In this document: one piece after another, positions 1 through 64,000 of the stretch
How positions within the stretch are numbered: position 1 is the stretch's first letter
Layout: every line of letters begins with the position of its first letter
Source: Spirochaetaceae bacterium 4572_59
Lineage (GTDB): Bacteria; Spirochaetota; Spirochaetia; DSM-2461
Direction: 5' to 3'
NCBI GenBank assembly: GCA_002084805.1
Contig: NBMC01000015.1
Coordinates: 1-64,000 of the forward strand
DNA length: 64,000 nucleotides
Program-made: the position numbers and the translations under genes
The notes under the pieces: model-generated
The model's input: the letters and a program-made list of their open reading frames with translations, nothing else
Databases searched by the model: none
What the model was told of the DNA's origin: nothing

Positions 1-130
1 GAAGGAACATCCCGTATATATAATTTAAGGATTTATTATACTCGCTTACCGGAGATCATGACTACACCATATTCTATCTACCCACTTAAAACTTACAGGA
101 GCCAGATATTTAATTGACCTTCAATTTTTC

Positions 131-1300
131 TTATGGTATATACACATAGACAATGTCATCCCCGCCAATGGTTAAATTATAGGAATCAATATTCATATTT
201 TTGGTTCTGGAATAGAGAAGAATGGTCCGCCGGCTCGTATAGACCTCCCGCCGTTTCAGCAGCTTCAGAAGATCATCAAAGCTCCGGTTCTGCACTGACA
301 CCCTGGAAATACGGAAAGGTTGAAACCGCCGGTTCCAGGGAAGAACGGATAATTCCCCATCCAGGTCATAGGCAAAATCGGGGAAAATACCCTTTTCGGA
401 AGCACTTTGAAAAACCTGTTCCGCTCCGGGTTTCAGTTCTGCCAGGCCGTAGGGATAGGCCATGGTCCTGAGATTCAGAGAATGATGCAGATAATTTGAA
501 AAAATCACTTCCGCTTCTTGGATTTCTTCTACCAGAATCTCCGGAGTCTGATCTCCCAGATAGGTATGGGTAACCGTATGGTGTCCCAGGTAGAAATTCT
601 GCTCCACATAACGGAACTTTTCTCCCACAACGGGCAGATCTCTGTAGGGAAAACCCGAATGAGCGATCCCGCCGGTCTGCCTGAAGGGAACAGCATCAAA
701 GGAAACATAGAAGGTAAGATTATAGTGACCGTTTACTGCCGGGAAATAACGGGAGAATATTGCCCCCAGGCAGTTAGGATCCAATTCGGGGTTTATATGC
801 TCATACCCCTGAGCAATTTCGTCCAAAGTCTTATCGGACCAGATAATCTGTCCTCTTGTACCATCATCGGCCCCTATAACAAAGGGTTTCAATCCTGATG
901 GAACAAGTGAAAAGTTCCCTTTGGCAAAATCCTCATCAGAGAGAGGGTAGTATCTGTTTTGAGCAAGGTATGCCATGAGATGATGGGTTCTATTTACAGA
1001 CAGTTCGTATTTGGGATCATCCCCGATTCGGTGGAAACAGAGTACGGGAACCTTTCCACTGTCCCGTTTTTCAAAAAAGATGGTTTTATCCTGCTGCCGG
1101 ATAATTCCTGTCCCTCTGTATTTGAGGCTGTTCATTAAAAAAACCTCAGGATTCACCTCTCTCAGGGAGTGAACAAAGACAAGACGCATGGGCTCTCTGT
1201 CCCGGGACATCATAATCCTGTATAAATTCCCCCCGGTCAGGGAGAAGAGATTCTCAAGAGAAAAAAGAAAAATAAATAGTAGGAGACTGCGCTTTATCAA
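131..1300 (-). CDS. Exported polysaccharide deacetylase (NodB-like)
   Basis: Likely hydrolyses N- or O-acetyl groups of a polysaccharide outside the cytoplasmic membrane. A hydrophobic N-terminal stretch (residues 4-21) looks like a signal peptide or anchor. Three NodB landmarks are visible in order: VIGADDG (141-147, the TFDDG-type metal/catalytic Asp pair), GHHTVTH (239-245, the HxxxH metal ligands) and AYPYG (281-285). A cysteine-containing VLCFHRIG segment (86-93) precedes them, as in many bacterial deacetylases that begin the fold with a 'LxYHri' strand. The start is TTG without a clear SD, 15 bases after the stop of the FecR/TPR gene, so the two are probably one transcript. Family is clear; the substrate is unknown. 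Confidence 0.8.
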   Translation of the reverse strand: MIKRSLLLFIFLFSLENLFSLTGGNLYRIMMSRDREPMRLVFVHSLREVNPEVFLMNSLKYRGTGIIRQQDKTIFFEKRDSGKVPVLCFHRIGDDPKYELSVNRTHHLMAYLAQNRYYPLSDEDFAKGNFSLVPSGLKPFVIGADDGTRGQIIWSDKTLDEIAQGYEHINPELDPNCLGAIFSRYFPAVNGHYNLTFYVSFDAVPFRQTGGIAHSGFPYRDLPVVGEKFRYVEQNFYLGHHTVTHTYLGDQTPEILVEEIQEAEVIFSNYLHHSLNLRTMAYPYGLAELKPGAEQVFQSASEKGIFPDFAYDLDGELSVLPWNRRFQPFRISRVSVQNRSFDDLLKLLKRREVYTSRRTILLYSRTKNMNIDSYNLTIGGDDIVYVYIP

Positions 1301-1315
1301 ATCACAATTATTATA

Positions 1316-2188
1316 TCAAAGATTTTCAAGAGTTTCAGCGGCCAGCTTTCCCACATCTGTAGAAGGATTCATATCTCTTGCTGCCTGAAGTTCTTTTTTG
1401 GCACCAACGGAGTTATCCATCCCAAAATATCCCTTTCCCAGAAGGAATCTGATTTTCTGAGATTCAGCCTCTGTTGATTCGTAGGAATTCCCTACAAAAT
1501 CTTCCAGTAGGGAAACAGCATCCTCATAGGAGAGAGACTTTATCAGCAGATCACCCTTCCGTATGGTATAAGCGGCAATAAACTCTACATCCAGATATTC
1601 ACCGCTGACATCCATAAGATTTTTGACATAATTACGCTTCTGTCCCAGAGCCTCATAACAGACTGCCGAAAAGAAAAGACAGTTATCATCTTCAAAGAAT
1701 TCCCATCCCTCTTCAAAGTTTACAAGAGCTTCTCCAAACTCTTCTTTCGCAAGCAACTCCAATCCGGCATTCAGATAAGTGTAGGCATCTTCCATTCCGT
1801 TGTTCAAGTCCATCGTCTGTTTTGCACCACGGACACCCATGATTGCTTCCTGCTGCCACTTCTCATAATCAGAGTTCAAGGTCAGTTTCTTTTTCAGATC
1901 GAAACTGCTTGTATTAACAGTTGATACATCACTAATCAATTCTGACATACTGTAATTTCCATCATTGATAAGGGTAACTACAGCGTCATCAATAAGAAGT
2001 TCGGCATAGCCGTTATCGGAAAGACGGAGAACCGCATCGGATAGGATTTCATCTCCTATGTAGAGTTCATCCCAAGCAGCACCATTTTGTAATTCAAGGT
2101 AACCTTCCAGATAGTCCAGACTAACACCATCCGCAAATGCCGAAAAAGTTATCAGACAAATGAGGTATATCATGGTAATTGTTTTCAT
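1316..2188 (-). CDS. Exported FecR-like/TPR protein
   Basis: The predicted protein has 290 residues. It starts at the ATG at 2188, preceded by a strong AGGAGG; a longer in-frame reading to 2239 lacks one. A signal peptide (1-20, ending SAFADG) is followed by a FecR-type beta domain (about 22-85: a Leu-Glu-Gly opening, then a hydrophobic 'W..L..GD.I.....L......A.L.I.D' pattern). After a linker come helical repeats typical of TPRs (about 135-290), with a run that counts events per unit ('EALVNFEEGWEFFEDDNCL'). FecR domains sense or scaffold at the envelope; this one lacks the N-terminal cytoplasmic anti-sigma part, so a signalling role is only a guess. Sits upstream of the deacetylase in the same direction. 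Confidence 0.65.
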   Translation of the reverse strand: MKTITMIYLICLITFSAFADGVSLDYLEGYLELQNGAAWDELYIGDEILSDAVLRLSDNGYAELLIDDAVVTLINDGNYSMSELISDVSTVNTSSFDLKKKLTLNSDYEKWQQEAIMGVRGAKQTMDLNNGMEDAYTYLNAGLELLAKEEFGEALVNFEEGWEFFEDDNCLFFSAVCYEALGQKRNYVKNLMDVSGEYLDVEFIAAYTIRKGDLLIKSLSYEDAVSLLEDFVGNSYESTEAESQKIRFLLGKGYFGMDNSVGAKKELQAARDMNPSTDVGKLAAETLENL

Positions 2189-2427
2189 AACAAACCCCTC
2201 CTTATTTTTTATTCTGAAAAGAAAAGAACTCTCTTTCAAAATATAGTCCCTTATACGGCAGAATAACAGATTCTACAACACAATTAATCGTAATCCCAAA
2301 AGTATAACACTGAGAAACCCAGTCTTCATAGATATTTACAAAATGAGAACAGGAGATGATCTCTGGAAGATTCTTCCCAATTCCATTATACTGACTCATC
2401 AATTATTTAATTAAAAGGATTAATCCA

Positions 2428-4110
2428 ATGGCAGACGATAAAAAAGTCATCTACTCCATGGTCGGAGTCAGTAAAAAGCATAACCAGAAGGTTATTCTAA
2501 ACAACATATATCTCTCTTATTTCTATGGTGCAAAGATCGGGGTTCTCGGAATGAATGGATCGGGAAAAAGTACCCTTTTGAAGATTCTAGCGGGAGAGGA
2601 CACAGATATAACAGGAGAGACTGTTCTGTCTGATGGATTCACCATCGGTTACCTGGAACAAGAACCTAAGCTGGATGATGAGAAAACTGTTCGCCAAATC
2701 GTTGAGGAAGGAGCCCAGGAAACGGTGGACCTTCTGAATGAATACGATGAAATAAATGCCAAATTCGGCGAAGAGATGACTGATGAGGAGATGGAGAAAC
2801 TCCTCACGAAACAGGGAAAAGTCCAGGACAGGCTTGAAGCCCTGGACGGTTGGGATCTTGATTCCCGCCTGGAACTAGCCATGGATGCCCTCCGCTGCCC
2901 TCCTGAGGATACAAAAATAGCTATTCTCTCGGGAGGCGAGAAACGTAGAGTCGCCCTCTGCAGGCTGCTCCTGAAAAAACCTGATATCCTCCTTTTAGAC
3001 GAACCCACAAACCACTTGGATGCGGAATCTGTGGCCTGGCTGGAACACCACTTACAGCGTTACGAGGGAACCATTATTGCCGTGACCCATGACCGTTATT
3101 TTCTGGACAATGTGGCCGGCTGGATTCTGGAACTTGACAGGGCAGAGGGAATCCCCTGGAAAGGAAACTATTCATCCTGGCTGGAGCAGAAACAGAAACG
3201 CCTGGCCCAGGAAGAGAAGAAGGAATCAGAACGTCAGAGGACTCTCAAGCAGGAGATGGAATGGATCAAGATGTCCCCCAAGGGCCGTCATGCCAAGTCC
3301 AAGTCCCGTATCAATTCTTATGAAAACCTTCTGAATCAGGATACCAGAGAACATGCCAATGAGCTGCAGATCTATATACCCTCCGGTCCCCGTCTGGGAA
3401 ATATAGTTATTGAAGCAGAGGATATCAGTAAGGGATTTGACGGTAGGCTGCTTTATGAAAACCTCTCATTTAAACTTCCTCCCGGTGGAATTATCGGTAT
3501 CATCGGTGCAAACGGTGCGGGTAAAACCACCCTGTTTAAGATGATCACCGGTGAAGATACACCTGATACTGGTACTCTACGTCTGGGAGAAACCGCCAAA
3601 CTTGCCTATGTAGAACAGACCCGCGCCAACCTGGATCCTGAAAAAACAGTCTGGGAACAGATATCCGATGGGCTAGATATTGTCAAACTGGGAAAACGGG
3701 AGATGAATTCCAGAGCCTTTGTTTCACAATTCAACTTTATGGGAGCGGATCAGCAGAAAAAGGTCGGGATCCTTTCCGGTGGAGAACGTAACAGAATTAA
3801 CCTGGCCATGATGCTTAAGGAAGAGGCCAATGTACTTCTTTTGGATGAGCCCACCAATGACCTTGATGTTAATACTATCAGGGCTCTGGAAGAGGGGCTT
3901 CTGAACTTTGCAGGATGTGCGGTCGTTATCAGCCATGACAGATGGTTTCTTGACAGGATTGCCACTCATATTCTGGCTTTTGAAGGAGATAGTGCGGCCT
4001 ACTGGTTTGAAGGAAACTTTTCCGAGTATGAAGAGAATAAGCGAAAGAGACTGGGAATCGATGCGGATCAGCCCCACAGGATTAAATACCGTAATTTAAC
4101 CAGAGATTAA
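2428..4110 (+). CDS. ettA: Energy-dependent translational throttle protein EttA (ABC-F)
   Basis: Cytosolic ABC-F ATPase that binds the ribosomal E site and gates entry of initiating ribosomes into elongation according to the ADP/ATP ratio. At 560 residues it has the usual EttA length. Two ATPase cassettes are complete: Walker A GMNGSGKST (41-49), signature LSGGEKRR and Walker B ILLLDEPTNHLD in the first, then GANGAGKTT, LSGGERNR and VLLLDEPTNDLD in the second. The linker between them (about 240-310, charged, KQKRLAQEEKKESERQR) is the P-site tRNA interaction motif, and the 'arm' insert (about 95-135) typical of EttA is present. SD AAAGGA lies 8-10 bases upstream. Stands alone on the plus strand. 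Confidence 0.95.
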   Translation: MADDKKVIYSMVGVSKKHNQKVILNNIYLSYFYGAKIGVLGMNGSGKSTLLKILAGEDTDITGETVLSDGFTIGYLEQEPKLDDEKTVRQIVEEGAQETVDLLNEYDEINAKFGEEMTDEEMEKLLTKQGKVQDRLEALDGWDLDSRLELAMDALRCPPEDTKIAILSGGEKRRVALCRLLLKKPDILLLDEPTNHLDAESVAWLEHHLQRYEGTIIAVTHDRYFLDNVAGWILELDRAEGIPWKGNYSSWLEQKQKRLAQEEKKESERQRTLKQEMEWIKMSPKGRHAKSKSRINSYENLLNQDTREHANELQIYIPSGPRLGNIVIEAEDISKGFDGRLLYENLSFKLPPGGIIGIIGANGAGKTTLFKMITGEDTPDTGTLRLGETAKLAYVEQTRANLDPEKTVWEQISDGLDIVKLGKREMNSRAFVSQFNFMGADQQKKVGILSGGERNRINLAMMLKEEANVLLLDEPTNDLDVNTIRALEEGLLNFAGCAVVISHDRWFLDRIATHILAFEGDSAAYWFEGNFSEYEENKRKRLGIDADQPHRIKYRNLTRD

Positions 4111-4158
4111 ATAGACCTATAGCAAGGTCGGGAGGGAATAGGGGGAATGGAGGGAATA

Positions 4159-4168
4159 GGGACGGAGG
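4159..4168 (+). repeat. GACGGAGG motif (REP-like unit, left flank of RAYT)
   Basis: GGGACGGAGG lies 21 bases upstream of the transposase start. It is the inverted complement of the CCTCCGTCCC units on the other side of the gene and matches the isolated copy near 32,930. The surrounding G-rich tract (4129-4170: GGGAGGGAATAGGGGGAATG and so on) mirrors the pyrimidine-rich tract on the right flank. Confidence 0.6.
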
Positions 4169-4189
4169 TTTACCTTCTGTTATATAAGC

Positions 4190-4773
4190 ATGAGAAAAAC
4201 AAGAATCCTTCAACAAGGCGCAACTTATCATGTTGTAGCAAAATCGAACAGAGGGGAATTTATTCTGAATTCCGACGAAATGAAAGAGATGTTTTTATGT
4301 ATTCTGGAAAGGGCGAAGAAAAAGTTCAATTTCAAATTAAAGCATTACTGCATAATGAGTAACCACATCCATTTATTGATAGAACCTGCACCTGGTACAA
4401 GTCTTTCAAAGCTGATGCAATGGATTTTGAGCGTCTTTGCCATCCACTTCAATAAAATGTTCGGTTTGATCGGTCATGTATGGTATGACCGCTTTAAAAG
4501 TAAGATCATTCGCAGTTTTCAGCAGTTAATAAACACATTACAGTATATTTCCGATAACCCGGTAAAAGCTGGAATCTGTAAAGAGAGTAGAAATTATGCT
4601 TATAGTGGTCTTTATGAATTTAAACGAAAGCGCTACAGATTACTGAATCCGGAAATTTACTTTTTGTGGTTGAATCTGATTATTTAACAGGGCTTCTTTC
4701 AAAAAGGATATTCTTAGATTCTTTGATAGATGAAGCTAAGTCTGTTCGATTTTTTCCGTATGAATTTTTATGA
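4190..4773 (+). pseudogene. REP-associated tyrosine transposase (RAYT, Y1/IS200-like), frameshifted at C-terminus
   Basis: A single-strand HUH transposase of the TnpA-REP type. The readable frame (4190-4687, 165 residues) contains the HUH motif in CIMSNHIHLLI and the downstream GHVWYDRFKSKII block and LQYISDNPVKAGI block that carries the catalytic-tyrosine-like helix. After the T-run at 4661-4665 the frame drifts, but the -1 frame continues for 35 plausible residues (VVESDYLTG...FFPYEFL) to a TGA at 4771-4773, which gives the usual RAYT length. The tail therefore looks like a one-base indel in a homopolymer. The HUH core is intact, so residual activity cannot be excluded. GACGGAGG repeats flank it on both sides in inverted orientation, as expected for a RAYT and its REP substrates. 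Confidence 0.8.
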
Positions 4774-4976
4774 GAACTTGATTTTGTTGAAATTGCCCGT
4801 GCTGAACTGGCAAACCAACATCTATAACAGTAAATGAACATAGCTTTCCTCAGAATATATTTCTATCCGGTGGAAATACTGGCCTACACGACTGAATCGA
4901 TTACTGCTAAGGTGATAAATGGTATATTCAACATTGCAGCGGGTTTTATAGCGTTGTTTCATAATAAGGACCATTC

Positions 4977-5108
4977 ATCCCTCACCGTCCTCCGTATATC
5001 CTATCCCTCCGTCCCCCTTATCACTCTTATCACTTATCCACAATCATCCTCCGTCCCTCATATCCTCATATCCCATCCTACATATCCATATCCTCCGTCC
5101 CTCATATC
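4977..5108 (+). repeat. Pyrimidine-rich tract with CCTCCGTCCC repeats (right flank of RAYT)
   Basis: Four CCTCCG-bearing units occur here (near 4989, 5006, 5048 and 5092). Three of them read CCTCCGTCCC. Two copies are identical over 18 bases (5047-5064 and 5091-5108: TCCTCCGTCCCTCATATC). The tract is almost entirely C/T on this strand. No gene is supported between the transposase remnant (4773) and the antiporter (5226); the long open frame through it has unnatural low-complexity composition. Best read as the inverted REP-like partner of the left flank. Confidence 0.6.
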
Positions 5109-5225
5109 TCTTTTACCCTTTTACCTTATTTTTATTCCATTTATTCCTTTAATCTATTGCACAGCTCCTTTTTCATGAGTAAAATCGATATAATTATTCA
5201 TATTTTATACAGGAGTAAATCATAT

Positions 5226-6809
5226 ATGGAAGATCTTACATTCGGGGCTCTGGCACTGTTGCCACCTCTGGTAGCTATTATTTTTGCCATGTGGAAAAAA
5301 CAGGTAATCATCTCTCTGTTGGCAGGTATATGGGGCGGCGCCACCATTATCAATGACTGGAATCCTCTGAAGGGACTTCTTGAAACCTTTTCTAATTATA
5401 TTGTAGGACAGTCTCTGGCTGATTCCTGGAATATTGGTATTATTGTTTTCCTTCTGGCCGTAGGCGGAATGATAGGAATGATCAGCAAGATGGGCGGAAC
5501 CAAAGCCATTGCCGACAGTATTGCAGCAAAAGCAAAAGATTGCCGGTCCACTCAGATGGCCACGGCTCTTATGGGAGTTGCTATCTTCTTTGATGATTAT
5601 GCCAACTCTATCATTGTGGGTAACACCATGCGCCCTATTACGGACAAACAGAAGATCTCCCGTGAGAAACTTTCCTATATTGTAGACTCCGCAGCAGCGC
5701 CTGTTTCTTCCATGGCTCCCATTTCAACATGGATCGCTATGGAGTTGGGACTGATTGCAGCAGGACTTCAGGCTCTCGATATTGAAGGGAACTCCATGCT
5801 GATCTTTTTTCAGACCATCCCCTACCGTTTTTACTCCATCTTCTCCCTGGTTCTCCTGTTCTCCCTGATCTGGATGAAAAAGGACTTTGGCCCCATGCTG
5901 AAAGCTGAAATCAGAGCACGGAAGACTGGTGAAGTTTGCAAAGCCGGTTCCAATCCCATGATTACTGAAGACAAAGCCCTTATGCCCAAAGACGGAACAA
6001 AAGGTTCTATCCTGGAAGTAATCATTCCTATCGGAATATTCATTCTCATAACATTCTTCGGTCTCTGGTACAACGGATACGAGGCAGGGATGAACTTTCA
6101 GGATGCCATGGGTAATGCCGATGCTTCAGTCGTACTGACATGGGCTGCGTTTATCAGCTCTATGGCAGCCGGTGTACAGGGAATGATCTCCAAAAAATTC
6201 AACATCAGTACTGCTGTTGACGCATGGATTGGCGGGGCAAAATCCATGCTGACAGCCGTTATCATTCTGGCTCTGGCATTTGCTCTTAAGGCAGTTATTT
6301 CCGAGATGCAGCTTGCCGAATGGCTTGTAGCCATAATCCCTTTTAAAGAGGGCGGACTGGGAGTTATCCTGCTCCCCACACTGGTATTTCTGACAGCCAT
6401 GTTTGTTGCTTTTTCAACAGGAACATCCTGGGGTACAAACTCCATCCTCATGCCTATCGTTATCCCTGTGGCAGCCAATGTTTCTGCCACTACTGGAACG
6501 GTAACACCTTTTATACTGGCTTGTATCGGTAGTGTTCTGACGGGTGCCGTATTCGGCGACCACTGCTCTCCCATCTCCGATACAACTATTTTGTCATCCT
6601 CCGCGTCAGGATCCGATCACATCGATCATGTGCGGACACAGGCACCTTATGCGCTTCTGGCAGCAGGAATTGCCATTGTTGTGGGAACTCTCCCCGCCGG
6701 ACTGGGTCTCCCCCCCTGGGTTAGCCTGATTCTCGGAGCACTTGCTGTGATTGTTATTGTTAAGGTTGTTGGTAAAGAAGTTGACACAGAAGGAAATATA
6801 GTTTCCTGA
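5226..6809 (+). CDS. NhaC-family Na+/H+ antiporter
   Basis: The polypeptide is 527 residues long, mostly hydrophobic with roughly 11-13 membrane segments. Members exchange cytoplasmic Na+ (or an amine) for H+. Conserved NhaC blocks are visible: FFDDYANSIIVGNTMRPITD (about 120-140, with the acidic pair), DSAAAPVSSMAPISTW, FSTGTSWGTNSILMPI and GDHCSPISDTTILSSSASGSDHIDHVRTQ near the C-terminus. The start at 5226 is preceded by CAGGAG 11 bases upstream; an in-frame start at 5157 would add a leader with no homology to the family. A perfect rho-independent terminator follows. Substrate (Na+, Li+ or an organic cation) cannot be told from sequence. Confidence 0.85.
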   Translation: MEDLTFGALALLPPLVAIIFAMWKKQVIISLLAGIWGGATIINDWNPLKGLLETFSNYIVGQSLADSWNIGIIVFLLAVGGMIGMISKMGGTKAIADSIAAKAKDCRSTQMATALMGVAIFFDDYANSIIVGNTMRPITDKQKISREKLSYIVDSAAAPVSSMAPISTWIAMELGLIAAGLQALDIEGNSMLIFFQTIPYRFYSIFSLVLLFSLIWMKKDFGPMLKAEIRARKTGEVCKAGSNPMITEDKALMPKDGTKGSILEVIIPIGIFILITFFGLWYNGYEAGMNFQDAMGNADASVVLTWAAFISSMAAGVQGMISKKFNISTAVDAWIGGAKSMLTAVIILALAFALKAVISEMQLAEWLVAIIPFKEGGLGVILLPTLVFLTAMFVAFSTGTSWGTNSILMPIVIPVAANVSATTGTVTPFILACIGSVLTGAVFGDHCSPISDTTILSSSASGSDHIDHVRTQAPYALLAAGIAIVVGTLPAGLGLPPWVSLILGALAVIVIVKVVGKEVDTEGNIVS

Positions 6810-6826
6810 TAAATCACTGACAGAAA

Positions 6827-6859
6827 CAAAAAGGACCGTTTCAAAACGGTCCTTTTTTT
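6827..6859. terminator. Bidirectional intrinsic terminator
   Basis: Perfect 8-bp stem GGACCGTT (6833-6840), loop TCAA, AACGGTCC (6845-6852), followed by seven T on the plus strand and preceded by five or more A, so it can stop both the antiporter transcript and the convergent regulator transcript. Confidence 0.9.
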
Positions 6860-6879
6860 GGATCTGATAGTTAATTGAT

Positions 6880-8112
6880 CTATGGCTGTTGCCGCCCTGC
6901 CTGACGGGAACGGTTCAGTTTTTCCATGGTTTTAAAGTAATCCGCATTCTTTTTTATATCACGGATATCATTGATAAAAAACTTGTTATCCACCACTTTA
7001 AACTTCTGATTTTCCATAAGCTTTCGCAGAGCCACAGCTCCTACTTCCTTGGACAATCCAACAATATTGATCAGTTCCTTAGGCCCATAGGGAAAAGAAA
7101 AGGATCTTTTCATATTCCCGTCAATTCTATTCTTTTCCAGCTCAAGGAGCAGGGTATCCCACATACGTCCGGCAGGATCACTGAGCATAGTATTTTCAAG
7201 CTGCTTATAGATAGACCAGATCCGTTCAGCCAGCAGAATCGTCAGCCTGGATATTATTTTGGGCTGCTCTACAACCATACTCTTGAAGTTACTGCGATTA
7301 ACAGCCATAAGAACAGAATCTTCATGGGCGATAGCCGAAGCACTGCGAGGTTTATTCTCAAGAAGAGCCATCTCACCGAAAATATCACCGGGCTTCAGCA
7401 GGGCCAGCATAACCTCGTTATTATCAACAATCTTGGTAATACGGATACTGCCCTTCTGGATAATATACAATTCAGGGCCGAATTCAGCCTCACTGAATAC
7501 CATGGTATCCCTGGGATACTGTCTGATAAACTCAGAAGACTTTTCCACATCTAGATACGCAACAGTGGCATAGGGCTTGATTTTCATCATTTTTGCCTTG
7601 GCCATCTGAACATTCTCCCCCTGGGGACAGTGCTTGATATACTGGTAATAGGAATAGAATGCCTGATTATACTGATTCTGTTTGATATAATATTCAGCCA
7701 CCTGAAACAGATGGGGCGGCTCGATCTCTGCCGCATTTTTAAAGGTCATACGGGTAAGAGCCTGATCAAGCATTCTGACTTTGCGTGAAAACACATTGAT
7801 GATTTTCATGGCGACAGGAGTATTCCTTTCTATAAGAAGAGGATACTGCTCTCGATTAACGGAAATCAGGGTCACATCAGTCAAAGCCCGTGCAGTTTCA
7901 AGGTGATTATGAGAGGCCATTGTCGAAACGACACCAAAAAAATCGCCGGGTTTGAAAACCTCCCCCCCCGTTTCCTCTTCTATTTCAAACTCTTTTCCGC
8001 AATGAACATGACCGCTTCGGATGATGTAAAACTGATCTGAGTCTTTTCCTTCAACTGTGATGTATGAGCCTTTATTAAACCTAACCAGTCCAAGTTGCAG
8101 TGGATTGTTCAT
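6880..8112 (-). CDS. Cytosolic regulator with two cyclic-nucleotide-binding domains and Crp-type winged helix
   Basis: A 410-residue protein is predicted. N-terminal cNMP-fold domain (about 8-120) has a degenerate phosphate cassette (FFGVVSTMASHNHLETARA), so may not bind nucleotide. A short TPR-like helical linker (about 130-170) follows, then a second cNMP domain (about 185-295) with the canonical cassette FGEMALLENKPRSASA, which is the Arg-Ser signature for cAMP or cGMP. The C-terminus (about 300-385) is a Crp-type winged helix (PKELINIVGLSKEVGAVALRKL). Start at 8112 is chosen because GGGAG lies five bases upstream; the in-frame ATG at 8124 has no SD. No cyclase is in the window. Last gene of the run that begins at cysS, separated from glyA by a hairpin. 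Confidence 0.8.
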   Translation of the reverse strand: MNNPLQLGLVRFNKGSYITVEGKDSDQFYIIRSGHVHCGKEFEIEEETGGEVFKPGDFFGVVSTMASHNHLETARALTDVTLISVNREQYPLLIERNTPVAMKIINVFSRKVRMLDQALTRMTFKNAAEIEPPHLFQVAEYYIKQNQYNQAFYSYYQYIKHCPQGENVQMAKAKMMKIKPYATVAYLDVEKSSEFIRQYPRDTMVFSEAEFGPELYIIQKGSIRITKIVDNNEVMLALLKPGDIFGEMALLENKPRSASAIAHEDSVLMAVNRSNFKSMVVEQPKIISRLTILLAERIWSIYKQLENTMLSDPAGRMWDTLLLELEKNRIDGNMKRSFSFPYGPKELINIVGLSKEVGAVALRKLMENQKFKVVDNKFFINDIRDIKKNADYFKTMEKLNRSRQAGRQQP

Positions 8113-8139
8113 CCCATCTCCCATTTAAACTATAAGTAA

Positions 8140-8171
8140 TTCCGGTAAAGATTTTCCAAGCTTTACCGGAA
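8140..8171. terminator. Stem-loop between glyA and the cNMP regulator
   Basis: Perfect 11-bp stem TTCCGGTAAAG (8140-8150) / CTTTACCGGAA (8161-8171) with a 10-base loop. No long T-run follows on the minus strand (TTACTTATAGTTT), so this may be a weak terminator, attenuator or mRNA-stabilising hairpin after glyA. Confidence 0.5.
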
Positions 8172-8185
8172 ATAATTATTCCAGA

Positions 8186-9472
8186 TTAATTATATATCGG
8201 GAAATCCTCACATAAAGATTGAACCTTTTTCTGGATTTCGTCAATTTTATTTTTTTCTCCACCGCTTTTAAGTACTTCTGTAACAAACTGCCCAATCAGT
8301 TTCATCTCTTTTTCTTTCATACCCCGTGATGTTACCGCAGGAGTCCCGATTCGAACACCGGATGTGATAAAGGGACTTTTTTTATCAAAAGGGATACCAT
8401 TTTTATTAACAGTAATACTGGCTTTATCCAGCCATGCCTCAGCATCCTTACCAGTAGTATCAAGACTGCTCAGATCAACAAGCATCAGATGGTTGTCTGT
8501 ACCCCCTGAAACGATTCTGACTCCTCCCTCTTCTAGGGCTGCTGCCAATGCTGCAGCATTTTTAACAACCTGTTCCTGATAACCCTGGAACTCGGGCTGC
8601 AGAGCTTCTTTGAAAGCAACGGCTTTGGACGCAATGATATGCATGAGAGGTCCGCCCTGGCAGCCCGGGAAAATTGAACCGTTTAAAAGCTCAGACCATT
8701 TTTTCACCCGGCCGCTCTTGGGAGCAATAGCACCAATGGTATTCTCGCTGTCTTTTCCCATAAGAATCATACCACCACGGGGTCCTCTCAAGGTTTTATG
8801 AGTTGTCGTTGTTGTAAAGTGTGAATATTCAAGAGGAGAGGGATGCTGACCGGCAGCAACGAGACCGGCGATATGTGCCATATCTGTCATCAAAAAAGCC
8901 CCGACCTCATCGGCTATGGCCCTGAATTTCTCAAAATCCAGAATACGGGGATAGGCGGAAGCACCGGCTATAATCATTTTTGGTTTGCATTCTTTTGCAA
9001 TTTTAAGAAGTTCAGCGTAGTCAATTCTTTCGGTCTTGGCATTAACGCCATAGCTTACAATATTGTAAAGCTTACCGGAAAAGTTTACGGGAGATCCGTG
9101 GGTGAGATGACCACCGTGGGCAAGGTTCATTCCAAGAACAGTATCTCCGGGATTACAACAGCTTAAATACACTCCCATATTAGCCTGACTTCCGGAATGG
9201 GGCTGAACATTAGCATAGTCACAGTTAAAAAGCTCTTTTGCTCTCTCAATGGCCAGCGTTTCTGCTTCATCTACAAATTCACAACCACCATAATAACGTT
9301 TACCGGGATATCCTTCAGCATATTTATTAGTCAGAACAGATCCTGCGGCTTCCAAAACAGCTTTTGAAACAATATTTTCAGATGCAATCAGTTCCAGATT
9401 GCCCTGTTGCCGTTTCAATTCTCTCTGCATTGCCTCGAATAATTCCGGATCAAAACTTTTCAACTCTGTCAT
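8186..9472 (-). CDS. glyA: Serine hydroxymethyltransferase
   Basis: PLP enzyme of about 428 residues that interconverts serine and glycine while charging tetrahydrofolate with a one-carbon unit. The PLP-lysine block [15 protein letters not shown] is present with the Schiff-base lysine at about residue 226, and the preceding [12 protein letters not shown] block carries the PLP-nitrogen aspartate. N-terminal [11 protein letters not shown] and [13 protein letters not shown] are classic. Start chosen at 9472 because AGGGAGAG lies about six bases upstream; in-frame upstream residues to 9505 are not conserved. Lies 70 bases after the transglutaminase gene in a common direction. Confidence 0.96.
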
Positions 9473-9541
9473 AAATTCTCTCCCTTGCATATTTATGTGA
9501 AACATTTAGATATTCCAGTAATTTCCAGCTCAAAAATTGAT

Positions 9542-11164
9542 TTATTCCTCTATTACTGCGATATTCCCCCACTGAATGGAGCAGCTTTCAAGATTACCAA
9601 TCCACTCTTCGAATATATTCTGCTGACTGTAGGAACGAAAGTCAATCCTCTTTGATTCTTCTGTAAACACGAATCCTCTTTGTAATCCTCTGGAAAAAGC
9701 AAGATAACCGTTGTCCAGAGAACCCCAGGAACCGGGGGGATCGGCTTCTTCAGCTAGATAGGCGCTCAATGCCCCGTCAGCAGCGGCCGTGTCCACAGGA
9801 AACCATCCACTACCGGGCAGATAGATCTCGGACCAGTAGTGGGTCACAACATCCGCTATATCGGCTGATATCCAGACACCTGAGACTATCCGTGCGGGAA
9901 TACCCGCCCCACGGCATAAACTTGTAAAGAACGAGGCATAGCCAAAGGAGTCTGTTTTTCTACTTGTAAGCCATTTTGTATGATCTATTTCCGGATTTCC
10001 GCTGTCCGGGTGCATCTTCCATAACACATAGTCATAAAGGAGGCTGGCTTTTGCATAGGGATTTTTTTCTCTTTTATAAACTGCCATTGATGTTCTTTTA
10101 AAATATGTTGCAAAAATATCCTTTTCATCCCTTAAAAAAGGCTCCATCATTTCCAGATTATCATAATGATCCGGAACATCTTCCTTATCTATTATATATT
10201 CAAGCTGACTCAGGGATAGTTTGTAGTTAAGATCAAGGGAGTATTCATGACCACTGGCCAGCTCTGTCAGCTGATAAACCTGCAAATTATGATCCAGCCT
10301 AAGGGGATCCAGACTGGATTCGGTCTTAAGGACATTCTGACCAGGTCTGGGAGAGGGCGAAGGAACCCATAAAACAAGACTGTTACCAGGAAGGGCCCCT
10401 ACCCTGTCGATTTTTACGGACTGAGAAATGTTCAGAACCCTTCTACTTCTTTTTTCAATATACCCGGAAGGCTCTACTTCTATTTCGACAGAGTTGCTGT
10501 ATCCAGCCTGAGTTCTAACATATACGGGGCCACTCCTGGCTTCTTCAGGGAGATAAAAAGATATGCTTGAATCTGTCCAGTTTGAAAAGTTTTCAGCCGG
10601 GACAGTAAAATACTGACTCTCATCAGGACTGTCCAGAACACTTTCAGGTGCTTTTCCGGAAAGATTAACAAGAATCGTACTGTTCTTCTGCCGCTGTCCC
10701 AGTTTATCACCGCTAAGGATAACCAGTTCGCCCGGTTTAAAACGGCTGTTATTAATGCGTGAAAGATAAGGTTTACCCGGAATGAAAGCTCCTGTAGAAC
10801 GATCAGGAAGACGTTCTGACAGAATATAGAGGGTCCCCCTACTTCTACCGCCTGAAGTCTCAACATAGATCAGGCCGGAACCGGACAGAGGAGGAATCCT
10901 TATTTTTATTGTGCTATCGGACCAGAATTCCACGGCAGATGAGGAAAGAGGTGATTTATTCAGCCAGACTTTGGACTTACTCCGGGTCATACCAAAATTC
11001 TGTCCGGAAATAACCATCAAGTCTCCTGAACGGATCTCTTCTGGAGAGATAAATAGTATCTGGGGCTGTCGCTTTGAAACTGACAGACTTAACAGAAAAA
11101 GCAGCAGCAGGCAGACATAAATGCCTACCGGCAGAATATGATAGAGGAAAACACGTCGTTTCAT
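9542..11164 (-). CDS. Membrane-anchored IPT/TIG and transglutaminase-like domain protein
   Basis: Predicted protein of 540 residues. A single N-terminal hydrophobic segment (about 8-28) anchors or exports it. Two immunoglobulin-like IPT/TIG repeats follow (about 33-110 and 130-215; each has 'G..L.I.G..fG...s...V..'). The C-terminal part (about 330-520) is a transglutaminase-core fold with the nucleophile in FTSLCRGAGIPARIVSG, the His in THYWSEIYLPGSGWFPVD and the Asp in that same block, so the Cys-His-Asp triad looks intact. Proteins with this core act as proteases or amide-forming enzymes. Position downstream of sigma, anti-sigma and a small exported protein suggests an envelope-stress or wall-linked role (inference). 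Confidence 0.75.
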   Translation of the reverse strand: MKRRVFLYHILPVGIYVCLLLLFLLSLSVSKRQPQILFISPEEIRSGDLMVISGQNFGMTRSKSKVWLNKSPLSSSAVEFWSDSTIKIRIPPLSGSGLIYVETSGGRSRGTLYILSERLPDRSTGAFIPGKPYLSRINNSRFKPGELVILSGDKLGQRQKNSTILVNLSGKAPESVLDSPDESQYFTVPAENFSNWTDSSISFYLPEEARSGPVYVRTQAGYSNSVEIEVEPSGYIEKRSRRVLNISQSVKIDRVGALPGNSLVLWVPSPSPRPGQNVLKTESSLDPLRLDHNLQVYQLTELASGHEYSLDLNYKLSLSQLEYIIDKEDVPDHYDNLEMMEPFLRDEKDIFATYFKRTSMAVYKREKNPYAKASLLYDYVLWKMHPDSGNPEIDHTKWLTSRKTDSFGYASFFTSLCRGAGIPARIVSGVWISADIADVVTHYWSEIYLPGSGWFPVDTAAADGALSAYLAEEADPPGSWGSLDNGYLAFSRGLQRGFVFTEESKRIDFRSYSQQNIFEEWIGNLESCSIQWGNIAVIEE

Positions 11165-11191
11165 TGATTACTACCCGGCAGACGAATCTAT

Positions 11192-11752
11192 TTAATTAAC
11201 TGACTCGGCTGTGGAATTTTCGCTGCTCTCAGGAGCAACATCCGCTGATGCAGCCTCACCATTAACATAGTAAGGACTTATCATAACTGCCATTTCAACA
11301 TGCAGTTTTTCCGGATTATTCAGATTATCCATTTTTCCGAGGGGAAAGAACAGTACTGTTTCACTGAATTCAAGGGGAATACTCTTCATACTGGTATAAT
11401 ATCGGATTCCTTCAGGCGTTGTTTCTGTTTTTTCCTGCAATAACCAGATTTCACTCTGAGCTACCAGAACAAGCCCCCCGTCAATTTTACGAAAAGGAGT
11501 GAAGTGAACTGATAGTTTTGCACGCTTATTTGAAAGGTGAACCGTTACGGGTCTTCCGGAAACAGTTAATTTATCCAGTTCCGATTCCCACAGAACATTC
11601 CGTTCATTCTGTGAGAGGCTGGCATGAATATTGATAGAGAGAGCATCTTTGATAATTTGTTCCAGAGAGGATTCATCACTCTCCTGACCAGTTAATGATA
11701 ATCCTGCAATGAAGCTAAGAAGTAATCCAAAAATCAGGGTCTTACGGGTCAA
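11192..11752 (-). CDS. Small exported protein of unknown function
   Basis: The reading frame gives 186 residues. An N-terminal signal peptide is visible (about 1-23, ending around LTGQES). The remainder is predicted soluble and beta-rich, with the pattern 'VTVHLSNKRAKLSVHFTPFR' and a charged tail rich in Ser/Glu. Not recognised as a known family. The TTG start overlaps the anti-sigma stop (TTGA, 11749-11752), with GGAGG nine bases upstream, so it is translationally coupled to the anti-sigma gene. Possible client or sensor of the sigma/anti-sigma pair. Confidence 0.6.
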   Translation of the reverse strand: MTRKTLIFGLLLSFIAGLSLTGQESDESSLEQIIKDALSINIHASLSQNERNVLWESELDKLTVSGRPVTVHLSNKRAKLSVHFTPFRKIDGGLVLVAQSEIWLLQEKTETTPEGIRYYTSMKSIPLEFSETVLFFPLGKMDNLNNPEKLHVEMAVMISPYYVNGEAASADVAPESSENSTAESVN

Positions 11753-12315
11753 TGCGATGAGCCTCCGTTAAAACTGACAGATCTTGTCAGCTGGGAATCA
11801 CCATAGAATCCAAGGTCCAGATCAACAGGTAGTTCAATACTCGATTCCTGGTTAAACATCTGACTGTCTGAGGGTTCCAGAAGAGAGAGGAGGGCATCGA
11901 TATCCTCACCGGAAACTGTCAGGTCTCCCTGGGGAATAGACCAACCTTGGGACACGGCAATGGCCGGACTCATATAAGATCCGGAAGGACCACTGTTCCC
12001 GGCCATAACAAAGCCCATAAAAAAGGCCAGGATAGCAGCAGCGGCGGCAGCTACAGGGATCAATCCATTACCAAAACGGTGGTACGTGGATCTCTCAACT
12101 GTGTTCCGTTGGCGGACCATGTGCTCCAAATCGGAAAACGTGGAACTGTAGGATGGTTCGGGAGCACTTTGCAGAATATGGCTCTGCTCCTTATAAGTTT
12201 TAATTAGTGAACGGCAGTTTTCACAACTTAAAAGATGCTCTTCAATCCTTTCTTTCCAGGGACTGCCTACCTCTCCGTCATAAAAGGCGGACAACAATTT
12301 GCTATCAGGGCACAT
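11749..12315 (-). CDS. Anti-sigma factor with zinc-finger (ZAS) domain
   Basis: Membrane protein of 188 residues expected to hold the adjacent ECF sigma factor inactive. The N-terminus carries the ZAS signature: His in EEHLLSCENC, then CxxC (HxxxCxxC). A membrane segment lies near the middle (LIPVAAAAAAILAFFMGFVMA), followed by an extracytoplasmic tail rich in Ser/Asp. Start is the ATG at 12315, preceded by AAGGGG; the longer in-frame GTG at 12342 would be internal to the sigma gene and has no SD. It overlaps the sigma stop by 11 bases, the usual arrangement for cognate pairs. Confidence 0.8.
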   Translation of the reverse strand: MCPDSKLLSAFYDGEVGSPWKERIEEHLLSCENCRSLIKTYKEQSHILQSAPEPSYSSTFSDLEHMVRQRNTVERSTYHRFGNGLIPVAAAAAAILAFFMGFVMAGNSGPSGSYMSPAIAVSQGWSIPQGDLTVSGEDIDALLSLLEPSDSQMFNQESSIELPVDLDLGFYGDSQLTRSVSFNGGSSH

Positions 12316-12817
12316 ATATTTCCCCTTTTTTGAGAATTTCACTCATTTTTTGTCTGGCTCGAAATACCCGTATTTTAACATTACCTTCTGATATTTTCAG
12401 AATTTCTCCTATCTGTTTATAATTCAGCCCACCATATTCCTTCAGCGTGAGAACAACTCTCATTTTATACGGCAGTTGCATCAGTGCGTCCTGGACCATC
12501 CGTTTTGATTCGTCCTCCATAAGACCCGTCTCACCCTGATTTGTAATCTCGGGCTTAGGTTCATGATAATATTTATGGTAAGCTTTCCTCTCACGGCCTT
12601 TTCGTTTTTCATGATTAAACGCAAGGTTTTTAACAACACGTATCAGCCAGTATTTTGCCTGGTCTCCCGGGGGAATCTTATCAATCCTCTCATAATACCG
12701 GATAAATGCTTCCTGACAGAGATCTTCACTGGCAGTAGTCGAACCGGTAATTCTATAGGCTACACGCATCAAAAGGGGGTATAGCTCATTGTAAGTCTGC
12801 TCAAAATCTATCGACAC
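12305..12817 (-). CDS. ECF-type RNA polymerase sigma factor
   Basis: The 170-residue sequence has both ECF regions. Region 2 is visible around residues 12-75 (LMRVAYRITG...EDLCQEAFIRYYERI...YWLIRVVKNLAFNHEKRKGR). Region 4 is around 105-165 (ALMQLPYKMRVVLTLKEYGGLNYKQIGEILKISEGNVKIRVFRARQKM). Start is GTG at 12817 with AAAGGG upstream. Immediately followed by an overlapping ZAS anti-sigma and envelope genes. Its likely regulon includes this operon. Confidence 0.9.
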   Translation of the reverse strand: MSIDFEQTYNELYPLLMRVAYRITGSTTASEDLCQEAFIRYYERIDKIPPGDQAKYWLIRVVKNLAFNHEKRKGRERKAYHKYYHEPKPEITNQGETGLMEDESKRMVQDALMQLPYKMRVVLTLKEYGGLNYKQIGEILKISEGNVKIRVFRARQKMSEILKKGEIYVP

Positions 12818-12872
12818 GTATCCAGCCCTTTAACATTAAAACAGAGGTAGCTTATGTTTGTTACAGGAAAGT

Positions 12873-14291
12873 TCAATTTTTTTTCCACTTGGGTCCTTCG
12901 GGAGAATCTACGATCTGGATTCCCCTTGCCAGAAGGTCATCACGAATCCTATCTGACAAGGCAAAGTCCTTGTTTTTCCGGGCTTCCTGTCTCTGCTGAA
13001 TCATTGCTTCAATTTCACTGTCCAGTGCTTCACCGGAAAGATCTTCTTTCAGTTCAGCTTCCGCCAGATTTAACCCCAAGATCCGGTCCATGTCCAAAAG
13101 GAGTCCCAGTTTCTCGCCGGAAGAGATATCATTACTCTTCAGACAGCTCCAGATATCAGCCAGACAACGGGGTGTATTAAGATCCTGAGAGATATGATCC
13201 TGAAAGTCTTTCAACACTTTTTCTGCGGCTTCAGAAAAATCCCTTGGATCAACAGGAACGCCTTCGGCTTTCAGCTGTGCGGTCTTTTTCAACAGACCTT
13301 CCCTTGCGGTACGAGCTGCATCCAGAGATTCCCATGTAAAGATCAGCTGGGAACGGTAATGTCCGGCCAGCAGAAAGTAGCGATAATCCATGGCATCATA
13401 GCCCTTGTCTACAAGATCCTGCACTGTCAGGAAACCACCCTTGGATTTTGACATTTTGCCGTTTTTCATAATGACAAACTCATTATGAAGCCAGTAGTTT
13501 ACCCATTTACAGCCGTTAGCTGCTTCGGACTGGGCAATTTCATTAGTATGATGAACGGGAATATGATCGATACCGCCACAATGGATGTCGAAGTGAGGTC
13601 CCAGATATTTGCTGCTCATGGCACTGCATTCGATGTGCCAGCCGGGATAACCCACACCCCAAGGAGAATTCCAGGTCATGGCCTGATTCTCAAATTTGCT
13701 CTTTGTAAACCACAGAACAAAGTCCTGGGGATTTTTCTTATTAGTATCAACAACAGTACGAGCTCCGTGCTGCAGCTCCTGTTTATCCAGTCCCGCCATT
13801 TTACCGTATTCGGGAAACTTGGCCGTATCAAAATACACATTCCCACCAGAGGTATAGGTAAAGCCCTTATCTTCCAGAGTTTTCACCATACTTATCATCT
13901 CATCGATATGTTCGGTCGCCTTACAAACATGATGGGGAATATTGATATTCAAACGTTCGGTGTCGTGGAAAAATGCTTTGGTAAAAAACTCGGCGATATC
14001 CCAGACAGACATGCCCTGTTCACGGGCACTTTTGATCATCTTGTCTTCGCCCTCATCACCATCGTCGGTAAGATGCCCCACATCGGTAACATTCATAACA
14101 TGATTTACTTCGTATCCGGCATATTCCAGGGTTCTTCTGAGAACATCTTCAAAGGTATAGGGTCGCATATTTCCGATGTGAGCATAGTTGTATACGGTTG
14201 GACCACAGCAGTACAGACCAACCTTGCCATTTTCTATGGGTTTGAATTCCTGCAGCTCTCTTCCATCTGAATTTAAAAATTTAACCTTCAC
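12873..14291 (-). CDS. cysS: Cysteinyl-tRNA synthetase
   Basis: Class Ia aminoacyl-tRNA synthetase, 472 residues, charges tRNA-Cys. HIGH-type motif AHIGN (37-41) after the zinc-ligand GLYCCGPTVYN block, WHIECSAMSS with another zinc Cys, and KMSKS in NGKMSKSKGG (about 270). The C-terminal helical domain ends in the conserved basic segment. Start is GTG with AAGGAG six bases upstream. Only 45 bases separate it from the divergent murB, so the two must share a short bidirectional promoter region. Confidence 0.96.
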   Translation of the reverse strand: MKVKFLNSDGRELQEFKPIENGKVGLYCCGPTVYNYAHIGNMRPYTFEDVLRRTLEYAGYEVNHVMNVTDVGHLTDDGDEGEDKMIKSAREQGMSVWDIAEFFTKAFFHDTERLNINIPHHVCKATEHIDEMISMVKTLEDKGFTYTSGGNVYFDTAKFPEYGKMAGLDKQELQHGARTVVDTNKKNPQDFVLWFTKSKFENQAMTWNSPWGVGYPGWHIECSAMSSKYLGPHFDIHCGGIDHIPVHHTNEIAQSEAANGCKWVNYWLHNEFVIMKNGKMSKSKGGFLTVQDLVDKGYDAMDYRYFLLAGHYRSQLIFTWESLDAARTAREGLLKKTAQLKAEGVPVDPRDFSEAAEKVLKDFQDHISQDLNTPRCLADIWSCLKSNDISSGEKLGLLLDMDRILGLNLAEAELKEDLSGEALDSEIEAMIQQRQEARKNKDFALSDRIRDDLLARGIQIVDSPEGPKWKKN

Positions 14292-14336
14292 AATTTCTCC
14301 TTAAGCATATTGCCACTGGGATACGGGACAATTATC

Positions 14337-15281
14337 ATGTGTATTGTGAACAAAATAGTGAATTTAATCAAAAAAATCAATATTGATACCGTAATCAGAG
14401 AGAATGAACCCCTGAGTGCTCATAACTGCTTTCAGACCGGAGGCTGTGCAGATGTGTTTGTAGAACCCTCGAGCAGACAAGAACTCCTGGAAATTCTGAA
14501 GCTGCTGAAAAGAGAAGGGGTACCCCGTTTTATACTGGGTGGCGGAGCCAATATTCTGGTTTCAGATAAAGGCGTCCGGGGCGTCGTTATCGACATGAAG
14601 CGTTTGAACAGAATCAGTCTAGAGAAAAACATTCTCAGGGTGGAAGCCGGATGTTCTATCTCGGAAGCCTCTCTCAAAGCAGCGCGATGGGGGTTCAAGG
14701 GGCTTCAGTTTATCTACGGCATGCCCGGTTCTCTGGGGGGAGCCCTATGGATGAACGCCCGTTGTTACTCCGGAGAAATATCCCACATTTTCAGCTGGGC
14801 GGATATTATCAATGAAGACCTGAAAGTAGAAAGAATTGTGTTTAAACAGGATGACTGGGACTATAAAAAATCTCCCTTTCAAAATAGGGATTGTGTTATA
14901 CTTTCCGGGGCTTTCCGAATGGAAAAAGCCCCTTCCCCTCAATTACTGATTTTTATGGATAAGATAAAGAAAGACAGGGAAGAGAAAGGCCATTACAGGG
15001 CCCCTTGTGCTGGCTCCACATTTAAGAACAATAGAGATTTCGGCTCCCCTTCGGGCGTGCTGATTGAAAACGCCGGCTTAAGGGGTAAATGCCTGGGAGC
15101 TGCGGCTGTTTCAGATTGGCACGGAAATATTCTGATAAATAAAGGCAATGCCACATCCCGAGAGATTTCGGACCTGATCCGTTTGGTTCAGGATAAAGTA
15201 AAAGAGAAAACCGGGTTCATGCTGGAAGCGGAAGTTTTGAAAATTGGCGATTGGGAGCTGGAAGATGGAAAATCTGATTGA
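14337..15281 (+). CDS. murB: UDP-N-acetylmuramate dehydrogenase
   Basis: FAD-dependent NADPH reductase completing UDP-MurNAc in the cytosol. FAD-binding motifs are present: FILGGGANILVSDKG (after the N-terminal HNCFQTGG) and YGMPGSLGGALWMNARCYSGEI. The C-terminal catalytic serine lies in CAGSTFKNN, with the LIENAGLRGK block following. The protein is somewhat short (314 residues), consistent with the compact type II MurB that lacks the extra loop of E. coli. The ATG at 14337 is chosen over an in-frame TTG at 14310; neither has a strong SD. Overlaps mgtE by 17 bases. Confidence 0.92.
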   Translation: MCIVNKIVNLIKKINIDTVIRENEPLSAHNCFQTGGCADVFVEPSSRQELLEILKLLKREGVPRFILGGGANILVSDKGVRGVVIDMKRLNRISLEKNILRVEAGCSISEASLKAARWGFKGLQFIYGMPGSLGGALWMNARCYSGEISHIFSWADIINEDLKVERIVFKQDDWDYKKSPFQNRDCVILSGAFRMEKAPSPQLLIFMDKIKKDREEKGHYRAPCAGSTFKNNRDFGSPSGVLIENAGLRGKCLGAAAVSDWHGNILINKGNATSREISDLIRLVQDKVKEKTGFMLEAEVLKIGDWELEDGKSD

Positions 15282-16611
15282 AAACCTGAAAGAGTACATG
15301 GACTCCCTTCATGATGATGCTCTGAAAAGTCTGATAGGAACACTCAGTGCGGCGGAATTAGTAGAAATATGGGACAGATTCACAGACGAAGAGAAGCTAC
15401 GGCTGTTTCTACTTATTCCCCGGGAAAACCGCGGAGACCTGCTTCATGAACTACCCCTTTACGAACAGGAGCATCTGATTAGCGAGCTGTCGGAACAGGC
15501 GGCCCGCTCCCTCCTGGAAGATATGGAACCGGATGACCTGGTAGACCTTATTCAGGACCTCAGCCCGGAACTGCGCTCAGCAGTCTGGGAAAATATGAAC
15601 GAAGAGGCCAGAAAAGAAACTACCTTTCTCCTTCGTTTTGATGAGGATGATGCGGCAGGACTGATGACACCTCGTTATGCTGCCATTCTGGCTGATAAAA
15701 CGGTAGCCCAGGCCCTGTCTTTCATCCGGAACTCCATGGATAAACTGGAAACAATTTATTATATCTATGTGGTAGATCAGCTGAAACGGCTCACCGGTGT
15801 GGTCTCTCTGAAGGATATACTCAGAGCAAAAGATTCTGACCGGATTGGTGATATCATGAGAAAAGAGGTCATTTTTGTTCACGATGATACGGACCAAGAA
15901 GAGTCTGCCAGGGTTCTGGAAAACCATGACCTTCTGGCTCTTCCTGTAGTAGACAGGTTCAACCGTCTCTTGGGTATTATCACCTTTGATGATGTGCTCG
16001 AAGTTATCCGTGAAGAACAAACCGAAGATATTTATAAAATGGGTGCTATGGTGGGAGACACCCAAAGTTATATGGAAACATCTATCTGGGGGCTGGTAAA
16101 AAAACGTATTCCCTGGCTGATTGTTCTGCTGGTGGCGGGAACCATCACAAGCAATGTTCTCCACAGTTACCAGTCACTGCTTATGACAGCAGCGTTTCTG
16201 ACACTTTTCATCCCTGTTATAACCCAGACAGGTGGTAATTCGGGGACCCAATCCTCCACGCTGATGATACGCGGTCTAGCAACAGGAGAACTCCACTTCC
16301 GTGATATCTGGAAAGTTATGGGTAAAGAACTACTGGTGGGGCTGCTTATAGGAGTGACAACAGGATTTGTCATTTTAATAAGGGCCTATTTCACTCCTCC
16401 TGGAATTGATATTCTGCCAGCCGTGGCCATTGCCATATCCCTGTGCTGTGTGGTTATGTTTGCAACGGTCCTGGGATCTCTTGTTCCTATGCTGATACAC
16501 AAACTTGGATTTGACCCGACCGTTGCAGCAGGCCCTCTGATGTCTACGGTAATCGATGTGTGCGGCTTGACCATCTTCTTTGAAGTATCCAAACATATTC
16601 TACATCTATGA
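15265..16611 (+). CDS. mgtE: Magnesium transporter MgtE
   Basis: A Mg2+ channel of 448 residues. Domain order is standard: N-terminal superhelical MgtE-N domain (about 25-130), a pair of CBS domains (about 130-250; MTPRYAAILADKTVAQAL and DIMRKEVIFVHDDTDQEE), a linker helix, then five membrane segments (about 275-445). The pore-forming block FIPVITQTGGNSGTQSSTLMIRG is present. Start is the ATG at 15265, inside murB, with GGAG upstream. No Mg2+ riboswitch can be present directly upstream because the region is murB coding sequence. Its stop overlaps the next ATG. Confidence 0.93.
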   Translation: MENLIENLKEYMDSLHDDALKSLIGTLSAAELVEIWDRFTDEEKLRLFLLIPRENRGDLLHELPLYEQEHLISELSEQAARSLLEDMEPDDLVDLIQDLSPELRSAVWENMNEEARKETTFLLRFDEDDAAGLMTPRYAAILADKTVAQALSFIRNSMDKLETIYYIYVVDQLKRLTGVVSLKDILRAKDSDRIGDIMRKEVIFVHDDTDQEESARVLENHDLLALPVVDRFNRLLGIITFDDVLEVIREEQTEDIYKMGAMVGDTQSYMETSIWGLVKKRIPWLIVLLVAGTITSNVLHSYQSLLMTAAFLTLFIPVITQTGGNSGTQSSTLMIRGLATGELHFRDIWKVMGKELLVGLLIGVTTGFVILIRAYFTPPGIDILPAVAIAISLCCVVMFATVLGSLVPMLIHKLGFDPTVAAGPLMSTVIDVCGLTIFFEVSKHILHL

Positions 16612-17612
16612 AACCAATGAATCAGTGGAAACAGGATTTTCTGAATAAGAGCATGAGTGAAGTCGGAATTCCCGAATTCAGATCACAGATAAAACCCGAT
16701 AACAGCTTGTACTTTGCAGGCTCATGCTTTGCCTCGCAGCTTCACAGTTTCTGGCAGGATCATTTTCTGCCGGGCAGGACAGCACCCTTTGGAAATATCT
16801 ACAATCCTGAAAGCTTAAGAGCCGCCTTTGAGCTCCTGCTTTCGGGCCGGAAACTTGATGAGTCGGAACTCTTCTTTCATCAGGATCTATGGCGGCACAG
16901 CCTTTTCGATACCCTTAAAAGCTCTCCTCACAAAAAGATTCTGCTCAGGAATCTGAACAGAGCGCTGGGAACTCACAGAGAATACCTGAAGGGCTGCCGT
17001 TTTATGGTTATCACAGTGGGCACAGCCTGGGTCTACAGGGATAAAAAGACAGGAATGGTTGTCAATAACTGTCATAAAAGACCCGGTTCTGATTTTGAAA
17101 GGGTCTGTATGACCTCAGATAAGATAGGGGAAAGTCTCTCCTCTTTCTGCCGGATAGTAAGTAATTCCCTACCTGATATAACCTTTATCATGACCCTCAG
17201 CCCCGTAAGACATCTCCGTGATTCCGCAACAGAGAACTCCTTAAGTAAAGCACTGCTGCGCTGCGGACTGAATGATCTTTGCAAACAACAGGAAAATACG
17301 GAATATTTCCCTTCCTATGAAATCATGATGGATGAACTGCGTGACTACCGCTGGTATGCTGAGGACCTCTCCCATCCCTCCCCGCGGGCGAGTCATTATA
17401 TTATGCACCGTTTCTGCGGGGCAGCCGGAACAGAAGAATTGCAGAAATATCTGCCTCTGGCTGAAAAGCTGAAGAATATGATGGATCACCGTCTGCGTTT
17501 TCCCGATTCTACCCAGGGGATTAAGTTCAAAGAAAAACTGAACAGGGATCTGGAAGGATTCAGGAAGGTCTTTCCCTTTGCGGATCTGCCGGATCCGGAC
17601 AGCAGTTCCTAA
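16608..17612 (+). CDS. GSCFA-domain protein
   Basis: Encodes a 334-residue GSCFA protein, a family related to SGNH/GDSL hydrolases but of unproven function. The naming motif is present as AGSCFASQL (about 37-45), followed by TAPFGNIYNPESL; the distal block includes MTLSPVRHLRD (about 185-195) and DLSHPSPRAS (about 258-267), the latter matching the typical Asp-xx-His catalytic block of SGNH folds. No signal peptide, so cytosolic as read. ATGA overlap with mgtE (16608-16611). The convergent FGGY kinase overlaps its stop by 4 bases. Confidence 0.8.
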   Translation: MKPMNQWKQDFLNKSMSEVGIPEFRSQIKPDNSLYFAGSCFASQLHSFWQDHFLPGRTAPFGNIYNPESLRAAFELLLSGRKLDESELFFHQDLWRHSLFDTLKSSPHKKILLRNLNRALGTHREYLKGCRFMVITVGTAWVYRDKKTGMVVNNCHKRPGSDFERVCMTSDKIGESLSSFCRIVSNSLPDITFIMTLSPVRHLRDSATENSLSKALLRCGLNDLCKQQENTEYFPSYEIMMDELRDYRWYAEDLSHPSPRASHYIMHRFCGAAGTEELQKYLPLAEKLKNMMDHRLRFPDSTQGIKFKEKLNRDLEGFRKVFPFADLPDPDSSS

Positions 17613-19156
17613 AGCTCGGGATATCCGGTAATCTTCTGAATATCATGATAGATACGGGAAAGACGGGGATAGATTTTTTGATAAGTCATAAAAAGCTGAT
17701 TATAGAGATCGCTGTTTTTCTGCTGAGGGAGAAAGGTTCTCTCATAACGCACCATTTCAGAGACAGCTTTATCAATGGACGGATGCAATCTCAGTCCTGA
17801 CGCAGTCAGAATCGCAGCGCCGAGTCCTGAAGCTTCATAGGTTTCTCCCCTGACCAGGGGTTTTCCGAAAATATCAGCACTGATCTGACAGATAATATCA
17901 CTCTTGCTGGCTCCTCCGGATACGGCAACCTTTTCAGATCTGAAACGCCCTCTCTTTTCCAGGTTTTCCAATCCGTCACGAAGAGCGTATCCCAGACCTT
18001 CCACAGTTGCCCTGTAGAGGGAGCTTCTGGTATGAGCATCACCAAAACCAATAAAGGCCCCTTTCGCAAGGGGATCCTTCAAACTGGGACCCCAATAAGG
18101 CTGCATCATCAGCCCCCGGCAGCCCGGTGGATCAGATTCCAGAAGCCTGTCCAATAACTCCTCGGGCAGAACACCCTGGCGTATAGCCTCTTCGGTCTCC
18201 GGTTGCCCCAATTCATCCCGGAACCAGCTGATCATCCAGTAGCCCCGGTAGATCTGTATCTCCGGGATCCATGCCCCCGGGTAGGAGGCGCAGTAGGCCG
18301 GCAGAAAGGGAAGAGGTTCGAAGTAACGTTTAGTCATAACTCCCACTGTTGCGGCCGTACCAAAACTAAGGGAGGCTAAAGAGGGATCAAGACAACCCAT
18401 CCCAAGGGTTTCGCAACTTTTATCGCTGCCGCAGGCCACCACCGGAAGTCCTTCGGGTAAACCGGTTTCTTTCGCGGCCCCGGGAGTGATGGAACCAATA
18501 ATTTCACCCGGTTCAAGCAGGGAGTAACGTTTTTCATTCTCCAGAGGGAAAAGCTTACTATTCAGGGCACTCGGGGAACACCAACGGCGCTTTTTATAAT
18601 CCATAGGGATGTGTCCCACCATGGAGGCCACAGAGTCTGTCACTTCACCGCAGAGACGGAAGTTTAAAAAACCTGAAATCTGTACATACTTCCAGGTTTT
18701 CTCCCAGATTTCAGACTGATTCTCCCGGATCCAGTTGCTCTTGCCATCCCGCATAGCCTTGAGAATGACTTTGTCTTTTTTAAGAATGCCATAAACCGCA
18801 TTCATGGGGAAACGGGGATGATAGGAGCCTTCAGCTTTTCGGGTATCCAACCAGGAGATAGCGGGCCTCAGGACCGTACCATCGTGGCCCAGATTGACCA
18901 TGCTATCCCTTTGAGCGGTAACTCCCACTCCTGCAATAGAAGCGAAGATCTCTGGACTACGGCTCTTCAAAGCCCTGCAACCCTGAATCAGAGAGTCCCA
19001 GAAAAGAGAAGGATCCTGCTCCGCCCAGCCGGGCCGGGGAGATCGGTATGGTTCGTACTCGATCTTCTCTTTATCCAGGATCCTCCCGGAGGAATCAAAA
19101 ATAATGCTGCGGAGACTCTGAGTTCCACAGTCAACTACCAGGATTTTATCTCTCAT
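17609..19156 (-). CDS. FGGY-family carbohydrate kinase (xylulokinase-like)
   Basis: ATP-dependent sugar or sugar-alcohol kinase, 515 residues, two actin-like domains. The N-terminal phosphate loop VVDCGTQSLRSIIFD (7-21) and the substrate block GVTAQRDSMVNL are clear; the C-terminal FGGY domain carries VAVSGGASKSDIICQISADIFGKPLV and EASGLGAAILTA. The motif SFGTAATVGV is the second phosphate loop. Closest in appearance to xylulokinase/ribulokinase-like members, but the exact sugar cannot be read from sequence. ATGA-type overlap with the HDAC-like gene upstream makes it the last gene of a four-gene unit. Confidence 0.82.
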   Translation of the reverse strand: MRDKILVVDCGTQSLRSIIFDSSGRILDKEKIEYEPYRSPRPGWAEQDPSLFWDSLIQGCRALKSRSPEIFASIAGVGVTAQRDSMVNLGHDGTVLRPAISWLDTRKAEGSYHPRFPMNAVYGILKKDKVILKAMRDGKSNWIRENQSEIWEKTWKYVQISGFLNFRLCGEVTDSVASMVGHIPMDYKKRRWCSPSALNSKLFPLENEKRYSLLEPGEIIGSITPGAAKETGLPEGLPVVACGSDKSCETLGMGCLDPSLASLSFGTAATVGVMTKRYFEPLPFLPAYCASYPGAWIPEIQIYRGYWMISWFRDELGQPETEEAIRQGVLPEELLDRLLESDPPGCRGLMMQPYWGPSLKDPLAKGAFIGFGDAHTRSSLYRATVEGLGYALRDGLENLEKRGRFRSEKVAVSGGASKSDIICQISADIFGKPLVRGETYEASGLGAAILTASGLRLHPSIDKAVSEMVRYERTFLPQQKNSDLYNQLFMTYQKIYPRLSRIYHDIQKITGYPEL

Positions 19157-20169
19157 GGTTTAAACCGTTCGAAAAGGGCCCAGTTCAAAAATGCCGTATG
19201 GATCTCCCAGGATGAAGAGCCGTATCCGCCGGCAGCCACCCAGGCCTGAGAAATCGATCTTGAATCCAGAAAGCGGTAGAGGCTCTGATCACGTTCCAGC
19301 ATCTGTTCTTTTGTCAGGCTTAAAGTAGAAGTAGAAGCCAGCTCATCCCTTTCGTAGGGATCCACACCGCCCACAACAAAAACCAGATCAGGTTTTCCAT
19401 CCTTCTCCAACTCTTCCATTGCCGCCATAAGTCGGGGAATGTATTGCTTCTCCTCGCCGGATTTAATGGGGATATCCACATCTCCGGGAAACCAGGATGG
19501 ATTCTTTCGGCCATCCGGCAGGATCTCAGGGGAGTCCAGGGGCCATCCTTCGGCCATATGGATACTGAGAGATTTAATACTATCATTAGCAGAGAGGATC
19601 TCGGCTGTACCGTCTCCCCTGTGGGCGTCCACGTCGAGAACCCAGGCTCTTTGAAACAAGCCTTCGGACTGAGCCTTAAGCAAAGAGATGCAGACATCAT
19701 TGAGCAGACAAAAACCATGTCCGAAATCCGGATGGGCATGATGCATTCCTCCTCCCAGATAATAGGAAAATCCCTGGTCCAGAGCCTGTTTTATATTCAG
19801 ATAGGAACCCGAAATAATTCTCATCACATCATTCAGGATTTCCGGAAGGTCTGCCTCAGCAGTCTCCGGAGAGTAACGCTTGTAATGACCATCCTCATCG
19901 AGGAGCTCATAGGCCTGCAGAAGAGCCTTTTTGAGGCCCTCTTCACTTGTAAAAAGAGAATCAACATACTCCTTAGTATGAGAGCGTTCCAGATCTTCCC
20001 GATTAATGCATTGAGCTATATCCTTTATATACCACTGATCCGAGATCTCTCCCAGGCGGGGGGTATCCAACAGAGCCTTGATGGTATTGGACTTACGACT
20101 GTCCAGAGAGGGAATAGCTATGCCATAGCGGCTGAAAGAGATAATAGCATCCGGATTATACAGAACCAT
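19153..20169 (-). CDS. Histone-deacetylase-family (arginase-fold) amidohydrolase
   Basis: Zn-dependent deacetylase, 338 residues. Diagnostic blocks are present: LGGGMHHAHPDFGHGFCLLND (tandem His charge relay and the GFC loop) and VLDVDAHRGDGTAEI (zinc ligands Asp and His). FVVGGVDPYERDELA provides the last Asp ligand, replacing the usual 'DxxxxDPLG' with a DPYERDELA form, and AAGGYG supplies the tyrosine-bearing loop. Bacterial members act on polyamines, acetoin-pathway substrates or other acetamides. Overlaps the aminotransferase stop by 14 bases and the FGGY kinase start by 4. Confidence 0.82.
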   Translation of the reverse strand: MVLYNPDAIISFSRYGIAIPSLDSRKSNTIKALLDTPRLGEISDQWYIKDIAQCINREDLERSHTKEYVDSLFTSEEGLKKALLQAYELLDEDGHYKRYSPETAEADLPEILNDVMRIISGSYLNIKQALDQGFSYYLGGGMHHAHPDFGHGFCLLNDVCISLLKAQSEGLFQRAWVLDVDAHRGDGTAEILSANDSIKSLSIHMAEGWPLDSPEILPDGRKNPSWFPGDVDIPIKSGEEKQYIPRLMAAMEELEKDGKPDLVFVVGGVDPYERDELASTSTLSLTKEQMLERDQSLYRFLDSRSISQAWVAAGGYGSSSWEIHTAFLNWALFERFKP

Positions 20170-21019
20170 TGAATACGTCCTTCATGGGCTTCCACTTTTC
20201 AGGAGAGGAAACATAGTCCCGGAATGAAGTCATTAGCTTTAAAGTTTCAGGCCCGGGCCCTTTGCCGTAGAAATGATCATCCACCTGAGAGACAGGCATA
20301 ATCTCTTTGGAAGAAGCAGTAATAAAAACTTCATCCGCTTCGATTAGATCACGAAGAAAAAGATCTCCCGTGTGAAGATTATCCTTTCCTATCAGATTGA
20401 TAACCACCTGTCGGGTAATCCCTTTCAGAATATCCCTCCCGGGGGTGAACCAGCGTCCGTTCTTACACAGGAAGATGTTAGAAGTGCTTCCTTCCAGAAT
20501 CCGTTTTGTTTCATCGCAGTAAAGAGCTTCCACGGCAGCAGCTTCTTCTGCCAGATGCATGGCCTCCATGGCAGGAATATAGTTAAGACTCTTGGTTTCG
20601 GGCCTGTAACGCATATGTTTGTACGTTATAATTTTGACACCGTTTTTATACCATTCCGCTGGAAATATTTTAATAGGATCAAGAAGAATAAACATGGTGA
20701 CCCCCTGGCGTGAAGTCATGCTATCCTGGCTGGCTCCTCCGGTACAGACAATTCTGAAAGCGGCATCCTCCATATCAGACTCTTTCAGAACCAGGCGGAT
20801 AGCATCTTCCATCTCCTTAAGACTATAGGGAATGGTCAAAGCAATTTGGCTGGCAGAATGTTTGAGTCTGTTCAGATGATCGTCCAGGTGAAAGGGGTGC
20901 TGCCCATAGGTTCTTAGAAAATCAAAAACACCATATCCTCTCAGTATACCAAGATCTCTGACAGGCAGAACCATTTCCTCTTCCTTCAGAATCTTTCCAT
21001 TCATCCATCCAACACGCAT
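20156..21019 (-). CDS. Class IV aminotransferase (branched-chain/D-amino acid aminotransferase-like)
   Basis: PLP enzyme of 287 residues. Family landmarks: RVGWMNGKILKEEEMVLPVRDLGILRGYGVFDFLRTY at the N-terminus, the PLP lysine in RPETKSLNYIPAM, the active-site Glu in ILEGSTSNIFLCKN, the GITRQVVINL turn and EVFITASSKEIMPV. The start at 21019 has AGGAG six bases upstream; further in-frame upstream residues come from that SD itself. Could be IlvE, D-amino acid aminotransferase or aminodeoxychorismate lyase-like; transaminase is favoured by the LNYIPAM block. Part of the SET-aminotransferase-HDAC-FGGY unit. Confidence 0.85.
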   Translation of the reverse strand: MRVGWMNGKILKEEEMVLPVRDLGILRGYGVFDFLRTYGQHPFHLDDHLNRLKHSASQIALTIPYSLKEMEDAIRLVLKESDMEDAAFRIVCTGGASQDSMTSRQGVTMFILLDPIKIFPAEWYKNGVKIITYKHMRYRPETKSLNYIPAMEAMHLAEEAAAVEALYCDETKRILEGSTSNIFLCKNGRWFTPGRDILKGITRQVVINLIGKDNLHTGDLFLRDLIEADEVFITASSKEIMPVSQVDDHFYGKGPGPETLKLMTSFRDYVSSPEKWKPMKDVFNGSV

Positions 21020-21046
21020 AGCATTCTCCTGCATCAATATTTAAGT

Positions 21047-21658
21047 TTAGAAAAGTATCAGTTCCCGGAACCCGCCGGACCAGTACTCCTCTCCATAGTC
21101 CACGGTGAGCTGAGTGCCCTTTTTTATATAATGTTCTGCAATAAAAAAGATAACCCAGCGATTATCCAGAAGGGTATGTTCCACCACCAGATTGGGCTCA
21201 AAGCTGTGGTTCACATAACGCAGTTCATTCCCGTTTTCCAGGGCATTTATTTCAAAAAGAATATCCTCGTACCAGGCGTCGGGATAGTCCCAGGTGTAGT
21301 CTGTTTCATAGCCCTCACCCTCTCCTTCATCAGGAGACACATCCCGGCCTTCCTGAACGATACCGCAATACTCTCCGATAAGAGCGCCCGCATCCAGATC
21401 TTTTTCGGCAAAAAGTCCATATCCCAGCTCTTTAGCGATAAAGCGGATGGAGACGGGAGCCATGGATTCTGATCGGATCTGAGGTCCGTAAAGTGCTGTA
21501 AGATGATCAAATTCCTCTTTATTCTCCAGATAGTAGGGAGACTGGGTCAGATCTTTATCAAAACTGCTATGGCTGATTATCTCTGCCTTTTTCATGTAAC
21601 GGATGCCCTGTTTTTCAATAAAACTGCATCTCTCTTCCGGACTGATCCATCTGTCCAT
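21047..21658 (-). CDS. SET-domain protein (putative lysine methyltransferase)
   Basis: The protein has 203 residues. A SET core occupies about residues 70-200: GYGLFAEKDLDAGALIGEYCGIV (SAM-binding GxG turn and post-beta block), NELRYVNHSFEPNL (the RxxNHSxxPN pseudoknot motif with SAM-contacting Asn-His), and QLTVDYGEEYW (catalytic Tyr-type block ending the knot). SET proteins methylate protein lysines using SAM. The start at 21658 has GGGAGGTG upstream; a longer reading to 21760 would run into the terminator of the next gene. First gene of the four-gene unit and 27 bases before the aminotransferase. Confidence 0.82.
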   Translation of the reverse strand: MDRWISPEERCSFIEKQGIRYMKKAEIISHSSFDKDLTQSPYYLENKEEFDHLTALYGPQIRSESMAPVSIRFIAKELGYGLFAEKDLDAGALIGEYCGIVQEGRDVSPDEGEGEGYETDYTWDYPDAWYEDILFEINALENGNELRYVNHSFEPNLVVEHTLLDNRWVIFFIAEHYIKKGTQLTVDYGEEYWSGGFRELILF

Positions 21659-21726
21659 AAGACACCTCCCTCTTCTCCCCTTCATTATAGCCGTAAAACC
21701 ATGGGGGGCAAGTATGGTCTTATAAG

Positions 21727-21757
21727 AAAAAAACCGCCTGAGATATCCCGGACGGTT
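21727..21757 (-). terminator. Probable terminator of the 5'-nucleotidase transcript
   Basis: On the minus strand: AACCGTCC ... GGCGGTT with one bulged base and an 11-base loop (21732-21757), followed by six T. Sits about 40 bases past the nucleotidase stop and upstream of the SET gene. Confidence 0.55.
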
Positions 21758-21797
21758 CATATAAATTTTATTTTTTAGATTCTAAAACAGTTAAATC

Positions 21798-23660
21798 TTA
21801 AAGATCAGCAGCCGTAATGGATTTGATATTCAAGGTTCTTCCGTCCTCAGAAGTCGGAATAGTCAGAGAACCGGCATTCACCCGTTCAATAAGGGTATCA
21901 ATCATAGGATTGTCAAAGTCGAAACCAATGATTTTCCAATTGTTATCAACATCAGGATCGACAACACCACCCTTCTCTTCCTGAACATACTGAATGATCA
22001 GGCTCCGGATTCTTCCGGCATCCTGCAGTTCTTCGTAGGAGTCATAGTATTTGTCCGCAGGGCTAACCAGTTCCAGTTTGGTCAGAGTACCGAAGCGGTA
22101 GTTGTTCACTGCCAGCTTATAGGTTTTTGCCATATCCAGGGGAGCTCCGTCAAACATTACATTCTTAACACGCTCTCCGGCAGGTCTTCTCAGATCGATT
22201 TCGTAATCTACACCTGAAAACATATCGTAGTTGTAACCACGAATGTCTTTGTTGAAGCTGATAGTAAGATCGCCATCCTTAACAGTGTTATAGTAGGAAG
22301 CGGACCATTCCATATAGGCTTTCAGATTTTCACCTGTGATATTTACAGCAACCAATGTATTGGGATATTTGTAGATATAGGCAACATCTTTTTTCTTGAA
22401 ATCACCTTTATGCAGGGTGGAACCAAAGTTGAACAGGGCCGCAGAAGAAACATCCGCAGCAGAGTAGAACATCTGAGTTTCATTGATAAGATCTATAACT
22501 GCCGTATCTTCAATCTGAGCGCGAGGCATGGTGCTAATATCGTCTTCTCCTGTCAGATAATCCACACCATCTACAAACTCAGCACTGATTTCTCCGACAA
22601 CCACATTGGCATCGGCAATGGACTGTTCGTGCACATAGGCAAAATCAGCCTGGAGTATGGGGTTTTCAGGAAGTGCTTTTGTTTCAACATTAAATGCATT
22701 CACATTCAAGACCTTCCAGCTATCCCCCTCTTTCTTAACGTGAATATCCGCACGGGCCAGTGCCCATCCGTATTTTCCAGGTTCGATTATAGCAACACCA
22801 TTTCTTTCTTCCACATATTTAGCATGCTCATGACCGCCGAAGATAACAGAAAATTCGGGAACAGCATCGGCAATGTCATACACAGCTTCCGCTCCTCTGT
22901 CATCGGTTCTTCCCATGTGAAAAGCACCAACCAGAACATCATATTTTCCGTCCATCTCAGCCATGGCTTCTCGTACAGAGACCAGGGTTCCTTCAAACTG
23001 AAGTCCCTTGAAGTGAGAGGGAGAAGAAGCTTCCCATTCGGGGATATGAGGAGGAAGTATTCCTATAACCCCGACGCGGCATCCGTTTACATTGAAGATT
23101 TTATAGGGCATGGCATAATGGCTGCCATCCATCTCTTCTTTGATATTGGCAGAAAGAACCGCACCATCAAAATTCAGCAGGTTTCTGTCAACAAATGAGC
23201 GGTCAAAGTTAAACTCGTGATTTCCCAACACCCAGACATCATAGTCCATTTTATTTAGAGCCTGAATCATGGGATGGGTGTCCAGATCATTGAAAAGTTC
23301 TGCCGAGTTATCCTGAACGGTATCACCCACATCCATCAGAATCATGTTGGGATGAACCGCAGATTCCTGAATGATAGCAGTATAGACTTTCGTCAGTCCT
23401 GCATCTTTGTCAGGTGAATCGATAGCATAATCGTAGGAATAGATTCTTCCATGAATGTCCGCTGTAGCACCGAAGGCAATAGTCTGCTCGGTCAGATCTT
23501 TTTCGCCGATGACTTCCACCAGATCTTTCTGGCTGTCATACATGCTGATTTCAGAGCTTTGTGCCTCCGCAAGGGGTGCCTTGTTGTTCATACATCCTGT
23601 AAAAACAAACAGAGTCAGCAGGAAGATTCCTGCCATGGGGTTAAAAAACGTTCTCTTCAT
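21798..23660 (-). CDS. Lipoprotein 5'-nucleotidase / 2',3'-cyclic phosphodiesterase (UshA/CpdB type)
   Basis: Exported metallophosphoesterase of 620 residues that dephosphorylates nucleotides outside the cell membrane to feed nucleoside uptake. The N-terminus ends in a lipobox (FVFTGC, Cys about 23). The catalytic domain shows all metal-binding blocks in order: ATADIHGRI, MDVGDTVQDN, WVLGNHEFNFD, GAFHMG and FGGHEHAKY. The C-terminal domain (about 380-590) carries the 5_nucleotid_C substrate-binding fold (VALVNI-type strand VAVNITGENLKAYMEWSA, then YKLAVNNYRFG). Starts 3 bases after YibE/F, with AAAGGAG inside that gene, so co-translated. Terminated at 21727-21757. Confidence 0.9.
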   Translation of the reverse strand: MKRTFFNPMAGIFLLTLFVFTGCMNNKAPLAEAQSSEISMYDSQKDLVEVIGEKDLTEQTIAFGATADIHGRIYSYDYAIDSPDKDAGLTKVYTAIIQESAVHPNMILMDVGDTVQDNSAELFNDLDTHPMIQALNKMDYDVWVLGNHEFNFDRSFVDRNLLNFDGAVLSANIKEEMDGSHYAMPYKIFNVNGCRVGVIGILPPHIPEWEASSPSHFKGLQFEGTLVSVREAMAEMDGKYDVLVGAFHMGRTDDRGAEAVYDIADAVPEFSVIFGGHEHAKYVEERNGVAIIEPGKYGWALARADIHVKKEGDSWKVLNVNAFNVETKALPENPILQADFAYVHEQSIADANVVVGEISAEFVDGVDYLTGEDDISTMPRAQIEDTAVIDLINETQMFYSAADVSSAALFNFGSTLHKGDFKKKDVAYIYKYPNTLVAVNITGENLKAYMEWSASYYNTVKDGDLTISFNKDIRGYNYDMFSGVDYEIDLRRPAGERVKNVMFDGAPLDMAKTYKLAVNNYRFGTLTKLELVSPADKYYDSYEELQDAGRIRSLIIQYVQEEKGGVVDPDVDNNWKIIGFDFDNPMIDTLIERVNAGSLTIPTSEDGRTLNIKSITAADL

Positions 23661-23663
23661 TAC

Positions 23664-24809
23664 TCACGTCTCCTTTGAGTGTAATAATGTAGCTAATATA
23701 TTGGTAAGGGGAACGGAAAAGATTATTCCGATACTCCCGGCCAAAGCCTGAATTATCTCTATGGCGATAAGAGGGATATTGATAAACTGCCTAAACGCCA
23801 TAGAAAGCCCTGCAATCATAAGTATAAGAGTAAAGGAACTCCCTGTAAAAGCCAGAATCAGAGTATTCACCATAGTTCCTATCAAGTCTCTCCCTATGAT
23901 CATGCCCGACTTGAAGTGTTCCCGCGCAGAGATCCCTGGATTATGTTTTTTAATCTCTTCCATGGAAGAAGCCAGACTCATGGCCACATCCATAACGGCT
24001 CCCAGAGAAGCAATCAGAATAGAAATAAAGAGGAAACCGTGAATCCTGATTCCAAAGTCCCTGGCAATATAGAGGATCTGTTCTCCCTTATCAAGGTTGA
24101 TACCCGATAAATGAGCCATCCCTGATGCGACCAGACTCACAAGACCTGCCGCCAGAATCCCCCCGATTGTCCCTAAAAGAGCAATAAGGGTCTTACGGCT
24201 CCATCCGGTTAACAGCAGAAAACTGACAAGAGTCATCAAAGAAAGACAGAACAGGGAGAGGGCGATGGGATCCATCCCTCTCAGAATAAGGGGAACCATA
24301 ACAAAAAGAATCATAATCGCCGTAAAAGAGAGGGCTAGCAGAGAACGGAATCCCTGTTTCCCCGCAATAAGCAGAATAATCAGAATAAAAAATGCAAGAA
24401 GCCCAATAAGTACGGGCAGGCGGTTGTAGTTATACAGCCAGACAACCTTGTCCTTCCCTTCCTCCTCCCGGATGGAAAAAACATATTTTTTACCTTTTTC
24501 CGCTTCAACATTGTGAGAGGATGAGAGGGTATTATGAATTTCATAAATGCTTCCTTTCTCCTCACCACTGAGGATTTCAATCTTCATTATCTGGGAACCC
24601 AACTTACAGCCGGGGACATAGGGATCGGATTCCAGAGTTTCCGACTGAATATCCAGAACTCTTCCATATTCAAAGAGTTGAGTAAAATATCCCCTCTGAT
24701 TAAAGGTATACTGTGAGATAAGGACTATCAGAATATTCAAAATAAGAATTACAATTGAAAAGGCTGACTTAAAATCAATCTTATAAGAAAAAAAGAATTT
24801 ACAATTCAT
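23664..24809 (-). CDS. YibE/F-like membrane protein
   Basis: Membrane protein of 381 residues with about eight segments and an N-terminal extracytoplasmic beta region (about 40-125, 'RVLDIQSETLESDPYVPG.KLGSQIMKIEILSGEEKG'), as in the YibE/F family. The conserved signature is visible in GKQGFRSLLALSFTAIMILFV, GTIGGILAAGLVS, ARDFGIRIHGFLFISILIASLGAVMDVAMSLASSMEEI and GRDLIGTMVNTLILAFTGSSFTLIL. The family is widespread in Gram-positives and spirochaetes, with no proven activity. No SD precedes the ATG. It forms a two-gene unit with the nucleotidase lipoprotein. Confidence 0.82.
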   Translation of the reverse strand: MNCKFFFSYKIDFKSAFSIVILILNILIVLISQYTFNQRGYFTQLFEYGRVLDIQSETLESDPYVPGCKLGSQIMKIEILSGEEKGSIYEIHNTLSSSHNVEAEKGKKYVFSIREEEGKDKVVWLYNYNRLPVLIGLLAFFILIILLIAGKQGFRSLLALSFTAIMILFVMVPLILRGMDPIALSLFCLSLMTLVSFLLLTGWSRKTLIALLGTIGGILAAGLVSLVASGMAHLSGINLDKGEQILYIARDFGIRIHGFLFISILIASLGAVMDVAMSLASSMEEIKKHNPGISAREHFKSGMIIGRDLIGTMVNTLILAFTGSSFTLILMIAGLSMAFRQFINIPLIAIEIIQALAGSIGIIFSVPLTNILATLLHSKET

Positions 24810-24874
24810 TAGAAAACTATGGTAAAACTATGTTCAGTGTATTGTCAAGAATCGCAGGATAGTTGTCAAACAAC

Positions 24875-25498
24875 TTAGACCTTTGAGGAAAGAATACGGT
24901 CAATCATAAGAATAATCACCAGAAGAACCATCCCGAGCATCAGAGAGGCCAGAACATCACTTGGATAATGAACCCCAAGATACAGCCGGCTGGCGGCAAC
25001 CAGCAATACCCAGACAGCAGATAAAACTGCGGGCAACTTTTTATCACGCCGCCATAAAAGCAGAGCAATCAATCCGTAGAGACCCATGGCTGTCATAGTA
25101 TGACCGCTGGGAAAACTGGAACTATGCTCGACCATAAGATGAGCCACAACAGAGGGTCGTGGCCTACAGACCATTTTTTTGATAAAATGTGCCGTTACAG
25201 GAAAAACCACAATAGAAATCAGCGGCAGGATTGCCTGCCTCCGCTCCCCTCTTCTCCATAGATAAAAAGTAATCAGACTTATTGGAATAGCAGCAAAATA
25301 GCTAACACTGTGGGTAATTCCCAGAAAGACAAGGGTCAGCCCTCTCCCTCTGAACTGAGAAAACCAGATAAGAACAAATTCATCATAAAATAGTTTATCC
25401 CCTGATCCTGCCATGCCCAGCAGATACAGAAATACAGAGGCCGGAACAAGGGCCGTCAGGACTATAATTACCCTGTTGATAAATCTACTATTAATCAT
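24875..25498 (-). CDS. PAP2-family membrane phosphatase
   Basis: Lipid or undecaprenyl phosphatase with about six membrane segments and its active site at the outer face. The three-part phosphatase signature is complete: KKMVCRPRPS (KX6RP), SSSFPSGHTMTAM (PSGH with the catalytic His) and SRLYLGVHYPSDVLAS (SRX5HX3D). Length 207 residues fits this family. Start chosen at 25498 (MINSRF); an alternative ATG at 25507 is in the same frame, and the still longer N-terminus to 25606 is unlike the family. Could be an undecaprenyl-pyrophosphatase or lipid phosphatase. Confidence 0.88.
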   Translation of the reverse strand: MINSRFINRVIIVLTALVPASVFLYLLGMAGSGDKLFYDEFVLIWFSQFRGRGLTLVFLGITHSVSYFAAIPISLITFYLWRRGERRQAILPLISIVVFPVTAHFIKKMVCRPRPSVVAHLMVEHSSSFPSGHTMTAMGLYGLIALLLWRRDKKLPAVLSAVWVLLVAASRLYLGVHYPSDVLASLMLGMVLLVIILMIDRILSSKV

Positions 25499-25589
25499 CC
25501 ATCCCATCCATAAATTAAATTGTATAAACCTTACATCTTGGCAGCATCCTGTCATACTACCCGGATTCTTTCCTCTGATTTCACTAATC

Positions 25590-26107
25590 CTCAAGTGGTA
25601 CAGCAAGAAATCAGTGATGAACCCACTCTGCCCGCAGAATACAGGACATACAGTGAGTTTTATGAAAAAGGTGCCCTTATTCCCGGGTTATTTCGGGGAG
25701 CATGGTCTTTTTATTATTTCCAATTATATGTATGACGGAAGACCAAGCTGTTTAACCATAATATCCGAAGAGGAGTTGCTGTCAGTAAAAAACACTCTGG
25801 GTGACAGCAGGGACGGGTCATATATTTCCAAGTCTTCACATCGTATAAAGACAGAAAGCGGCGGGATAAACCACGGATAGCTTGGCGGAAGATGTAATGA
25901 TTCAGACCGAAGAAGGCAGATCATGCCCTCTCTGGATTCTCGATCCGGCCCTTGCGAAAAAAGAACTGACGGCCCCCCATAACAGAGGGCGTTACAGTTT
26001 ACAATGATGTTATATCTGTCATATTCGAATTGGGATCGGACAAATACAGGGATTCGGCAAAGTTCCCCCAGGATTCAATTCACAATCTGAAAAATCTTCT
26101 GAATTGA
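25590..26107 (+). pseudogene. Decayed gene of unknown family
   Basis: A protein-like reading is spread over three frames on the plus strand. Frame A gives GYFGEHGLFIISNYMYDG...EEELLSVKNTLGDSRDG and stops at 25880. Another frame then continues from about 25874 (TTDSLAEDVMIQTEEGRS...WILDPALAKKELTAP), and a third runs from about 25986 to a TGA at 26105-26107 (EGVTVYNDVISVIFELGSD...SIHNLKNLLN). A preceding segment in yet another frame (SDEPTLPAEYRTYSEFYEKGALIPG) also looks coding. Composition is protein-like in each piece, and stops fall only at frame changes. I do not recognise the family. The stretch between PAP2 and GDPD has no intact gene. Confidence 0.5.
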
Positions 26108-26111
26108 ATCC
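26071..26111. repeat. Perfect 12-bp inverted repeat
   Basis: GGATTCAATTCA (26071-26082) and TGAATTGAATCC (26100-26111) with a 17-base spacer. It lies at the end of the decayed gene and 27 bases past the GDPD stop on the other strand, so it might act as a terminator or barrier, though no T-run follows on either side. Confidence 0.5.
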
Positions 26112-26137
26112 CTGAGCTATCGAGTAACAGAATTTAT

Positions 26138-27007
26138 TTAACTCTTATGATCATTAAACCAAGTGGTATATTCCCTAATATAATTAGTCTTAAATCCATC
26201 TATTTTGAGCTTAGGTATCTCTGCCCACCACTCTTTATAATCCCCGAGGTTCGAAAATACTTTTATATCCCTCTTATGCAGATATTCTACAGAGTCATTC
26301 GTAATATTTTCCACATTCAAACCGACTTCATAAAACTCCATATCCTCAAGTTTCGTTTTCCATTGGATGTCCAGTATTCTTATATTTGCACCGAGTTTTA
26401 TATTCTCCGAATAATTTTGTCTTTTAAAATAATCCTGAAACTCATCAATGATGTCACTGTCTCCGGACATAAGAATAATCATATCATGGGATCCGGTTTT
26501 GTTAATCAATTCTTCAAGAAAGGGAGCCATTCCTCTATCTTTGCATTCAACTTCGATAAAAATATCTGAACCAGTTTGCTGAAGCCAGACAATTATTTCC
26601 TCGAGTAATGCCGGACTTGTATACTGCCCTGTATTTCTATAGGGATGTTTTGGATCCTCTCCCAGCATTCTTGCATTTACAGATTCAAATAATAACTGTT
26701 CCTGCTCAAAACCTTCTTCCGGGAAATCCGGAAGAAGGTGGTTTTCATAGGGGATCTTCAAAGCTGAGATATCACTCCAGGTCATTGCTCCCAGTTTTTT
26801 GTCAGCTTTTTTTTCGTTTCCATCAAATACCATTCGATCTATCTTTTCATCGTGCATAAGTACGATTTTATTATCTTTTGTTAAACGGACATCAATCTCT
26901 ACTGCTTCACATCCATGTTCGACCGCAGCTTTTATTGAATCAAATGTATTCTCCGGAGCAGCTTTCCCATCTCCCCTATGAGCAATTCTCATCGCTGTAT
27001 ATCCCAT
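26138..27007 (-). CDS. Glycerophosphodiester phosphodiesterase
   Basis: Cytosolic GDPD, 289 residues, TIM-barrel enzyme releasing glycerol-3-phosphate from glycerophosphodiesters. Key blocks: MRIAHRGDGKAAPENTFDSI (catalytic HRG...PENT), EAVEIDVRLTKDNKIVLMHDEKIDRM (metal ligands E, D and catalytic second H), and IFIEVECKD (central Glu). C-terminal strand KIDGFKTNYI corresponds to the family's 'VDGI.TD.P'. No signal peptide. SD AAAGGA upstream. It is the last gene of the ABC-PfkB transcript, which hints that the imported compound contains a phosphodiester or that its product is trimmed here (inference). Confidence 0.85.
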   Translation of the reverse strand: MGYTAMRIAHRGDGKAAPENTFDSIKAAVEHGCEAVEIDVRLTKDNKIVLMHDEKIDRMVFDGNEKKADKKLGAMTWSDISALKIPYENHLLPDFPEEGFEQEQLLFESVNARMLGEDPKHPYRNTGQYTSPALLEEIIVWLQQTGSDIFIEVECKDRGMAPFLEELINKTGSHDMIILMSGDSDIIDEFQDYFKRQNYSENIKLGANIRILDIQWKTKLEDMEFYEVGLNVENITNDSVEYLHKRDIKVFSNLGDYKEWWAEIPKLKIDGFKTNYIREYTTWFNDHKS

Positions 27008-27025
27008 ATTTTAAATCCTTTTAAA

Positions 27026-27880
27026 TTATTCTTTGATTCGATCGAGGACATTCTGAACATTTCCCTGAAACGGCCCGAGTTTTTCCATTTTTATACTCGT
27101 AAGGGCTGCAGCATAATCTATAGATTCCTGAATATTGTGATCTTTTCTCCAGGCGAGATAAGCAGCAAAACAAGTGTCGCCTCTTCCTGATCGGCCCTCC
27201 ATGCTCTTCATGGTAAAGGGCGCATTATAGAATGCTCCATCGTAGACAATCATTTCAGACATATGGGTAATAAGGACTTCTTTTGCACCCCAAGAGTGCA
27301 GAATCTTTGCCGCTTCATAACGGTCGCTTTTACCCGTAAGTATTTCCGCTTCCGCAGCATCAGTCTTTAAATATGTGATATAAGGCATATATTTTTCTTT
27401 ATCTTTCCAATCGTTAAAAGATAAATGGGAATCCTGTTCACATCTGAGAACCGATTGAACATCGAGAGCCACTTTTCCTCTTTCGGCAAGGTGACTAATC
27501 ATTTCATCTGGAAAGTCTCCGCGGATAAGCCCTGCAAGATGATAAATTGAACCCTCAATTTCATCACAATCATTTAATTGAAATGAATCAGCAAGATGTG
27601 ATACTGTAATTTTTCTGGTTTCCATATCAGCAGAATAATTAAGATTCATACACACGGTTTCTCTGGAACCCAGGTTACTGACCTCCACCTTTTTTTCGAG
27701 CATTTCATTAAGATATTTACTGTCCTCTTCTGCGATTCTGGTAATTACCTTTACCCTAGCATTACTGGCTGCGGCAGATATGGATGAGTAATAGACAGCT
27801 CCGCCGGGAATTATTTTTTGTAAATTATTTACAGTAATTATATCTTTTGTGAGGTGTCCTACCATAACTATATCAAACAT
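27026..27880 (-). CDS. PfkB-family carbohydrate kinase
   Basis: Ribokinase-fold kinase, 284 residues. N-terminal IVMVGHLTKDIITVN and PGGAVYYSSISAAA match the family's substrate domain (GG motif); the C-terminal PfkB signature is SGRGDTCFAAYLAWR with the catalytic Asp in GRGD. A short DTKKIT-like lid region is absent, so it may be a fast-evolving member. Start at 27880 with AGGAG upstream. Positioned between an ABC importer and the glycerophosphodiesterase; it presumably phosphorylates the imported sugar, polyol or nucleoside. Confidence 0.85.
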   Translation of the reverse strand: MFDIVMVGHLTKDIITVNNLQKIIPGGAVYYSSISAAASNARVKVITRIAEEDSKYLNEMLEKKVEVSNLGSRETVCMNLNYSADMETRKITVSHLADSFQLNDCDEIEGSIYHLAGLIRGDFPDEMISHLAERGKVALDVQSVLRCEQDSHLSFNDWKDKEKYMPYITYLKTDAAEAEILTGKSDRYEAAKILHSWGAKEVLITHMSEMIVYDGAFYNAPFTMKSMEGRSGRGDTCFAAYLAWRKDHNIQESIDYAAALTSIKMEKLGPFQGNVQNVLDRIKE

Positions 27881-27895
27881 TAATTTCTCCTACCC

Positions 27896-28741
27896 CTAAC
27901 CTTTAATTCCAACCATTGCCATACCGGTAATCAATTTTTGCCGTAGTATCATAAAAAGGATAAATGTCGGTAGAATTGCCAATACAGACATTGCAAAAAG
28001 TTGATTAAAGGGTGTAAAAAATTCTCCCTCAAATGCGACTAATCCAACAGGGAGAGTGCGTAAGCTATCACTTGTAGCCACAATCATAGGCCAGATAAGA
28101 CTGTTCCAGTTTCCCATGAAAGTAAAAATAGCAAGTGCACCTATGGCAGGTTTGCATAAAGGTAATATCAATTTCCAGAAAATTTGAAACTCTCCCAGGC
28201 CATCAATTCTTCCAGCCTCAGAATAGGCGTCAGGAAGGGTTATCATAAATTGTCTCATCCAGAATATTGCAAAAGGGCTGAGGATTACCGGAAGAATAAG
28301 ACCCCAATAGTTGTTCATCATTCCAAGCTTGCGGATTACAATTGCAAGGGGAACAATGGTGGTTTCGATAGGAACCATCATGGTTATTAGAATTAGAATA
28401 AATAGAGAGTCCCTAAACTTATAATCAAATTTTGACAGGCTGTATCCAGCAAGAGAGCTAAAGAAAAGAGTAGCGCCTGTCACTGTTCCAGCAATAAATG
28501 TACTATTAAGGAAATAACGACCAAAATTTTTATTAATAAAAGGTTCAGAGAAATTCTCAAGATGTAGTTTTTCTGGCAACCACTTAATCGGCACGGTGAA
28601 GATATTTTCTACCGATTTAAATGAGGAAGTCAGGATATAAACCATAGGCACAATAAAGATAGCCGCAAGAAGAGACGCTATTATCAATAGAATACCGGTT
28701 TTAATGGCCTTAGCTGTGTTTTTATTTTTTATAATACTCAT
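27896..28741 (-). CDS. ABC transporter permease (MalG/UgpE type)
   Basis: Inner-membrane permease, 281 residues, six membrane segments. The cytoplasmic EAA loop is EAGRIDGLGEFQIFWKLILPLCKPA (about 190-215), the site that contacts the ATPase. N-terminal pattern (VYILTSSFKSVENIF) is typical of the MalG-like partner. The start abuts the preceding permease's stop with no gap and has GGAGGAGAGG upstream. The importer lacks its own ATPase gene here, so a shared MsmX/UgpC-like ATPase elsewhere is expected. Confidence 0.92.
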   Translation of the reverse strand: MSIIKNKNTAKAIKTGILLIIASLLAAIFIVPMVYILTSSFKSVENIFTVPIKWLPEKLHLENFSEPFINKNFGRYFLNSTFIAGTVTGATLFFSSLAGYSLSKFDYKFRDSLFILILITMMVPIETTIVPLAIVIRKLGMMNNYWGLILPVILSPFAIFWMRQFMITLPDAYSEAGRIDGLGEFQIFWKLILPLCKPAIGALAIFTFMGNWNSLIWPMIVATSDSLRTLPVGLVAFEGEFFTPFNQLFAMSVLAILPTFILFMILRQKLITGMAMVGIKG

Positions 28742-29629
28742 TTAAACCTCTCCTCCTTTACTCATCATTTTCTTTTGAATAAGAGTAATCGTCAGTATGA
28801 TAGCAAGAAGAACTACAGACATTGCTGATCCGATTCCCATTTTCAAGTGAACAAATCCATATTCATAAATCATTAGACCGATAACTCTCGTTGCGTTTCC
28901 GGGACCACCTCCTGTCATGATAAGAAAAGGTGGAAATCCTCTTATAGAGTTGATTGTACCGACAACCAGAATAAAAAAGATTGTAGGCTTCAGAAAAGGA
29001 AGAATAATATGGAAAAATCTTCGCACATTTCCTGCACCGTCTATTTCTGCAGCTTCCAGAACATCACGAGGAATAGTCTGAAGCCCGGCCAGAATAATCA
29101 GTGAATAATATCCTGCGGCTGACCATACAGTTGTTATGGTTATTCCCAATAATGCCGTATCTATTGAAGTTAACCAGAAGATCGGTTCAAGACCAAGCAT
29201 ATTTGTAAATTGTTCGATCAGCCCAAAAGGCTGATAAAAGAGTTTCCAGATTATTGATGTTACAGCAAGGGGAAAAACATAGGGCATAAAATAGACTGCC
29301 TGAAAAAACTTCGATCCTATCAAATTCTGATTAATCGCCAAGGCCATAAAAAATGACAAAATCAGGATCCCTGACAATCGTGACACAACATATATTCCCG
29401 TAACTTGTAATGAATTCCAGAATGTTGGCATTGAAAATACTCTGATATAGTTTTTCAAACCAATAAATTGCGGTTTAGAAAGAATCGAATATTTTGTCAG
29501 ACTGATGACAATTGCGGTACCAATCGGGATGATTAAGAAAATTAGTAGATATAATATTGCCGGCAGAATGAATAACATCCCCATTCTTCTCTGTTTTTGT
29601 ATATAAAGCGGTATAGATGAATTACTCAT
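28742..29629 (-). CDS. ABC transporter permease (MalF/UgpA type)
   Basis: Inner-membrane permease, 295 residues, six segments. EAA loop at EAAEIDGAGNVRRFFHIILPFLKPT (about 205-230). N-terminus has the FILPAILYLLIFLIIPIGTAI signature common to family 1 carbohydrate permeases. Separated from the binding-protein gene by 72 bases containing a strong hairpin. Confidence 0.92.
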   Translation of the reverse strand: MSNSSIPLYIQKQRRMGMLFILPAILYLLIFLIIPIGTAIVISLTKYSILSKPQFIGLKNYIRVFSMPTFWNSLQVTGIYVVSRLSGILILSFFMALAINQNLIGSKFFQAVYFMPYVFPLAVTSIIWKLFYQPFGLIEQFTNMLGLEPIFWLTSIDTALLGITITTVWSAAGYYSLIILAGLQTIPRDVLEAAEIDGAGNVRRFFHIILPFLKPTIFFILVVGTINSIRGFPPFLIMTGGGPGNATRVIGLMIYEYGFVHLKMGIGSAMSVVLLAIILTITLIQKKMMSKGGEV

Positions 29630-29661
29630 TAAAAAATCTCACTTTTTAATAGATTAAGGGC

Positions 29662-29682
29662 GGGAGGGGAAATTCCCCTCCC
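29662..29682. other. Intercistronic stem-loop between binding protein and permease genes
   Basis: Near-perfect hairpin GGGAGGGG (29662-29669), loop AAATT, CCCCTCCC (29675-29682). On the transcribed (minus) strand no T-run follows. Stable intercistronic hairpins directly after solute-binding-protein genes commonly protect that segment of mRNA and raise binding protein over permease (established for malE-malF). Confidence 0.7.
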
Positions 29683-29701
29683 TTTTGAAATGAAATGATT
29701 A

Positions 29702-31006
29702 TTATTCAGAAATCGCCATATCAATCTCTTTTTTAACACTATCCAGTGTTGATTTGATATCAGCACCAGTCAGCAGGATCTCCTGCATTGCTCTTTTTAA
29801 AGGTTCTGAAACTTCACTGTATTTTTCAAAATTGGCAAGAGGTTGAGAGTATTGAATCATATCTTCCCAAAAATCTGCCTGAGGAATTGTTTTTGCACCT
29901 TCCGTTTCAGACCAACCAGCTCTTGGAATTGTGTCTCCGGTTTCAATTAAATTTCTGGAAGCCATAGACGTGATATAATCTGCCAGTTTCCAGGACAAAT
30001 CTTTGTGTTTACTTGTAGATGAGACGACCCATGCCCAGCTTGTTGTAGAAATTGCGGGATCTTTACCGGGAAAATGTGGGTAGGGAATTGCCATGAAATC
30101 ACCTTCATCAGTAACATCTTCAAAATTCTTATACCATCTCGATGGTCCCCACTGTCCTCCCACTGTTATGGAAAATTTACCGGTAGGAAAACCCTCATTA
30201 TAGTAATCGAGACTGGCGGCGATATTTTTATCAGCCACATTCAGACTGAATCTTTTTGCAATTTCTTCCATTGCTTTTATACCAGCATCACTATTAATGA
30301 CACATTCTGTCTGGTCTTCATTCAGGACAGAACCTCCCAACTCTCTCAAAATTGGTTCGAGTTCAAGCATATACCATGCGGCAGAATGCTCGAATGGAAA
30401 TGAGAGTGCCTGTCTTGTGATTCTATCGCCGTCTTTCTGAACAAGTTTTTCAGCAACTGCATAGACATCATCCCATGTTTTCGGATAATCCTTTTCAGGA
30501 TCCAGACCGGCTTCACGGAAGTGTTTTGCATTAATTATATAGGCATAGATATTGAACTGAAAAGGAAGACCATAGTAGGTATCTTCTATTTTGTAAGAAT
30601 CAAGAGCACCTGGAGCCCATGCAGCTTCAAGGTCGCTGAATGAAGACATACCCATTGCCGTTAAAGCAGACTTATCCAGAGGGGACATGGCTCCATTATT
30701 AGCATAAGTATACAAATTTCTGTATGACAAACCATATATATCCGGTGCTTGTCCCGAAGCAATTGCTGTCGGAATTTTTTTGATATACTCGGTATGTGGA
30801 ATTGATTCGATATCAATTGTTACACCAGGATTGGCTGCTTCAAATTCTTTTGCATATTCGGTAAATAGTGTTCCCTGTGCTCCGTCCAGAGCCATGTGAT
30901 GCCACCATTTAAGAACAACGGAATCATCACTGCTTTCTGCTTGTCCACCTGCTGTAAGACCAGACAAAAAGACACTTAGCATCATTAATAATAATAACTT
31001 TTTCAT
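29702..31006 (-). CDS. ABC transporter extracellular solute-binding protein (family 1)
   Basis: A 434-residue exported protein with a signal peptide (1-22) that captures a sugar or glycerophosphodiester-like compound. The core pattern VVLKWWHHMALDGAQG...YAKEFEAANPGVTIDIESIPHTEYIKKIPTAIASGQAPDIYGL is typical of the UgpB/MalE-type family. Start is the ATG at 31006 with AGGAGAGG upstream; an in-frame extension to 31024 runs into the operator. No lipobox cysteine is visible, so it is either periplasmic or anchored otherwise. First gene of the LacI-controlled operon. The substrate is not readable. Confidence 0.9.
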   Translation of the reverse strand: MKKLLLLMMLSVFLSGLTAGGQAESSDDSVVLKWWHHMALDGAQGTLFTEYAKEFEAANPGVTIDIESIPHTEYIKKIPTAIASGQAPDIYGLSYRNLYTYANNGAMSPLDKSALTAMGMSSFSDLEAAWAPGALDSYKIEDTYYGLPFQFNIYAYIINAKHFREAGLDPEKDYPKTWDDVYAVAEKLVQKDGDRITRQALSFPFEHSAAWYMLELEPILRELGGSVLNEDQTECVINSDAGIKAMEEIAKRFSLNVADKNIAASLDYYNEGFPTGKFSITVGGQWGPSRWYKNFEDVTDEGDFMAIPYPHFPGKDPAISTTSWAWVVSSTSKHKDLSWKLADYITSMASRNLIETGDTIPRAGWSETEGAKTIPQADFWEDMIQYSQPLANFEKYSEVSEPLKRAMQEILLTGADIKSTLDSVKKEIDMAISE

Positions 31007-31019
31007 AACCTCTCCTATT

Positions 31020-31033
31020 TTCAAACGTTTGAA
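31020..31033. promoter_or_regulatory. LacI-family operator O1
   Basis: Perfect 14-bp palindrome TTCAAACGTTTGAA with the central CG typical of LacI-family sites. It lies just downstream of the expected transcript start and upstream of the binding-protein SD. Identical to O2, centre-to-centre 65 bp. Confidence 0.9.
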
Positions 31034-31046
31034 TTCTCGTTATTTT

Positions 31047-31076
31047 ATCATAACCCCAGTATCTTTCTATTGTCAA
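31047..31076 (-). promoter_or_regulatory. Promoter of the ABC operon
   Basis: Minus strand TTGACA (31076-31071), 18-base spacer, TATGAT (31052-31047). O1 sits 13 bases downstream of the -10, so a bound repressor would block the start region. Confidence 0.75.
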
Positions 31077-31084
31077 CATTTTTT

Positions 31085-31098
31085 TTCAAACGTTTGAA
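31085..31098. promoter_or_regulatory. LacI-family operator O2
   Basis: Second copy of TTCAAACGTTTGAA. It touches the -35 of the lacI promoter (31099) and lies just upstream of the operon's -35, so one bound dimer could control both directions and repress its own gene. Confidence 0.9.
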
Positions 31099-31127
31099 TT
31101 GACCTTAGACCATTTAAATATTACAAT
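31099..31127 (+). promoter_or_regulatory. Promoter of the LacI-family regulator
   Basis: TTGACC (31099-31104), 17-base spacer, TACAAT (31122-31127), 35 bases before the start codon. Abuts operator O2. Confidence 0.75.
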
Positions 31128-31162
31128 AAGTTAAGTATTAAAGTAAAAGGAGAATTTTTTTT

Positions 31163-32164
31163 ATGCCGACAATTAAAGACATTGCTGAAAAACTGAATAT
31201 CTCCTATTCCACTGTCAGTCTGGCGTTAAGGGATTCTCCAAAAGTCAAAAAAAAAACACTAAAACTGGTGAAACAGACTGCAGATGAAATCGGTTATAGA
31301 CCCAATTGTATAGCTCGTTCTCTCGTCTTACAGAAAAGCATCCTTGTTGCCATGATTACTCCAGATATTTCCAGCCCTTTTTATGCCAGGATAGTAGAAG
31401 GTGCAGAAGCGGCCTGTCGAAAGAAGGGGTATAATATGCTTATCTGCAATACAAACTGGGACCCGAAATGGGAAGAAAAACACCTTAATTTGATACTTGA
31501 ACGAAGAATTGACGGAGCTGTAATAGCACCCTGTAAGATAAAGAATGACTATCTGGATAAAATCCTGTCAGCAAAGCTTCCGATTGCTTTTGTTTCCAGT
31601 CAATATCCTCATAAAGATAAAGATAATTTGATTTTTAGAGGTGCGGATAATATTGAGGGTGGTTATCTGGCGACCTGTTTTATTTTGAAGAAAAAGCAAA
31701 AAGCCATCGCTTTTATTGGTGGTTCGATAAATAGTGTGTCATTAGTTCACCGGATGGAAGGGTATTATATGGGAATAGATGAGGCCGATTTTCCCCGGGA
31801 GAATGTGTATACCTACACCGGTGATTTTTCACAGAACTCAGGATATGAGAATTCATTGAAAGCCTTACACGAACATCCTGAAATTACCTGCCTTATCTGC
31901 CTGAACGATCTGATTGCCATGGGAGCACTGAAAGCTTCCAGGGAAACAGGCCGAAAGGTTCCTGAAGATATTGGTATTATTGGCTATGATGATACATACC
32001 TTGCATCACTTGATGCCGTACAGCTGACTTCAGTTTATCAGCCCAAATACCAGATGGGTTACGAAGCAATGAACAAACTACTTGATAGACTGGAGTCGGA
32101 TGAAGAAAATGAGCCTCTTTCTAAATTGCTTCACTGTAAATTGAGTATTCGTAACAGTGTATGA
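31163..32164 (+). CDS. LacI-family transcriptional regulator
   Basis: Repressor of 333 residues controlling the divergent ABC/PfkB/GDPD operon. N-terminal helix-turn-helix IKDIAEKLNISYSTVSLALRDSPKVKKKTLKLV (residues 3-35) with the hinge-helix RPNCIARSLVLQKS after it. The remaining sequence is a periplasmic-binding-protein-like effector domain (SILVAMITPDISSPFYARIVEGAE...; DIGIIGYDDTYLASL). SD AAGGAG upstream. Two identical operators and both promoters sit in the 156-bp divergent gap. Confidence 0.93.
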   Translation: MPTIKDIAEKLNISYSTVSLALRDSPKVKKKTLKLVKQTADEIGYRPNCIARSLVLQKSILVAMITPDISSPFYARIVEGAEAACRKKGYNMLICNTNWDPKWEEKHLNLILERRIDGAVIAPCKIKNDYLDKILSAKLPIAFVSSQYPHKDKDNLIFRGADNIEGGYLATCFILKKKQKAIAFIGGSINSVSLVHRMEGYYMGIDEADFPRENVYTYTGDFSQNSGYENSLKALHEHPEITCLICLNDLIAMGALKASRETGRKVPEDIGIIGYDDTYLASLDAVQLTSVYQPKYQMGYEAMNKLLDRLESDEENEPLSKLLHCKLSIRNSV

Positions 32165-32254
32165 TACTTAACAAATCTAATTCAAATGTAGACCTGATTA
32201 CCGAAACCGCCGATTCTCTCATCCCCGGGATTGAAGTTAAATATAGGGTTTCTT

Positions 32255-32599
32255 TTATACTCCATCAATCAATAAAAGAAGCTTCTCCTGAACCTGTTCA
32301 AGGATTTCAGATGAAACCTTTTCAATAAATGATACTTTTCTTTGTTTCCAATCAAGATTTTTTACTTGGTCAGATAATACGACACCCTTGATTTTTTGAG
32401 CATGGACGGCAACTTCGAAGGGATATCCCTTTACTTTACTCGTTATGGGACATGCTATCATGAGGCCTGTTTTTCTATTATATTCGAGTGGAGAGAGAAC
32501 TATTGCAGGGCGTTTCCCGGCCTGCTCATGTCCAGCCTGTGGTGTAAAATTCAACCATATCAGATCAGCTTTATCTGGAATGTACTTGTGGGCTACCAA
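32255..32599 (-). CDS. mazF: MazF/PemK-family toxin
   Basis: Predicted sequence-specific mRNA endonuclease, 114 residues. Conserved PemK blocks are visible: GDLIW-like DLIWLNFTPQAGHEQAGKRPAIVLSP (the RPAvVLS strand with its key Arg), GLMIACPITSKVKGYPFEV and GVVLSDQVKNLDWKQRKVSFIEKV. Start is TTG at 32599 with GGGAG upstream; it overlaps mazE by seven bases, as expected for a coupled antitoxin-toxin pair. Confidence 0.88.
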   Translation of the reverse strand: MVAHKYIPDKADLIWLNFTPQAGHEQAGKRPAIVLSPLEYNRKTGLMIACPITSKVKGYPFEVAVHAQKIKGVVLSDQVKNLDWKQRKVSFIEKVSSEILEQVQEKLLLLIDGV

Positions 32600-32829
32600 A
32601 TTTCATCTCCCTCGGCAACACCCCAATCTGTTTCAGAATGAAGATTGTCATCTGATATTTGACTCAGAAGAGACTCTAATTCAACTTTCTTTGACGGCTG
32701 AATTATTATACGGTTATTTTCTTCATCAATTTCAACAACAGAGCCATTCTTAAGGGATAAATCTTTAAGAATCGGCATAGGGATCCTGATTCCGAGGCTA
32801 TTACCCCACTTCTGTATTTTTGCTTCCAT
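32593..32829 (-). CDS. mazE: MazE-family antitoxin (AbrB/SpoVT fold)
   Basis: Antitoxin of 78 residues. N-terminal swapped-hairpin domain (MEAKIQKWGNSLGIRIPMPILKDLSLKNGSVVEIDEENNRIIIQPSKK) matches MazE, with the GNSLGIRIP DNA-binding loop. The acidic C-terminal tail (ISDDNLHSETDWGVAEGDEIW) is the toxin-neutralising part. Start ATG at 32829 favoured over an in-frame TTG at 32835. Translationally overlaps mazF. Confidence 0.88.
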   Translation of the reverse strand: MEAKIQKWGNSLGIRIPMPILKDLSLKNGSVVEIDEENNRIIIQPSKKVELESLLSQISDDNLHSETDWGVAEGDEIW

Positions 32830-32925
32830 ACTCAAAGTATATACTATGTTTAAACATTAATCAAGAAATTCATGCCCCTCCTCTGTTAATCCCGCACAGC
32901 AATTTCACCGCAAGAAAATCGGGTG

Positions 32926-32939
32926 AACGGGGACGGAGG
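32926..32939. repeat. Isolated copy of GGGGACGGAGG motif
   Basis: GGGGACGGAGG (32929-32939) preceded by GAAC, the same core that flanks the RAYT gene near 4.16 and 5.0 kb. It stands in the gap upstream of the coiled-coil gene, with CCTCCG again about 20 bases further on (32957-32962), so it forms a small inverted pair. Confidence 0.5.
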
Positions 32940-33053
32940 CTCTATTTCCTATATACCTCCGATCTTTTTGTAGTTACATAAACATATTTTGAAACAGTCT
33001 GCTCCTTTCTCTTGTTGATGTCTATAAAGCGATATAAAATCAGAGAGGAGGGT

Positions 33054-33413
33054 ATGGGAGCGGAACCTGTGAACGAAGAACAAATGGTAATTGTCGAGTA
33101 TATCAAAGAGCATTTTGTCGCCTGGTTGAATGAAAGAAATATTCTTCCTTTTCCCCAAAACCCTCCTACAATAGATACCCAACTGCTGGAACGTATGGTT
33201 AGAGTTGAAGAAACATTGAAAAGGCAAAACGATAAATTCGACCATCAGAATGAAAAATTCGACCTGCAGAATGATAAATTTGATATGCTTATTTCCCGGA
33301 TGGATCAGAGGTTTTCAGAAATTGACCGCCGTCTGAACAGGCAGTCTCTTTATCATCTGGCAACATTTTCCGCAATTGTGGGCAGCGCTGTAGCCATTAT
33401 CCTGAAAAATTAG
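33054..33413 (+). CDS. Small coiled-coil protein with C-terminal membrane segment
   Basis: The predicted protein has 119 residues. Start at the ATG at 33054, preceded by GAGGAGGG. An N-terminal helical region precedes a repeated seven-residue unit (QNDKFDH, QNEKFDL, QNDKFDM, about 63-83), then an amphipathic DQRFSEIDRRLNRQ helix and a hydrophobic stretch (about 100-118) likely inserted in the membrane. This looks like a small oligomeric, membrane-tethered coiled coil. Function unknown. It sits inside the toxin-antitoxin region but is not a recognised antitoxin. Confidence 0.6.
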   Translation: MGAEPVNEEQMVIVEYIKEHFVAWLNERNILPFPQNPPTIDTQLLERMVRVEETLKRQNDKFDHQNEKFDLQNDKFDMLISRMDQRFSEIDRRLNRQSLYHLATFSAIVGSAVAIILKN

Positions 33414-33757
33414 TTTTTTCTGGAATAAACGGTCTATGCGGACCCGCTTGCACCGCTGATGTGGAGGGCTATATTGGAGAGCTTAACGGCAGCTTATGCA
33501 AAGTTCCCTCATTAGGGTTTCCATATCCACTCCACCGGGTCTCTTCATTAATGCTATAGCTTTGAAATCACGGACTGTATCCATATACTGAACTTTATTA
33601 CATAACTGTGCCAGGAACTGTCACAATTAGCATTTAATATAAAGAAAAACCTGATAAAAAGGCTTTTATAAGGCTTAAGATAAATACTCAGCGGGAATTA
33701 CTGCTAAATTAAATCGGGAATCTACAACCAGTTCCTTGCAGACCGTGCAAACTGCAT
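33414..33757. other. Non-coding gap
   Basis: No gene supported. A 33-codon minus-strand reading (about 33583-33483: MDTVRDFKAIALMKRPG...LCISC) looks mildly protein-like but has no SD and could be the tail of a lost gene. Confidence 0.4.
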
Positions 33758-34021
33758 CTATTGATAATGATATCGACAAGAAATGATAGTAATTTGATTT
33801 TCATCAACGGCATAAACAATTCTATTTGTATCATCAATTCTTCTTGATAAAAAACTGGATAAGTTTTCTTTTAACTTTTCTGGTTTTCCTATCCCTTCAA
33901 ATGGGGTGCGCATCATATTTTCAATAAGTAAATTAATTCTCTTCAGCGTCTTCTTATCTTGAGATTGCCAATATATATAGTCTGCCCATGCTGATTTAGT
34001 CCAAGAAATTCTTTCAATCAT
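33758..34021 (-). CDS. yoeB: YoeB-family toxin
   Basis: Ribosome-dependent mRNA interferase of 87 residues. Family pattern: WTKSAWADYIYWQSQDKKTLKRINLLIENMMRTPFEGIGKPEKLKENLSSFLSRRIDDTNRIVYAV, with the catalytic Glu in the PFEGIGKPEKL block, Arg in SRRIDD and the terminal His-Tyr (CRYHYQ). Overlaps the antitoxin by eight bases. Confidence 0.93.
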   Translation of the reverse strand: MIERISWTKSAWADYIYWQSQDKKTLKRINLLIENMMRTPFEGIGKPEKLKENLSSFLSRRIDDTNRIVYAVDENQITIISCRYHYQ

Positions 34022-34268
34022 TGATTATGCCATGTTCTTCTACACTACCGGAGCGATACTCTGCGATTGATTTTTCCAGATGCTTTGCATTGGCTGGAGT
34101 TTTAAGTAAATGAACAGTTTCCATCAACCCATTAAACTGATCAAGTGACATTACAACAGAATCTTCAGCATCTCGACGGGAGATTATTGTAAAATCCGCA
34201 TCTTGGGAAACTTGATCCAGAACACTCTTTAAATGACTTCTTGCTTCTGTAAAATTTACAACTCTCAT
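34014..34268 (-). CDS. yefM: YefM/Phd-family antitoxin
   Basis: Antitoxin of 84 residues. N-terminal Phd/YefM DNA-binding fold (MRVVNFTEARSHLKSVLDQVSQDADFTIISRRDAEDSVVMSLDQFNGLMETVHLL), C-terminal acidic-basic helix that wraps YoeB (AKHLEKSIAEYRSG). Preceded by a strong promoter and an operator of the type described for E. coli YefM. Confidence 0.93.
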   Translation of the reverse strand: MRVVNFTEARSHLKSVLDQVSQDADFTIISRRDAEDSVVMSLDQFNGLMETVHLLKTPANAKHLEKSIAEYRSGSVEEHGIIND

Positions 34269-34286
34269 AAAGAACCTCTGTAGTGT

Positions 34287-34315
34287 ATTATACTACAAAG
34301 CAACTACATGTACAA
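34287..34315 (-). promoter_or_regulatory. yefM-yoeB promoter
   Basis: Minus strand TTGTAC (34315-34310), 17-base spacer, perfect TATAAT (34292-34287). The -35 lies inside the first TGTACA of the operator. Confidence 0.85.
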
Positions 34316-34329
34316 CTATATGTACATGT
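34306..34329. promoter_or_regulatory. YefM-type operator: paired TGTACA motifs
   Basis: Inverted repeat ACATGTACA (34306-34314), 6 bases, TGTACATGT (34321-34329). The two TGTACA cores (34309-34314 and 34321-34326) are centred 12 bp apart, the spacing reported for cooperative YefM-YoeB binding in E. coli. A further imperfect palindrome (TGTAGT...ACTACA, about 34279-34297) lies over the -10. Confidence 0.85.
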
Positions 34330-34395
34330 TCCATCTTTTTTAAAGTTAGCCTTGCGTGGATAGTAATAAAATTTAATTAAAACTAGGAATTGCAC

Positions 34396-34472
34396 ATAAC
34401 GTACTAGGTTTTACGAAGTTGCGTCAGCAATTTGGGTGCAGGCCGAATGGCCGGAACCGTAAAACCGCTATG
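34396..34472. repeat. Palindromic element, attC-like layout (uncertain)
   Basis: GGTTTTACG (34407-34415) pairs exactly with CGTAAAACC (34458-34466), enclosing a GGCC-GAAT-GGCC hairpin (34441-34452). The left edge reads GCACATAACGTACTA, recalling the TAACG-type boundary of cassette recombination sites, but no clear complementary right boundary is visible. The gap between the operator and the small ORF near 34.8 kb otherwise has no gene. Confidence 0.35.
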
Positions 34473-34693
34473 GCGACGATTGAGGAACAACAAACGGTAT
34501 CGGTGGAGCATGTCAGAATCGCTTCTACAGAGCTGATATTATAGATTCTGCTCCCGTCATCATGCGGTATGAACTGTTACTTTATTTTGACTTGATAAAT
34601 TGTAGAACTGACGGAACCTCTAGTAGCTTCTGGGTGAAAACGGGGGAAGGTCACTGGACCATCAAAGCTTCAAATAGCCCGGCAGCAGGATGT

Positions 34694-34834
34694 CTACTTT
34701 TTCAAAGATTTCAGGTAATCCCTGAAGTTTGTAAATGGAAGTTTACTTCCTTTACTCAATACTGTAGAAATAAAACAATCGCACTCTGTTTCAGTTAAAA
34801 TCTTTTTATTATAAGCACCAAGGAGGATGTCCAT
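34694..34834 (-). CDS. Short ORF, possible remnant next to the ImmA gene
   Basis: This reading has 46 codons (MDILLGAYNKKILTETECDC...FRDYLKSLKK) and protein-like composition, placed just after the decayed ImmA gene on the same strand, where ImmA partner genes often sit. No SD visible. More likely the C-terminal end of a lost partner gene than a functional gene; family not recognised. Confidence 0.3.
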   Translation of the reverse strand: MDILLGAYNKKILTETECDCFISTVLSKGSKLPFTNFRDYLKSLKK

Positions 34835-34870
34835 TGTCGTTTTATATGTAATTTAATGTCCTTATCAGAA

Positions 34871-35402
34871 TCAGAGGTTGGCATATATATCGGAATCCTC
34901 TACACCTATGTCACGGAGAAAGTTAAGAAAACTCGATTCTGATATATATTCATCATCGTATAATTTTTTCACTAAGATTCTATAATCTCCAATGATTTTC
35001 CCAGAGTTCCCTCTTTTAGCTGCTCAGATTTAGTCTGATCAATTAACTTCAGATCCCGTAAACGATGTAATAGAGCACTTCTAGAACATTTATAGCTACT
35101 CTCAACCCTATTCTTCTTTCCGTCTCCCCGGTCACATACGATGTGTTTAAATGTATGATCATAAAAAAGATGATATAGCTCATGCGCTATTGTGAAGTTT
35201 TGTCTCCCGACCGTGTGGTTTGAGTTAACAATTATAAATTTTGTTTCATCATCAATAGAACCTGCCATTCCTGAGAAAGACTCACTTAACGGTTTAAATA
35301 TAGTTAGGATCTTCAACTTTAATAGTAACGCTTGAAGACCTACAGGTTCCTTTTGACTTAGACCATACTTAGAACGAAAATCTGAAACATATTTTTTTAG
35401 CA
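34871..35402 (-). pseudogene. ImmA/IrrE-type metallopeptidase, multiply broken
   Basis: The zinc-peptidase core is readable: VSDFRSKYGLSQKEPVG...FSGMAGSIDDETKFIIVNSNHTVGRQNFTIAHELYHLFYDH with the HELYH active site. Three lesions are visible. The N-terminus runs upstream through 35316 into the tRNA-like repeat at about 35402 without a start codon. The usual 'ANxFAxxLLMP' block after the HExxH is missing, so RVE is joined directly to SSYKCSRSALLHRLRDLKLID. Near 34,985 the frame shifts: GDYRILVKKLYDDEYISESSFLNFLRDIGVEDSD continues in another frame to a TGA at 34871-34873, matching the normal ImmA tail. Such peptidases normally cleave phage/ICE-type repressors or antitoxins. Confidence 0.7.
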
Positions 35403-35404
35403 GG

Positions 35405-35429
35405 CTCCGGGGTTCAAGTCCCTCTTTCT
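35405..35429 (+). repeat. tRNA T-arm-like fragment, copy 1 of a direct repeat
   Basis: 25-base sequence beginning CTCCGGGGTTCAAGTCCC and ending TCTTTCT, with a TTCAAGT T-loop. It differs from copy 2 (35569-35593) by one base (G to A). No upstream tRNA half is present: the sequence before it is the ImmA remnant. It therefore resembles the 3' tRNA remnant left by site-specific insertion. Confidence 0.65.
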
Positions 35430-35476
35430 GTGCCAGATATCCGGACTGTTTAGCTCATATCCCAACGGGGACTTGA

Positions 35477-35513
35477 CTTTTCAATGCCAAACATCGTGTT
35501 TGGCATTGAAAAG
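35477..35513. repeat. Perfect 17-bp hairpin repeat
   Basis: CTTTTCAATGCCAAACA (35477-35493), three-base loop TCG, and its exact complement (35497-35513). Lies between the two tRNA-like fragments and is followed by a second hairpin GCCGCC...GGCGGC (about 35513-35536). Confidence 0.8.
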
Positions 35514-35568
35514 CCGCCTCCGTCTGCTGGCGGCGGACATCCTGCCCGCCTTCCGCTTCGCGCGCAGA

Positions 35569-35593
35569 CTCCGGAGTTCAAGTCCCTCTTTCT
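35569..35593 (+). repeat. tRNA T-arm-like fragment, copy 2 of a direct repeat
   Basis: Reads CTCCGGAGTTCAAGTCCC and ends TCTTTCT; one mismatch to copy 1, 164 bases away. The intervening 139 bases hold the two hairpins and no gene. Confidence 0.65.
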
Positions 35594-35602
35594 TGCATTT
35601 AT

Positions 35603-35640
35603 AAATAAAAAAGGACAACCGAAGTTGTCCTTTTTTATTT
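35603..35640 (-). terminator. Terminator of the tRNA transcript
   Basis: Perfect GGACAAC-CGAA-GTTGTCC core (35613-35630), extended by complementary A/T tracts on both sides. On the minus strand the stem is directly followed by a T-rich run, three bases beyond the tRNA. Confidence 0.9.
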
Positions 35641-35641
35641 A

Positions 35642-35714
35642 TAGTGGCGAAGGGACTTGAACCCCTGACCGACCGGATATGAGCCGATTGCTCTACCAAC
35701 TGAGCTACGCCACC
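35642..35714 (-). tRNA. tRNA-Met (CAT)
   Basis: Complete cloverleaf on the minus strand: acceptor GGTGGCG/CGCCACT (terminal G-U), D stem GCTC/GAGC, anticodon stem ATCGG/CCGGT with loop CTCATAT (anticodon CAT), T stem AGGGG-type with loop TTCAAGT. Discriminator A; no encoded CCA. Elongator Met is favoured by the body sequence; a modified-CAT tRNA-Ile2 cannot be excluded from sequence alone. Confidence 0.9.
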
Positions 35715-35805
35715 GTGCGTTGCTTGGCTAATATATCTTAAACCATTAAAAAGTGTCAACAGGATTTCAAATATTTTTTCTTTTTCACAAAACCCTGCCA
35801 AAGAG

Positions 35806-38772
35806 TCAGATGAAATTCATCTCCTGCGCCTTCTTTACAATTTCGTTATTCCAGAAGTTCTTCCTGAAATAACTGTGCTTCATCTGCTGATTGTCAAACC
35901 TTCCCGCCCGGGTCTGCAAAAGCTTAAAAGAGTGGGACAGAAAGATCATATAATTTTCATCCTTAATTGTTTCATCTTCCTGCATCAGATCCTGAGCATA
36001 AAAGAAGAAATAATAGCCGAATGGCTGCTGATTGTAGGCCGCATCCATCCGGCACAGAGGTTTAAGCCCCTCAAGAGCCTCCTGTTTTCTGCCGCTCTTT
36101 CCTAAAAGGAAAAAGTAGAAACCCAATGCCTGATCAAACAGAACATCCTCATAAAAGTTGTTATCCGACAGATGTCCTTCTATAAGACGGTATCCATCCT
36201 CCCAGCAGTTCATCTCATGAATGAACTCCCGGCTCTTATCATAGTTCGCAATGGCTCCTTTTAAGACCTCAGCGCCTTTCACGGGATCCCCGCCAACATA
36301 GAGGGCCTCAGCCTTAAAGTAGGCTGTTTCGAGGGATTCAGGCTGTTTATTGAGCATATTCAGGGCAAGTTTTTCGCTATGACCGAAACACAGGGCTCTG
36401 GCCATCCAGGCGGAAATTACTTTCATCTGAACCCGCATATTATAGCTTTTACCCAATCCTCTGGCTTTTTTCAGAATTTTAAAGGATTCTGAGTAACGAC
36501 CCAGTTCAAAAAAGATACGTCCTTTGAGAAAAAGCAGGAATATCTGGGTTTCCCTGTTACGTTCCTTTTCAACAAGGACGATTTGAGTTTCCAGAAGACG
36601 GAGGGCCATAGACAGGTTTCCAAACAGGTAGGACGCCAAAACCATAAAACGACCGCCGAAAAGGCTTGAGATCCGGTCTTCGAGCTGCTCACCTATTCTC
36701 ATAGCAATTTCAAAGTAATCCACAGAGGCCTGCATTTTCCTCTGAGCGAGAAGCATCAGGGCTAGAGCTATGTTCGTTTTGGTCTCACCGGAGTGATCAC
36801 TATTTTTCTGAAAAGCAAAGAGACTTTTCTTCACCATGTTCATAGCCGCCTCAGAATCTCCGTTAACAGCATGATAGTGGGCCTGTTGCAGAAGAAACTC
36901 CTCTGAATACAGTCCCGTTGATTCCATAAGAGAAAGGTAACCCGAGTTCTGCCTGGCAATCAGTTCTTTCCTGTTCCGTTTCAGGAGAGTACTGCGCAGT
37001 CTTCCCGCAAAGAGGATGTTGTGCAGTCCTTCCTGCTGTCCCGTACTCAACTTTCTGTCGGGAAACAGGGATGAGTTCAGCAGAGCTTCCGCAAGGCTGA
37101 TCTGTCTAAGATCTAACAGGTGATTGATAATTCTGTTCAGAACAGCCTGACCAAAATCAATATCTCCCGCAAGGTTGAGATAATAAAAAAGGCCGCTCAA
37201 GGAGTGGATGCCCTCTTCTTCGTACTGTCTTTCCAAAAAGCGAGAAAACTCATTGTTCAATTCTATTTTTTCCAAATCCTGAAACTGATTCAAGAATTCC
37301 AGAGTAGCGGGACGACCGTTCAACCCCCAACTGCCCGAAAAGAAACGAAGAAATGACAAATTTTCCAACCTTTTAAGACGCTCTTCAATCTCGGGAACAG
37401 GAATATTCCTGGTTTCAAAATAAGCAAGTATGATCTTTCTGGTGATAAAATACCGACCATTCAGACAGAGATATAAAATTTCCAGAGAAACAAGATCCTG
37501 ATTCTGCAGAAAGACCCATTCAGGAGAATCGGCTCCAAAGGAAAGACGTTTCTCACTGATATTCCAGAAATGAAAAAACAGTGAAGATAGTGAGTGACCA
37601 CAGTGATTGTAAACCTTCTTTATTTCATCCTTTGTTATGGACAGCTCAGAAAAGGCTTCATGAACTTTCTGACAAGCCATTTCTCCTTTAGCCTGACGGA
37701 TCAGCATGGATTTCATCTTCTCATTTTCAAAGAGTTCAGGAGGCTTCTCCTCTTTACTTAAAAGAAGGAATTTCTGTCCGGGATGATTCTCTATAAAGAT
37801 AAGGAAAATATCCCTGACTAAAATAAGAGATTCCGGTGAAAAAAGTTCAGGCTCTCTCAGTATAAGAACAGGAGGAGTCGGATAGGTATCAAGTTTACGC
37901 AGACAAGCTGACCAGTAAAGGCTGAGAGCTTTGGAAAATTCCTGAAAAAACTGGTCGCTGCATTGCAGATACCAGTCGCTATGGCAGACTTTCTGAAGAA
38001 AAGGTCCATCCAGGGTCCAGGAGCTTCTGTCCTCAGAAGATAAGTACTGCCCTACCTGTCCAAGAAACGCATCATTGATAAAAGTAAGCAGGGGAATCAG
38101 AGGATCCCAGGATTCAGAAGCGGGTTCAATGGTAAGATACTGCTCCATCAATGCTCTGTCGTCTTCAAGAACATCTTTTAGTATCAACAGAGCCTCATCA
38201 GGATCCTGAGATCTGATAAAAAGTCCGTTCGGCTCGTTATCCCTGTAGAGCCATTCATTCAGCTCATTTTTTATGGAAGGGACCAGTTCGGGCCGGAGGA
38301 GAAAGTTTCTATACAGATCTTCCACAAAAAGCATTTTCTCCGACTTGATTTGAATAGGAACAAGAGTTTCCCCTTTCTCTTCATCGGATCTTTCGATAAA
38401 TGCACTGTAGCGGCTAACTGCGCTACCTTCCAGCCAGATATTGTTTTCTTCTTCTGCCAGAAGAGAAAGATTATGAAAATGAATGCTCCGATCTTCGTTA
38501 TCGTGATCGGCAGAAAGGATAATGGTATAGCCGAACAGATGTTCTTCATTTTCATCAAGAAAAGCCTTCATACGAACAGCACAATCCAAGACATTTAAAG
38601 CTGTTTCTTTGTAGAGGGCGGCAAACTGAAAGATGTCCTCTTCCCCGCTAAAGCGGGACCCTCCTGCTTCATTGAGGAGAGATTCAATCCTGAACAAAAT
38701 CTCTTTCATCCGGTCTGAGTATAGATCGAAAAGCTGTTTTTTATTATCCAGTTTAAAAAAGATGTAAAACAT
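35806..38772 (-). CDS. Large TPR protein with degenerate N-terminal signalling domain
   Basis: A 988-residue protein is encoded. The first about 140 residues resemble a worn class III cyclase-like fold (SRFSGEEDIFQFAALYKETALNVLDCAVRMKAFLDENE...YTIILSADHD), without the metal Asp pair in clear form. Residues about 160-480 look like a STAND/AAA-like region, but I see no Walker A or B. The C-terminal half (about 500-960) is a run of helical repeats with TPR-type residues (LALMLLAQRKMQASVDYFEIAMRIGEQL; LLFLKGRIFFELGRYSESFKILKKA). The arrangement cyclase-STAND-TPR is known in regulators, but the catalytic residues appear lost. Weak SD (AGGTTATAT). Divergent from the HATPase cluster with a 47-base gap. 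Confidence 0.65.
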   Translation of the reverse strand: MFYIFFKLDNKKQLFDLYSDRMKEILFRIESLLNEAGGSRFSGEEDIFQFAALYKETALNVLDCAVRMKAFLDENEEHLFGYTIILSADHDNEDRSIHFHNLSLLAEEENNIWLEGSAVSRYSAFIERSDEEKGETLVPIQIKSEKMLFVEDLYRNFLLRPELVPSIKNELNEWLYRDNEPNGLFIRSQDPDEALLILKDVLEDDRALMEQYLTIEPASESWDPLIPLLTFINDAFLGQVGQYLSSEDRSSWTLDGPFLQKVCHSDWYLQCSDQFFQEFSKALSLYWSACLRKLDTYPTPPVLILREPELFSPESLILVRDIFLIFIENHPGQKFLLLSKEEKPPELFENEKMKSMLIRQAKGEMACQKVHEAFSELSITKDEIKKVYNHCGHSLSSLFFHFWNISEKRLSFGADSPEWVFLQNQDLVSLEILYLCLNGRYFITRKIILAYFETRNIPVPEIEERLKRLENLSFLRFFSGSWGLNGRPATLEFLNQFQDLEKIELNNEFSRFLERQYEEEGIHSLSGLFYYLNLAGDIDFGQAVLNRIINHLLDLRQISLAEALLNSSLFPDRKLSTGQQEGLHNILFAGRLRSTLLKRNRKELIARQNSGYLSLMESTGLYSEEFLLQQAHYHAVNGDSEAAMNMVKKSLFAFQKNSDHSGETKTNIALALMLLAQRKMQASVDYFEIAMRIGEQLEDRISSLFGGRFMVLASYLFGNLSMALRLLETQIVLVEKERNRETQIFLLFLKGRIFFELGRYSESFKILKKARGLGKSYNMRVQMKVISAWMARALCFGHSEKLALNMLNKQPESLETAYFKAEALYVGGDPVKGAEVLKGAIANYDKSREFIHEMNCWEDGYRLIEGHLSDNNFYEDVLFDQALGFYFFLLGKSGRKQEALEGLKPLCRMDAAYNQQPFGYYFFFYAQDLMQEDETIKDENYMIFLSHSFKLLQTRAGRFDNQQMKHSYFRKNFWNNEIVKKAQEMNFI

Positions 38773-38808
38773 ATATAACCTACTGGTAATTAATTAGTTG
38801 TTCTATTA

Positions 38809-38814
38809 TATAAT
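38809..38814 (+). promoter_or_regulatory. -10 element six bases before the HATPase start
   Basis: Perfect TATAAT with five bases (AAACC) between it and the ATG at 38820, so the transcript would begin at or next to the start codon (leaderless). No SD is present. No convincing -35. Confidence 0.55.
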
Positions 38815-38819
38815 AAACC

Positions 38820-39347
38820 ATGGGATATATTAAATATAAAGAAAAAAAATATAACTTAGTAAGCATAAAGCTTTCAAAAAGCAGTGATTTTAATGCCCTA
38901 TTAAAGGAATTCCATACTTTATTCTTCTCTGGTCTTGATAAAAAGGTGGAACATATCCGATATGCAATCCTTGAATTGGTCAACAATTCGATCAGAGCTC
39001 ATAAGGAATTGGATAGAAATGATCCCATTACAATCAGTTTTTCCATGAACGATAATTTTCTTACCATTCTGATTAAAGATGCAGGGGGAGGATTTAATAC
39101 CTCTGATCTTCCCTACGATATCAATCAGGATGTCAGCGATATTGATATGAATAACTCTTCCTTTCAGGATTATAGGGAAAAACACAGCTACAAACGTTTT
39201 GGAATGGGATTACTCCTTACAAAAAAAACCTTTGATTCTTTTAAAATCACATTCTATGGAAATGACGGCAAAGAATGTCCCTGGGAACAGGGTGTTAGCA
39301 GAGGAACGATTATCGAGATGAGGAGCCGAATAGAAAATGAACAATGA
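38820..39347 (+). CDS. HATPase-fold ATP-binding protein (RsbW/anti-sigma kinase-like)
   Basis: The protein has 175 residues. GHKL blocks: N-box EHIRYAILELVNNSIRAH (Asn-Asn in place of the usual NAxxH), G1 IKDAGGGFN and G2 KRFGMGLLLTKK. No dimerisation/His-phosphotransfer domain, so it is a stand-alone ATPase of the serine-kinase/anti-sigma type that would phosphorylate a STAS protein. First gene of a cluster containing PilZ, STAS and a second HATPase. Possibly leaderless. Confidence 0.8.
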   Translation: MGYIKYKEKKYNLVSIKLSKSSDFNALLKEFHTLFFSGLDKKVEHIRYAILELVNNSIRAHKELDRNDPITISFSMNDNFLTILIKDAGGGFNTSDLPYDINQDVSDIDMNNSSFQDYREKHSYKRFGMGLLLTKKTFDSFKITFYGNDGKECPWEQGVSRGTIIEMRSRIENEQ

Positions 39348-39660
39348 TAGAATTAATAATAGATACAGCAGCTATGCCAAGATACTGATGGATGGCCTTC
39401 CCGGATATATGAGAGATATCAGTTCGGATGGATTCAAATATGTCACAATCCTCCCTATGACCGTTCTAAAGGGTGATGTAAAACAGATCACAATAATACC
39501 CCAGGATACATCTTTCGACAGTTTTCAATTAAGTGGAGAAATTCGCTGGATAAAGGAAGAAAGTGAAGGCTTTCAGGTTTGCGGTATAAGAATTACAGAA
39601 TTTAAATCAGACCAATACAAGAACAGCTATAAAGAACTGCAAAATCGGTTTTCATCATGA
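39337..39660 (+). CDS. PilZ-like protein lacking the first c-di-GMP arginine motif
   Basis: A 107-residue, single-domain protein. The second PilZ motif is present (RDISSDGFKYVTILP, the D/NxSxxG), followed by the beta-barrel 'SGEIRWIKEESEGFQVCGIRITEF'. The upstream RxxxR, which binds the phosphates of c-di-GMP, is missing: the region reads NRYSSYAKI. Overlaps the first HATPase by 11 bases. It may bind c-di-GMP weakly, or have become a protein-interaction domain in this partner-switching cluster. Confidence 0.65.
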   Translation: MNNDRINNRYSSYAKILMDGLPGYMRDISSDGFKYVTILPMTVLKGDVKQITIIPQDTSFDSFQLSGEIRWIKEESEGFQVCGIRITEFKSDQYKNSYKELQNRFSS

Positions 39661-39674
39661 TTTAAGATTATTTC

Positions 39675-39704
39675 TTGACGGGACCTCTAGCGTAACGGTA
39701 CAAT
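39675..39704 (+). promoter_or_regulatory. Promoter upstream of the STAS gene
   Basis: TTGACG (39675-39680), 18-base spacer, TACAAT (39699-39704), about 28 bases before the STAS start. This suggests that STAS and the second HATPase can be transcribed separately from the upstream pair. Confidence 0.6.
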
Positions 39705-39732
39705 ATACAACGAATTATTGAGGAGCTGCTGT

Positions 39733-40074
39733 TTGGAACTGAAAGTCAGAAAAAGTGGAAATATATATATCATCGATATTGAAGGAGAAATGGACCTTTA
39801 CAGTGCCTTCAAATTGAAAGAACTGATCGGAAAGATGCTCGAAAAGAATATCTCTCTATATATCATCAATATGGAAAAAGTTGAGTATATAGATTCCAGT
39901 GGCATCGGAGCCCTGATTTATGTCAGTTCTGCTCTGAAAAAAAAGAATGCCAGACTTATTATCAGCAATGTTCACGGATCTGTAAAAAAAGTTATTGAAC
40001 TGACCAAACTGACCGGCTATTTCCCCATGGAAGAAACTCTGAGAGACGGCATCCTGAAACTACAAAAAGGTTAA
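39733..40074 (+). CDS. STAS-domain anti-anti-sigma factor
   Basis: A 113-residue protein of the SpoIIAA/RsbV type. The phosphorylation site is intact (VEYIDSSGIGALIYV, with Ser in DSSG). An N-terminal strand pair (VRKSGNIYIIDIEGEMDLYSAFKLKELI) completes the fold. Start is TTG at 39733 with AGGAG seven bases upstream; a further upstream TTG at 39718 has no SD. Would switch between the two flanking HATPases and a hidden partner such as a sigma factor or response regulator. Confidence 0.88.
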   Translation: MELKVRKSGNIYIIDIEGEMDLYSAFKLKELIGKMLEKNISLYIINMEKVEYIDSSGIGALIYVSSALKKKNARLIISNVHGSVKKVIELTKLTGYFPMEETLRDGILKLQKG

Positions 40075-40078
40075 GCAT

Positions 40079-40624
40079 ATGAGCAATACAAGGATTCAAA
40101 TAGAAAACAATCACAATCTTATGAATAAGGATGGTCTTTTTTACAAGGAGTTCCCCAGTGATTATCGACAAATACGTTATTTTACCCTGTTGATCGTACA
40201 AAAAGCCCCCCCCGAAATCCGAGAAATAAACCTTCTGGAACAGCAGGTAAGTGAATTGATTAAAAACGCTGTTAAACATGGGAATAAACAGGATCAGGAT
40301 AAACTGGTAAAAGTCTGGTATAGCTTTACTGAAGAAGAAGCCCGGGTGATCATTGAAGATGAAGGGAACGGATTCAAAGCCATCAGAGACTGGAATGACT
40401 TCAATTCAAAGCGAAATGCCTGCCTTTCCGACCAGAACTATGAAAAATTGGCGGACTTTGTCTCTTTCAGAACCGACACTAGCGATGATAATGATGGTGG
40501 GAACGCAATGTTTGCCGCATTGGAATACTGGAATAAAGGTGTCGTTTTTACAGAAAAAGCCAACTGTGTCGCTGTAGGAAAAACTTTCCGTAGAAAAGAC
40601 GCGGGCATCCCCATGCACCATTGA
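40079..40624 (+). CDS. Second HATPase-fold protein (anti-sigma/serine kinase-like)
   Basis: The product has 181 residues. N-box INLLEQQVSELIKNAVKHGNK, G1 VIIEDEGNGFKAI, and a divergent G2 region (SDDNDGGNAMFAALEYWNKGV). It is four bases after STAS, the usual place for its kinase partner. Its active-site blocks are better conserved than in the first HATPase. Abuts the convergent lipoprotein gene. Confidence 0.8.
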   Translation: MSNTRIQIENNHNLMNKDGLFYKEFPSDYRQIRYFTLLIVQKAPPEIREINLLEQQVSELIKNAVKHGNKQDQDKLVKVWYSFTEEEARVIIEDEGNGFKAIRDWNDFNSKRNACLSDQNYEKLADFVSFRTDTSDDNDGGNAMFAALEYWNKGVVFTEKANCVAVGKTFRRKDAGIPMHH

Positions 40625-41284
40625 TCAATCAGCCGAGACGTTACCAGGCCAATCATCAAGAGGCAGCTCCCAGTCTTCCAAATACCAGAGTCCCTGATCG
40701 TTTACCAAATACAGGACAGCTGTAATGGATCCTGTTTCAGAAAAAAGACGAATCCGGGTATGAGCCCTGGTTGCGGAGATCTGAAAGGAACCGGCTTGAA
40801 AAGATAGGATCTCGCTGCTATAAGACAGAAACTGCTCCAATTCATCCTGAAAGGGAGTATTCCTCTCAAGCCACAGAAACTGTTCGTCTAGGATGCCTAG
40901 TGAATAAGAATTAAAAAAGTTCATAATAAGATTTGCCAGGTCCCTTTCGGTCTGATCGGCGGAATATAAATCCATAAAAGGACCACAGTAATCACCATCG
41001 GGCAATATACGGCTTTGAGGAAGAATCTGTTGCAGAGCAACAGGACCTGAAAACTGAATATCCATGGAAGTTTCGGATTCTTCCTTTTCAACTTCCGGCT
41101 CCTCAGTCTCATTTATCTGAGAACCACCCCGATTCATTGAAATTTTTTGAACAGGCTCAGTTTTTCCGGAACCCGGGGTATTTTCCGGAACCTTCTCATT
41201 TTTATTCTGACAAGCCATTGAGAAGAACAAAAGAGATAAAATCAACAGATAAGCAGCATATCTATGGGTAAAAAACTTTTTCAT
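40625..41284 (-). CDS. Lipoprotein of unknown function
   Basis: The predicted protein has 219 residues. Start at the ATG at 41284 with AAAGG upstream; a longer frame reaching 41419 lacks a signal and crosses the divergent promoter. Signal peptide about 1-21 with lipobox SMAC (Cys about 24). A Glu/Ser-rich linker (about 30-75) leads to a soluble domain rich in LQ..., then a compact beta/aromatic region (ITAVLYLVNDQGLWYLEDWELPLDDW). Not recognised; NTF2-like/SnoaL topology is possible but unproved. Confidence 0.6.
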   Translation of the reverse strand: MKKFFTHRYAAYLLILSLLFFSMACQNKNEKVPENTPGSGKTEPVQKISMNRGGSQINETEEPEVEKEESETSMDIQFSGPVALQQILPQSRILPDGDYCGPFMDLYSADQTERDLANLIMNFFNSYSLGILDEQFLWLERNTPFQDELEQFLSYSSEILSFQAGSFQISATRAHTRIRLFSETGSITAVLYLVNDQGLWYLEDWELPLDDWPGNVSAD

Positions 41285-41335
41285 GATTAATAACCTTTTA
41301 TCAGAAATATCCCATACGGTCAAAGGAAATCCTTG

Positions 41336-41341
41336 TATAAT
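41336..41341 (+). promoter_or_regulatory. -10 element six bases before the HD gene
   Basis: TATAAT, then AGTTTC, then the ATG at 41348. Spacing places the transcription start on the start codon, and no SD is visible, indicating a leaderless mRNA. No good -35 was seen at 16-18 bases. Confidence 0.55.
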
Positions 41342-41347
41342 AGTTTC

Positions 41348-42604
41348 ATGAAGCAGCAGATCATTAAACATATAAATGAAGACTATAGATTTCCCGTAAG
41401 GGATCCGCTCTGGAAACATATATACCTGACAGCGGGACTCAGGGAGATGATGAATGATCCGGAATTTCAGAAACTTGGCCGCATCAGGCAGCTGGGTCCG
41501 GCGTCTCTAGTCTATCCCGGGGCGACCCATACAAGACTCAATCACAGCCTGGGAGTCTTTTTCCTGGCCAGGCGTATTCTGAAAACCTTGCTCTATGTGG
41601 ATGATTGTCCCCCTATAACACTGGAGGGAGCCAAAGCCTTTCTTTGCGCGGCTATGCTTCACGATATAGGCCACTTTCCCCATGCACATTCTTTTAAAGA
41701 GCTGCCTCTGAAAGATCATGAAACTCTTTCGGGCGAACTGATCAGAAAATCCAGAATTGCTGATCTTATCAAGGATAAAATTGGAAGCGATCCTGATCTG
41801 ACCGCGGCTATCATTGATTCCTCCATTCCCGATGGTGGAAGCGATGAGCTGATCTTCTTCAGAAATATTCTCTCGGGAGTACTGGATCCAGACAAGCTGG
41901 ATTATCTTAATAGGGACGCCTACTTTTGCGGTGTTCCCTATGGAACGCAGGATATTGATTTTGTCATATCCCAGATCCGGCCAACACAATCGGGTATCGG
42001 TCTAACCTCCAAGGGTGTTACTGCCGTTGAAAACATACTGTTTTCCAAATATCTCATGTATAAGACTGTTTACTGGCATACGGATGTGCGCATCTCCACT
42101 GCCATGGTAAAAAAAGCAGTTTATCTAAGCCTCTCCGGGAATCTCATAGAAGCTGAAGAGCTCTACGGTATGGATGATCAACAGTTTTACAAACGAATGA
42201 CCAGGCTGCCGGAGGAACTGGCATCTTTAATCCGCGAAGCGGAAACTCCCAAAAAGTACAGGATTGTTAATCAGATGGCCTTTGATGAGAGCAATGAACT
42301 CCATAGAAATCTGATGGATCTGGATTTCAGGTACCACACCGAAAAGAACCTGGCCAGAGGACTTCGCAAACAGAATCGTAATATCCTGCCGGAAAATCAT
42401 CTGATTATAGATATCCCCTCACGCATATCTTTTGAGGTGGATCTGCCGATTTTTAATAATGATGGCAGCATTGTTCCCTTTATCCATTCAGGATCCGTTT
42501 TCAGTGAGCCCGTTGTCAGAGGTTTTACAGACGCCCTGCGCTATATAAGGATTATTGTCCCCGAAGAGACAGCTCTTAAATATCCGGAAATATCACTGAC
42601 TTAA
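41348..42604 (+). CDS. HD-domain phosphohydrolase (dNTPase/SAMHD1-like)
   Basis: The polypeptide has 418 residues. HD motifs are in order: YPGATHTRLNHSLGVFFLAR (His), AAMLHDIGHFPHAHSFK (HD pair) and SGVLDPDKLDYLNRDAYF (last Asp). The region GTQDIDFVISQIRP and further helices match the deoxynucleoside-triphosphohydrolase/YdhJ-type branch (COG1078). The start at 41348 is supported by the -10 just upstream, as a leaderless gene. Followed by a strong terminator. Substrate (dNTP or a nucleotide second messenger) is not decidable here. Confidence 0.85.
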   Translation: MKQQIIKHINEDYRFPVRDPLWKHIYLTAGLREMMNDPEFQKLGRIRQLGPASLVYPGATHTRLNHSLGVFFLARRILKTLLYVDDCPPITLEGAKAFLCAAMLHDIGHFPHAHSFKELPLKDHETLSGELIRKSRIADLIKDKIGSDPDLTAAIIDSSIPDGGSDELIFFRNILSGVLDPDKLDYLNRDAYFCGVPYGTQDIDFVISQIRPTQSGIGLTSKGVTAVENILFSKYLMYKTVYWHTDVRISTAMVKKAVYLSLSGNLIEAEELYGMDDQQFYKRMTRLPEELASLIREAETPKKYRIVNQMAFDESNELHRNLMDLDFRYHTEKNLARGLRKQNRNILPENHLIIDIPSRISFEVDLPIFNNDGSIVPFIHSGSVFSEPVVRGFTDALRYIRIIVPEETALKYPEISLT

Positions 42605-42626
42605 TCACATCTGATATCATCAGAAA

Positions 42627-42657
42627 CAGGGATCCTTAAGGGATCCCTGCATTTTTT
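42627..42657 (+). terminator. Terminator of the HD gene
   Basis: 9-bp perfect stem CAGGGATCC (42627-42635) / GGATCCCTG (42641-42649), loop TTAAG, followed by CATTTTTTT. Confidence 0.92.
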
Positions 42658-42673
42658 TATCCGACGGTTTCAT

Positions 42674-43792
42674 TTACCCTTTTAAAAGATCGTCAAAATC
42701 TTCAAGTTTCAAACTGAGATTGCTAGCGTTCTCGCTCGTACTGTTCCGTGCTTTCAGAGGCAAATACTCTTCATTGTAGAGCCTGGCAAGCTGAAAAATA
42801 TCGTCTTCACTCAAGTCCTTTGGTATGAGAACCTCCAGATTATAGGAGGAATCGCTGAATCCCTTGATCATAATATTTACCGGATCCGTGACAGTCATGG
42901 CAAAATGGGGACTGTAGAAAAGCATCAGAACTCCAAGCATAAGCAAAATAGAGAGAAAAATCAGCAGATTATGGATGGCCTCTCCAACATAGATGGGTTT
43001 CAGATTGTAGAACAGCTCCATATTACCCTGCCTGACATATCCATAATCGGAGGGGCCGTACCACTGGCTGTAGTGTCTGTTATTGTAGCGGGAGTAGACG
43101 GTGCCCTCTCCGGTTCTGACAATCAACACAGAATCCTGTGATTCAAAAAGGGAGTCGCCATAAAACGTTAGAAGATCCTTATCCTGAAGATCCACCGCAG
43201 TACTGATCAAGGACTCATGCTTCTTTACAAAGTCGAGGTCGGCATCACTGCTGTGAAACAGAGTCAGAAGAAAGGAAACCACAGTCAAAGAGAGAACAAG
43301 AGAGGATATCACCGTTGTAATGATCCTGGTCAGATGACGCTGAGCCATGGCGGAATGTACAAATTTAATCTTCTTGAAAATCTTTAACAGACGTAACAGT
43401 CTGAGAATCCGGGCAATACGAACAGTTTTTACAACCTTTAGAATATTCAGCATACCCGCGGCGCCTATAAAAGCACTGCCTTCCAGAATAGAGACAACCG
43501 CCGGCCCCGAACTTAACAACAGAAGAGGCATAGATGCGATCAGATCAATCCAGCCCCGTTCTTTGAGAACATACTTAATCCCCTCTCCCCTTTTTATGGC
43601 AGAGAAATATCTTGTTAGGAATTCCACAGTAAAGAAGAGGTCAAATCCAAATCCTGTAAAGACCAGGATCTTTCTGATACCCCATGACCAGGAGAGAATC
43701 ACTGCCATATCCTCCAGAAAGGTCTGAATCAGAACCAGCAGAATGACAAAGAGAATAAAATTTTCTATAAGGTCTTTTGTTTTTTCTTTCAT
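42674..43792 (-). CDS. Voltage-sensor-domain membrane protein without pore, with extracytoplasmic domain and HAMP-like tail
   Basis: Start is the ATG at 43792 (372 residues), with TAGGAT upstream; an in-frame extension to 43924 would lie inside the previous gene. S1 (about 9-28), S2 FDLFFTVEFLTRYF (about 50-63), S3 WIDLIASMPLLLL (81-93) and S4 form a clean voltage-sensor bundle: K119, K122, R125, R128, R131, R134, K137 and K140 recur at every third position. No selectivity filter or pore helix follows. Instead there is a membrane segment (about 157-179), an extracytoplasmic domain (about 180-272), another membrane segment (273-293) and a cytosolic tail beginning VTDPVNIMIKG, HAMP-like, ending in an acidic helix. 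This resembles a one-component sensor whose input is membrane voltage. Pairs by position with the preceding gene. Confidence 0.75.
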   Translation of the reverse strand: MKEKTKDLIENFILFVILLVLIQTFLEDMAVILSWSWGIRKILVFTGFGFDLFFTVEFLTRYFSAIKRGEGIKYVLKERGWIDLIASMPLLLLSSGPAVVSILEGSAFIGAAGMLNILKVVKTVRIARILRLLRLLKIFKKIKFVHSAMAQRHLTRIITTVISSLVLSLTVVSFLLTLFHSSDADLDFVKKHESLISTAVDLQDKDLLTFYGDSLFESQDSVLIVRTGEGTVYSRYNNRHYSQWYGPSDYGYVRQGNMELFYNLKPIYVGEAIHNLLIFLSILLMLGVLMLFYSPHFAMTVTDPVNIMIKGFSDSSYNLEVLIPKDLSEDDIFQLARLYNEEYLPLKARNSTSENASNLSLKLEDFDDLLKG

Positions 43793-43796
43793 GATC

Positions 43797-44702
43797 CTAC
43801 CATCCGTTCTCTGCTGATATGTTATACAGCTCTGTGAGCATATCAAAGTCATATCCATAGTATTTATAATTCCGCCTGGCGATATTAAACCAGCTCTGAT
43901 CAGAAGAGGCGGCACCACGGTCAATCTTCATTCCCTGTTTCATATCGGCACAGCGATGGGCAAAGACTGTGGTTAATCTGGCCGTAGCTTCCAGCTTTTT
44001 ATCATCCTGAAAGGATATACTGCTGTTTATGCCGCTACGGATTACAGGATCGGGCAGCCCGGGAATCAGCTTACTCAACTGCTGGCTTATCTTTTCCGCA
44101 TAGGCGGGTGTTAGGGTCTGCCCTCCGTCACCGGGCATAAACAGAGAAGTTAAAGGCGTAAGCATCAAAGAGGTTTTTATCAAATGATAAACTTCTTCCT
44201 GGGACATTCTGAGGCGCTGGACCTTTGCCAGTTCAAAGTGAACATATTTCTGTCTCTGAAAACTATGCATAATATACTTCTTGATAATCCCTGTCTGAAT
44301 GGCCATCAAGGGTCCTGCCAACTGTTTTCTGCCAACGGGATGAGTCAGAAGTTTAGTCAGAACAGCCATAAACTGACGTTTCATACTCTCCGATGGAGCC
44401 GGCAATTTCATAAAAGAGATATAGGAATAACTCGTTTTATCAAATATCTCCGATTGAATTTGAGGAAGGATCTCCTTATTGGTCATATCATAAAGAGTTT
44501 CTATCATGATTTTATTGATATCCTGCCAGGACCAGCCGCCAAAGAAAGCAGGAGAAGACAGGGTCGGTTTCAGTTTCTCTCCATTGATTGAAAAAAACTG
44601 AAGTAATTGATCTTCTCTCTGTAGTGCGGAAAATCCTTTCATTGTAGGATTTTGCATAAGCCGGCTCAAAAACTGTTGAGCTTTGGCCTTGTCGTTTTCC
44701 AT
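43797..44702 (-). CDS. Conserved-looking protein of unknown function
   Basis: Predicted protein of 301 residues, soluble, helical, without signal or membrane segments. N-terminal region reads KAQQFLSRLMQNPTMKGFSALQREDQLLQFF; two central blocks (SWQDINKIMIETLYDMTNKEI and HPVGRKQLAGPLMAIQTGIIKKYIM) look helical-bundle. It ends four bases before the voltage-sensor gene, so both are co-expressed. Not recognised; likely to act with the voltage-sensor protein (inference). Confidence 0.55.
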   Translation of the reverse strand: MENDKAKAQQFLSRLMQNPTMKGFSALQREDQLLQFFSINGEKLKPTLSSPAFFGGWSWQDINKIMIETLYDMTNKEILPQIQSEIFDKTSYSYISFMKLPAPSESMKRQFMAVLTKLLTHPVGRKQLAGPLMAIQTGIIKKYIMHSFQRQKYVHFELAKVQRLRMSQEEVYHLIKTSLMLTPLTSLFMPGDGGQTLTPAYAEKISQQLSKLIPGLPDPVIRSGINSSISFQDDKKLEATARLTTVFAHRCADMKQGMKIDRGAASSDQSWFNIARRNYKYYGYDFDMLTELYNISAENGW

Positions 44703-44761
44703 AGTCTTCCTACCATAAAGGGTTTGCTTAATCTTAATTTACAAGTTAATAATAATACAAA

Positions 44762-47700
44762 GTGAAAAATAATACATTCATTTTTCTAATAATGGGGGGT
44801 GTCCTCCTTTTCTCAACTGTAAATTTTGAATTAACAGCCCAAACCGCCGAAGCTGAGGCTGAAAAAGGAGGGGCACCCAGATACCTTTTAGATATGAAAC
44901 TCGGTGATGCAGATGCTGATGTTTTATGGGAAGGCTACTGGAAACATAACTTCAGCTATGGCACAGGCTGGGAGAACGGCTCGGACGGATTTGTTTTCCC
45001 CTCGGCATTCCCGGGATTCCAGGAGGGTTTCGAGTTCTCCCAGAAACCGGATTTCTTTTTATCGGTTCTGTTACTGAATCACTACTTTCTGGAAACATCC
45101 ATCACGGAAGATTCTGATAAAAATACCTATGTTATGGGCTATATGGGCGGTGATGACAGCCCCGTCAAAGAGCTGCGGATCGGTAATGCCGGTATCGGTA
45201 TAGGAGAGTATGAAGGCATAGATGTCTCATCCCCCGACTATAATACACCCGGAATCAGCGGCAGGTTTCAGACGGAACTTTCTGAACATGAGTTTATGAT
45301 CCGCTATGACCCGACGGAAGAACAGGAAAAAACCTTTCTGGGAGAGTATGAGGTCACAGAGGAGGAAATTCCTCTGAATAATTTCTCAGAAGGCCGCTAT
45401 TTTATCCTTCCCAATGAAAATATTTCCACTCTAAAACTCTATCTGGAAGATGATAGTGGAGAACTGACAGGCAGCGACGGCCGCAACTATACCAGCCGAA
45501 ACCTAGAATATGCCCTAGACCTGAGTGATGGATTTTTGACCCTGGATGACGAATCTGACGGGCGTGTCCTGGTTTATTATGAAAAAAGCGGCAGTTCAGT
45601 GGGTGACACAACCATAGCTGAAGATTTTATCATGGAAACAGATACAAATTTTCGGCCCGATCCTTCTCGCTCTCTTCTGCCTTTCAGTTGGACTGATATA
45701 AATCCTTATTATGATTATACGACGCTTGTCCCGACCTTTGCAGATACCTCACTCGTCACCATAGAGGGAAGGGATGCTCTCCTTCTCTATGCACCTGGAG
45801 AGTTTTCCTGTTTTCAGCTCTATAACCACTATCCCTACAGCAGTTCCATTCCCTCCGAGTCATGGAGAACAGATATCTCCCTAGTGGACAGCGGATCCGG
45901 CACAGATCAGAATACGGAAACCCTGTTTAACTATGTATCAGATAGAGAAGATGATGTTATAAGCGTACAGATAACTGGCAGTGAAGAAAGGGCTCCGGAA
46001 AACCGTATTCCCTTCTATAAGGAGAACCCTGAAATCTACGGTCCTGCCCCAGGTACAGACAGCAGCAAAATATCCCGTAAACTGGTCATCTCTGTCAAAG
46101 AGAGCTCTGTGGGATATTATCTGGGATCCGGACTCATTAAGGGTTCCGTACAGGTTTATGTAAACGGGAAAGAAGATCAGAGCATCAGCGTTGACTACAA
46201 GACAGGAGAACTGAACTTTACACGCTATATCTTCCCCGACGACCGGATTACAGTCTATTACAGGACGGAATCTACCGGCTTTAGCGGAGGAGATCTGTTT
46301 ATGGCCCAGGGAAACCGGATGATCCTGTCCCAAAACTCCCGGCTGGAACTGGCGGAAGCCCTCAGATGGACCATCCCGGAAGATAAGTTGACCCAAGAAG
46401 CCGGAGAAAGCCCCGGTATAGTGGACCTGGCTGCCAACTACTACTATGAAAAGGAAAATCTGGATGTGAAAGTCAGTACAGGAATGACCCTGCGAAGCTC
46501 CGATACGGCGGGAAATCTGCGGATTCTCGGTATGGAGGACAGCGGATACTCCTTTACTGTTTCAAAAGATCAGCTAGTACCGGCAGAGGAGGATCTGACA
46601 CCGGCTTCGACAGTTGCTCCTGATGGATATGACGCCTCCAACAGGGTTGCTTTGACCTATCGTGATTTCTACTCCAATAATACAAACGGACAGAGTTATC
46701 TGAATTCCTATGAGTGGACGGGAGCAAGTGAGGACAGTAGCAGGGAAGGACCTTCTGTTGCCTCAGCGGCATCTGATGATGATGACTTCTCCTCCCGGGT
46801 CATGGTTATGACCTACCATATCAGCGGAAATGAATGGTCCGCGGGAGATTACCTTCCCGTAGAAGAGGAAGCGATCGACCTGTCGGGGTATTCTGAGCTG
46901 AGTTTTTACCTGAAACGGCAGAACCTGGGAGACGATGACCTGAAGCTCAGCCTTCTCTTGGGGGAAAACGGCGAATCCACTGACTATAATGAGAGCGGCA
47001 GTATAGATAGGGGAGACAGCAATTACCTACTCATAGAATCTGGTATACCTCTTCCTCCCTCAGAGGATGTCTGGCAGAAAGTAAGCATATCCCTAAGCTC
47101 CCGGGATCAGATGAAACTGACAAAAGTCCGCTCCTACCGTTTTGTTCTAGAGAATGAAAATGACCTGAATTCATCGGGAGAACTATTGGCCGCAGGATTC
47201 AGAGGAGAGGGATCACCCCTGCTGCTGAAAGTACTGGATGCAGACGGAGTAGAGCAGGACAGTGATAATATACAGGCTGTGGAACTTAGAGACAGCAGCC
47301 TGACAAGTGATTTTCCCGAAGTATCAAGCATATTTCATCCCGACGATGACAGCCAGAAGGTTCTGAAAGTTTCCTGGGGCAGTGATAGCGGCGGCAGCGG
47401 TTTATCCTCAGATGAATACTGGAGAGGAATCTCCTATATGGACGGTCTTTCCGCCACAGATTACGGAGAGTTTTCTCTCTATATCAAACATAAGCAGACC
47501 GGTGGTACGGGCTATATCAGCCTCTGTGATCCCCATGGTAAGGGTGTGAAACTTGAATATGAACCTGGCAATTCTGATGAATGGGAAAAACTGACCGTAA
47601 ATCTCCGGGAAGGAACAGCTGACTTTTCCGGTGCTTCCTCAGTATCCAAGCTGACTATCAATAAGGGAAGCAGCGAGTTCACACGTTTTAGCGCAGGTAT

Positions 47701-49441
47701 GAGCGGATTAAGTTCCGGAACAATCTATCTGGATGAAGTTCATCTCTCCGATCCTCTCCTGTCGACCCGGTCTATGGCGGAATATACCGTGGATTACAAG
47801 ATTCCCGGAGATATTTATCTGATCTCCGGAGGCTTTCCCCTTCTGCGAAATTTTGAGGTATACAACCGTTTTAACTATACGACAAAAAACTCCCAATCCT
47901 ACTTTTCTGATAGGGAAAATCAGATTGAGACACAGCTTAAGAGCGGCGTGGATTTTATGATGGCTCGACTGGAAGGAGATTTTGATCTCTCCTACAGCAA
48001 AGATAATCCGGAATATGCTGTAGGACATCTTATCCGGATTCCCGCGGAGTCCTCTTTCGGCTGGATATCAGACTCATACAGCCGCAGTTTCCAACAGGGT
48101 GATGATGTTATGTCCCGGGAGAACCTGCTTCATCTGACCCCTGTAAATCCTCTGACTTTGGAGCTGAAGACTGCCGGCACAGGCTCGGGTGGAGAGATGA
48201 CACAGCAATGGAGCAGCATAATTGGCTGGAGATGGCCGGAACCTGCAGACCTGAAAATCAATCTGGATTTCTACCAGAGCTCCCACTGGGTCTCCGATTC
48301 TGAAAACTACTTCGGTGATTGGGAAAAAGACTTCAAATATATCAGCCCTCTTGATGAGGGGATTCAAAGCCGGCAGGGTCAAAACAGTAATACTCTTTAC
48401 ATTCAGACAGAGGAAATGCTGGGATTTTCTCTGAAGACATCCCTGGAATACAGCGCGGAAGAAAGCTATGAATGGACCCAACAGAACCTGTGGTCATCTG
48501 AGCTTTCTTTCCCCCTTACATTGGATGGTAAGCGGGGGGACTGGACCCTTGAACCCGGATACTCCAGAACCCTTAAAAACACCCTATACCCGAAGAATAA
48601 CGATTCCTTCCAGGATGATTTGGAAAGCTGCTTCAAGGGGATTAACGCACAGTTTCCCCTGTGGAATTTCATACCTTTCTACGAGATTTTTGCAAGAGAT
48701 ACCATGTCCCCCTTTAAAGATACCCTAACCCTCACAGATGAAAGCAGCTACAGTCCGGAGGTCTTTGTTGAAATGAGCCGTATGCCCGGTTCCGCCCTTT
48801 CCGATCTGATTGTTCCCTCCAGTCTGGATTTTTCAATGGACAGAGAGTATAGCAGTGATGTGGATACCCTTTACTGGGAGAATAACTGGGATTTCCAGGT
48901 CGTTCAGTCCGCTTTGAATCTTTTTGGAGAGTATGGAACTCATCCCTATTTTGACTTTTATGAAACAGATGAATGGACAACGGCCCTCCAGTACACCCTT
49001 ACAAGCCGTGATCATTGGACTCCCGAACCTGAAAAACTGGTTTTTCAGAACTACTTCACCCTCAGGAAAGATATCAACTGGGAGATACTTCTGGATAACA
49101 GCTTTACAGTTCAATTCGAAGACGAGACAAAGGATGAAGACTTCCAGTTGATATTCCGCTGGGCGGAAGAAGAGAAAGAGTGGGTCCGCTTCCCCCTGAT
49201 AGACTATCTGATTATGAAGCCAAATCATTTACACCATGAGGAAAAGCTACTTTTTTCAGGATCCTTTGATAATCTGAATCCGGATAATAACAGCTGGGAA
49301 ACAACTCTGACCCATGAATCGACCCTGCTAATAGATGAACTGGGATCCATAAAAGGCTGGATGGCCCTTGGATTGAGCGGATATGATGAGGTTTTTCAAA
49401 ACGGTTTCGAACTGGGGCTGGAGCTGAAGCTGACTTTCTGA
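44762..49441 (+). CDS. Very large exported protein, candidate outer-membrane beta-barrel
   Basis: The predicted protein has 1559 residues with an N-terminal signal peptide (about 1-26, ending ELTAQ). The body is Ser/Gly/Asp/Tyr-rich with alternating hydrophobic patterns, a long N-terminal passenger-like region (about 40-500) and a C-terminal half full of amphipathic strands ('LKINLDFYQSSHWVSDSENYFGDW'; 'FEDETKDEDFQLIFRWAEEEKEW'). The last residues are LGLELKLTF, ending in Phe, the usual BAM recognition residue of outer-membrane proteins. Start is GTG without SD. Very low Cys and Lys/Arg content suits an exported barrel. No known family assigned; surface adhesin or secretion-related porin are possibilities. 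Confidence 0.65.
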   Translation: MKNNTFIFLIMGGVLLFSTVNFELTAQTAEAEAEKGGAPRYLLDMKLGDADADVLWEGYWKHNFSYGTGWENGSDGFVFPSAFPGFQEGFEFSQKPDFFLSVLLLNHYFLETSITEDSDKNTYVMGYMGGDDSPVKELRIGNAGIGIGEYEGIDVSSPDYNTPGISGRFQTELSEHEFMIRYDPTEEQEKTFLGEYEVTEEEIPLNNFSEGRYFILPNENISTLKLYLEDDSGELTGSDGRNYTSRNLEYALDLSDGFLTLDDESDGRVLVYYEKSGSSVGDTTIAEDFIMETDTNFRPDPSRSLLPFSWTDINPYYDYTTLVPTFADTSLVTIEGRDALLLYAPGEFSCFQLYNHYPYSSSIPSESWRTDISLVDSGSGTDQNTETLFNYVSDREDDVISVQITGSEERAPENRIPFYKENPEIYGPAPGTDSSKISRKLVISVKESSVGYYLGSGLIKGSVQVYVNGKEDQSISVDYKTGELNFTRYIFPDDRITVYYRTESTGFSGGDLFMAQGNRMILSQNSRLELAEALRWTIPEDKLTQEAGESPGIVDLAANYYYEKENLDVKVSTGMTLRSSDTAGNLRILGMEDSGYSFTVSKDQLVPAEEDLTPASTVAPDGYDASNRVALTYRDFYSNNTNGQSYLNSYEWTGASEDSSREGPSVASAASDDDDFSSRVMVMTYHISGNEWSAGDYLPVEEEAIDLSGYSELSFYLKRQNLGDDDLKLSLLLGENGESTDYNESGSIDRGDSNYLLIESGIPLPPSEDVWQKVSISLSSRDQMKLTKVRSYRFVLENENDLNSSGELLAAGFRGEGSPLLLKVLDADGVEQDSDNIQAVELRDSSLTSDFPEVSSIFHPDDDSQKVLKVSWGSDSGGSGLSSDEYWRGISYMDGLSATDYGEFSLYIKHKQTGGTGYISLCDPHGKGVKLEYEPGNSDEWEKLTVNLREGTADFSGASSVSKLTINKGSSEFTRFSAGMSGLSSGTIYLDEVHLSDPLLSTRSMAEYTVDYKIPGDIYLISGGFPLLRNFEVYNRFNYTTKNSQSYFSDRENQIETQLKSGVDFMMARLEGDFDLSYSKDNPEYAVGHLIRIPAESSFGWISDSYSRSFQQGDDVMSRENLLHLTPVNPLTLELKTAGTGSGGEMTQQWSSIIGWRWPEPADLKINLDFYQSSHWVSDSENYFGDWEKDFKYISPLDEGIQSRQGQNSNTLYIQTEEMLGFSLKTSLEYSAEESYEWTQQNLWSSELSFPLTLDGKRGDWTLEPGYSRTLKNTLYPKNNDSFQDDLESCFKGINAQFPLWNFIPFYEIFARDTMSPFKDTLTLTDESSYSPEVFVEMSRMPGSALSDLIVPSSLDFSMDREYSSDVDTLYWENNWDFQVVQSALNLFGEYGTHPYFDFYETDEWTTALQYTLTSRDHWTPEPEKLVFQNYFTLRKDINWEILLDNSFTVQFEDETKDEDFQLIFRWAEEEKEWVRFPLIDYLIMKPNHLHHEEKLLFSGSFDNLNPDNNSWETTLTHESTLLIDELGSIKGWMALGLSGYDEVFQNGFELGLELKLTF

Positions 49442-49453
49442 TAATTTAGCCAT

Positions 49454-51280
49454 ATGAGCAATGCAGTCAGAGTTTTAAACGATATGGTCGCAAGAAAAAT
49501 TGCGGCCGGTGAAGTAATAGACCGTCCCAATTCTATTGTCCGGGAACTACTGGATAACGCCATTGACGCCCAGGCTACAAGACTGGATCTCAGTCTTGAG
49601 AACGGTGGAATCAGCCGCATACGCCTGGTGGATAACGGGCTGGGTATGTCCCGGGAGGATATGGCCCTCTGCTGCCTGCCCCACGCTACCAGTAAAATCA
49701 GATCGGAAGATGATCTGATGCATATCAGGAGCCTCGGTTTTCGGGGCGAAGCCCTTTCAAGCATAGCCGCCAGCTCCCGTCTGGATATTATCAGCACAAG
49801 AGATAATGAAACCAACCGCCTTAGCATCCGGGAAGGAAAACTGACAGCTCCCGTTCCCTGGAGAGGTGAAAAAGGTACGATTATTGAGGCTTCTGATATC
49901 TTCTATTCTATCCCTGCCAGACGGAAATTCCTGAAAAGACCCCAGTCAGAAGGAACTCTCTGCCGGAAAACCTTTATGGAGAAAGCCCTCCCCTTTCCGG
50001 ACAGACATTTTCAACTCAGCATAGACGGCAAAGTCAAACTCTCCCTTCCCCCCTCTTCCCTGAAAGATAGGATTGCCGCCGCCTACGGAACAGCCATTCC
50101 CGGAGGAATGCTGGTACAGCGTCAGGCCGTACTGGATGGATTTGATATAACAATCGTTGCGGGCCGGCCGGAACTGAACCGCAACGACCGCCGCTATATA
50201 CAGATATTTGCCAATAACAGACGAATCGATGAATACGCCTTTATGCAGGCGGTTCAATACGGATACGATGAGATTCTGCCGGGAGGTGTTTTTCCGGTCT
50301 GTTTCGTATTTCTCAATGTGGATCCCGCTTTGGTGGATTTCAATATTCATCCGGCCAAGAGAGAAGCCCGTTTCAGAAATGGTCCTCAGATTCATCATGA
50401 ACTGGTCTCTCTCATTAAGGATTTTCTGCAGGAATTCCGTCAGGTCCGGCCGAAAGCCACTATGCCTGAGGCCCGACAGATAGACCTAGGCGAAAGTGCT
50501 CAGAAAGATTCCTCAGGACGACTCGGGCCGATGGTCCCTCAGAGGAGTCCCTCAGGGCCTTCCAGCCCTTCCGTTCATAAAAGTACAAGCTCCTGGTCAA
50601 AGAATGGCTCAGCTAGTTCTGTCTCCTATCCAGCGACCCCTGCGGCACAGAGCGAACAATTCGCCCGCCTTGTAAGGGAAACCCCGCCTCTCAGACAGGA
50701 ACTGACTCCCGGCCTCCGGGAAGAAGCCGGCGAAGGAGAGTCCATACGCTATATGGGACAGATTATGGGAGTTTTTCTACTGGCCGAAGTAGGTACAAAC
50801 CTCTACATTGTCGATCAGCACGCGACTCATGAGAGACTTTTATATGAACGCTACAGAAATGAGGATCCTGCCGTGCAGGAGTTGCTGATTCCTCTGGAGT
50901 TTGAAGCAAGCGAAGAAGAGATACGCTTTATGGAAGCCCAGAAAGATGTTTTTAATACACTGGGAGTCTTTTTCAGAACAAAACAAGAGTCTCTCTGCGA
51001 AATAACAGCCCTCCCCAGAGCGGCGCTCTCTCTGGAAAAGGAGATCATCTCCTTTCTGAAATGCCGTAAAGGATCTCCCGCAGAACTGCAGAAAGACCTC
51101 TATGCCACCATGTCCTGCCGTAATGCCATAAAAGAAGGGGATGCCATTGATCCAGGAGCAGCCATGGAGCTTCTAAAGGGCGCCCTAGCCCTGGAAAACC
51201 CGCGTTGTCCCCACGGCAGGCTGCTCTGGTTCAGACTGACACAGAAGGAACTGTACAGCCTGGTAGGCCGTATTGTCTAA
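49454..51280 (+). CDS. mutL: DNA mismatch repair endonuclease MutL
   Basis: GHKL ATPase plus C-terminal endonuclease, 608 residues. N-terminal blocks: IAAGEVIDRPNSIVRELLDNAIDAQ, DNGLGMSREDM, HATSKIRSEDDLMHIRSLGFRGEALSSIAA. The C-terminal half has the metal-binding endonuclease motif DQHATHERLLYE (DQHAx2Ex4E) and the CPHGR segment near the end (GALALENPRCPHGRLLWF), so this is the nicking type of MutL that works without MutH. A Ser/Pro-rich linker (about 335-425) separates the halves. Stop overlaps the convergent TPR gene by four bases. No mutS is seen in the window. Confidence 0.95.
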   Translation: MSNAVRVLNDMVARKIAAGEVIDRPNSIVRELLDNAIDAQATRLDLSLENGGISRIRLVDNGLGMSREDMALCCLPHATSKIRSEDDLMHIRSLGFRGEALSSIAASSRLDIISTRDNETNRLSIREGKLTAPVPWRGEKGTIIEASDIFYSIPARRKFLKRPQSEGTLCRKTFMEKALPFPDRHFQLSIDGKVKLSLPPSSLKDRIAAAYGTAIPGGMLVQRQAVLDGFDITIVAGRPELNRNDRRYIQIFANNRRIDEYAFMQAVQYGYDEILPGGVFPVCFVFLNVDPALVDFNIHPAKREARFRNGPQIHHELVSLIKDFLQEFRQVRPKATMPEARQIDLGESAQKDSSGRLGPMVPQRSPSGPSSPSVHKSTSSWSKNGSASSVSYPATPAAQSEQFARLVRETPPLRQELTPGLREEAGEGESIRYMGQIMGVFLLAEVGTNLYIVDQHATHERLLYERYRNEDPAVQELLIPLEFEASEEEIRFMEAQKDVFNTLGVFFRTKQESLCEITALPRAALSLEKEIISFLKCRKGSPAELQKDLYATMSCRNAIKEGDAIDPGAAMELLKGALALENPRCPHGRLLWFRLTQKELYSLVGRIV

Positions 51281-53346
51281 AAAAGCTGCTCCAGCGCGGC
51301 CCTGCCTGAATAGGAGGGGTTTTTCTTCAATAGAGTATCTACCGTAGATTTTGCTTCATCCCGCATCCCCTGAGAAAGCTGTACATGGGCCAGTTTATCC
51401 CAGGCCTCCCAGTTCTTCTCATTCAGTTTAGTAAGCTGCTTCAGAATAAGTTCCGCTTCCGCATTCTGCTTATTATCCATATAGGCCCTGGCCAGATTAA
51501 ACAAGATATTATCATCTGTCGGTTTGGCAGACACAGCCTTTTTATAATAGCTGACGGCATTCAGATAATCCTCTTTATGAAGATACACATTTCCCAGGTT
51601 ATTCCAGATAAGGGCTGAACCGGATTCCAGTTTTTCGGCCTCTTTCAGAAAGAGCAGTGCCTTCTCGAAATCACCAGCCTGGTCATAGAGGACCCCCAGA
51701 TTTATCCGTGGTTTCACATAGGAGGGATCGACATCAATTGCTTTTTTATAAGAGGCGACGGCAGCATCTGTCATTCCCAGGTTTTCATTGACCTCACCCA
51801 TAGTATAGATAAATTTTGCATTATCCGGCTCCAGTTTGACAGCTTGTACCGCATTATTAAGGGCTGCGGAACTATCGTCTTTCGCAAGATTGATCAGAGC
51901 CATATTATGGTAAATATCTCCTCGCTCCGACTCTAGAGTAGAGGCTTTTTCATAGGACTGAATGGCAAGATCATAGTCTCCCTGAACATAGTAGGCAGCT
52001 CCAAGGCTCCGTCTGTATTTGCCCTTATCGGGCCCCAGGTCCACAGCCTTTTCAAAATAGCTGATAGCCATAGAGCTGACCCCGTTGTTCAGAGCCATTT
52101 TTCCAGCTTCCCAATAGGAGGCGGCATGATCGGGCCGGTATTTGATACTGAGTTTCATGGTTTCCAAAGCATCAGAGTCCCGTCCCAGTTTAAGGTAGGT
52201 CAGTCCCATGGCAAAATAGTTTCCCCTCAAACCGGGTTCAATAGCCTCACATTTTTTAAAGGAGATAAGCGCATCCGGATACTGTCTAACCCGGTACTGA
52301 AGTTTTCCCAGATCGTAGGCAAGAAAGGCATCCCGGGGATTCAGACTGACAGCCTTTTTATAGTAATCGATGGCTTTCTTTGTATTCCCGTCTGCTGCGG
52401 CGATCTCTCCCAGGTAGGCATAGTTTCTCCAGTCTGAAGGATCCAGGCTGGCCGCTCTCTCGAGGTGTTTCCGGGCATCATCCCTGGAGGATTGAGAATC
52501 GGAATCGGATAGAAACTCAGCCTGACCAAGCAGGGAGTGTCCCCGGGGATCATTACTATCCAGATCAATAATATCCTCACCCTTTCTCAGAGCTTCTCCA
52601 TAATTTTCCTGTTCCAGAGCAGTCATGCCCTGATCATAGAGAGACTTTATACTGTTTTCTTTCTCTTCCCGGACCTTTTTTTCTGCCGCGGATTCTGCAT
52701 CAGAGCGGGCTTTTTCCGCCCGGATCTTCAGGTTTGAAGCCTTATAAGATGAGGGATCCAGCAAAAGGGCCTGACGGGCATAATCGATGGCCTGATCATA
52801 ATCATTATTACTCAAAGCATCCTCACCACGCTGAATCAGCGATTCAATCTTCCGCTGCAGCTCCTGCTCCTTCTTCCGTTCTGCCTCTTTACGGTTCGCA
52901 TCCATTTCCCGCTGAAGCCGTAGTTCTTCCTGACGAGCCATCAGCTCAGCTGCACGAGTATCCGAACCGGGACTCTGGTTCTGCAGAGACTCACCAAGCT
53001 GATCCAGACTGTCTCTGAGCTGATCATTCTGATCTTCCAGGTTCTTCAGATCTTCCAGCCTCTTCTGTTCATCAGAGTTTTTTTTCAGATCAACAATAGT
53101 ATCTTTCAAATTCCGGGCTTCCTCATCGGAGGCATCATCAATCAAAAGACCGTCCAAAAGATCCAGTGCTCTCTGATACTCCCCCTGTTCCATATAATCT
53201 CCAGCCAGAGCAATGATGTTATCACGCTTGGAAGGACCACTATCTACGGGTTCTCCGGAAGTTTTTAAAAGAAGCCATAAAAGAGTTCCTGTAAGCAACA
53301 AAGCGACAACCGTGCCGGCAATAATCAGTAGTTTTTTCCTATCCAT
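51277..53346 (-). CDS. Membrane-anchored TPR protein with coiled-coil
   Basis: The 689-residue protein has a single N-terminal membrane anchor (about 6-27), a Lys/Glu/Gln-rich coiled-coil (about 80-200, NRKEAERKKEQELQRK) and about twelve TPR units to the C-terminus (repeated 'A.ay...i.l.P....a..nLg.vY'). Start at 53346 with GGGAG about nine bases upstream. Mostly extracytoplasmic as read, so a scaffold for envelope assembly is likely. Follows the smaller TPR gene in the same direction. Confidence 0.75.
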   Translation of the reverse strand: MDRKKLLIIAGTVVALLLTGTLLWLLLKTSGEPVDSGPSKRDNIIALAGDYMEQGEYQRALDLLDGLLIDDASDEEARNLKDTIVDLKKNSDEQKRLEDLKNLEDQNDQLRDSLDQLGESLQNQSPGSDTRAAELMARQEELRLQREMDANRKEAERKKEQELQRKIESLIQRGEDALSNNDYDQAIDYARQALLLDPSSYKASNLKIRAEKARSDAESAAEKKVREEKENSIKSLYDQGMTALEQENYGEALRKGEDIIDLDSNDPRGHSLLGQAEFLSDSDSQSSRDDARKHLERAASLDPSDWRNYAYLGEIAAADGNTKKAIDYYKKAVSLNPRDAFLAYDLGKLQYRVRQYPDALISFKKCEAIEPGLRGNYFAMGLTYLKLGRDSDALETMKLSIKYRPDHAASYWEAGKMALNNGVSSMAISYFEKAVDLGPDKGKYRRSLGAAYYVQGDYDLAIQSYEKASTLESERGDIYHNMALINLAKDDSSAALNNAVQAVKLEPDNAKFIYTMGEVNENLGMTDAAVASYKKAIDVDPSYVKPRINLGVLYDQAGDFEKALLFLKEAEKLESGSALIWNNLGNVYLHKEDYLNAVSYYKKAVSAKPTDDNILFNLARAYMDNKQNAEAELILKQLTKLNEKNWEAWDKLAHVQLSQGMRDEAKSTVDTLLKKNPSYSGRAALEQLF

Positions 53347-53364
53347 GTATTCTCCCAATATATT

Positions 53365-54165
53365 CTAGTCTTCAAGATCGGATTCTTCAAAGACATCTTC
53401 AACTTCCTCGCTATCCGCATTGAAACTTTCTGTTTCATCTCCGGACGAACTCAGAGAATTGAGTATTTCTTCCATCAGAGCTCTCTGCCGCGCTTCTTCT
53501 TCCAAGCGCTTCTGTTCAGACAACAGACGCTTTGACTCATTTTCTGCCAGACGCCGGGCTTCCTCTTCCTGCGCCAGAAGTTTTGCCTCCTCTTCCAGAC
53601 GGAGCCGCTCTTCCTCAGCCAGCCGAGCCGCTTCTTCATCCTCAAGCTGCTGTTTCAGCAAAGATATCATTTTTTGAATATTCTCTTTCTGAGGAGTTTC
53701 GGGCTCTTCCATCAGATAATTGAGATAATCATCTATAGCAGATTGATTGGCTTTTTGTCCTACCTCCATATTGGCCCGATTCAGTAAAGCTTTAGTTCTG
53801 AAAGGATTCAGGGAAGAGGCCACATTCGTGTATTTCTCACTGGCCTCTTCATAGCGCTGTTCATTGTAATAAAAATTAGCCAGGTTATAACTAATTTCAT
53901 AGTGATGAGTACCGTTAAGATCACTTCCGTTAATCATAGACTCTTCTGCCTTTTTCATCATGCCTTCTTGCTGATAGAGGATTCCCAGATAAAGGTATAT
54001 ACTATCATTAGAAGGATCTTCCAGCTGAGCCTTTTCAAGGTAGATACGGGCTTCCGAATTCTTTCCTTCCCTGTAAGCATCAAGCCCGCTGCTGTAACTG
54101 TCTGCCCCAGCCATAGGCAGGGTCAATAAAAAGAAGATTAGATTTACAAAACCTTTCATATCCAT
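53365..54165 (-). CDS. Exported TPR protein with Glu/Arg-rich coiled-coil tail
   Basis: A 266-residue protein with a signal peptide (about 1-21). TPR-type repeats (about 20-150: GLDAYREGKNSEARIYLEKAQLEDPSNDSIYLYLGILYQQEG), then a long acidic/basic coiled-coil (about 165-235, EERLRLEEEAKLLAQEEEARRLAENESKRL) and an acidic tail. Eighteen bases before the larger TPR gene. Resembles the spirochaete TPR lipoprotein/periplasmic scaffold type, but is not a named family. The exact start (54165 or 54159) is unclear. Confidence 0.7.
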   Translation of the reverse strand: MDMKGFVNLIFFLLTLPMAGADSYSSGLDAYREGKNSEARIYLEKAQLEDPSNDSIYLYLGILYQQEGMMKKAEESMINGSDLNGTHHYEISYNLANFYYNEQRYEEASEKYTNVASSLNPFRTKALLNRANMEVGQKANQSAIDDYLNYLMEEPETPQKENIQKMISLLKQQLEDEEAARLAEEERLRLEEEAKLLAQEEEARRLAENESKRLLSEQKRLEEEARQRALMEEILNSLSSSGDETESFNADSEEVEDVFEESDLED

Positions 54166-54190
54166 ATAAGAAGGAACCCCCTAAGGTTTG

Positions 54191-54209
54191 ACAGTTTCAT
54201 TGAAACTGT
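54191..54209. promoter_or_regulatory. 19-bp perfect palindrome (possible operator)
   Basis: ACAGTTTCA-T-TGAAACTGT in the gap between divergent TPR genes. It overlaps a TTGACA (54188-54193) that could be a -35 for the plus-strand gene. Could be an operator or an RNA hairpin. Confidence 0.45.
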
Positions 54210-54300
54210 TTAGTCTATTAACATACAGGAAAAAAGTATCGCTTTCCATAGATTTTCATAATATAGTATATCCTGGAAAGATGGTTTCTTCGGAGCAGCC

Positions 54301-55671
54301 ATGAGCATAATCGTTATTCTTATTATAATATTCGGCACAGCCCTCTCAGTTTTTCTCTTTTTTATTATCAGATCATTTGTTTTACCTAAAAGAGTTAAGA
54401 ACCTAGCGGATCTGGTAGCTGCCGGAAAAAGTTCTCAAGCCATACGTATGGCAAAACAGATCCTGGCCAAAGAACCACGAAACAGTGAGGCCCACTATCT
54501 TCTGGCTAAGGCCTATAATCTTGACGGGAAACCCGAACTGGCCCTTATGGAGATGAAGACGGTTAACAACCTGAATGACTTTAGAGGGTACTGCAAGGAA
54601 CAGGAGCACCGTCAGATTACAGCTGGTCTGTATCAGCAGTTTAACTTTCCCGAAGAAGCCTTAAAAGAGTACCTCCTTCTGATAAAAATGGACCCCTACA
54701 ATCCTGATTATTACTTTAAGGCGGGAGAACTCTTTGAAGCCCGCAAGAAAGCGCCCCAGGCTGCTCAATATTACAAAAAAGCCATTGATATGGATCCCAG
54801 AAACTCCGATGCCCATTTCAGTTTAGGAAGTCTTCTGTATAAGGGGAAACGCTTTAATGACGCCAAACTGATTCTTCAAAAAGCCATAAAGCTGAAACCG
54901 GATAATTACAAGGCCCACTTCTATATGGGAAAAATGAGTAAGGATTCTCAGAACTATTCAGCAGCAATTGAGTACTTTGAACAGGCTCAAAAAGACAGCG
55001 ATTACAAAATTAAATCTCTTATAGAAAGAGGAATTTGTTATATTGCCAACAAGAATTATGAAAAAGCCATAGCAGAACTGGAACGAGCCATCAAACTGAC
55101 TGCAGAAAATGCTGATGATTCCACTCTGTTTGCCCGCTACTATCTGGCCATGTGTCATGAAAAGAGACGGGATATTGACAATGCCATAGCGCAATGGGAA
55201 TTTATTTACAGTAAAAAACAATCATTCAAGGATGTTGCAGAAAAACTAAGTCAGTTTCAGGAACTGAGAGAAGACGACAGGATGAAGGATTACCTCACCG
55301 CTCCCAATGAAGTTTTTCTGGAGATCTGTCAAAAAGTTGTAGATGTTATGAATCTCAGTATTACTGATCAGACATTAATGAAATTTGGCTGTCAGGTGAT
55401 TGCAACAGAAAAGAGCAGCGGACAGTGGCGTAATACCAAAAAGATGCCCCGCTTGATCTATTTTTACCGGATTACAGATAATCTTGATCAGGATAAGGTC
55501 AGAGAGTTCAATGGAGAGGTACAGAGGATTAAAGCCTCACGGGGTATTATGATTACAAGTTCCCAATTTACCCGCTCTGCCAAGGATTTTGTGGAATCAC
55601 GTCCTATAGACCTCTATGAAAAAGATAAGCTGCAAAAACTTCTGGAACAGTCAGAAAAGGCCAATAACTGA
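54301..55671 (+). CDS. Membrane-anchored TPR protein with degenerate Mrr-like C-terminal domain
   Basis: The encoded protein has 456 residues. N-terminal membrane segment (about 3-24), then TPR units (about 38-310: NSEAHYLLAKAYNLDGKPELALMEM; NSDAHFSLGSLLYKGKRFNDAKLILQKAI). The C-terminal about 110 residues look like a restriction-endonuclease (Mrr-like) fold: LMKFGCQVIATEKS then VREFNGEVQRIKASRGIMITSSQFTRSAKDFVESRPIDLYEKDKLQKLL, matching Mrr's 'kGi.iTts.Ft..Ak.fa....I.L.d...L..LL'. The expected catalytic D...QxK is replaced (IYFYRIT), so it is probably inactive. SD GGAG five bases upstream. Two bases before the metallophosphoesterase remnant. Confidence 0.7.
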   Translation: MSIIVILIIIFGTALSVFLFFIIRSFVLPKRVKNLADLVAAGKSSQAIRMAKQILAKEPRNSEAHYLLAKAYNLDGKPELALMEMKTVNNLNDFRGYCKEQEHRQITAGLYQQFNFPEEALKEYLLLIKMDPYNPDYYFKAGELFEARKKAPQAAQYYKKAIDMDPRNSDAHFSLGSLLYKGKRFNDAKLILQKAIKLKPDNYKAHFYMGKMSKDSQNYSAAIEYFEQAQKDSDYKIKSLIERGICYIANKNYEKAIAELERAIKLTAENADDSTLFARYYLAMCHEKRRDIDNAIAQWEFIYSKKQSFKDVAEKLSQFQELREDDRMKDYLTAPNEVFLEICQKVVDVMNLSITDQTLMKFGCQVIATEKSSGQWRNTKKMPRLIYFYRITDNLDQDKVREFNGEVQRIKASRGIMITSSQFTRSAKDFVESRPIDLYEKDKLQKLLEQSEKANN

Positions 55672-55673
55672 TA

Positions 55674-56209
55674 ATGAAAATCCTCATTGTGGCAGATCAT
55701 AAAGACCCGCTGGTTTACTCTCCCAATATAAAAGATAGATTCGGAGATATAAATCTGGTGCTTGGAGCAGGCGATCTTCCCATGGAGTATTACGGATTCA
55801 TAGTGAGCAGTTTGAATAAACCTCTCTACTTTGTATTCGGCAACCACAATCTGAAACGCTACCGTCTGTTCAAAAAGGGAGGCAACAGTTGCATCTCATC
55901 AATCAATATTCAGAACTGGGAATGCTTATAAGAATTTTCAAAATGGTTCCTTCACTTTTATGGAATAAAATAAATTACGGCAGATATCTGGATATACTGC
56001 TAACCCATGCGTCCCCCCGGGGAATACATGACAGGGAGGATCCTTGCCATATCGGATTTAAATCCTTTTTATGGTTTATGGATAAGTTTAAGCCGAAATA
56101 CCTTCTGCATGGTCATATTCATCTGTATTCACTCAATGAAAAAAGAGTGACACAGTATAAAGAAACAACGGTCATAAATACCTATGACCACTATGTGATT
56201 GATATTTAA
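55674..56209 (+). pseudogene. Calcineurin-like metallophosphoesterase, frameshifted with internal deletion
   Basis: N-terminal part (55674-55931) carries LIVADH, GAGDLP and FVFGNHN. A second frame (from about 55889 to 56209) continues with QYSELGMLIRIFKMV...GRYLDILLTHASPRGIHDREDPCHIGFKSFLWFM, HGHIHLY and the YDHYVID tail. Between them roughly 35 residues that normally include the GGS/RYN loop are absent, and the frame changes near 55,900. All remaining metal ligands are present on separate pieces, so the gene is unlikely to give an intact enzyme. Confidence 0.75.
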
Positions 56210-56218
56210 GGACGAATA

Positions 56219-57154
56219 ATGGATAGAAATGCAATGAATTCAGAAGCAAGCTCAGACTTTAACAAAGCCAAGAGCAAAGCGTTATTCAATACAATACTGA
56301 ATATACTGAGACCGGAAAAAAGGGAACTGCTCTCTTTTTACGATGTCAAATCTCTTATAAAAACAAGATCTGAAAGCTATAAGGGCATGCAGGTGGTAAA
56401 AATCGAAGATATTGCCGGCAGCGAAGGCCGCTATCACGATTTCAACAAAGCCTTCCTACCAAAAAAAGAGCACCTCAGGAAACGCTGGGAGAGCATAGAC
56501 AAGGCCTATATCACAGATGTTATCCTACCGCCCATCAAACTTTACAAAATAGGGCAGGTCTACTTTGTACGGGATGGAAATCACAGAGTCTCTGTAGCCA
56601 AAGCTCAGGGAATGTACTCCATCGATGCCGAAGTGACAGAGCTGACGACCTCAATTAAAATTACCTCTTCCATGAGCAGACTGGAACTTGTTGCAGCTGT
56701 CATAGCCTATGAAAAAGAACAAATTATACAATCCCAGCCGGAATTGGCAGTACTGATTGAAGAAGATAGAATCGACTTTACAGCTCCCGGCCGTTTTGAA
56801 GAAATGCTCCGCCACATCCTGGGACACAAGTATTTTATCAATATGGATCAGGAAGAAGAGATTGCCCTGGAACTGGCAGCCCGGTCCTGGAGAGAGAACC
56901 TCTATCAGCCTATTATCCGCACCATACAGACTGCCAATCTGCTCTCCCGATTCCCCGGAAGAACCGAAGCGGATCTGTATATATGGATTGTAAAACACTG
57001 GCATGAGCTGAAAGATAAATATGGACAGGAGTATCCCATGGAAGCTGCAGCCGCCGCTTTTTCAAAGAAACATGGAAGTAGCTTTCTGGAAAATCCCCGA
57101 AAATGGATAAAAGAGAAGCTGAACAGTACAGTCAGGAATACCAGAGGCAAGTAA
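56219..57154 (+). CDS. ParB/DUF4032-like protein (Srx/ParB fold)
   Basis: The protein has 311 residues and no signal. The central motif QVYFVRDGNHRVSVAKAQGMYSIDAEVTEL (about 118-147) is the ParB/sulfiredoxin-type nucleotide-binding loop (DGNHRVSVA), as in DUF4032-like proteins. A helical C-terminal half (LELAARSWRENLYQPIIRTIQ... HWHELKDKYGQEYPMEAAAAAF) follows. Could use NTP as ParB-type CTPases do, but no DNA-binding domain is visible. It lies just after the broken metallophosphoesterase and before a convergent lipoprotein gene. Confidence 0.65.
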   Translation: MDRNAMNSEASSDFNKAKSKALFNTILNILRPEKRELLSFYDVKSLIKTRSESYKGMQVVKIEDIAGSEGRYHDFNKAFLPKKEHLRKRWESIDKAYITDVILPPIKLYKIGQVYFVRDGNHRVSVAKAQGMYSIDAEVTELTTSIKITSSMSRLELVAAVIAYEKEQIIQSQPELAVLIEEDRIDFTAPGRFEEMLRHILGHKYFINMDQEEEIALELAARSWRENLYQPIIRTIQTANLLSRFPGRTEADLYIWIVKHWHELKDKYGQEYPMEAAAAAFSKKHGSSFLENPRKWIKEKLNSTVRNTRGK

Positions 57155-57222
57155 GATCAAGGAAAGAGCTCCAAGACAGTATTTTTATACGGCTTGGGGC
57201 GAATGACGCAGATATTGCTGCC

Positions 57223-57900
57223 TCACGGCCCATCAGAATCAAAGAGATAGGGACCGGATTTAATACCATAACCCTCCACCTCATTCTGATAATAAGCATA
57301 AAACCAGGTCACCTGCTGCTGTTCCTTTTCATTCAGAAAGTCAGAGAGCGGAAAGGTTCCAGTAGCTGTATATTTTTCAGTCAGCAGCTCCGACTGGCTA
57401 TTGTAGAACCATAACAGCACGGGTGCCACATCCGACCTAATTCTCAGGGTCGCCCCTACTTTTGTAATCTCAGGAAAGTTCAGCTTCCCGGAATCTATAC
57501 CGGGCTGACGGATTGTTATGGTACGCTCATCCCGTTGTCCACTGCGGTCTATTACCAGAACACGGTAATCTCCCCGGGGAATATTACCGCCTGTTCCGAT
57601 GCTGAGACCGTTAGCCCCAAGCCAGTGCTCACCGTCCTGGTCATAGCTTACCCAGTTGGAAGAGTCAATTTTCCAGGACCAGTTCAGGTCGTTCCTGATC
57701 AGGTATATCTCGGTCAGATCATTATCTCCGTCACGGTCCTGAACCTGGACATAAAAGTTCAGTTCCTCATAGACGGCTCCCAGAACAAGATCATCCGTAT
57801 AAACAAGCATCCAGTCCGTATTGATAATACCGGGAGGGCTACCGGTGCAGGAGAAAAAAAATGGCAGACTCAGAACCACCATAATAAGTCTGGTTTTCAA
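57223..57900 (-). CDS. Lipoprotein of unknown function
   Basis: The predicted protein has 225 residues. Signal peptide and spirochaete-style lipobox (LPFFFSC, Cys at about 18). The rest is a beta-rich extracytoplasmic domain (NFYVQVQDRDGDNDLTEIYLIRNDLNWSWKID, GNIPRGDYRVLVIDRSGQRDERTITI), suggesting an immunoglobulin-like fold. Start is TTG overlapping the stop of the SelB-like gene (TTGA), hence coupled translation. Not recognised. Confidence 0.6.
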   Translation of the reverse strand: MKTRLIMVVLSLPFFFSCTGSPPGIINTDWMLVYTDDLVLGAVYEELNFYVQVQDRDGDNDLTEIYLIRNDLNWSWKIDSSNWVSYDQDGEHWLGANGLSIGTGGNIPRGDYRVLVIDRSGQRDERTITIRQPGIDSGKLNFPEITKVGATLRIRSDVAPVLLWFYNSQSELLTEKYTATGTFPLSDFLNEKEQQQVTWFYAYYQNEVEGYGIKSGPYLFDSDGP

Positions 57901-59111
57901 ACGAGTTCTCGTCTGTTGTCTCCTGTTGACCGTAACAGCCCGTCTTTTTCCATTTCATCCAGCATCTGCAAAAGACGTCCACGGCTTAAATCACTGACTC
58001 CCGTCAGATCTGAAAGGTCAAAGGTACCGACTTTGGGCAGGATTTCAAGGACTCTGCCAACCAGTTCTTTATATGCCTCTTCACTGAAAAGCAGTGTTTC
58101 CAGTTTCCTGGCCAGACCACGCCTCTGCAGGATATCCGGCAGATCATCTCTGCGAATGGCCGCAACATCTTTCAGGCTCATACCATCTGTTGAATGCTTT
58201 CGCAGCTCCTCCAAAAAAGAGCGGGTCATGGGGGAAAGAAACTGTTCCGGCTTATCGGTCCTGTTAACAAGGAATCCTGTCTTTCGGAAGAGTTTCTCTT
58301 GAAGGACCATCTCCTGCACAAGTTCCTGCACAAGAGCCTGAGGACAATCCAGCAAAGCGGGAAGTTCCGATTCCCTGATTCCAGTCTCACTTTTTGATCT
58401 TTTCTCAATAGTCGTAAGCATCCGGTCACCCATACGGGACATGATAAACCAGTGACCCTTGCGGTAGGCTCCCTCAAATTCAGAATCCATGAGACTGTCA
58501 GGGAGCTGTGCAAATCCTCTCACCCGCAAATTCATGGAGTAGATACTTTCAGGACCAGGGAAATTACCGAATTTATTCACCCGTTTCATCATCTGTTTTA
58601 CCTGATCAGGGGTAAATGGGTCGGCCATAAGCATGACACATTCAAAACTGTCCCGGCTGTCGGAGAAATGGTAGATCTGTCCCGGCAGTTGCAGAAAGGG
58701 TTCCCGTCCGGAAATCTGGCTAACCCTCTCACTGCGGCTGGAACTGATTTTACTTTTAATTCTGTAATCTGGAAGATCACGCAGTTTCAGGTCCAGTCCC
58801 CGACCGTCGGGAGGAGTGCCCTTCCAGATAACCAGAGCTTTTTTCCCCTCTACGGCCCCATAGGACGCAGAGAGCAAAAGAGCATCCTTTCGGATCCCGG
58901 ATGCAACAACACCCTTGACTTCGATCATGAAAAATCGAGTGTCCTCAATGGGAGATACTGTTTTTAACTGAACACTTTTTCCAGATGGAAAGAGAGAAAA
59001 TTCCCCCTGTTCGGGAGGATTACCATTTTTGAGAGCCTTGTAAGTGGAATATTTCCGATTACCCGTGGATTCCAGGGGCCCTATAATACTATATGAATCT
59101 ATCTGTATCAC
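57897..59111 (-). CDS. SelB-like protein lacking the GTPase domain
   Basis: A 404-residue sequence is predicted. The N-terminal piece resembles an elongation-factor beta-barrel (LFPSGKSVQLKTVSPIEDTRFFMIEVKGVVASGIRKDALLLSASYG, about 40-85), the domain that normally follows the G domain in SelB, but no P-loop or other G motif exists anywhere. The C-terminal about 175 residues are SelB-type winged helices: about 230-285, 290-343 and 344-404, ending VGTFDLSDLTGVSDLSRGRLLQMLDEMEKDGLLRSTGDNRRELV, which mirrors the SECIS-binding module. GTG start with AAGG upstream. Followed by an overlapping lipoprotein. Either a relic of selB or a new nucleic-acid-binding adaptor. Confidence 0.65.
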   Translation of the reverse strand: MIQIDSYSIIGPLESTGNRKYSTYKALKNGNPPEQGEFSLFPSGKSVQLKTVSPIEDTRFFMIEVKGVVASGIRKDALLLSASYGAVEGKKALVIWKGTPPDGRGLDLKLRDLPDYRIKSKISSSRSERVSQISGREPFLQLPGQIYHFSDSRDSFECVMLMADPFTPDQVKQMMKRVNKFGNFPGPESIYSMNLRVRGFAQLPDSLMDSEFEGAYRKGHWFIMSRMGDRMLTTIEKRSKSETGIRESELPALLDCPQALVQELVQEMVLQEKLFRKTGFLVNRTDKPEQFLSPMTRSFLEELRKHSTDGMSLKDVAAIRRDDLPDILQRRGLARKLETLLFSEEAYKELVGRVLEILPKVGTFDLSDLTGVSDLSRGRLLQMLDEMEKDGLLRSTGDNRRELV

Positions 59112-59115
59112 GTAA

Positions 59116-59145
59116 TTGCCTTTTATATACTGAGAGGTCTATAAT
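59116..59145 (+). promoter_or_regulatory. Promoter for the methyltransferase gene
   Basis: TTGCCT (59116-59121), 18-base spacer, TATAAT (59140-59145), 50 bases before the start codon. The leader contains no SD-like sequence near the ATG. Confidence 0.65.
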
Positions 59146-59195
59146 ATCATAAGAACAGAACCTTTGAATAGACTGGAAAAATCAATAAAAAACAA

Positions 59196-61097
59196 ATGTC
59201 CATTAGAGAAACAGCTGAAAAACTCAACATCTCAACTCATACTCTTAAAAACTGGCTAAAGCGTGAAAACCATGGATTGGAAGAGTTTTCTTTTGACCGG
59301 GAAAAACACCGCCTTACAAAGATGGCCAATAAGAAAAACTCAAGCGAGCAAATACTCTCGAAGGAGATGCTTTCCTGTAAAAGCAATATAGATGCACTCT
59401 CTCTTCTGTTAGAGAATCTGAATCAGCTGAAACTGGATACCCCCCATACTCTTTTTATATTTTCGCTCTTATTCCTGAAAAAAAAAGGTTTTCTCACTGA
59501 AAGAAATCAAATAGTGAAGAAAAATAATTCTCTTTGCTTTTTTGAAAACTCATTTCCCCGGAAACATCGGGTTTTAGAACAGGCAGTGGAAGAGTATTAC
59601 CAGACACTCAGCCCCTTCCCAGAAGAAAATGCCTGGCCCGCCATTCTGAATAACTCATCCATCCTGTCCGACATACTTTTAAAAGAGGCGGACCTGCCGG
59701 GACTTGTGTACCAGGCTTTGCGTCTGGAAGGAAATAAAATCCGGCAGGGTGCCTACTATACTCCAGCTAAAGTCATCCGTCAGATGCTGCAAAGCTATAA
59801 GAACCTGCCCTCGGGAGGCGTTTTTCTTGATCCCTGCTGCGGATCAGGTATGTTTCTCTGCACTTTTGCCACACTGACAAATCATCCCGAAGATGTCTAT
59901 GGAATGGATAGTGATCCCCTGGCCGTTTATCTGGCCAGAATCAATTTATACATACGTTTCCCCTCTATTTCCGGGCTGAGTCATATCCGCGAGGCCGACT
60001 CCCTCAGTTCTTCCAGCTGGAATCTGAGAGAACCGTCGGTCATTGCCACCAATCCCCCCTGGGGAGCCCATTACTCTCAAAGTAAAAAAAAGGATTTGCG
60101 GATGCAGTATGAGCCGATCCGTTCGGGAGAATCCTTCTCCCTATTTATAAGCAAATCAATAAAAGAGATTCCCGAGGGATGTAAAGCTTCCTTTCTACTG
60201 CCAGAATCAATCCTGTATGTAAAAGCCCATGAGGATATACGCAGGAAGATACTTAATGAAGCACCCCCTGTGAAAATCGTCTTTCACGGCCCCATTTTTC
60301 AGGGCGTCTATACCTCTGTTATTCAAATGGAAATTGTAAAAGGCGGAAAACAGCGCAAGACAGAGATTCGTTTTAACAGCAATGAAGGAAAAACTCTTAT
60401 AAAGGAAAAGCAATCTTTAAAGAGATACGATTACAACAAATTCTGCTGCTTCAATATTCACTGCTCCAACAGAGACAGAGAGATTCTTGATCAGATTTAC
60501 AGGGGACAGAGCTCTCTTCCTGAAAAAGGGAGCCAATGGATCCTTGGAACCGTAACCGGTGATAATAATTACTTTTTAAGAGAGACCCCGGAAAAGGGAA
60601 CAATTCCGATTCTCAGCGGTAAAGAACTGCACCCTTTTTATGCAGACCCGCCCCGGCTTTATATCAGAACCGATGCGGGAACATGGCAGCAGACCCGAGG
60701 TGCAAAAGACTATGGACCGGACAAAATTATCTACAGCTTTATCGGATGTAAACCATCCTTTGTGATTGATAGAAAAGGCCTGATAACACTTAACTCGGCC
60801 AACTGTCTTATTCCCCCCGAAAATCAGAGCCTTGAAGCCCTGACAGCCTGGTATAATTCAGATCTGTTCCGCTTTCTCTGGCAGAAACAGTTTCACTCTC
60901 TTAAACTTCTCAAAAATCACCTGGAATCCCTTCCCGTACCCCAATGGGATGATTTGCAGAAACAGGAGCTTTTGAGTCTTGTCAAAAAAGGGGAAAAACG
61001 GCAGGATATCAAACCGGAAATTAATCGTATTGTCTACGATTTTTTCCAGATATCCCCAAAGGACAGAACATATGTCAGCACAGAAAATAGATTTTAA
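59196..61097 (+). CDS. N6-adenine DNA methyltransferase with MerR-like N-terminus (orphan or type IIG-like)
   Basis: The protein has 633 residues. Residues 1-35 (MSIRETAEKLNISTHTLKNWLKRE) are a MerR/Xre-like helix-turn-helix. SAM motif I is FLDPCCGSGMFLCTFA, and catalytic motif IV is IATNPPWGAHY, the gamma-type adenine NPPW. The C-terminal half (about 420-610) looks like a TaqI-type target-recognition domain with GTVTGDNNYFL, KIIYSFIGCKPSFVID and LKNHLESLPVPQWDD. No PD-(D/E)xK nuclease or McrC/HsdR partner is seen, so it is probably an orphan methylase or lost its nuclease. Overlaps pth by 26 bases. Confidence 0.85.
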   Translation: MSIRETAEKLNISTHTLKNWLKRENHGLEEFSFDREKHRLTKMANKKNSSEQILSKEMLSCKSNIDALSLLLENLNQLKLDTPHTLFIFSLLFLKKKGFLTERNQIVKKNNSLCFFENSFPRKHRVLEQAVEEYYQTLSPFPEENAWPAILNNSSILSDILLKEADLPGLVYQALRLEGNKIRQGAYYTPAKVIRQMLQSYKNLPSGGVFLDPCCGSGMFLCTFATLTNHPEDVYGMDSDPLAVYLARINLYIRFPSISGLSHIREADSLSSSSWNLREPSVIATNPPWGAHYSQSKKKDLRMQYEPIRSGESFSLFISKSIKEIPEGCKASFLLPESILYVKAHEDIRRKILNEAPPVKIVFHGPIFQGVYTSVIQMEIVKGGKQRKTEIRFNSNEGKTLIKEKQSLKRYDYNKFCCFNIHCSNRDREILDQIYRGQSSLPEKGSQWILGTVTGDNNYFLRETPEKGTIPILSGKELHPFYADPPRLYIRTDAGTWQQTRGAKDYGPDKIIYSFIGCKPSFVIDRKGLITLNSANCLIPPENQSLEALTAWYNSDLFRFLWQKQFHSLKLLKNHLESLPVPQWDDLQKQELLSLVKKGEKRQDIKPEINRIVYDFFQISPKDRTYVSTENRF

Positions 61098-61668
61098 ACT
61101 GATCGTATTATTGGGAAATCCGGGAAGTCAGTATGAACAGACCAGGCATAATGCCTCCTGGCTCTGTCAGGCATACCTACCCTCTGTGGATTCCCTTAGC
61201 TGGAAAGAAAAGTTCAACGGAAAATACTGCGATTACGGCCTTCCAGGTCAATCAATCCGCCTGCTGAAACCAGAAACCTTTATGAATAAGAGCGGAGAAT
61301 CCGCAGGGAAAGCCGCGACATTTTTTAAGGTAAAACCTGAAGAGATTCTCGTTGTACACGATGAGCTGGAACTGCCCTTTGGAACCGTACAATTCAGAAA
61401 AGGCGGCGGACTTGGCGGACATAATGGATTACGATCCCTGAAACAGCATCTGGGTACGGGTGATTTCTACCGCTATCGTCTGGGAATATCACGCCCTCCC
61501 CATGGAGATGTCTCCCGCTGGGTTCTATCCCCCTTCTCAGGAGAGGAAAAACCACTTCTAAGCGTTTACTGGGAGAGAAGTGCCCTTATCCTTGAAAGAA
61601 TTATCATGAACAAGACGAATAGAATTAATGAAAACGAGAAAATAGCCGTACTGGACTCTCCCGTATAA
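61072..61668 (+). CDS. pth: Peptidyl-tRNA hydrolase
   Basis: Cytosolic esterase of 198 residues that recycles peptidyl-tRNA. Motifs: LGNPGSQYEQTRHNASW with the catalytic His, LLKPETFMNKSGES, EILVVHDELELPFGTVQFRKGGGLGGHNGLRSLKQHLGT. Start at 61072 is the ATG preceded by AAAGGA and lies inside the methyltransferase gene; the longer reading to 60979 is not family-like. Confidence 0.95.
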   Translation: MSAQKIDFKLIVLLGNPGSQYEQTRHNASWLCQAYLPSVDSLSWKEKFNGKYCDYGLPGQSIRLLKPETFMNKSGESAGKAATFFKVKPEEILVVHDELELPFGTVQFRKGGGLGGHNGLRSLKQHLGTGDFYRYRLGISRPPHGDVSRWVLSPFSGEEKPLLSVYWERSALILERIIMNKTNRINENEKIAVLDSPV

Positions 61669-61682
61669 CATAAGGAAGGAAA

Positions 61683-62381
61683 ATGAAAATACAAGTTGGA
61701 ATTATTGCTGCCATGGAAGAGGAATGCAAAGGCTTGATCAAACTGATGCAGGACCGCCGGGAAACACAAATGGGGGCTTACAGCTTTCACACGGGTTTAT
61801 TGGAAGGAAAATCGGTCTGCCTGCTTCAATGCGGAATTGGAAAGGTAAATGCTGCGGTTGGAACGGCATTGATGATTCATACATGGCATCCAGCCTCTAT
61901 CCTGAATACCGGTGTGGCCGGAGGTTTTCTTTCCTCTCTGAAAATAGGAGATATTGTTCTCTCTACAGAAGTGTTACATCATGATGTGGATGTGACCATA
62001 TTCGACTATAAAATTGGACAGCTCCCGGGAGAACCGGAAAGCTACAAAGCAGACAAAGATCTGCTGAGAAAAGCTTCAGCTCTTAGTCCGCGGGATCCGG
62101 CTATTCACCTTATTCCCGGCAAAATTGCTTCAGGAGATATATTTGTTCACAAGGATGAGCAAATACAAAAAATCCGAAAAGACTTTTCTGATGTGACTGC
62201 GGTTGAAATGGAGTCTGCTGCCATAGCCCAGGTTTGCCACAGTTTTAAAACCCCTTTTCTGATTATCCGCGCGATCTCCGATGTGACAGGAGATGAGGAA
62301 AATCATGTCTCTTATGATGAGTTCATGCCCATAGCAGCAAAGAATTCCATTGACATGGTACAGAAAATCCTTAAACAATAG
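61683..62381 (+). CDS. mtnN: 5'-methylthioadenosine/S-adenosylhomocysteine nucleosidase
   Basis: Enzyme of 232 residues that cleaves SAH to S-ribosylhomocysteine plus adenine and also MTA. Recognisable blocks: IIAAMEEECKGL (catalytic Glu), GIGKVNAAVGT, NTGVAGGFLSSLKIGDIVLSTEV, DVTAVEMESAAIAQVCH (substrate Glu-Met-Glu) and RAISDVTGD (catalytic Asp). Directly upstream of luxS, which uses its product. Follows pth by 14 bases. Confidence 0.95.
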   Translation: MKIQVGIIAAMEEECKGLIKLMQDRRETQMGAYSFHTGLLEGKSVCLLQCGIGKVNAAVGTALMIHTWHPASILNTGVAGGFLSSLKIGDIVLSTEVLHHDVDVTIFDYKIGQLPGEPESYKADKDLLRKASALSPRDPAIHLIPGKIASGDIFVHKDEQIQKIRKDFSDVTAVEMESAAIAQVCHSFKTPFLIIRAISDVTGDEENHVSYDEFMPIAAKNSIDMVQKILKQ

Positions 62382-62410
62382 AATATTAAAGAAAATAGAA
62401 AGGAAAAAGA

Positions 62411-62890
62411 ATGGATAAAATACCCAGTTTTTCAATAGATCATAAGCATCTTCTGAGAGGGATTTACCTGTCCCGTCAGGATACTGTTGGAAAAGAGGTT
62501 TTGACCACCTTTGATATCCGTATCAAAGAACCAAACCGTGAGCCGGTTATGGACAATGCAGCCCTTCATACAATAGAGCACCTGGGAGCTACTTTTTTAA
62601 GAAATGATCCTCAGTGGGCGGAAAAAACAGTCTATTTCGGTCCCATGGGCTGTCGGACCGGCTGCTATGTTATTTTCAAGGGCGATTTGACGTCAAAGGA
62701 TGTTCTCCCGCTAATAACTGACATGTTCCGTTTTATAGCAGATTTCAATGGAGATATTCCCGGTGCGACTGCAAGAGATTGCGGTAATTACCTGGAGCAG
62801 AATTTGGATATGGCAAAATGGGAATCCAGGAAATACCTGAATGAAGTACTGACCAAAATAACAGATGCCAATCTGAATTATCCCGAATAG
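62411..62890 (+). CDS. luxS: S-ribosylhomocysteine lyase (AI-2 synthase)
   Basis: Enzyme of 159 residues converting S-ribosylhomocysteine to homocysteine and the AI-2 precursor DPD. Metal ligands His-His in LHTIEHLGATFLRN and the Cys in ATARDCGNYLEQNLDMAK; catalytic Cys in FGPMGCRTGCYVIF. Adjacent mtnN supplies the substrate; the two complete recycling of SAH made by methyltransferases such as the upstream adenine methylase and the SET protein. Whether AI-2 is used as a signal here is unknown. Confidence 0.96.
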   Translation: MDKIPSFSIDHKHLLRGIYLSRQDTVGKEVLTTFDIRIKEPNREPVMDNAALHTIEHLGATFLRNDPQWAEKTVYFGPMGCRTGCYVIFKGDLTSKDVLPLITDMFRFIADFNGDIPGATARDCGNYLEQNLDMAKWESRKYLNEVLTKITDANLNYPE

Positions 62891-62901
62891 GAGAAATTAC
62901 C

Positions 62902-63615
62902 ATGGCGGGAGCCCTGATTTTTAGTACATACGAAGATTTCTGCCGGCAGGCAGGTGAACATATCATTACAATTCTGAAAGCCGCAAGTATTCATAAAAGA
63001 CGTTCTTCTCTCGTTCTGGCGGGAGGAAGCACTCCCGCAGGAGTCTACCGTTATATGGCCACGAATTACCCGGATTTCCACTGGGGAAATATTGATTTTT
63101 TCCTGGGAGATGACCGATGTGTTCCGGAAACTGATAAAAATAGCAATTACCGTATGATCAATGAGAATCTTTTCTCCCTGATTCCCCATCATGCTGAGCA
63201 GATCTACACCATAGATCAGTCACTTCCCCCCGAAAAGGGAGCGGAACTCTACCATAAAAGGGTCAAAAATTACCTTAGCACAAATTGCTGGTTTGATCTT
63301 GTACTCCTGGGGATGGGCTCTGACGGCCATACTGCGTCTCTCTTCCCGGGATATCCGGAACTGGATGAGAAGGTAAAATATGCCGTGGCTACTGAGATAG
63401 AGGCCCCTATGGCCCCCTATCTCAGAAGAATAAGCATGACCGAACCCGCTCTCAAGCGCTGCTCCCATATGATGTATCTTATCAGGGGAGAAAAAAAGAG
63501 GGGAATTATGGACAGTGTAATGAAAGAGAAATCCCATCACCATTCTGCACTGAATTATCCCATAGCCCATATAAAACCGGATGCGGGTAAATCCTACTGG
63601 TACTATACGGTCTGA
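62902..63615 (+). CDS. pgl: 6-phosphogluconolactonase
   Basis: Predicted enzyme of 237 residues, DevB/Pgl type, second step of the oxidative pentose phosphate pathway. Conserved blocks: LVLAGGSTPAGVYRYMA, WGNIDFFLGDDRCVPETDKNSNYRM, DLVLLGMGSDGHTASLFPGYPEL and RISMTEPALKRCSHMMYLIRGEKK. It lies 11 bases after luxS. No zwf or gnd gene is in the window. Confidence 0.93.
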   Translation: MAGALIFSTYEDFCRQAGEHIITILKAASIHKRRSSLVLAGGSTPAGVYRYMATNYPDFHWGNIDFFLGDDRCVPETDKNSNYRMINENLFSLIPHHAEQIYTIDQSLPPEKGAELYHKRVKNYLSTNCWFDLVLLGMGSDGHTASLFPGYPELDEKVKYAVATEIEAPMAPYLRRISMTEPALKRCSHMMYLIRGEKKRGIMDSVMKEKSHHHSALNYPIAHIKPDAGKSYWYYTV

Positions 63616-63652
63616 TCTTGCTCCGTGAGCAGTGCAGGATTATGATCATTTT

Positions 63653-64000
63653 ATGATAAAGACAACGAGAGATGGCATCAGCTGGTACAGTTGGGAACTT
63701 CTTGACTCCTACGGCATTACTACCTGAACGAGACAGATGCCCTGATTCTGACTGATTCTACCCTTCTGGGAGTCATTTTTACAGCCGACTGCCTGCCTGT
63801 TATCCTCTACGATCTGAAAATGCAGGTCGGAGCAGTGATACATGCCGGTTGGAGAGGGTCATTGGAGGCTCAGCCTGGAAGAATCCGGAAGATTGCAACT
63901 GATTAACGCAGGGATTCATCCGGACAGGATTGAAATATCCGGACTCTGTACAAACTGTCACTCTGACTTCTTCTCCTGGCGGGGAGACGGCAGGAAAACC
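63653..64000 (+). pseudogene. PgeF/YfiH-type multicopper-oxidase-like (laccase-domain) protein, decayed and cut by window end
   Basis: Readable pieces in shifting frames: a 24-codon start (MIKTTRDGISWYSWELLDSYG) ending at TGA 63725; then YLNETDALILTDSTLLGVIFTADCLPVILYD...VIHAGWRGSLE, the zinc/copper-site block; then, after a jump near 63,870, INAGIHPDRIEISGLCTNCHSDFFSWRGDG, which is the normal 'gLCT.C..d.FfS.R' end block. Two internal stretches are missing (after the start and about 50-60 residues between GWRG and the end block). Continues beyond the window edge. Confidence 0.75.

Follow-up and report, generated by a model that had tools for sequence, protein, structure and literature searches.

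P0001, a spirochaete membrane protein combining a voltage-sensor domain with a HAMP-like segment: a candidate pore-less voltage receptor with a dedicated partner protein

What might a voltage-sensor domain do in a bacterial membrane protein in which no ion pore is apparent? The question is raised by P0001, a 372 aa protein encoded in the window (the whole stretch of 64,000 nucleotides analysed here). Six transmembrane helices are predicted. Hydropathy peaks lie at residues 8-26, 42-60, 85-103, 106-133, 161-179 and 276-294; the S2 and S4 peaks are weak (Table 1). The last two agree with the two membrane segments that a preliminary description of this locus placed around an exported domain of roughly 90 residues. 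Voltage sensors usually have a cytosolic N-terminus and, from this and the hydropathy, residues ~181-270 are probably extracytoplasmic. AlphaFold models built from a two-sequence input (the window protein and its homologue L003) gave no usable fold, with a mean pLDDT of 40.1 for full-length P0001 and 43.5 for residues 1-183.

Table 1. Segments of P0001 and its partner gene, with positions in the window
Feature	Position	Strand	Basis
P0001, voltage-sensor / HAMP-like membrane protein	42674..43792	-	translation (ATG 43792, stop 42674-42676); PF00520 over cut-off; homologues in 21/26 family genomes
S1, residues 8-31, acidic E27 and D28	43700..43771	-	hydropathy, boundaries by eye; D28 invariant in 19 family rows
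S2, residues 40-63, charge-transfer-centre pattern D51, F53/F54, E57, R61	43604..43675	-	hydropathy, boundaries by eye; family alignments
S3, residues 79-96, GW(I/V)D83, P89	43505..43558	-	hydropathy, boundaries by eye; family alignments
S4, residues 115-143, nine K/R at every third position, K119-K143	43364..43450	-	alignment, shuffle test
TM5, residues 151-180	43253..43342	-	hydropathy, boundaries by eye
Predicted extracytoplasmic domain, residues 181-270	42983..43252	-	hydropathy; no sCache/dCache profile match (this genome)
TM6, residues 271-295	42908..42982	-	hydropathy, boundaries by eye
HAMP-like segment, residues 296-348, DP...YNLEV.IP...DDIF.LA..YN	42749..42907	-	hhalign against own-genome HAMP profile
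C-terminal tail, residues 358-372, acidic-hydrophobic motif LKLEDFDDLL	42677..42721	-	motif defined post hoc
P0002, partner, 301 aa, matching no known family	43797..44702	-	ORF ends 4 bases 5' of P0001 start

Judged by its sequence, P0001 holds a channel-type voltage-sensor domain (S1-S4). It matches the Pfam Ion_trans profile (PF00520) with an E-value of 3.1e-7 and 30.3 bits for a cut-off of 25 (32.5 bits in the Ion_trans search of the genome), and 18 of the 19 family members do so at E up to 10. A family profile built from 19 relatives retrieves Kv1.2 (E 0.002), Kv3.1 (0.014) and Kv1.3 (0.067) from PDB through S2-S4, while the single P0001 sequence gives weak HCN and Kv matches only (best E 0.13). 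The preliminary description had counted eight positive residues at every third position of S4. This run is real and slightly longer, with nine K/R from K119 to K143, and in 100,000 shuffles of P0001 the longest run was seven, eight never being reached. The acidic/aromatic pattern that it had pointed out in S2 is likewise present (D51, F53, F54, E57 and R61) and is accompanied by D83 in S3. In the 19-sequence family alignment D51, F54, E57, R61, D83, K119, K122, R125, R128, R131 and R134 are invariant.

A wider alignment of 79 sequences was reduced to 74 by removal of duplicates, and to 58 by setting apart three groups (10 truncated, degenerate or contig-cut sequences, 3 Borrelia-like sequences and 3 from family f53); this sample is uneven, 19 of the 58 coming from the window's own family. 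E57, D83 and R134 are kept in all 58. Arginine stands at positions 131 and 128 in 57 sequences each and at position 125 in 56; one sequence has K at position 131, and one has K at position 125. The positions of K119, K122, K137 and K140 hold K or R in 56, 57, 58 and only 28 sequences respectively. D51 is found in 57, the sole gap being a fragment ended by a contig edge, and the acidic residue of the outer part of S1 (D28) is D or E in 56. Since these charges are near-invariant, the pattern is that of a working sensor and not of a chance positive helix. We infer that P0001 responds to voltage.

The P0001 family spans Spirochaetota. Homologues were identified in 21 of the 26 genomes of the window's family, and a search at the level of the order covered these same 26. 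In overlapping class and phylum samples, they occur in 157 of 394 and 139 of 392 genomes (E up to 0.001). These two counts include weak matches, limited to S2-S4 or to the C-terminal part, that could stem from ordinary channels or distant relatives. The search for homologues with the same layout, suggested in the preliminary description, found it across much of the phylum, alongside lineages that are truncated, charge-eroded or devoid of the extracytoplasmic domain.

The pore helix and selectivity filter, said to be missing in the preliminary description, were not found. The K+-type filter motif (T-x-G-Y/F-G), the only type of pattern applied, is present in none of the 79 family sequences, and no Ion_trans_2 match is listed for any of the 19 family members at E up to 10. 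Profiles were also compared with three pore-bearing channels of the same phylum, a thin template that includes one channel from this genome. Residues 146-298 scored 10.9, at the level of 30 column shuffles (mean 11.6, maximum 16.3), whereas the S1-S4 profile scored 32.5 (shuffled maximum 17.3), at only 48% probability and with the alignment stopping in S3. Residues 1-300 scored 38.8 (68%) with an alignment reaching residue 192, so that TM5 may derive from S5. Alignment with a pore-bearing channel, named beforehand as the observation that would count against the pore-less reading, thus gave no pore similarity in TM5-TM6 with these three channels. By these two tests, one of which is weak, P0001 has no recognisable pore domain.

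The region between TM5 and TM6 is, by eye, the least conserved part of the family alignment. Residues 178-272 do not resemble the Cache domains of this genome, the profile score falling within the shuffled range. The Cache profiles were small (two single-Cache, sCache, and 15 double-Cache, dCache, matches, with the contig-cut L160 and L166 left out), and they do not support a Cache reading of the domain. In L122 and L123 (family f75) it is missing altogether, the sensor being joined to TM6 and the HAMP-like part in proteins of 297-298 aa. Both retain the sensor, the HAMP-like part and the upstream partner gene.

The cytosolic stretch that follows TM6 is strongly conserved, with the pattern SDPV..M..G....YNLEV.IP....DDIF.LA..YN..YLPLK in the 79-sequence alignment. 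The preliminary description called its start HAMP-like, and profile comparison bears this out. Aligned by hhalign with 24 HAMP domains of the same genome, the cytosolic part scores 33.4 (92.3% probability), and 43.5 (95.7%) when TM6 is included, while 100 column shuffles of the cytosolic part reach at most a score of 13.5 and a probability of 2.2%. The HAMP profile was drawn from the 37 HAMP matches of this genome; 30 loci were taken and six dropped (five partial matches and one at a contig start). The alignment falls in the expected register: AS1 starts with a proline, and DDIF..A..YN lies opposite DEIG..A..FN. However, a single-sequence search with the Pfam HAMP model (PF00672) stayed below cut-off, one of 19 members matching at E 0.45, so the segment is a diverged HAMP.

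After a variable linker, the tail ends in a short motif in many sequences: LKLEDFDDLL in the window, and ISLDDISDLL, LSMDDL or LSVDDLL in relatives. A pattern written after the sequences were seen, and which misses some similar-looking tails, is found in 22 of the 35 sequences that have a partner gene next to them and in 3 of the 15 that do not (L128, L143 and L144). This count dropped 29 of the 79 rows (19 rows of the family alignment, 3 contig-cut and 7 truncated). One homologue of 508 aa (L058:8641-10167) carries a C-terminal extension of ~130 residues that is rich in LDDxD repeats.

The gene immediately upstream encodes P0002. The spacing of four bases noticed in the preliminary description is confirmed, and the coupled gene is a widely conserved partner. 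Homologues of P0002 are present in 96 of the 392 phylum genomes. In 93 of these 96 they lie just 5' of a P0001 match, sharing its contig and strand, and at most 965 bases (median 90) separate the matched stretches. The exceptions are G407, where the two are on separate contigs, and G409 and G477, for which no P0001 match is listed. Adjacency in the 36 genomes of family f20 and in a few others rests on coordinates because the P0001 match is partial there; in three f20 loci read directly, the two genes overlap by 7 bases. A first reading had found P0002 right before P0001 in 15 of 22 loci, and 19 of 40 further stretches match both. P0002 resembles no characterised family: no Pfam or NCBIfam model matched at E up to 1 and no PDB entry at E up to 5, and Pfam searches with 16 members gave six families, each with a single member (best E 0.029).

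A second test of the partnership used 80 genomes with a known P0001 match. P0002 is absent from all 13 genomes whose best P0001 match stops before the HAMP-like part (match end at model position 277-295). Two other short matches were set apart: G304, where the rest of the gene lies on another contig and P0002 is present, and G140, a fragment without P0002. Six further genomes (five from f43, and G347) are also without P0002, and the three proteins read from these (L062, L069 and L158) have a diverged HAMP-like part. In the remaining 61 genomes, including G304 and G140, P0002 is found in 55. Of the six without it, G064, G140 and G298 have partial matches, G225 has one that starts at the edge of a contig, and the P0001 match is near full length in G195 and G286, which have no P0002 match. 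The same association is visible within the single genus g58, where the full-length G139, G175, G251 and G284 have P0002 while the truncated G101 and G111 do not. In the truncated lineages a partly eroded sensor remains, the HAMP-like part and the partner being gone. The HAMP-like part and the partner are thus lost together. The sequences show both the architecture of P0001 and its pairing with P0002 as a dedicated partner.

Several lineages carry a sensor-HAMP protein without P0002, beside other neighbours. In L139 it adjoins a HisK_N-like protein (below the Pfam cut-off). The different neighbours found in different lineages make the module look like an input stage able to couple to several partners. 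At L148:958-2898, the sensor/HAMP-like protein comes after a caspase-family peptidase ORF (PF00656, E 1.2e-28) and before a gene for a polysaccharide deacetylase; L141, L142, L149 and L150 resemble this locus by eye, and proteins of the L148 type have no tail motif. At L143:1-2204 and L144:1-2424 (family f73), a homologue with the tail VSLDEL and no P0002 match lies directly 5' of a gene that encodes a TVGYGD filter and is potassium-channel-like, as tested for the L143 gene.

On balance, we consider it probable that P0001 is a pore-less bacterial voltage (proton-motive-force) receptor that uses a HAMP-like relay to signal to a soluble partner. S4 would move when the membrane potential, in a bacterium the proton-motive force, changes. 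This movement would pass via the S4-TM5 connection and the TM5/TM6 pair into the HAMP-like segment, and an extracytoplasmic cue may also enter at the TM5/TM6 pair. The surface of the HAMP-like segment and the C-terminal tail would thereby be exposed to P0002 or hidden from it, and P0002, a putative soluble cytosolic protein, would carry the signal onward. HAMP domains work as dimers, so P0001 probably does as well.

The sensor fold could instead be a structural or assembly element through which voltage is not read, P0001 being a ligand receptor whose extracytoplasmic domain does the sensing. The order TM5-domain-TM6-HAMP is indeed that of ordinary bacterial receptors, and some lineages dispense with the charges. 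In the three Borrelia-like sequences sampled (f20, so called from gene order), E57 is lost and five of the eight S4 positions are uncharged, R128, R131, R134, D51 and D83 remaining; in the three sampled from f53 nearly all sensor charges are lost, so far as the alignment is reliable there. Both groups retain the HAMP-like segment and P0002, and voltage sensing is therefore not the sole conserved role of the protein; this is the strongest argument against voltage reception. Either these lineages respond to a different cue, or voltage has always had another input beside it. A sensing function of the extracytoplasmic domain fits poorly, however, with its low conservation by eye and its absence from L122 and L123, where the other parts are retained. 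Moreover, an inert scaffold would not need S4 charges and counter-charges that are near-invariant in 58 sequences. We regard a ligand receptor of this kind as rather unlikely.

Voltage reception through the HAMP-like relay also accounts better for the region beyond S4 than does a proton-conducting, Hv1-type sensor extended into the cytosol, in which the sensor domain itself would pass protons. The lack of a separate pore is in keeping with such a protein, and the conserved D28 in the outer part of S1 recalls the S1 aspartate that Hv1 has. However, Hv1 has no room for the two additional hydrophobic segments, the domain between them, the HAMP-like segment or the soluble partner dedicated to P0001, and no Hv1 chain appears among the nine matches of either PDB search (single sequence or family profile). 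A proton-conducting P0001 seems very unlikely to us.

It is slightly more improbable still that P0001 is a regulatory subunit which assembles with a separate ion channel and confers voltage dependence on it. A potassium-channel-like gene with a GYGD filter does adjoin the homologue in the two f73 loci, and the genome of the window encodes one other Ion_trans protein. But this channel sits on another contig, and the recurrent neighbour is P0002 (93 of 96 genomes), not a channel. Finally, an ordinary voltage-gated channel with an overlooked pore is hardly credible: the PF00520 alignment runs to residue 240, beyond TM5, that of residues 1-300 with the three channels reaches TM5, a GPSDY motif before TM6 is faintly like GYGD, and the tests were confined to three channel sequences and K+-type motifs, but the stretch before GPSDY is polar by eye and not a pore helix, neither a K+-type filter nor an Ion_trans_2 match was found in the sequences searched, and TM5-TM6 is unlike channel pores where the sensor part matches.

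If P0001 is a voltage receptor acting through P0002, our best guess for its downstream target is motility or chemotaxis. FliM was found in 93 of the 96 partner-bearing genomes and in 244 of the 296 others (Fisher 1.5e-4, by-eye count from match tables), a co-occurrence confounded by phylogeny. The three P0002-bearing genomes without FliM (G416, G500 and G564) are drafts that are 91, 73 and 67% complete. No f25 genome is among the 96 although many of them have FliM, which argues against a necessary link. The tail of P0001 resembles the N-terminal motif of FliM, a resemblance that is suggestive only and is offered as a lead. In this genome, the N-terminus of FliM reads MTEVLSQDEIDQLL, which contains LSQDEIDQLL, and a second ORF of the same locus, presumably FliY-like, has SLSQDEIDALL. 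The FliM motif binds CheY-P. A specific version, in which P0001 and P0002 form a spirochaete motility voltage receptor whose S4 movement would free a FliM-like docking tail, so that the potential is read directly into CheY/flagellar-motor control, appears to us doubtful at best.

The surroundings of the pair were also inspected. At L052:2321-9971, a Borrelia-like locus, the pair faces flaA-cheA-cheW/cheR-cheX-response regulator genes in convergent orientation, and the sensor gene is followed by a 173-aa ORF that matches no known family and looks exported by eye. In the window, the genes beyond the 3' end of P0001, mostly on the other strand, encode an HD-domain protein, two HATPase_c_2 proteins, a PilZ and a STAS protein. 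Four of them are small genes in a row (38820-40624, HATPase_c_2, PilZ, STAS, HATPase_c_2) and resemble a partner-switching set to which a c-di-GMP-type domain is added; each has relatives in some other loci. At 44762-49441 lies an ORF of 1559 aa that no Pfam family matches and whose N-terminus looks signal-like by eye. In many loci its relatives stand upstream of the pair in divergent orientation, and its cluster is present in 17 of the 22 loci examined.

Should this reading be correct, P0001 would couple its voltage sensor to a new kind of output, a HAMP-like relay and a partner encoded separately, and would be a candidate for the receptor that informs bacteria of their own membrane potential. 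An old proposal gives membrane potential a part in spirochaete chemotaxis, and deleting a single gene would put it to the test. The lineages with eroded charges, without the HAMP-like part or without the extracytoplasmic domain provide a natural experiment. Among the matches listed in searches of open-licence papers, no such protein or voltage-sensor/HAMP combination was found, nor anything on BB0674/BB0675. The modules are known; their combination and the partner family are without a report among those matches.

In its excerpted text, a 2024 review gives Hv1, SLC9C1 and the voltage-sensing phosphatases (VSPs) as voltage sensors outside pore channels (PMC13095418). The Ci-VSP family places a four-helix voltage sensor on a cytosolic output without an ion pore, a layout predicted for P0001 as well, and the sperm Na+/H+ exchanger SLC9C1 has a voltage sensor on a non-channel protein (PMC13095418). 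In P0001, by contrast with VSPs, the putative output is a separate protein, and Pfam and NCBIfam scans found no phosphatase family in it. VSPs carry their enzyme in the same chain and lack TM5/TM6, an extracytoplasmic domain and a HAMP-like part. SLC9C1 differs in being a sperm transporter, and to our knowledge has no relation to HAMP signalling. Hv1 shares with P0001 a pore-less voltage sensor with an acidic S1 residue. However, it ends after S4 and a coiled coil, whereas P0001 continues with two more hydrophobic peaks (161-179 and 276-294) and then the HAMP-like segment. Kv1.2 and its relatives (PF00520) have in common with P0001 the S1-S4 pattern, the profile match and six transmembrane helices, but in P0001 a further domain is present where pore helix and selectivity filter were not found. 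With the HAMP receptors (chemoreceptors and sensor kinases, PF00672) P0001 shares the order of membrane segment, extracytoplasmic domain, membrane segment and HAMP. No kinase, MCP or cyclase output was found in its chain by Pfam and NCBIfam scans, and it differs from these receptors in the voltage sensor that stands before TM5.
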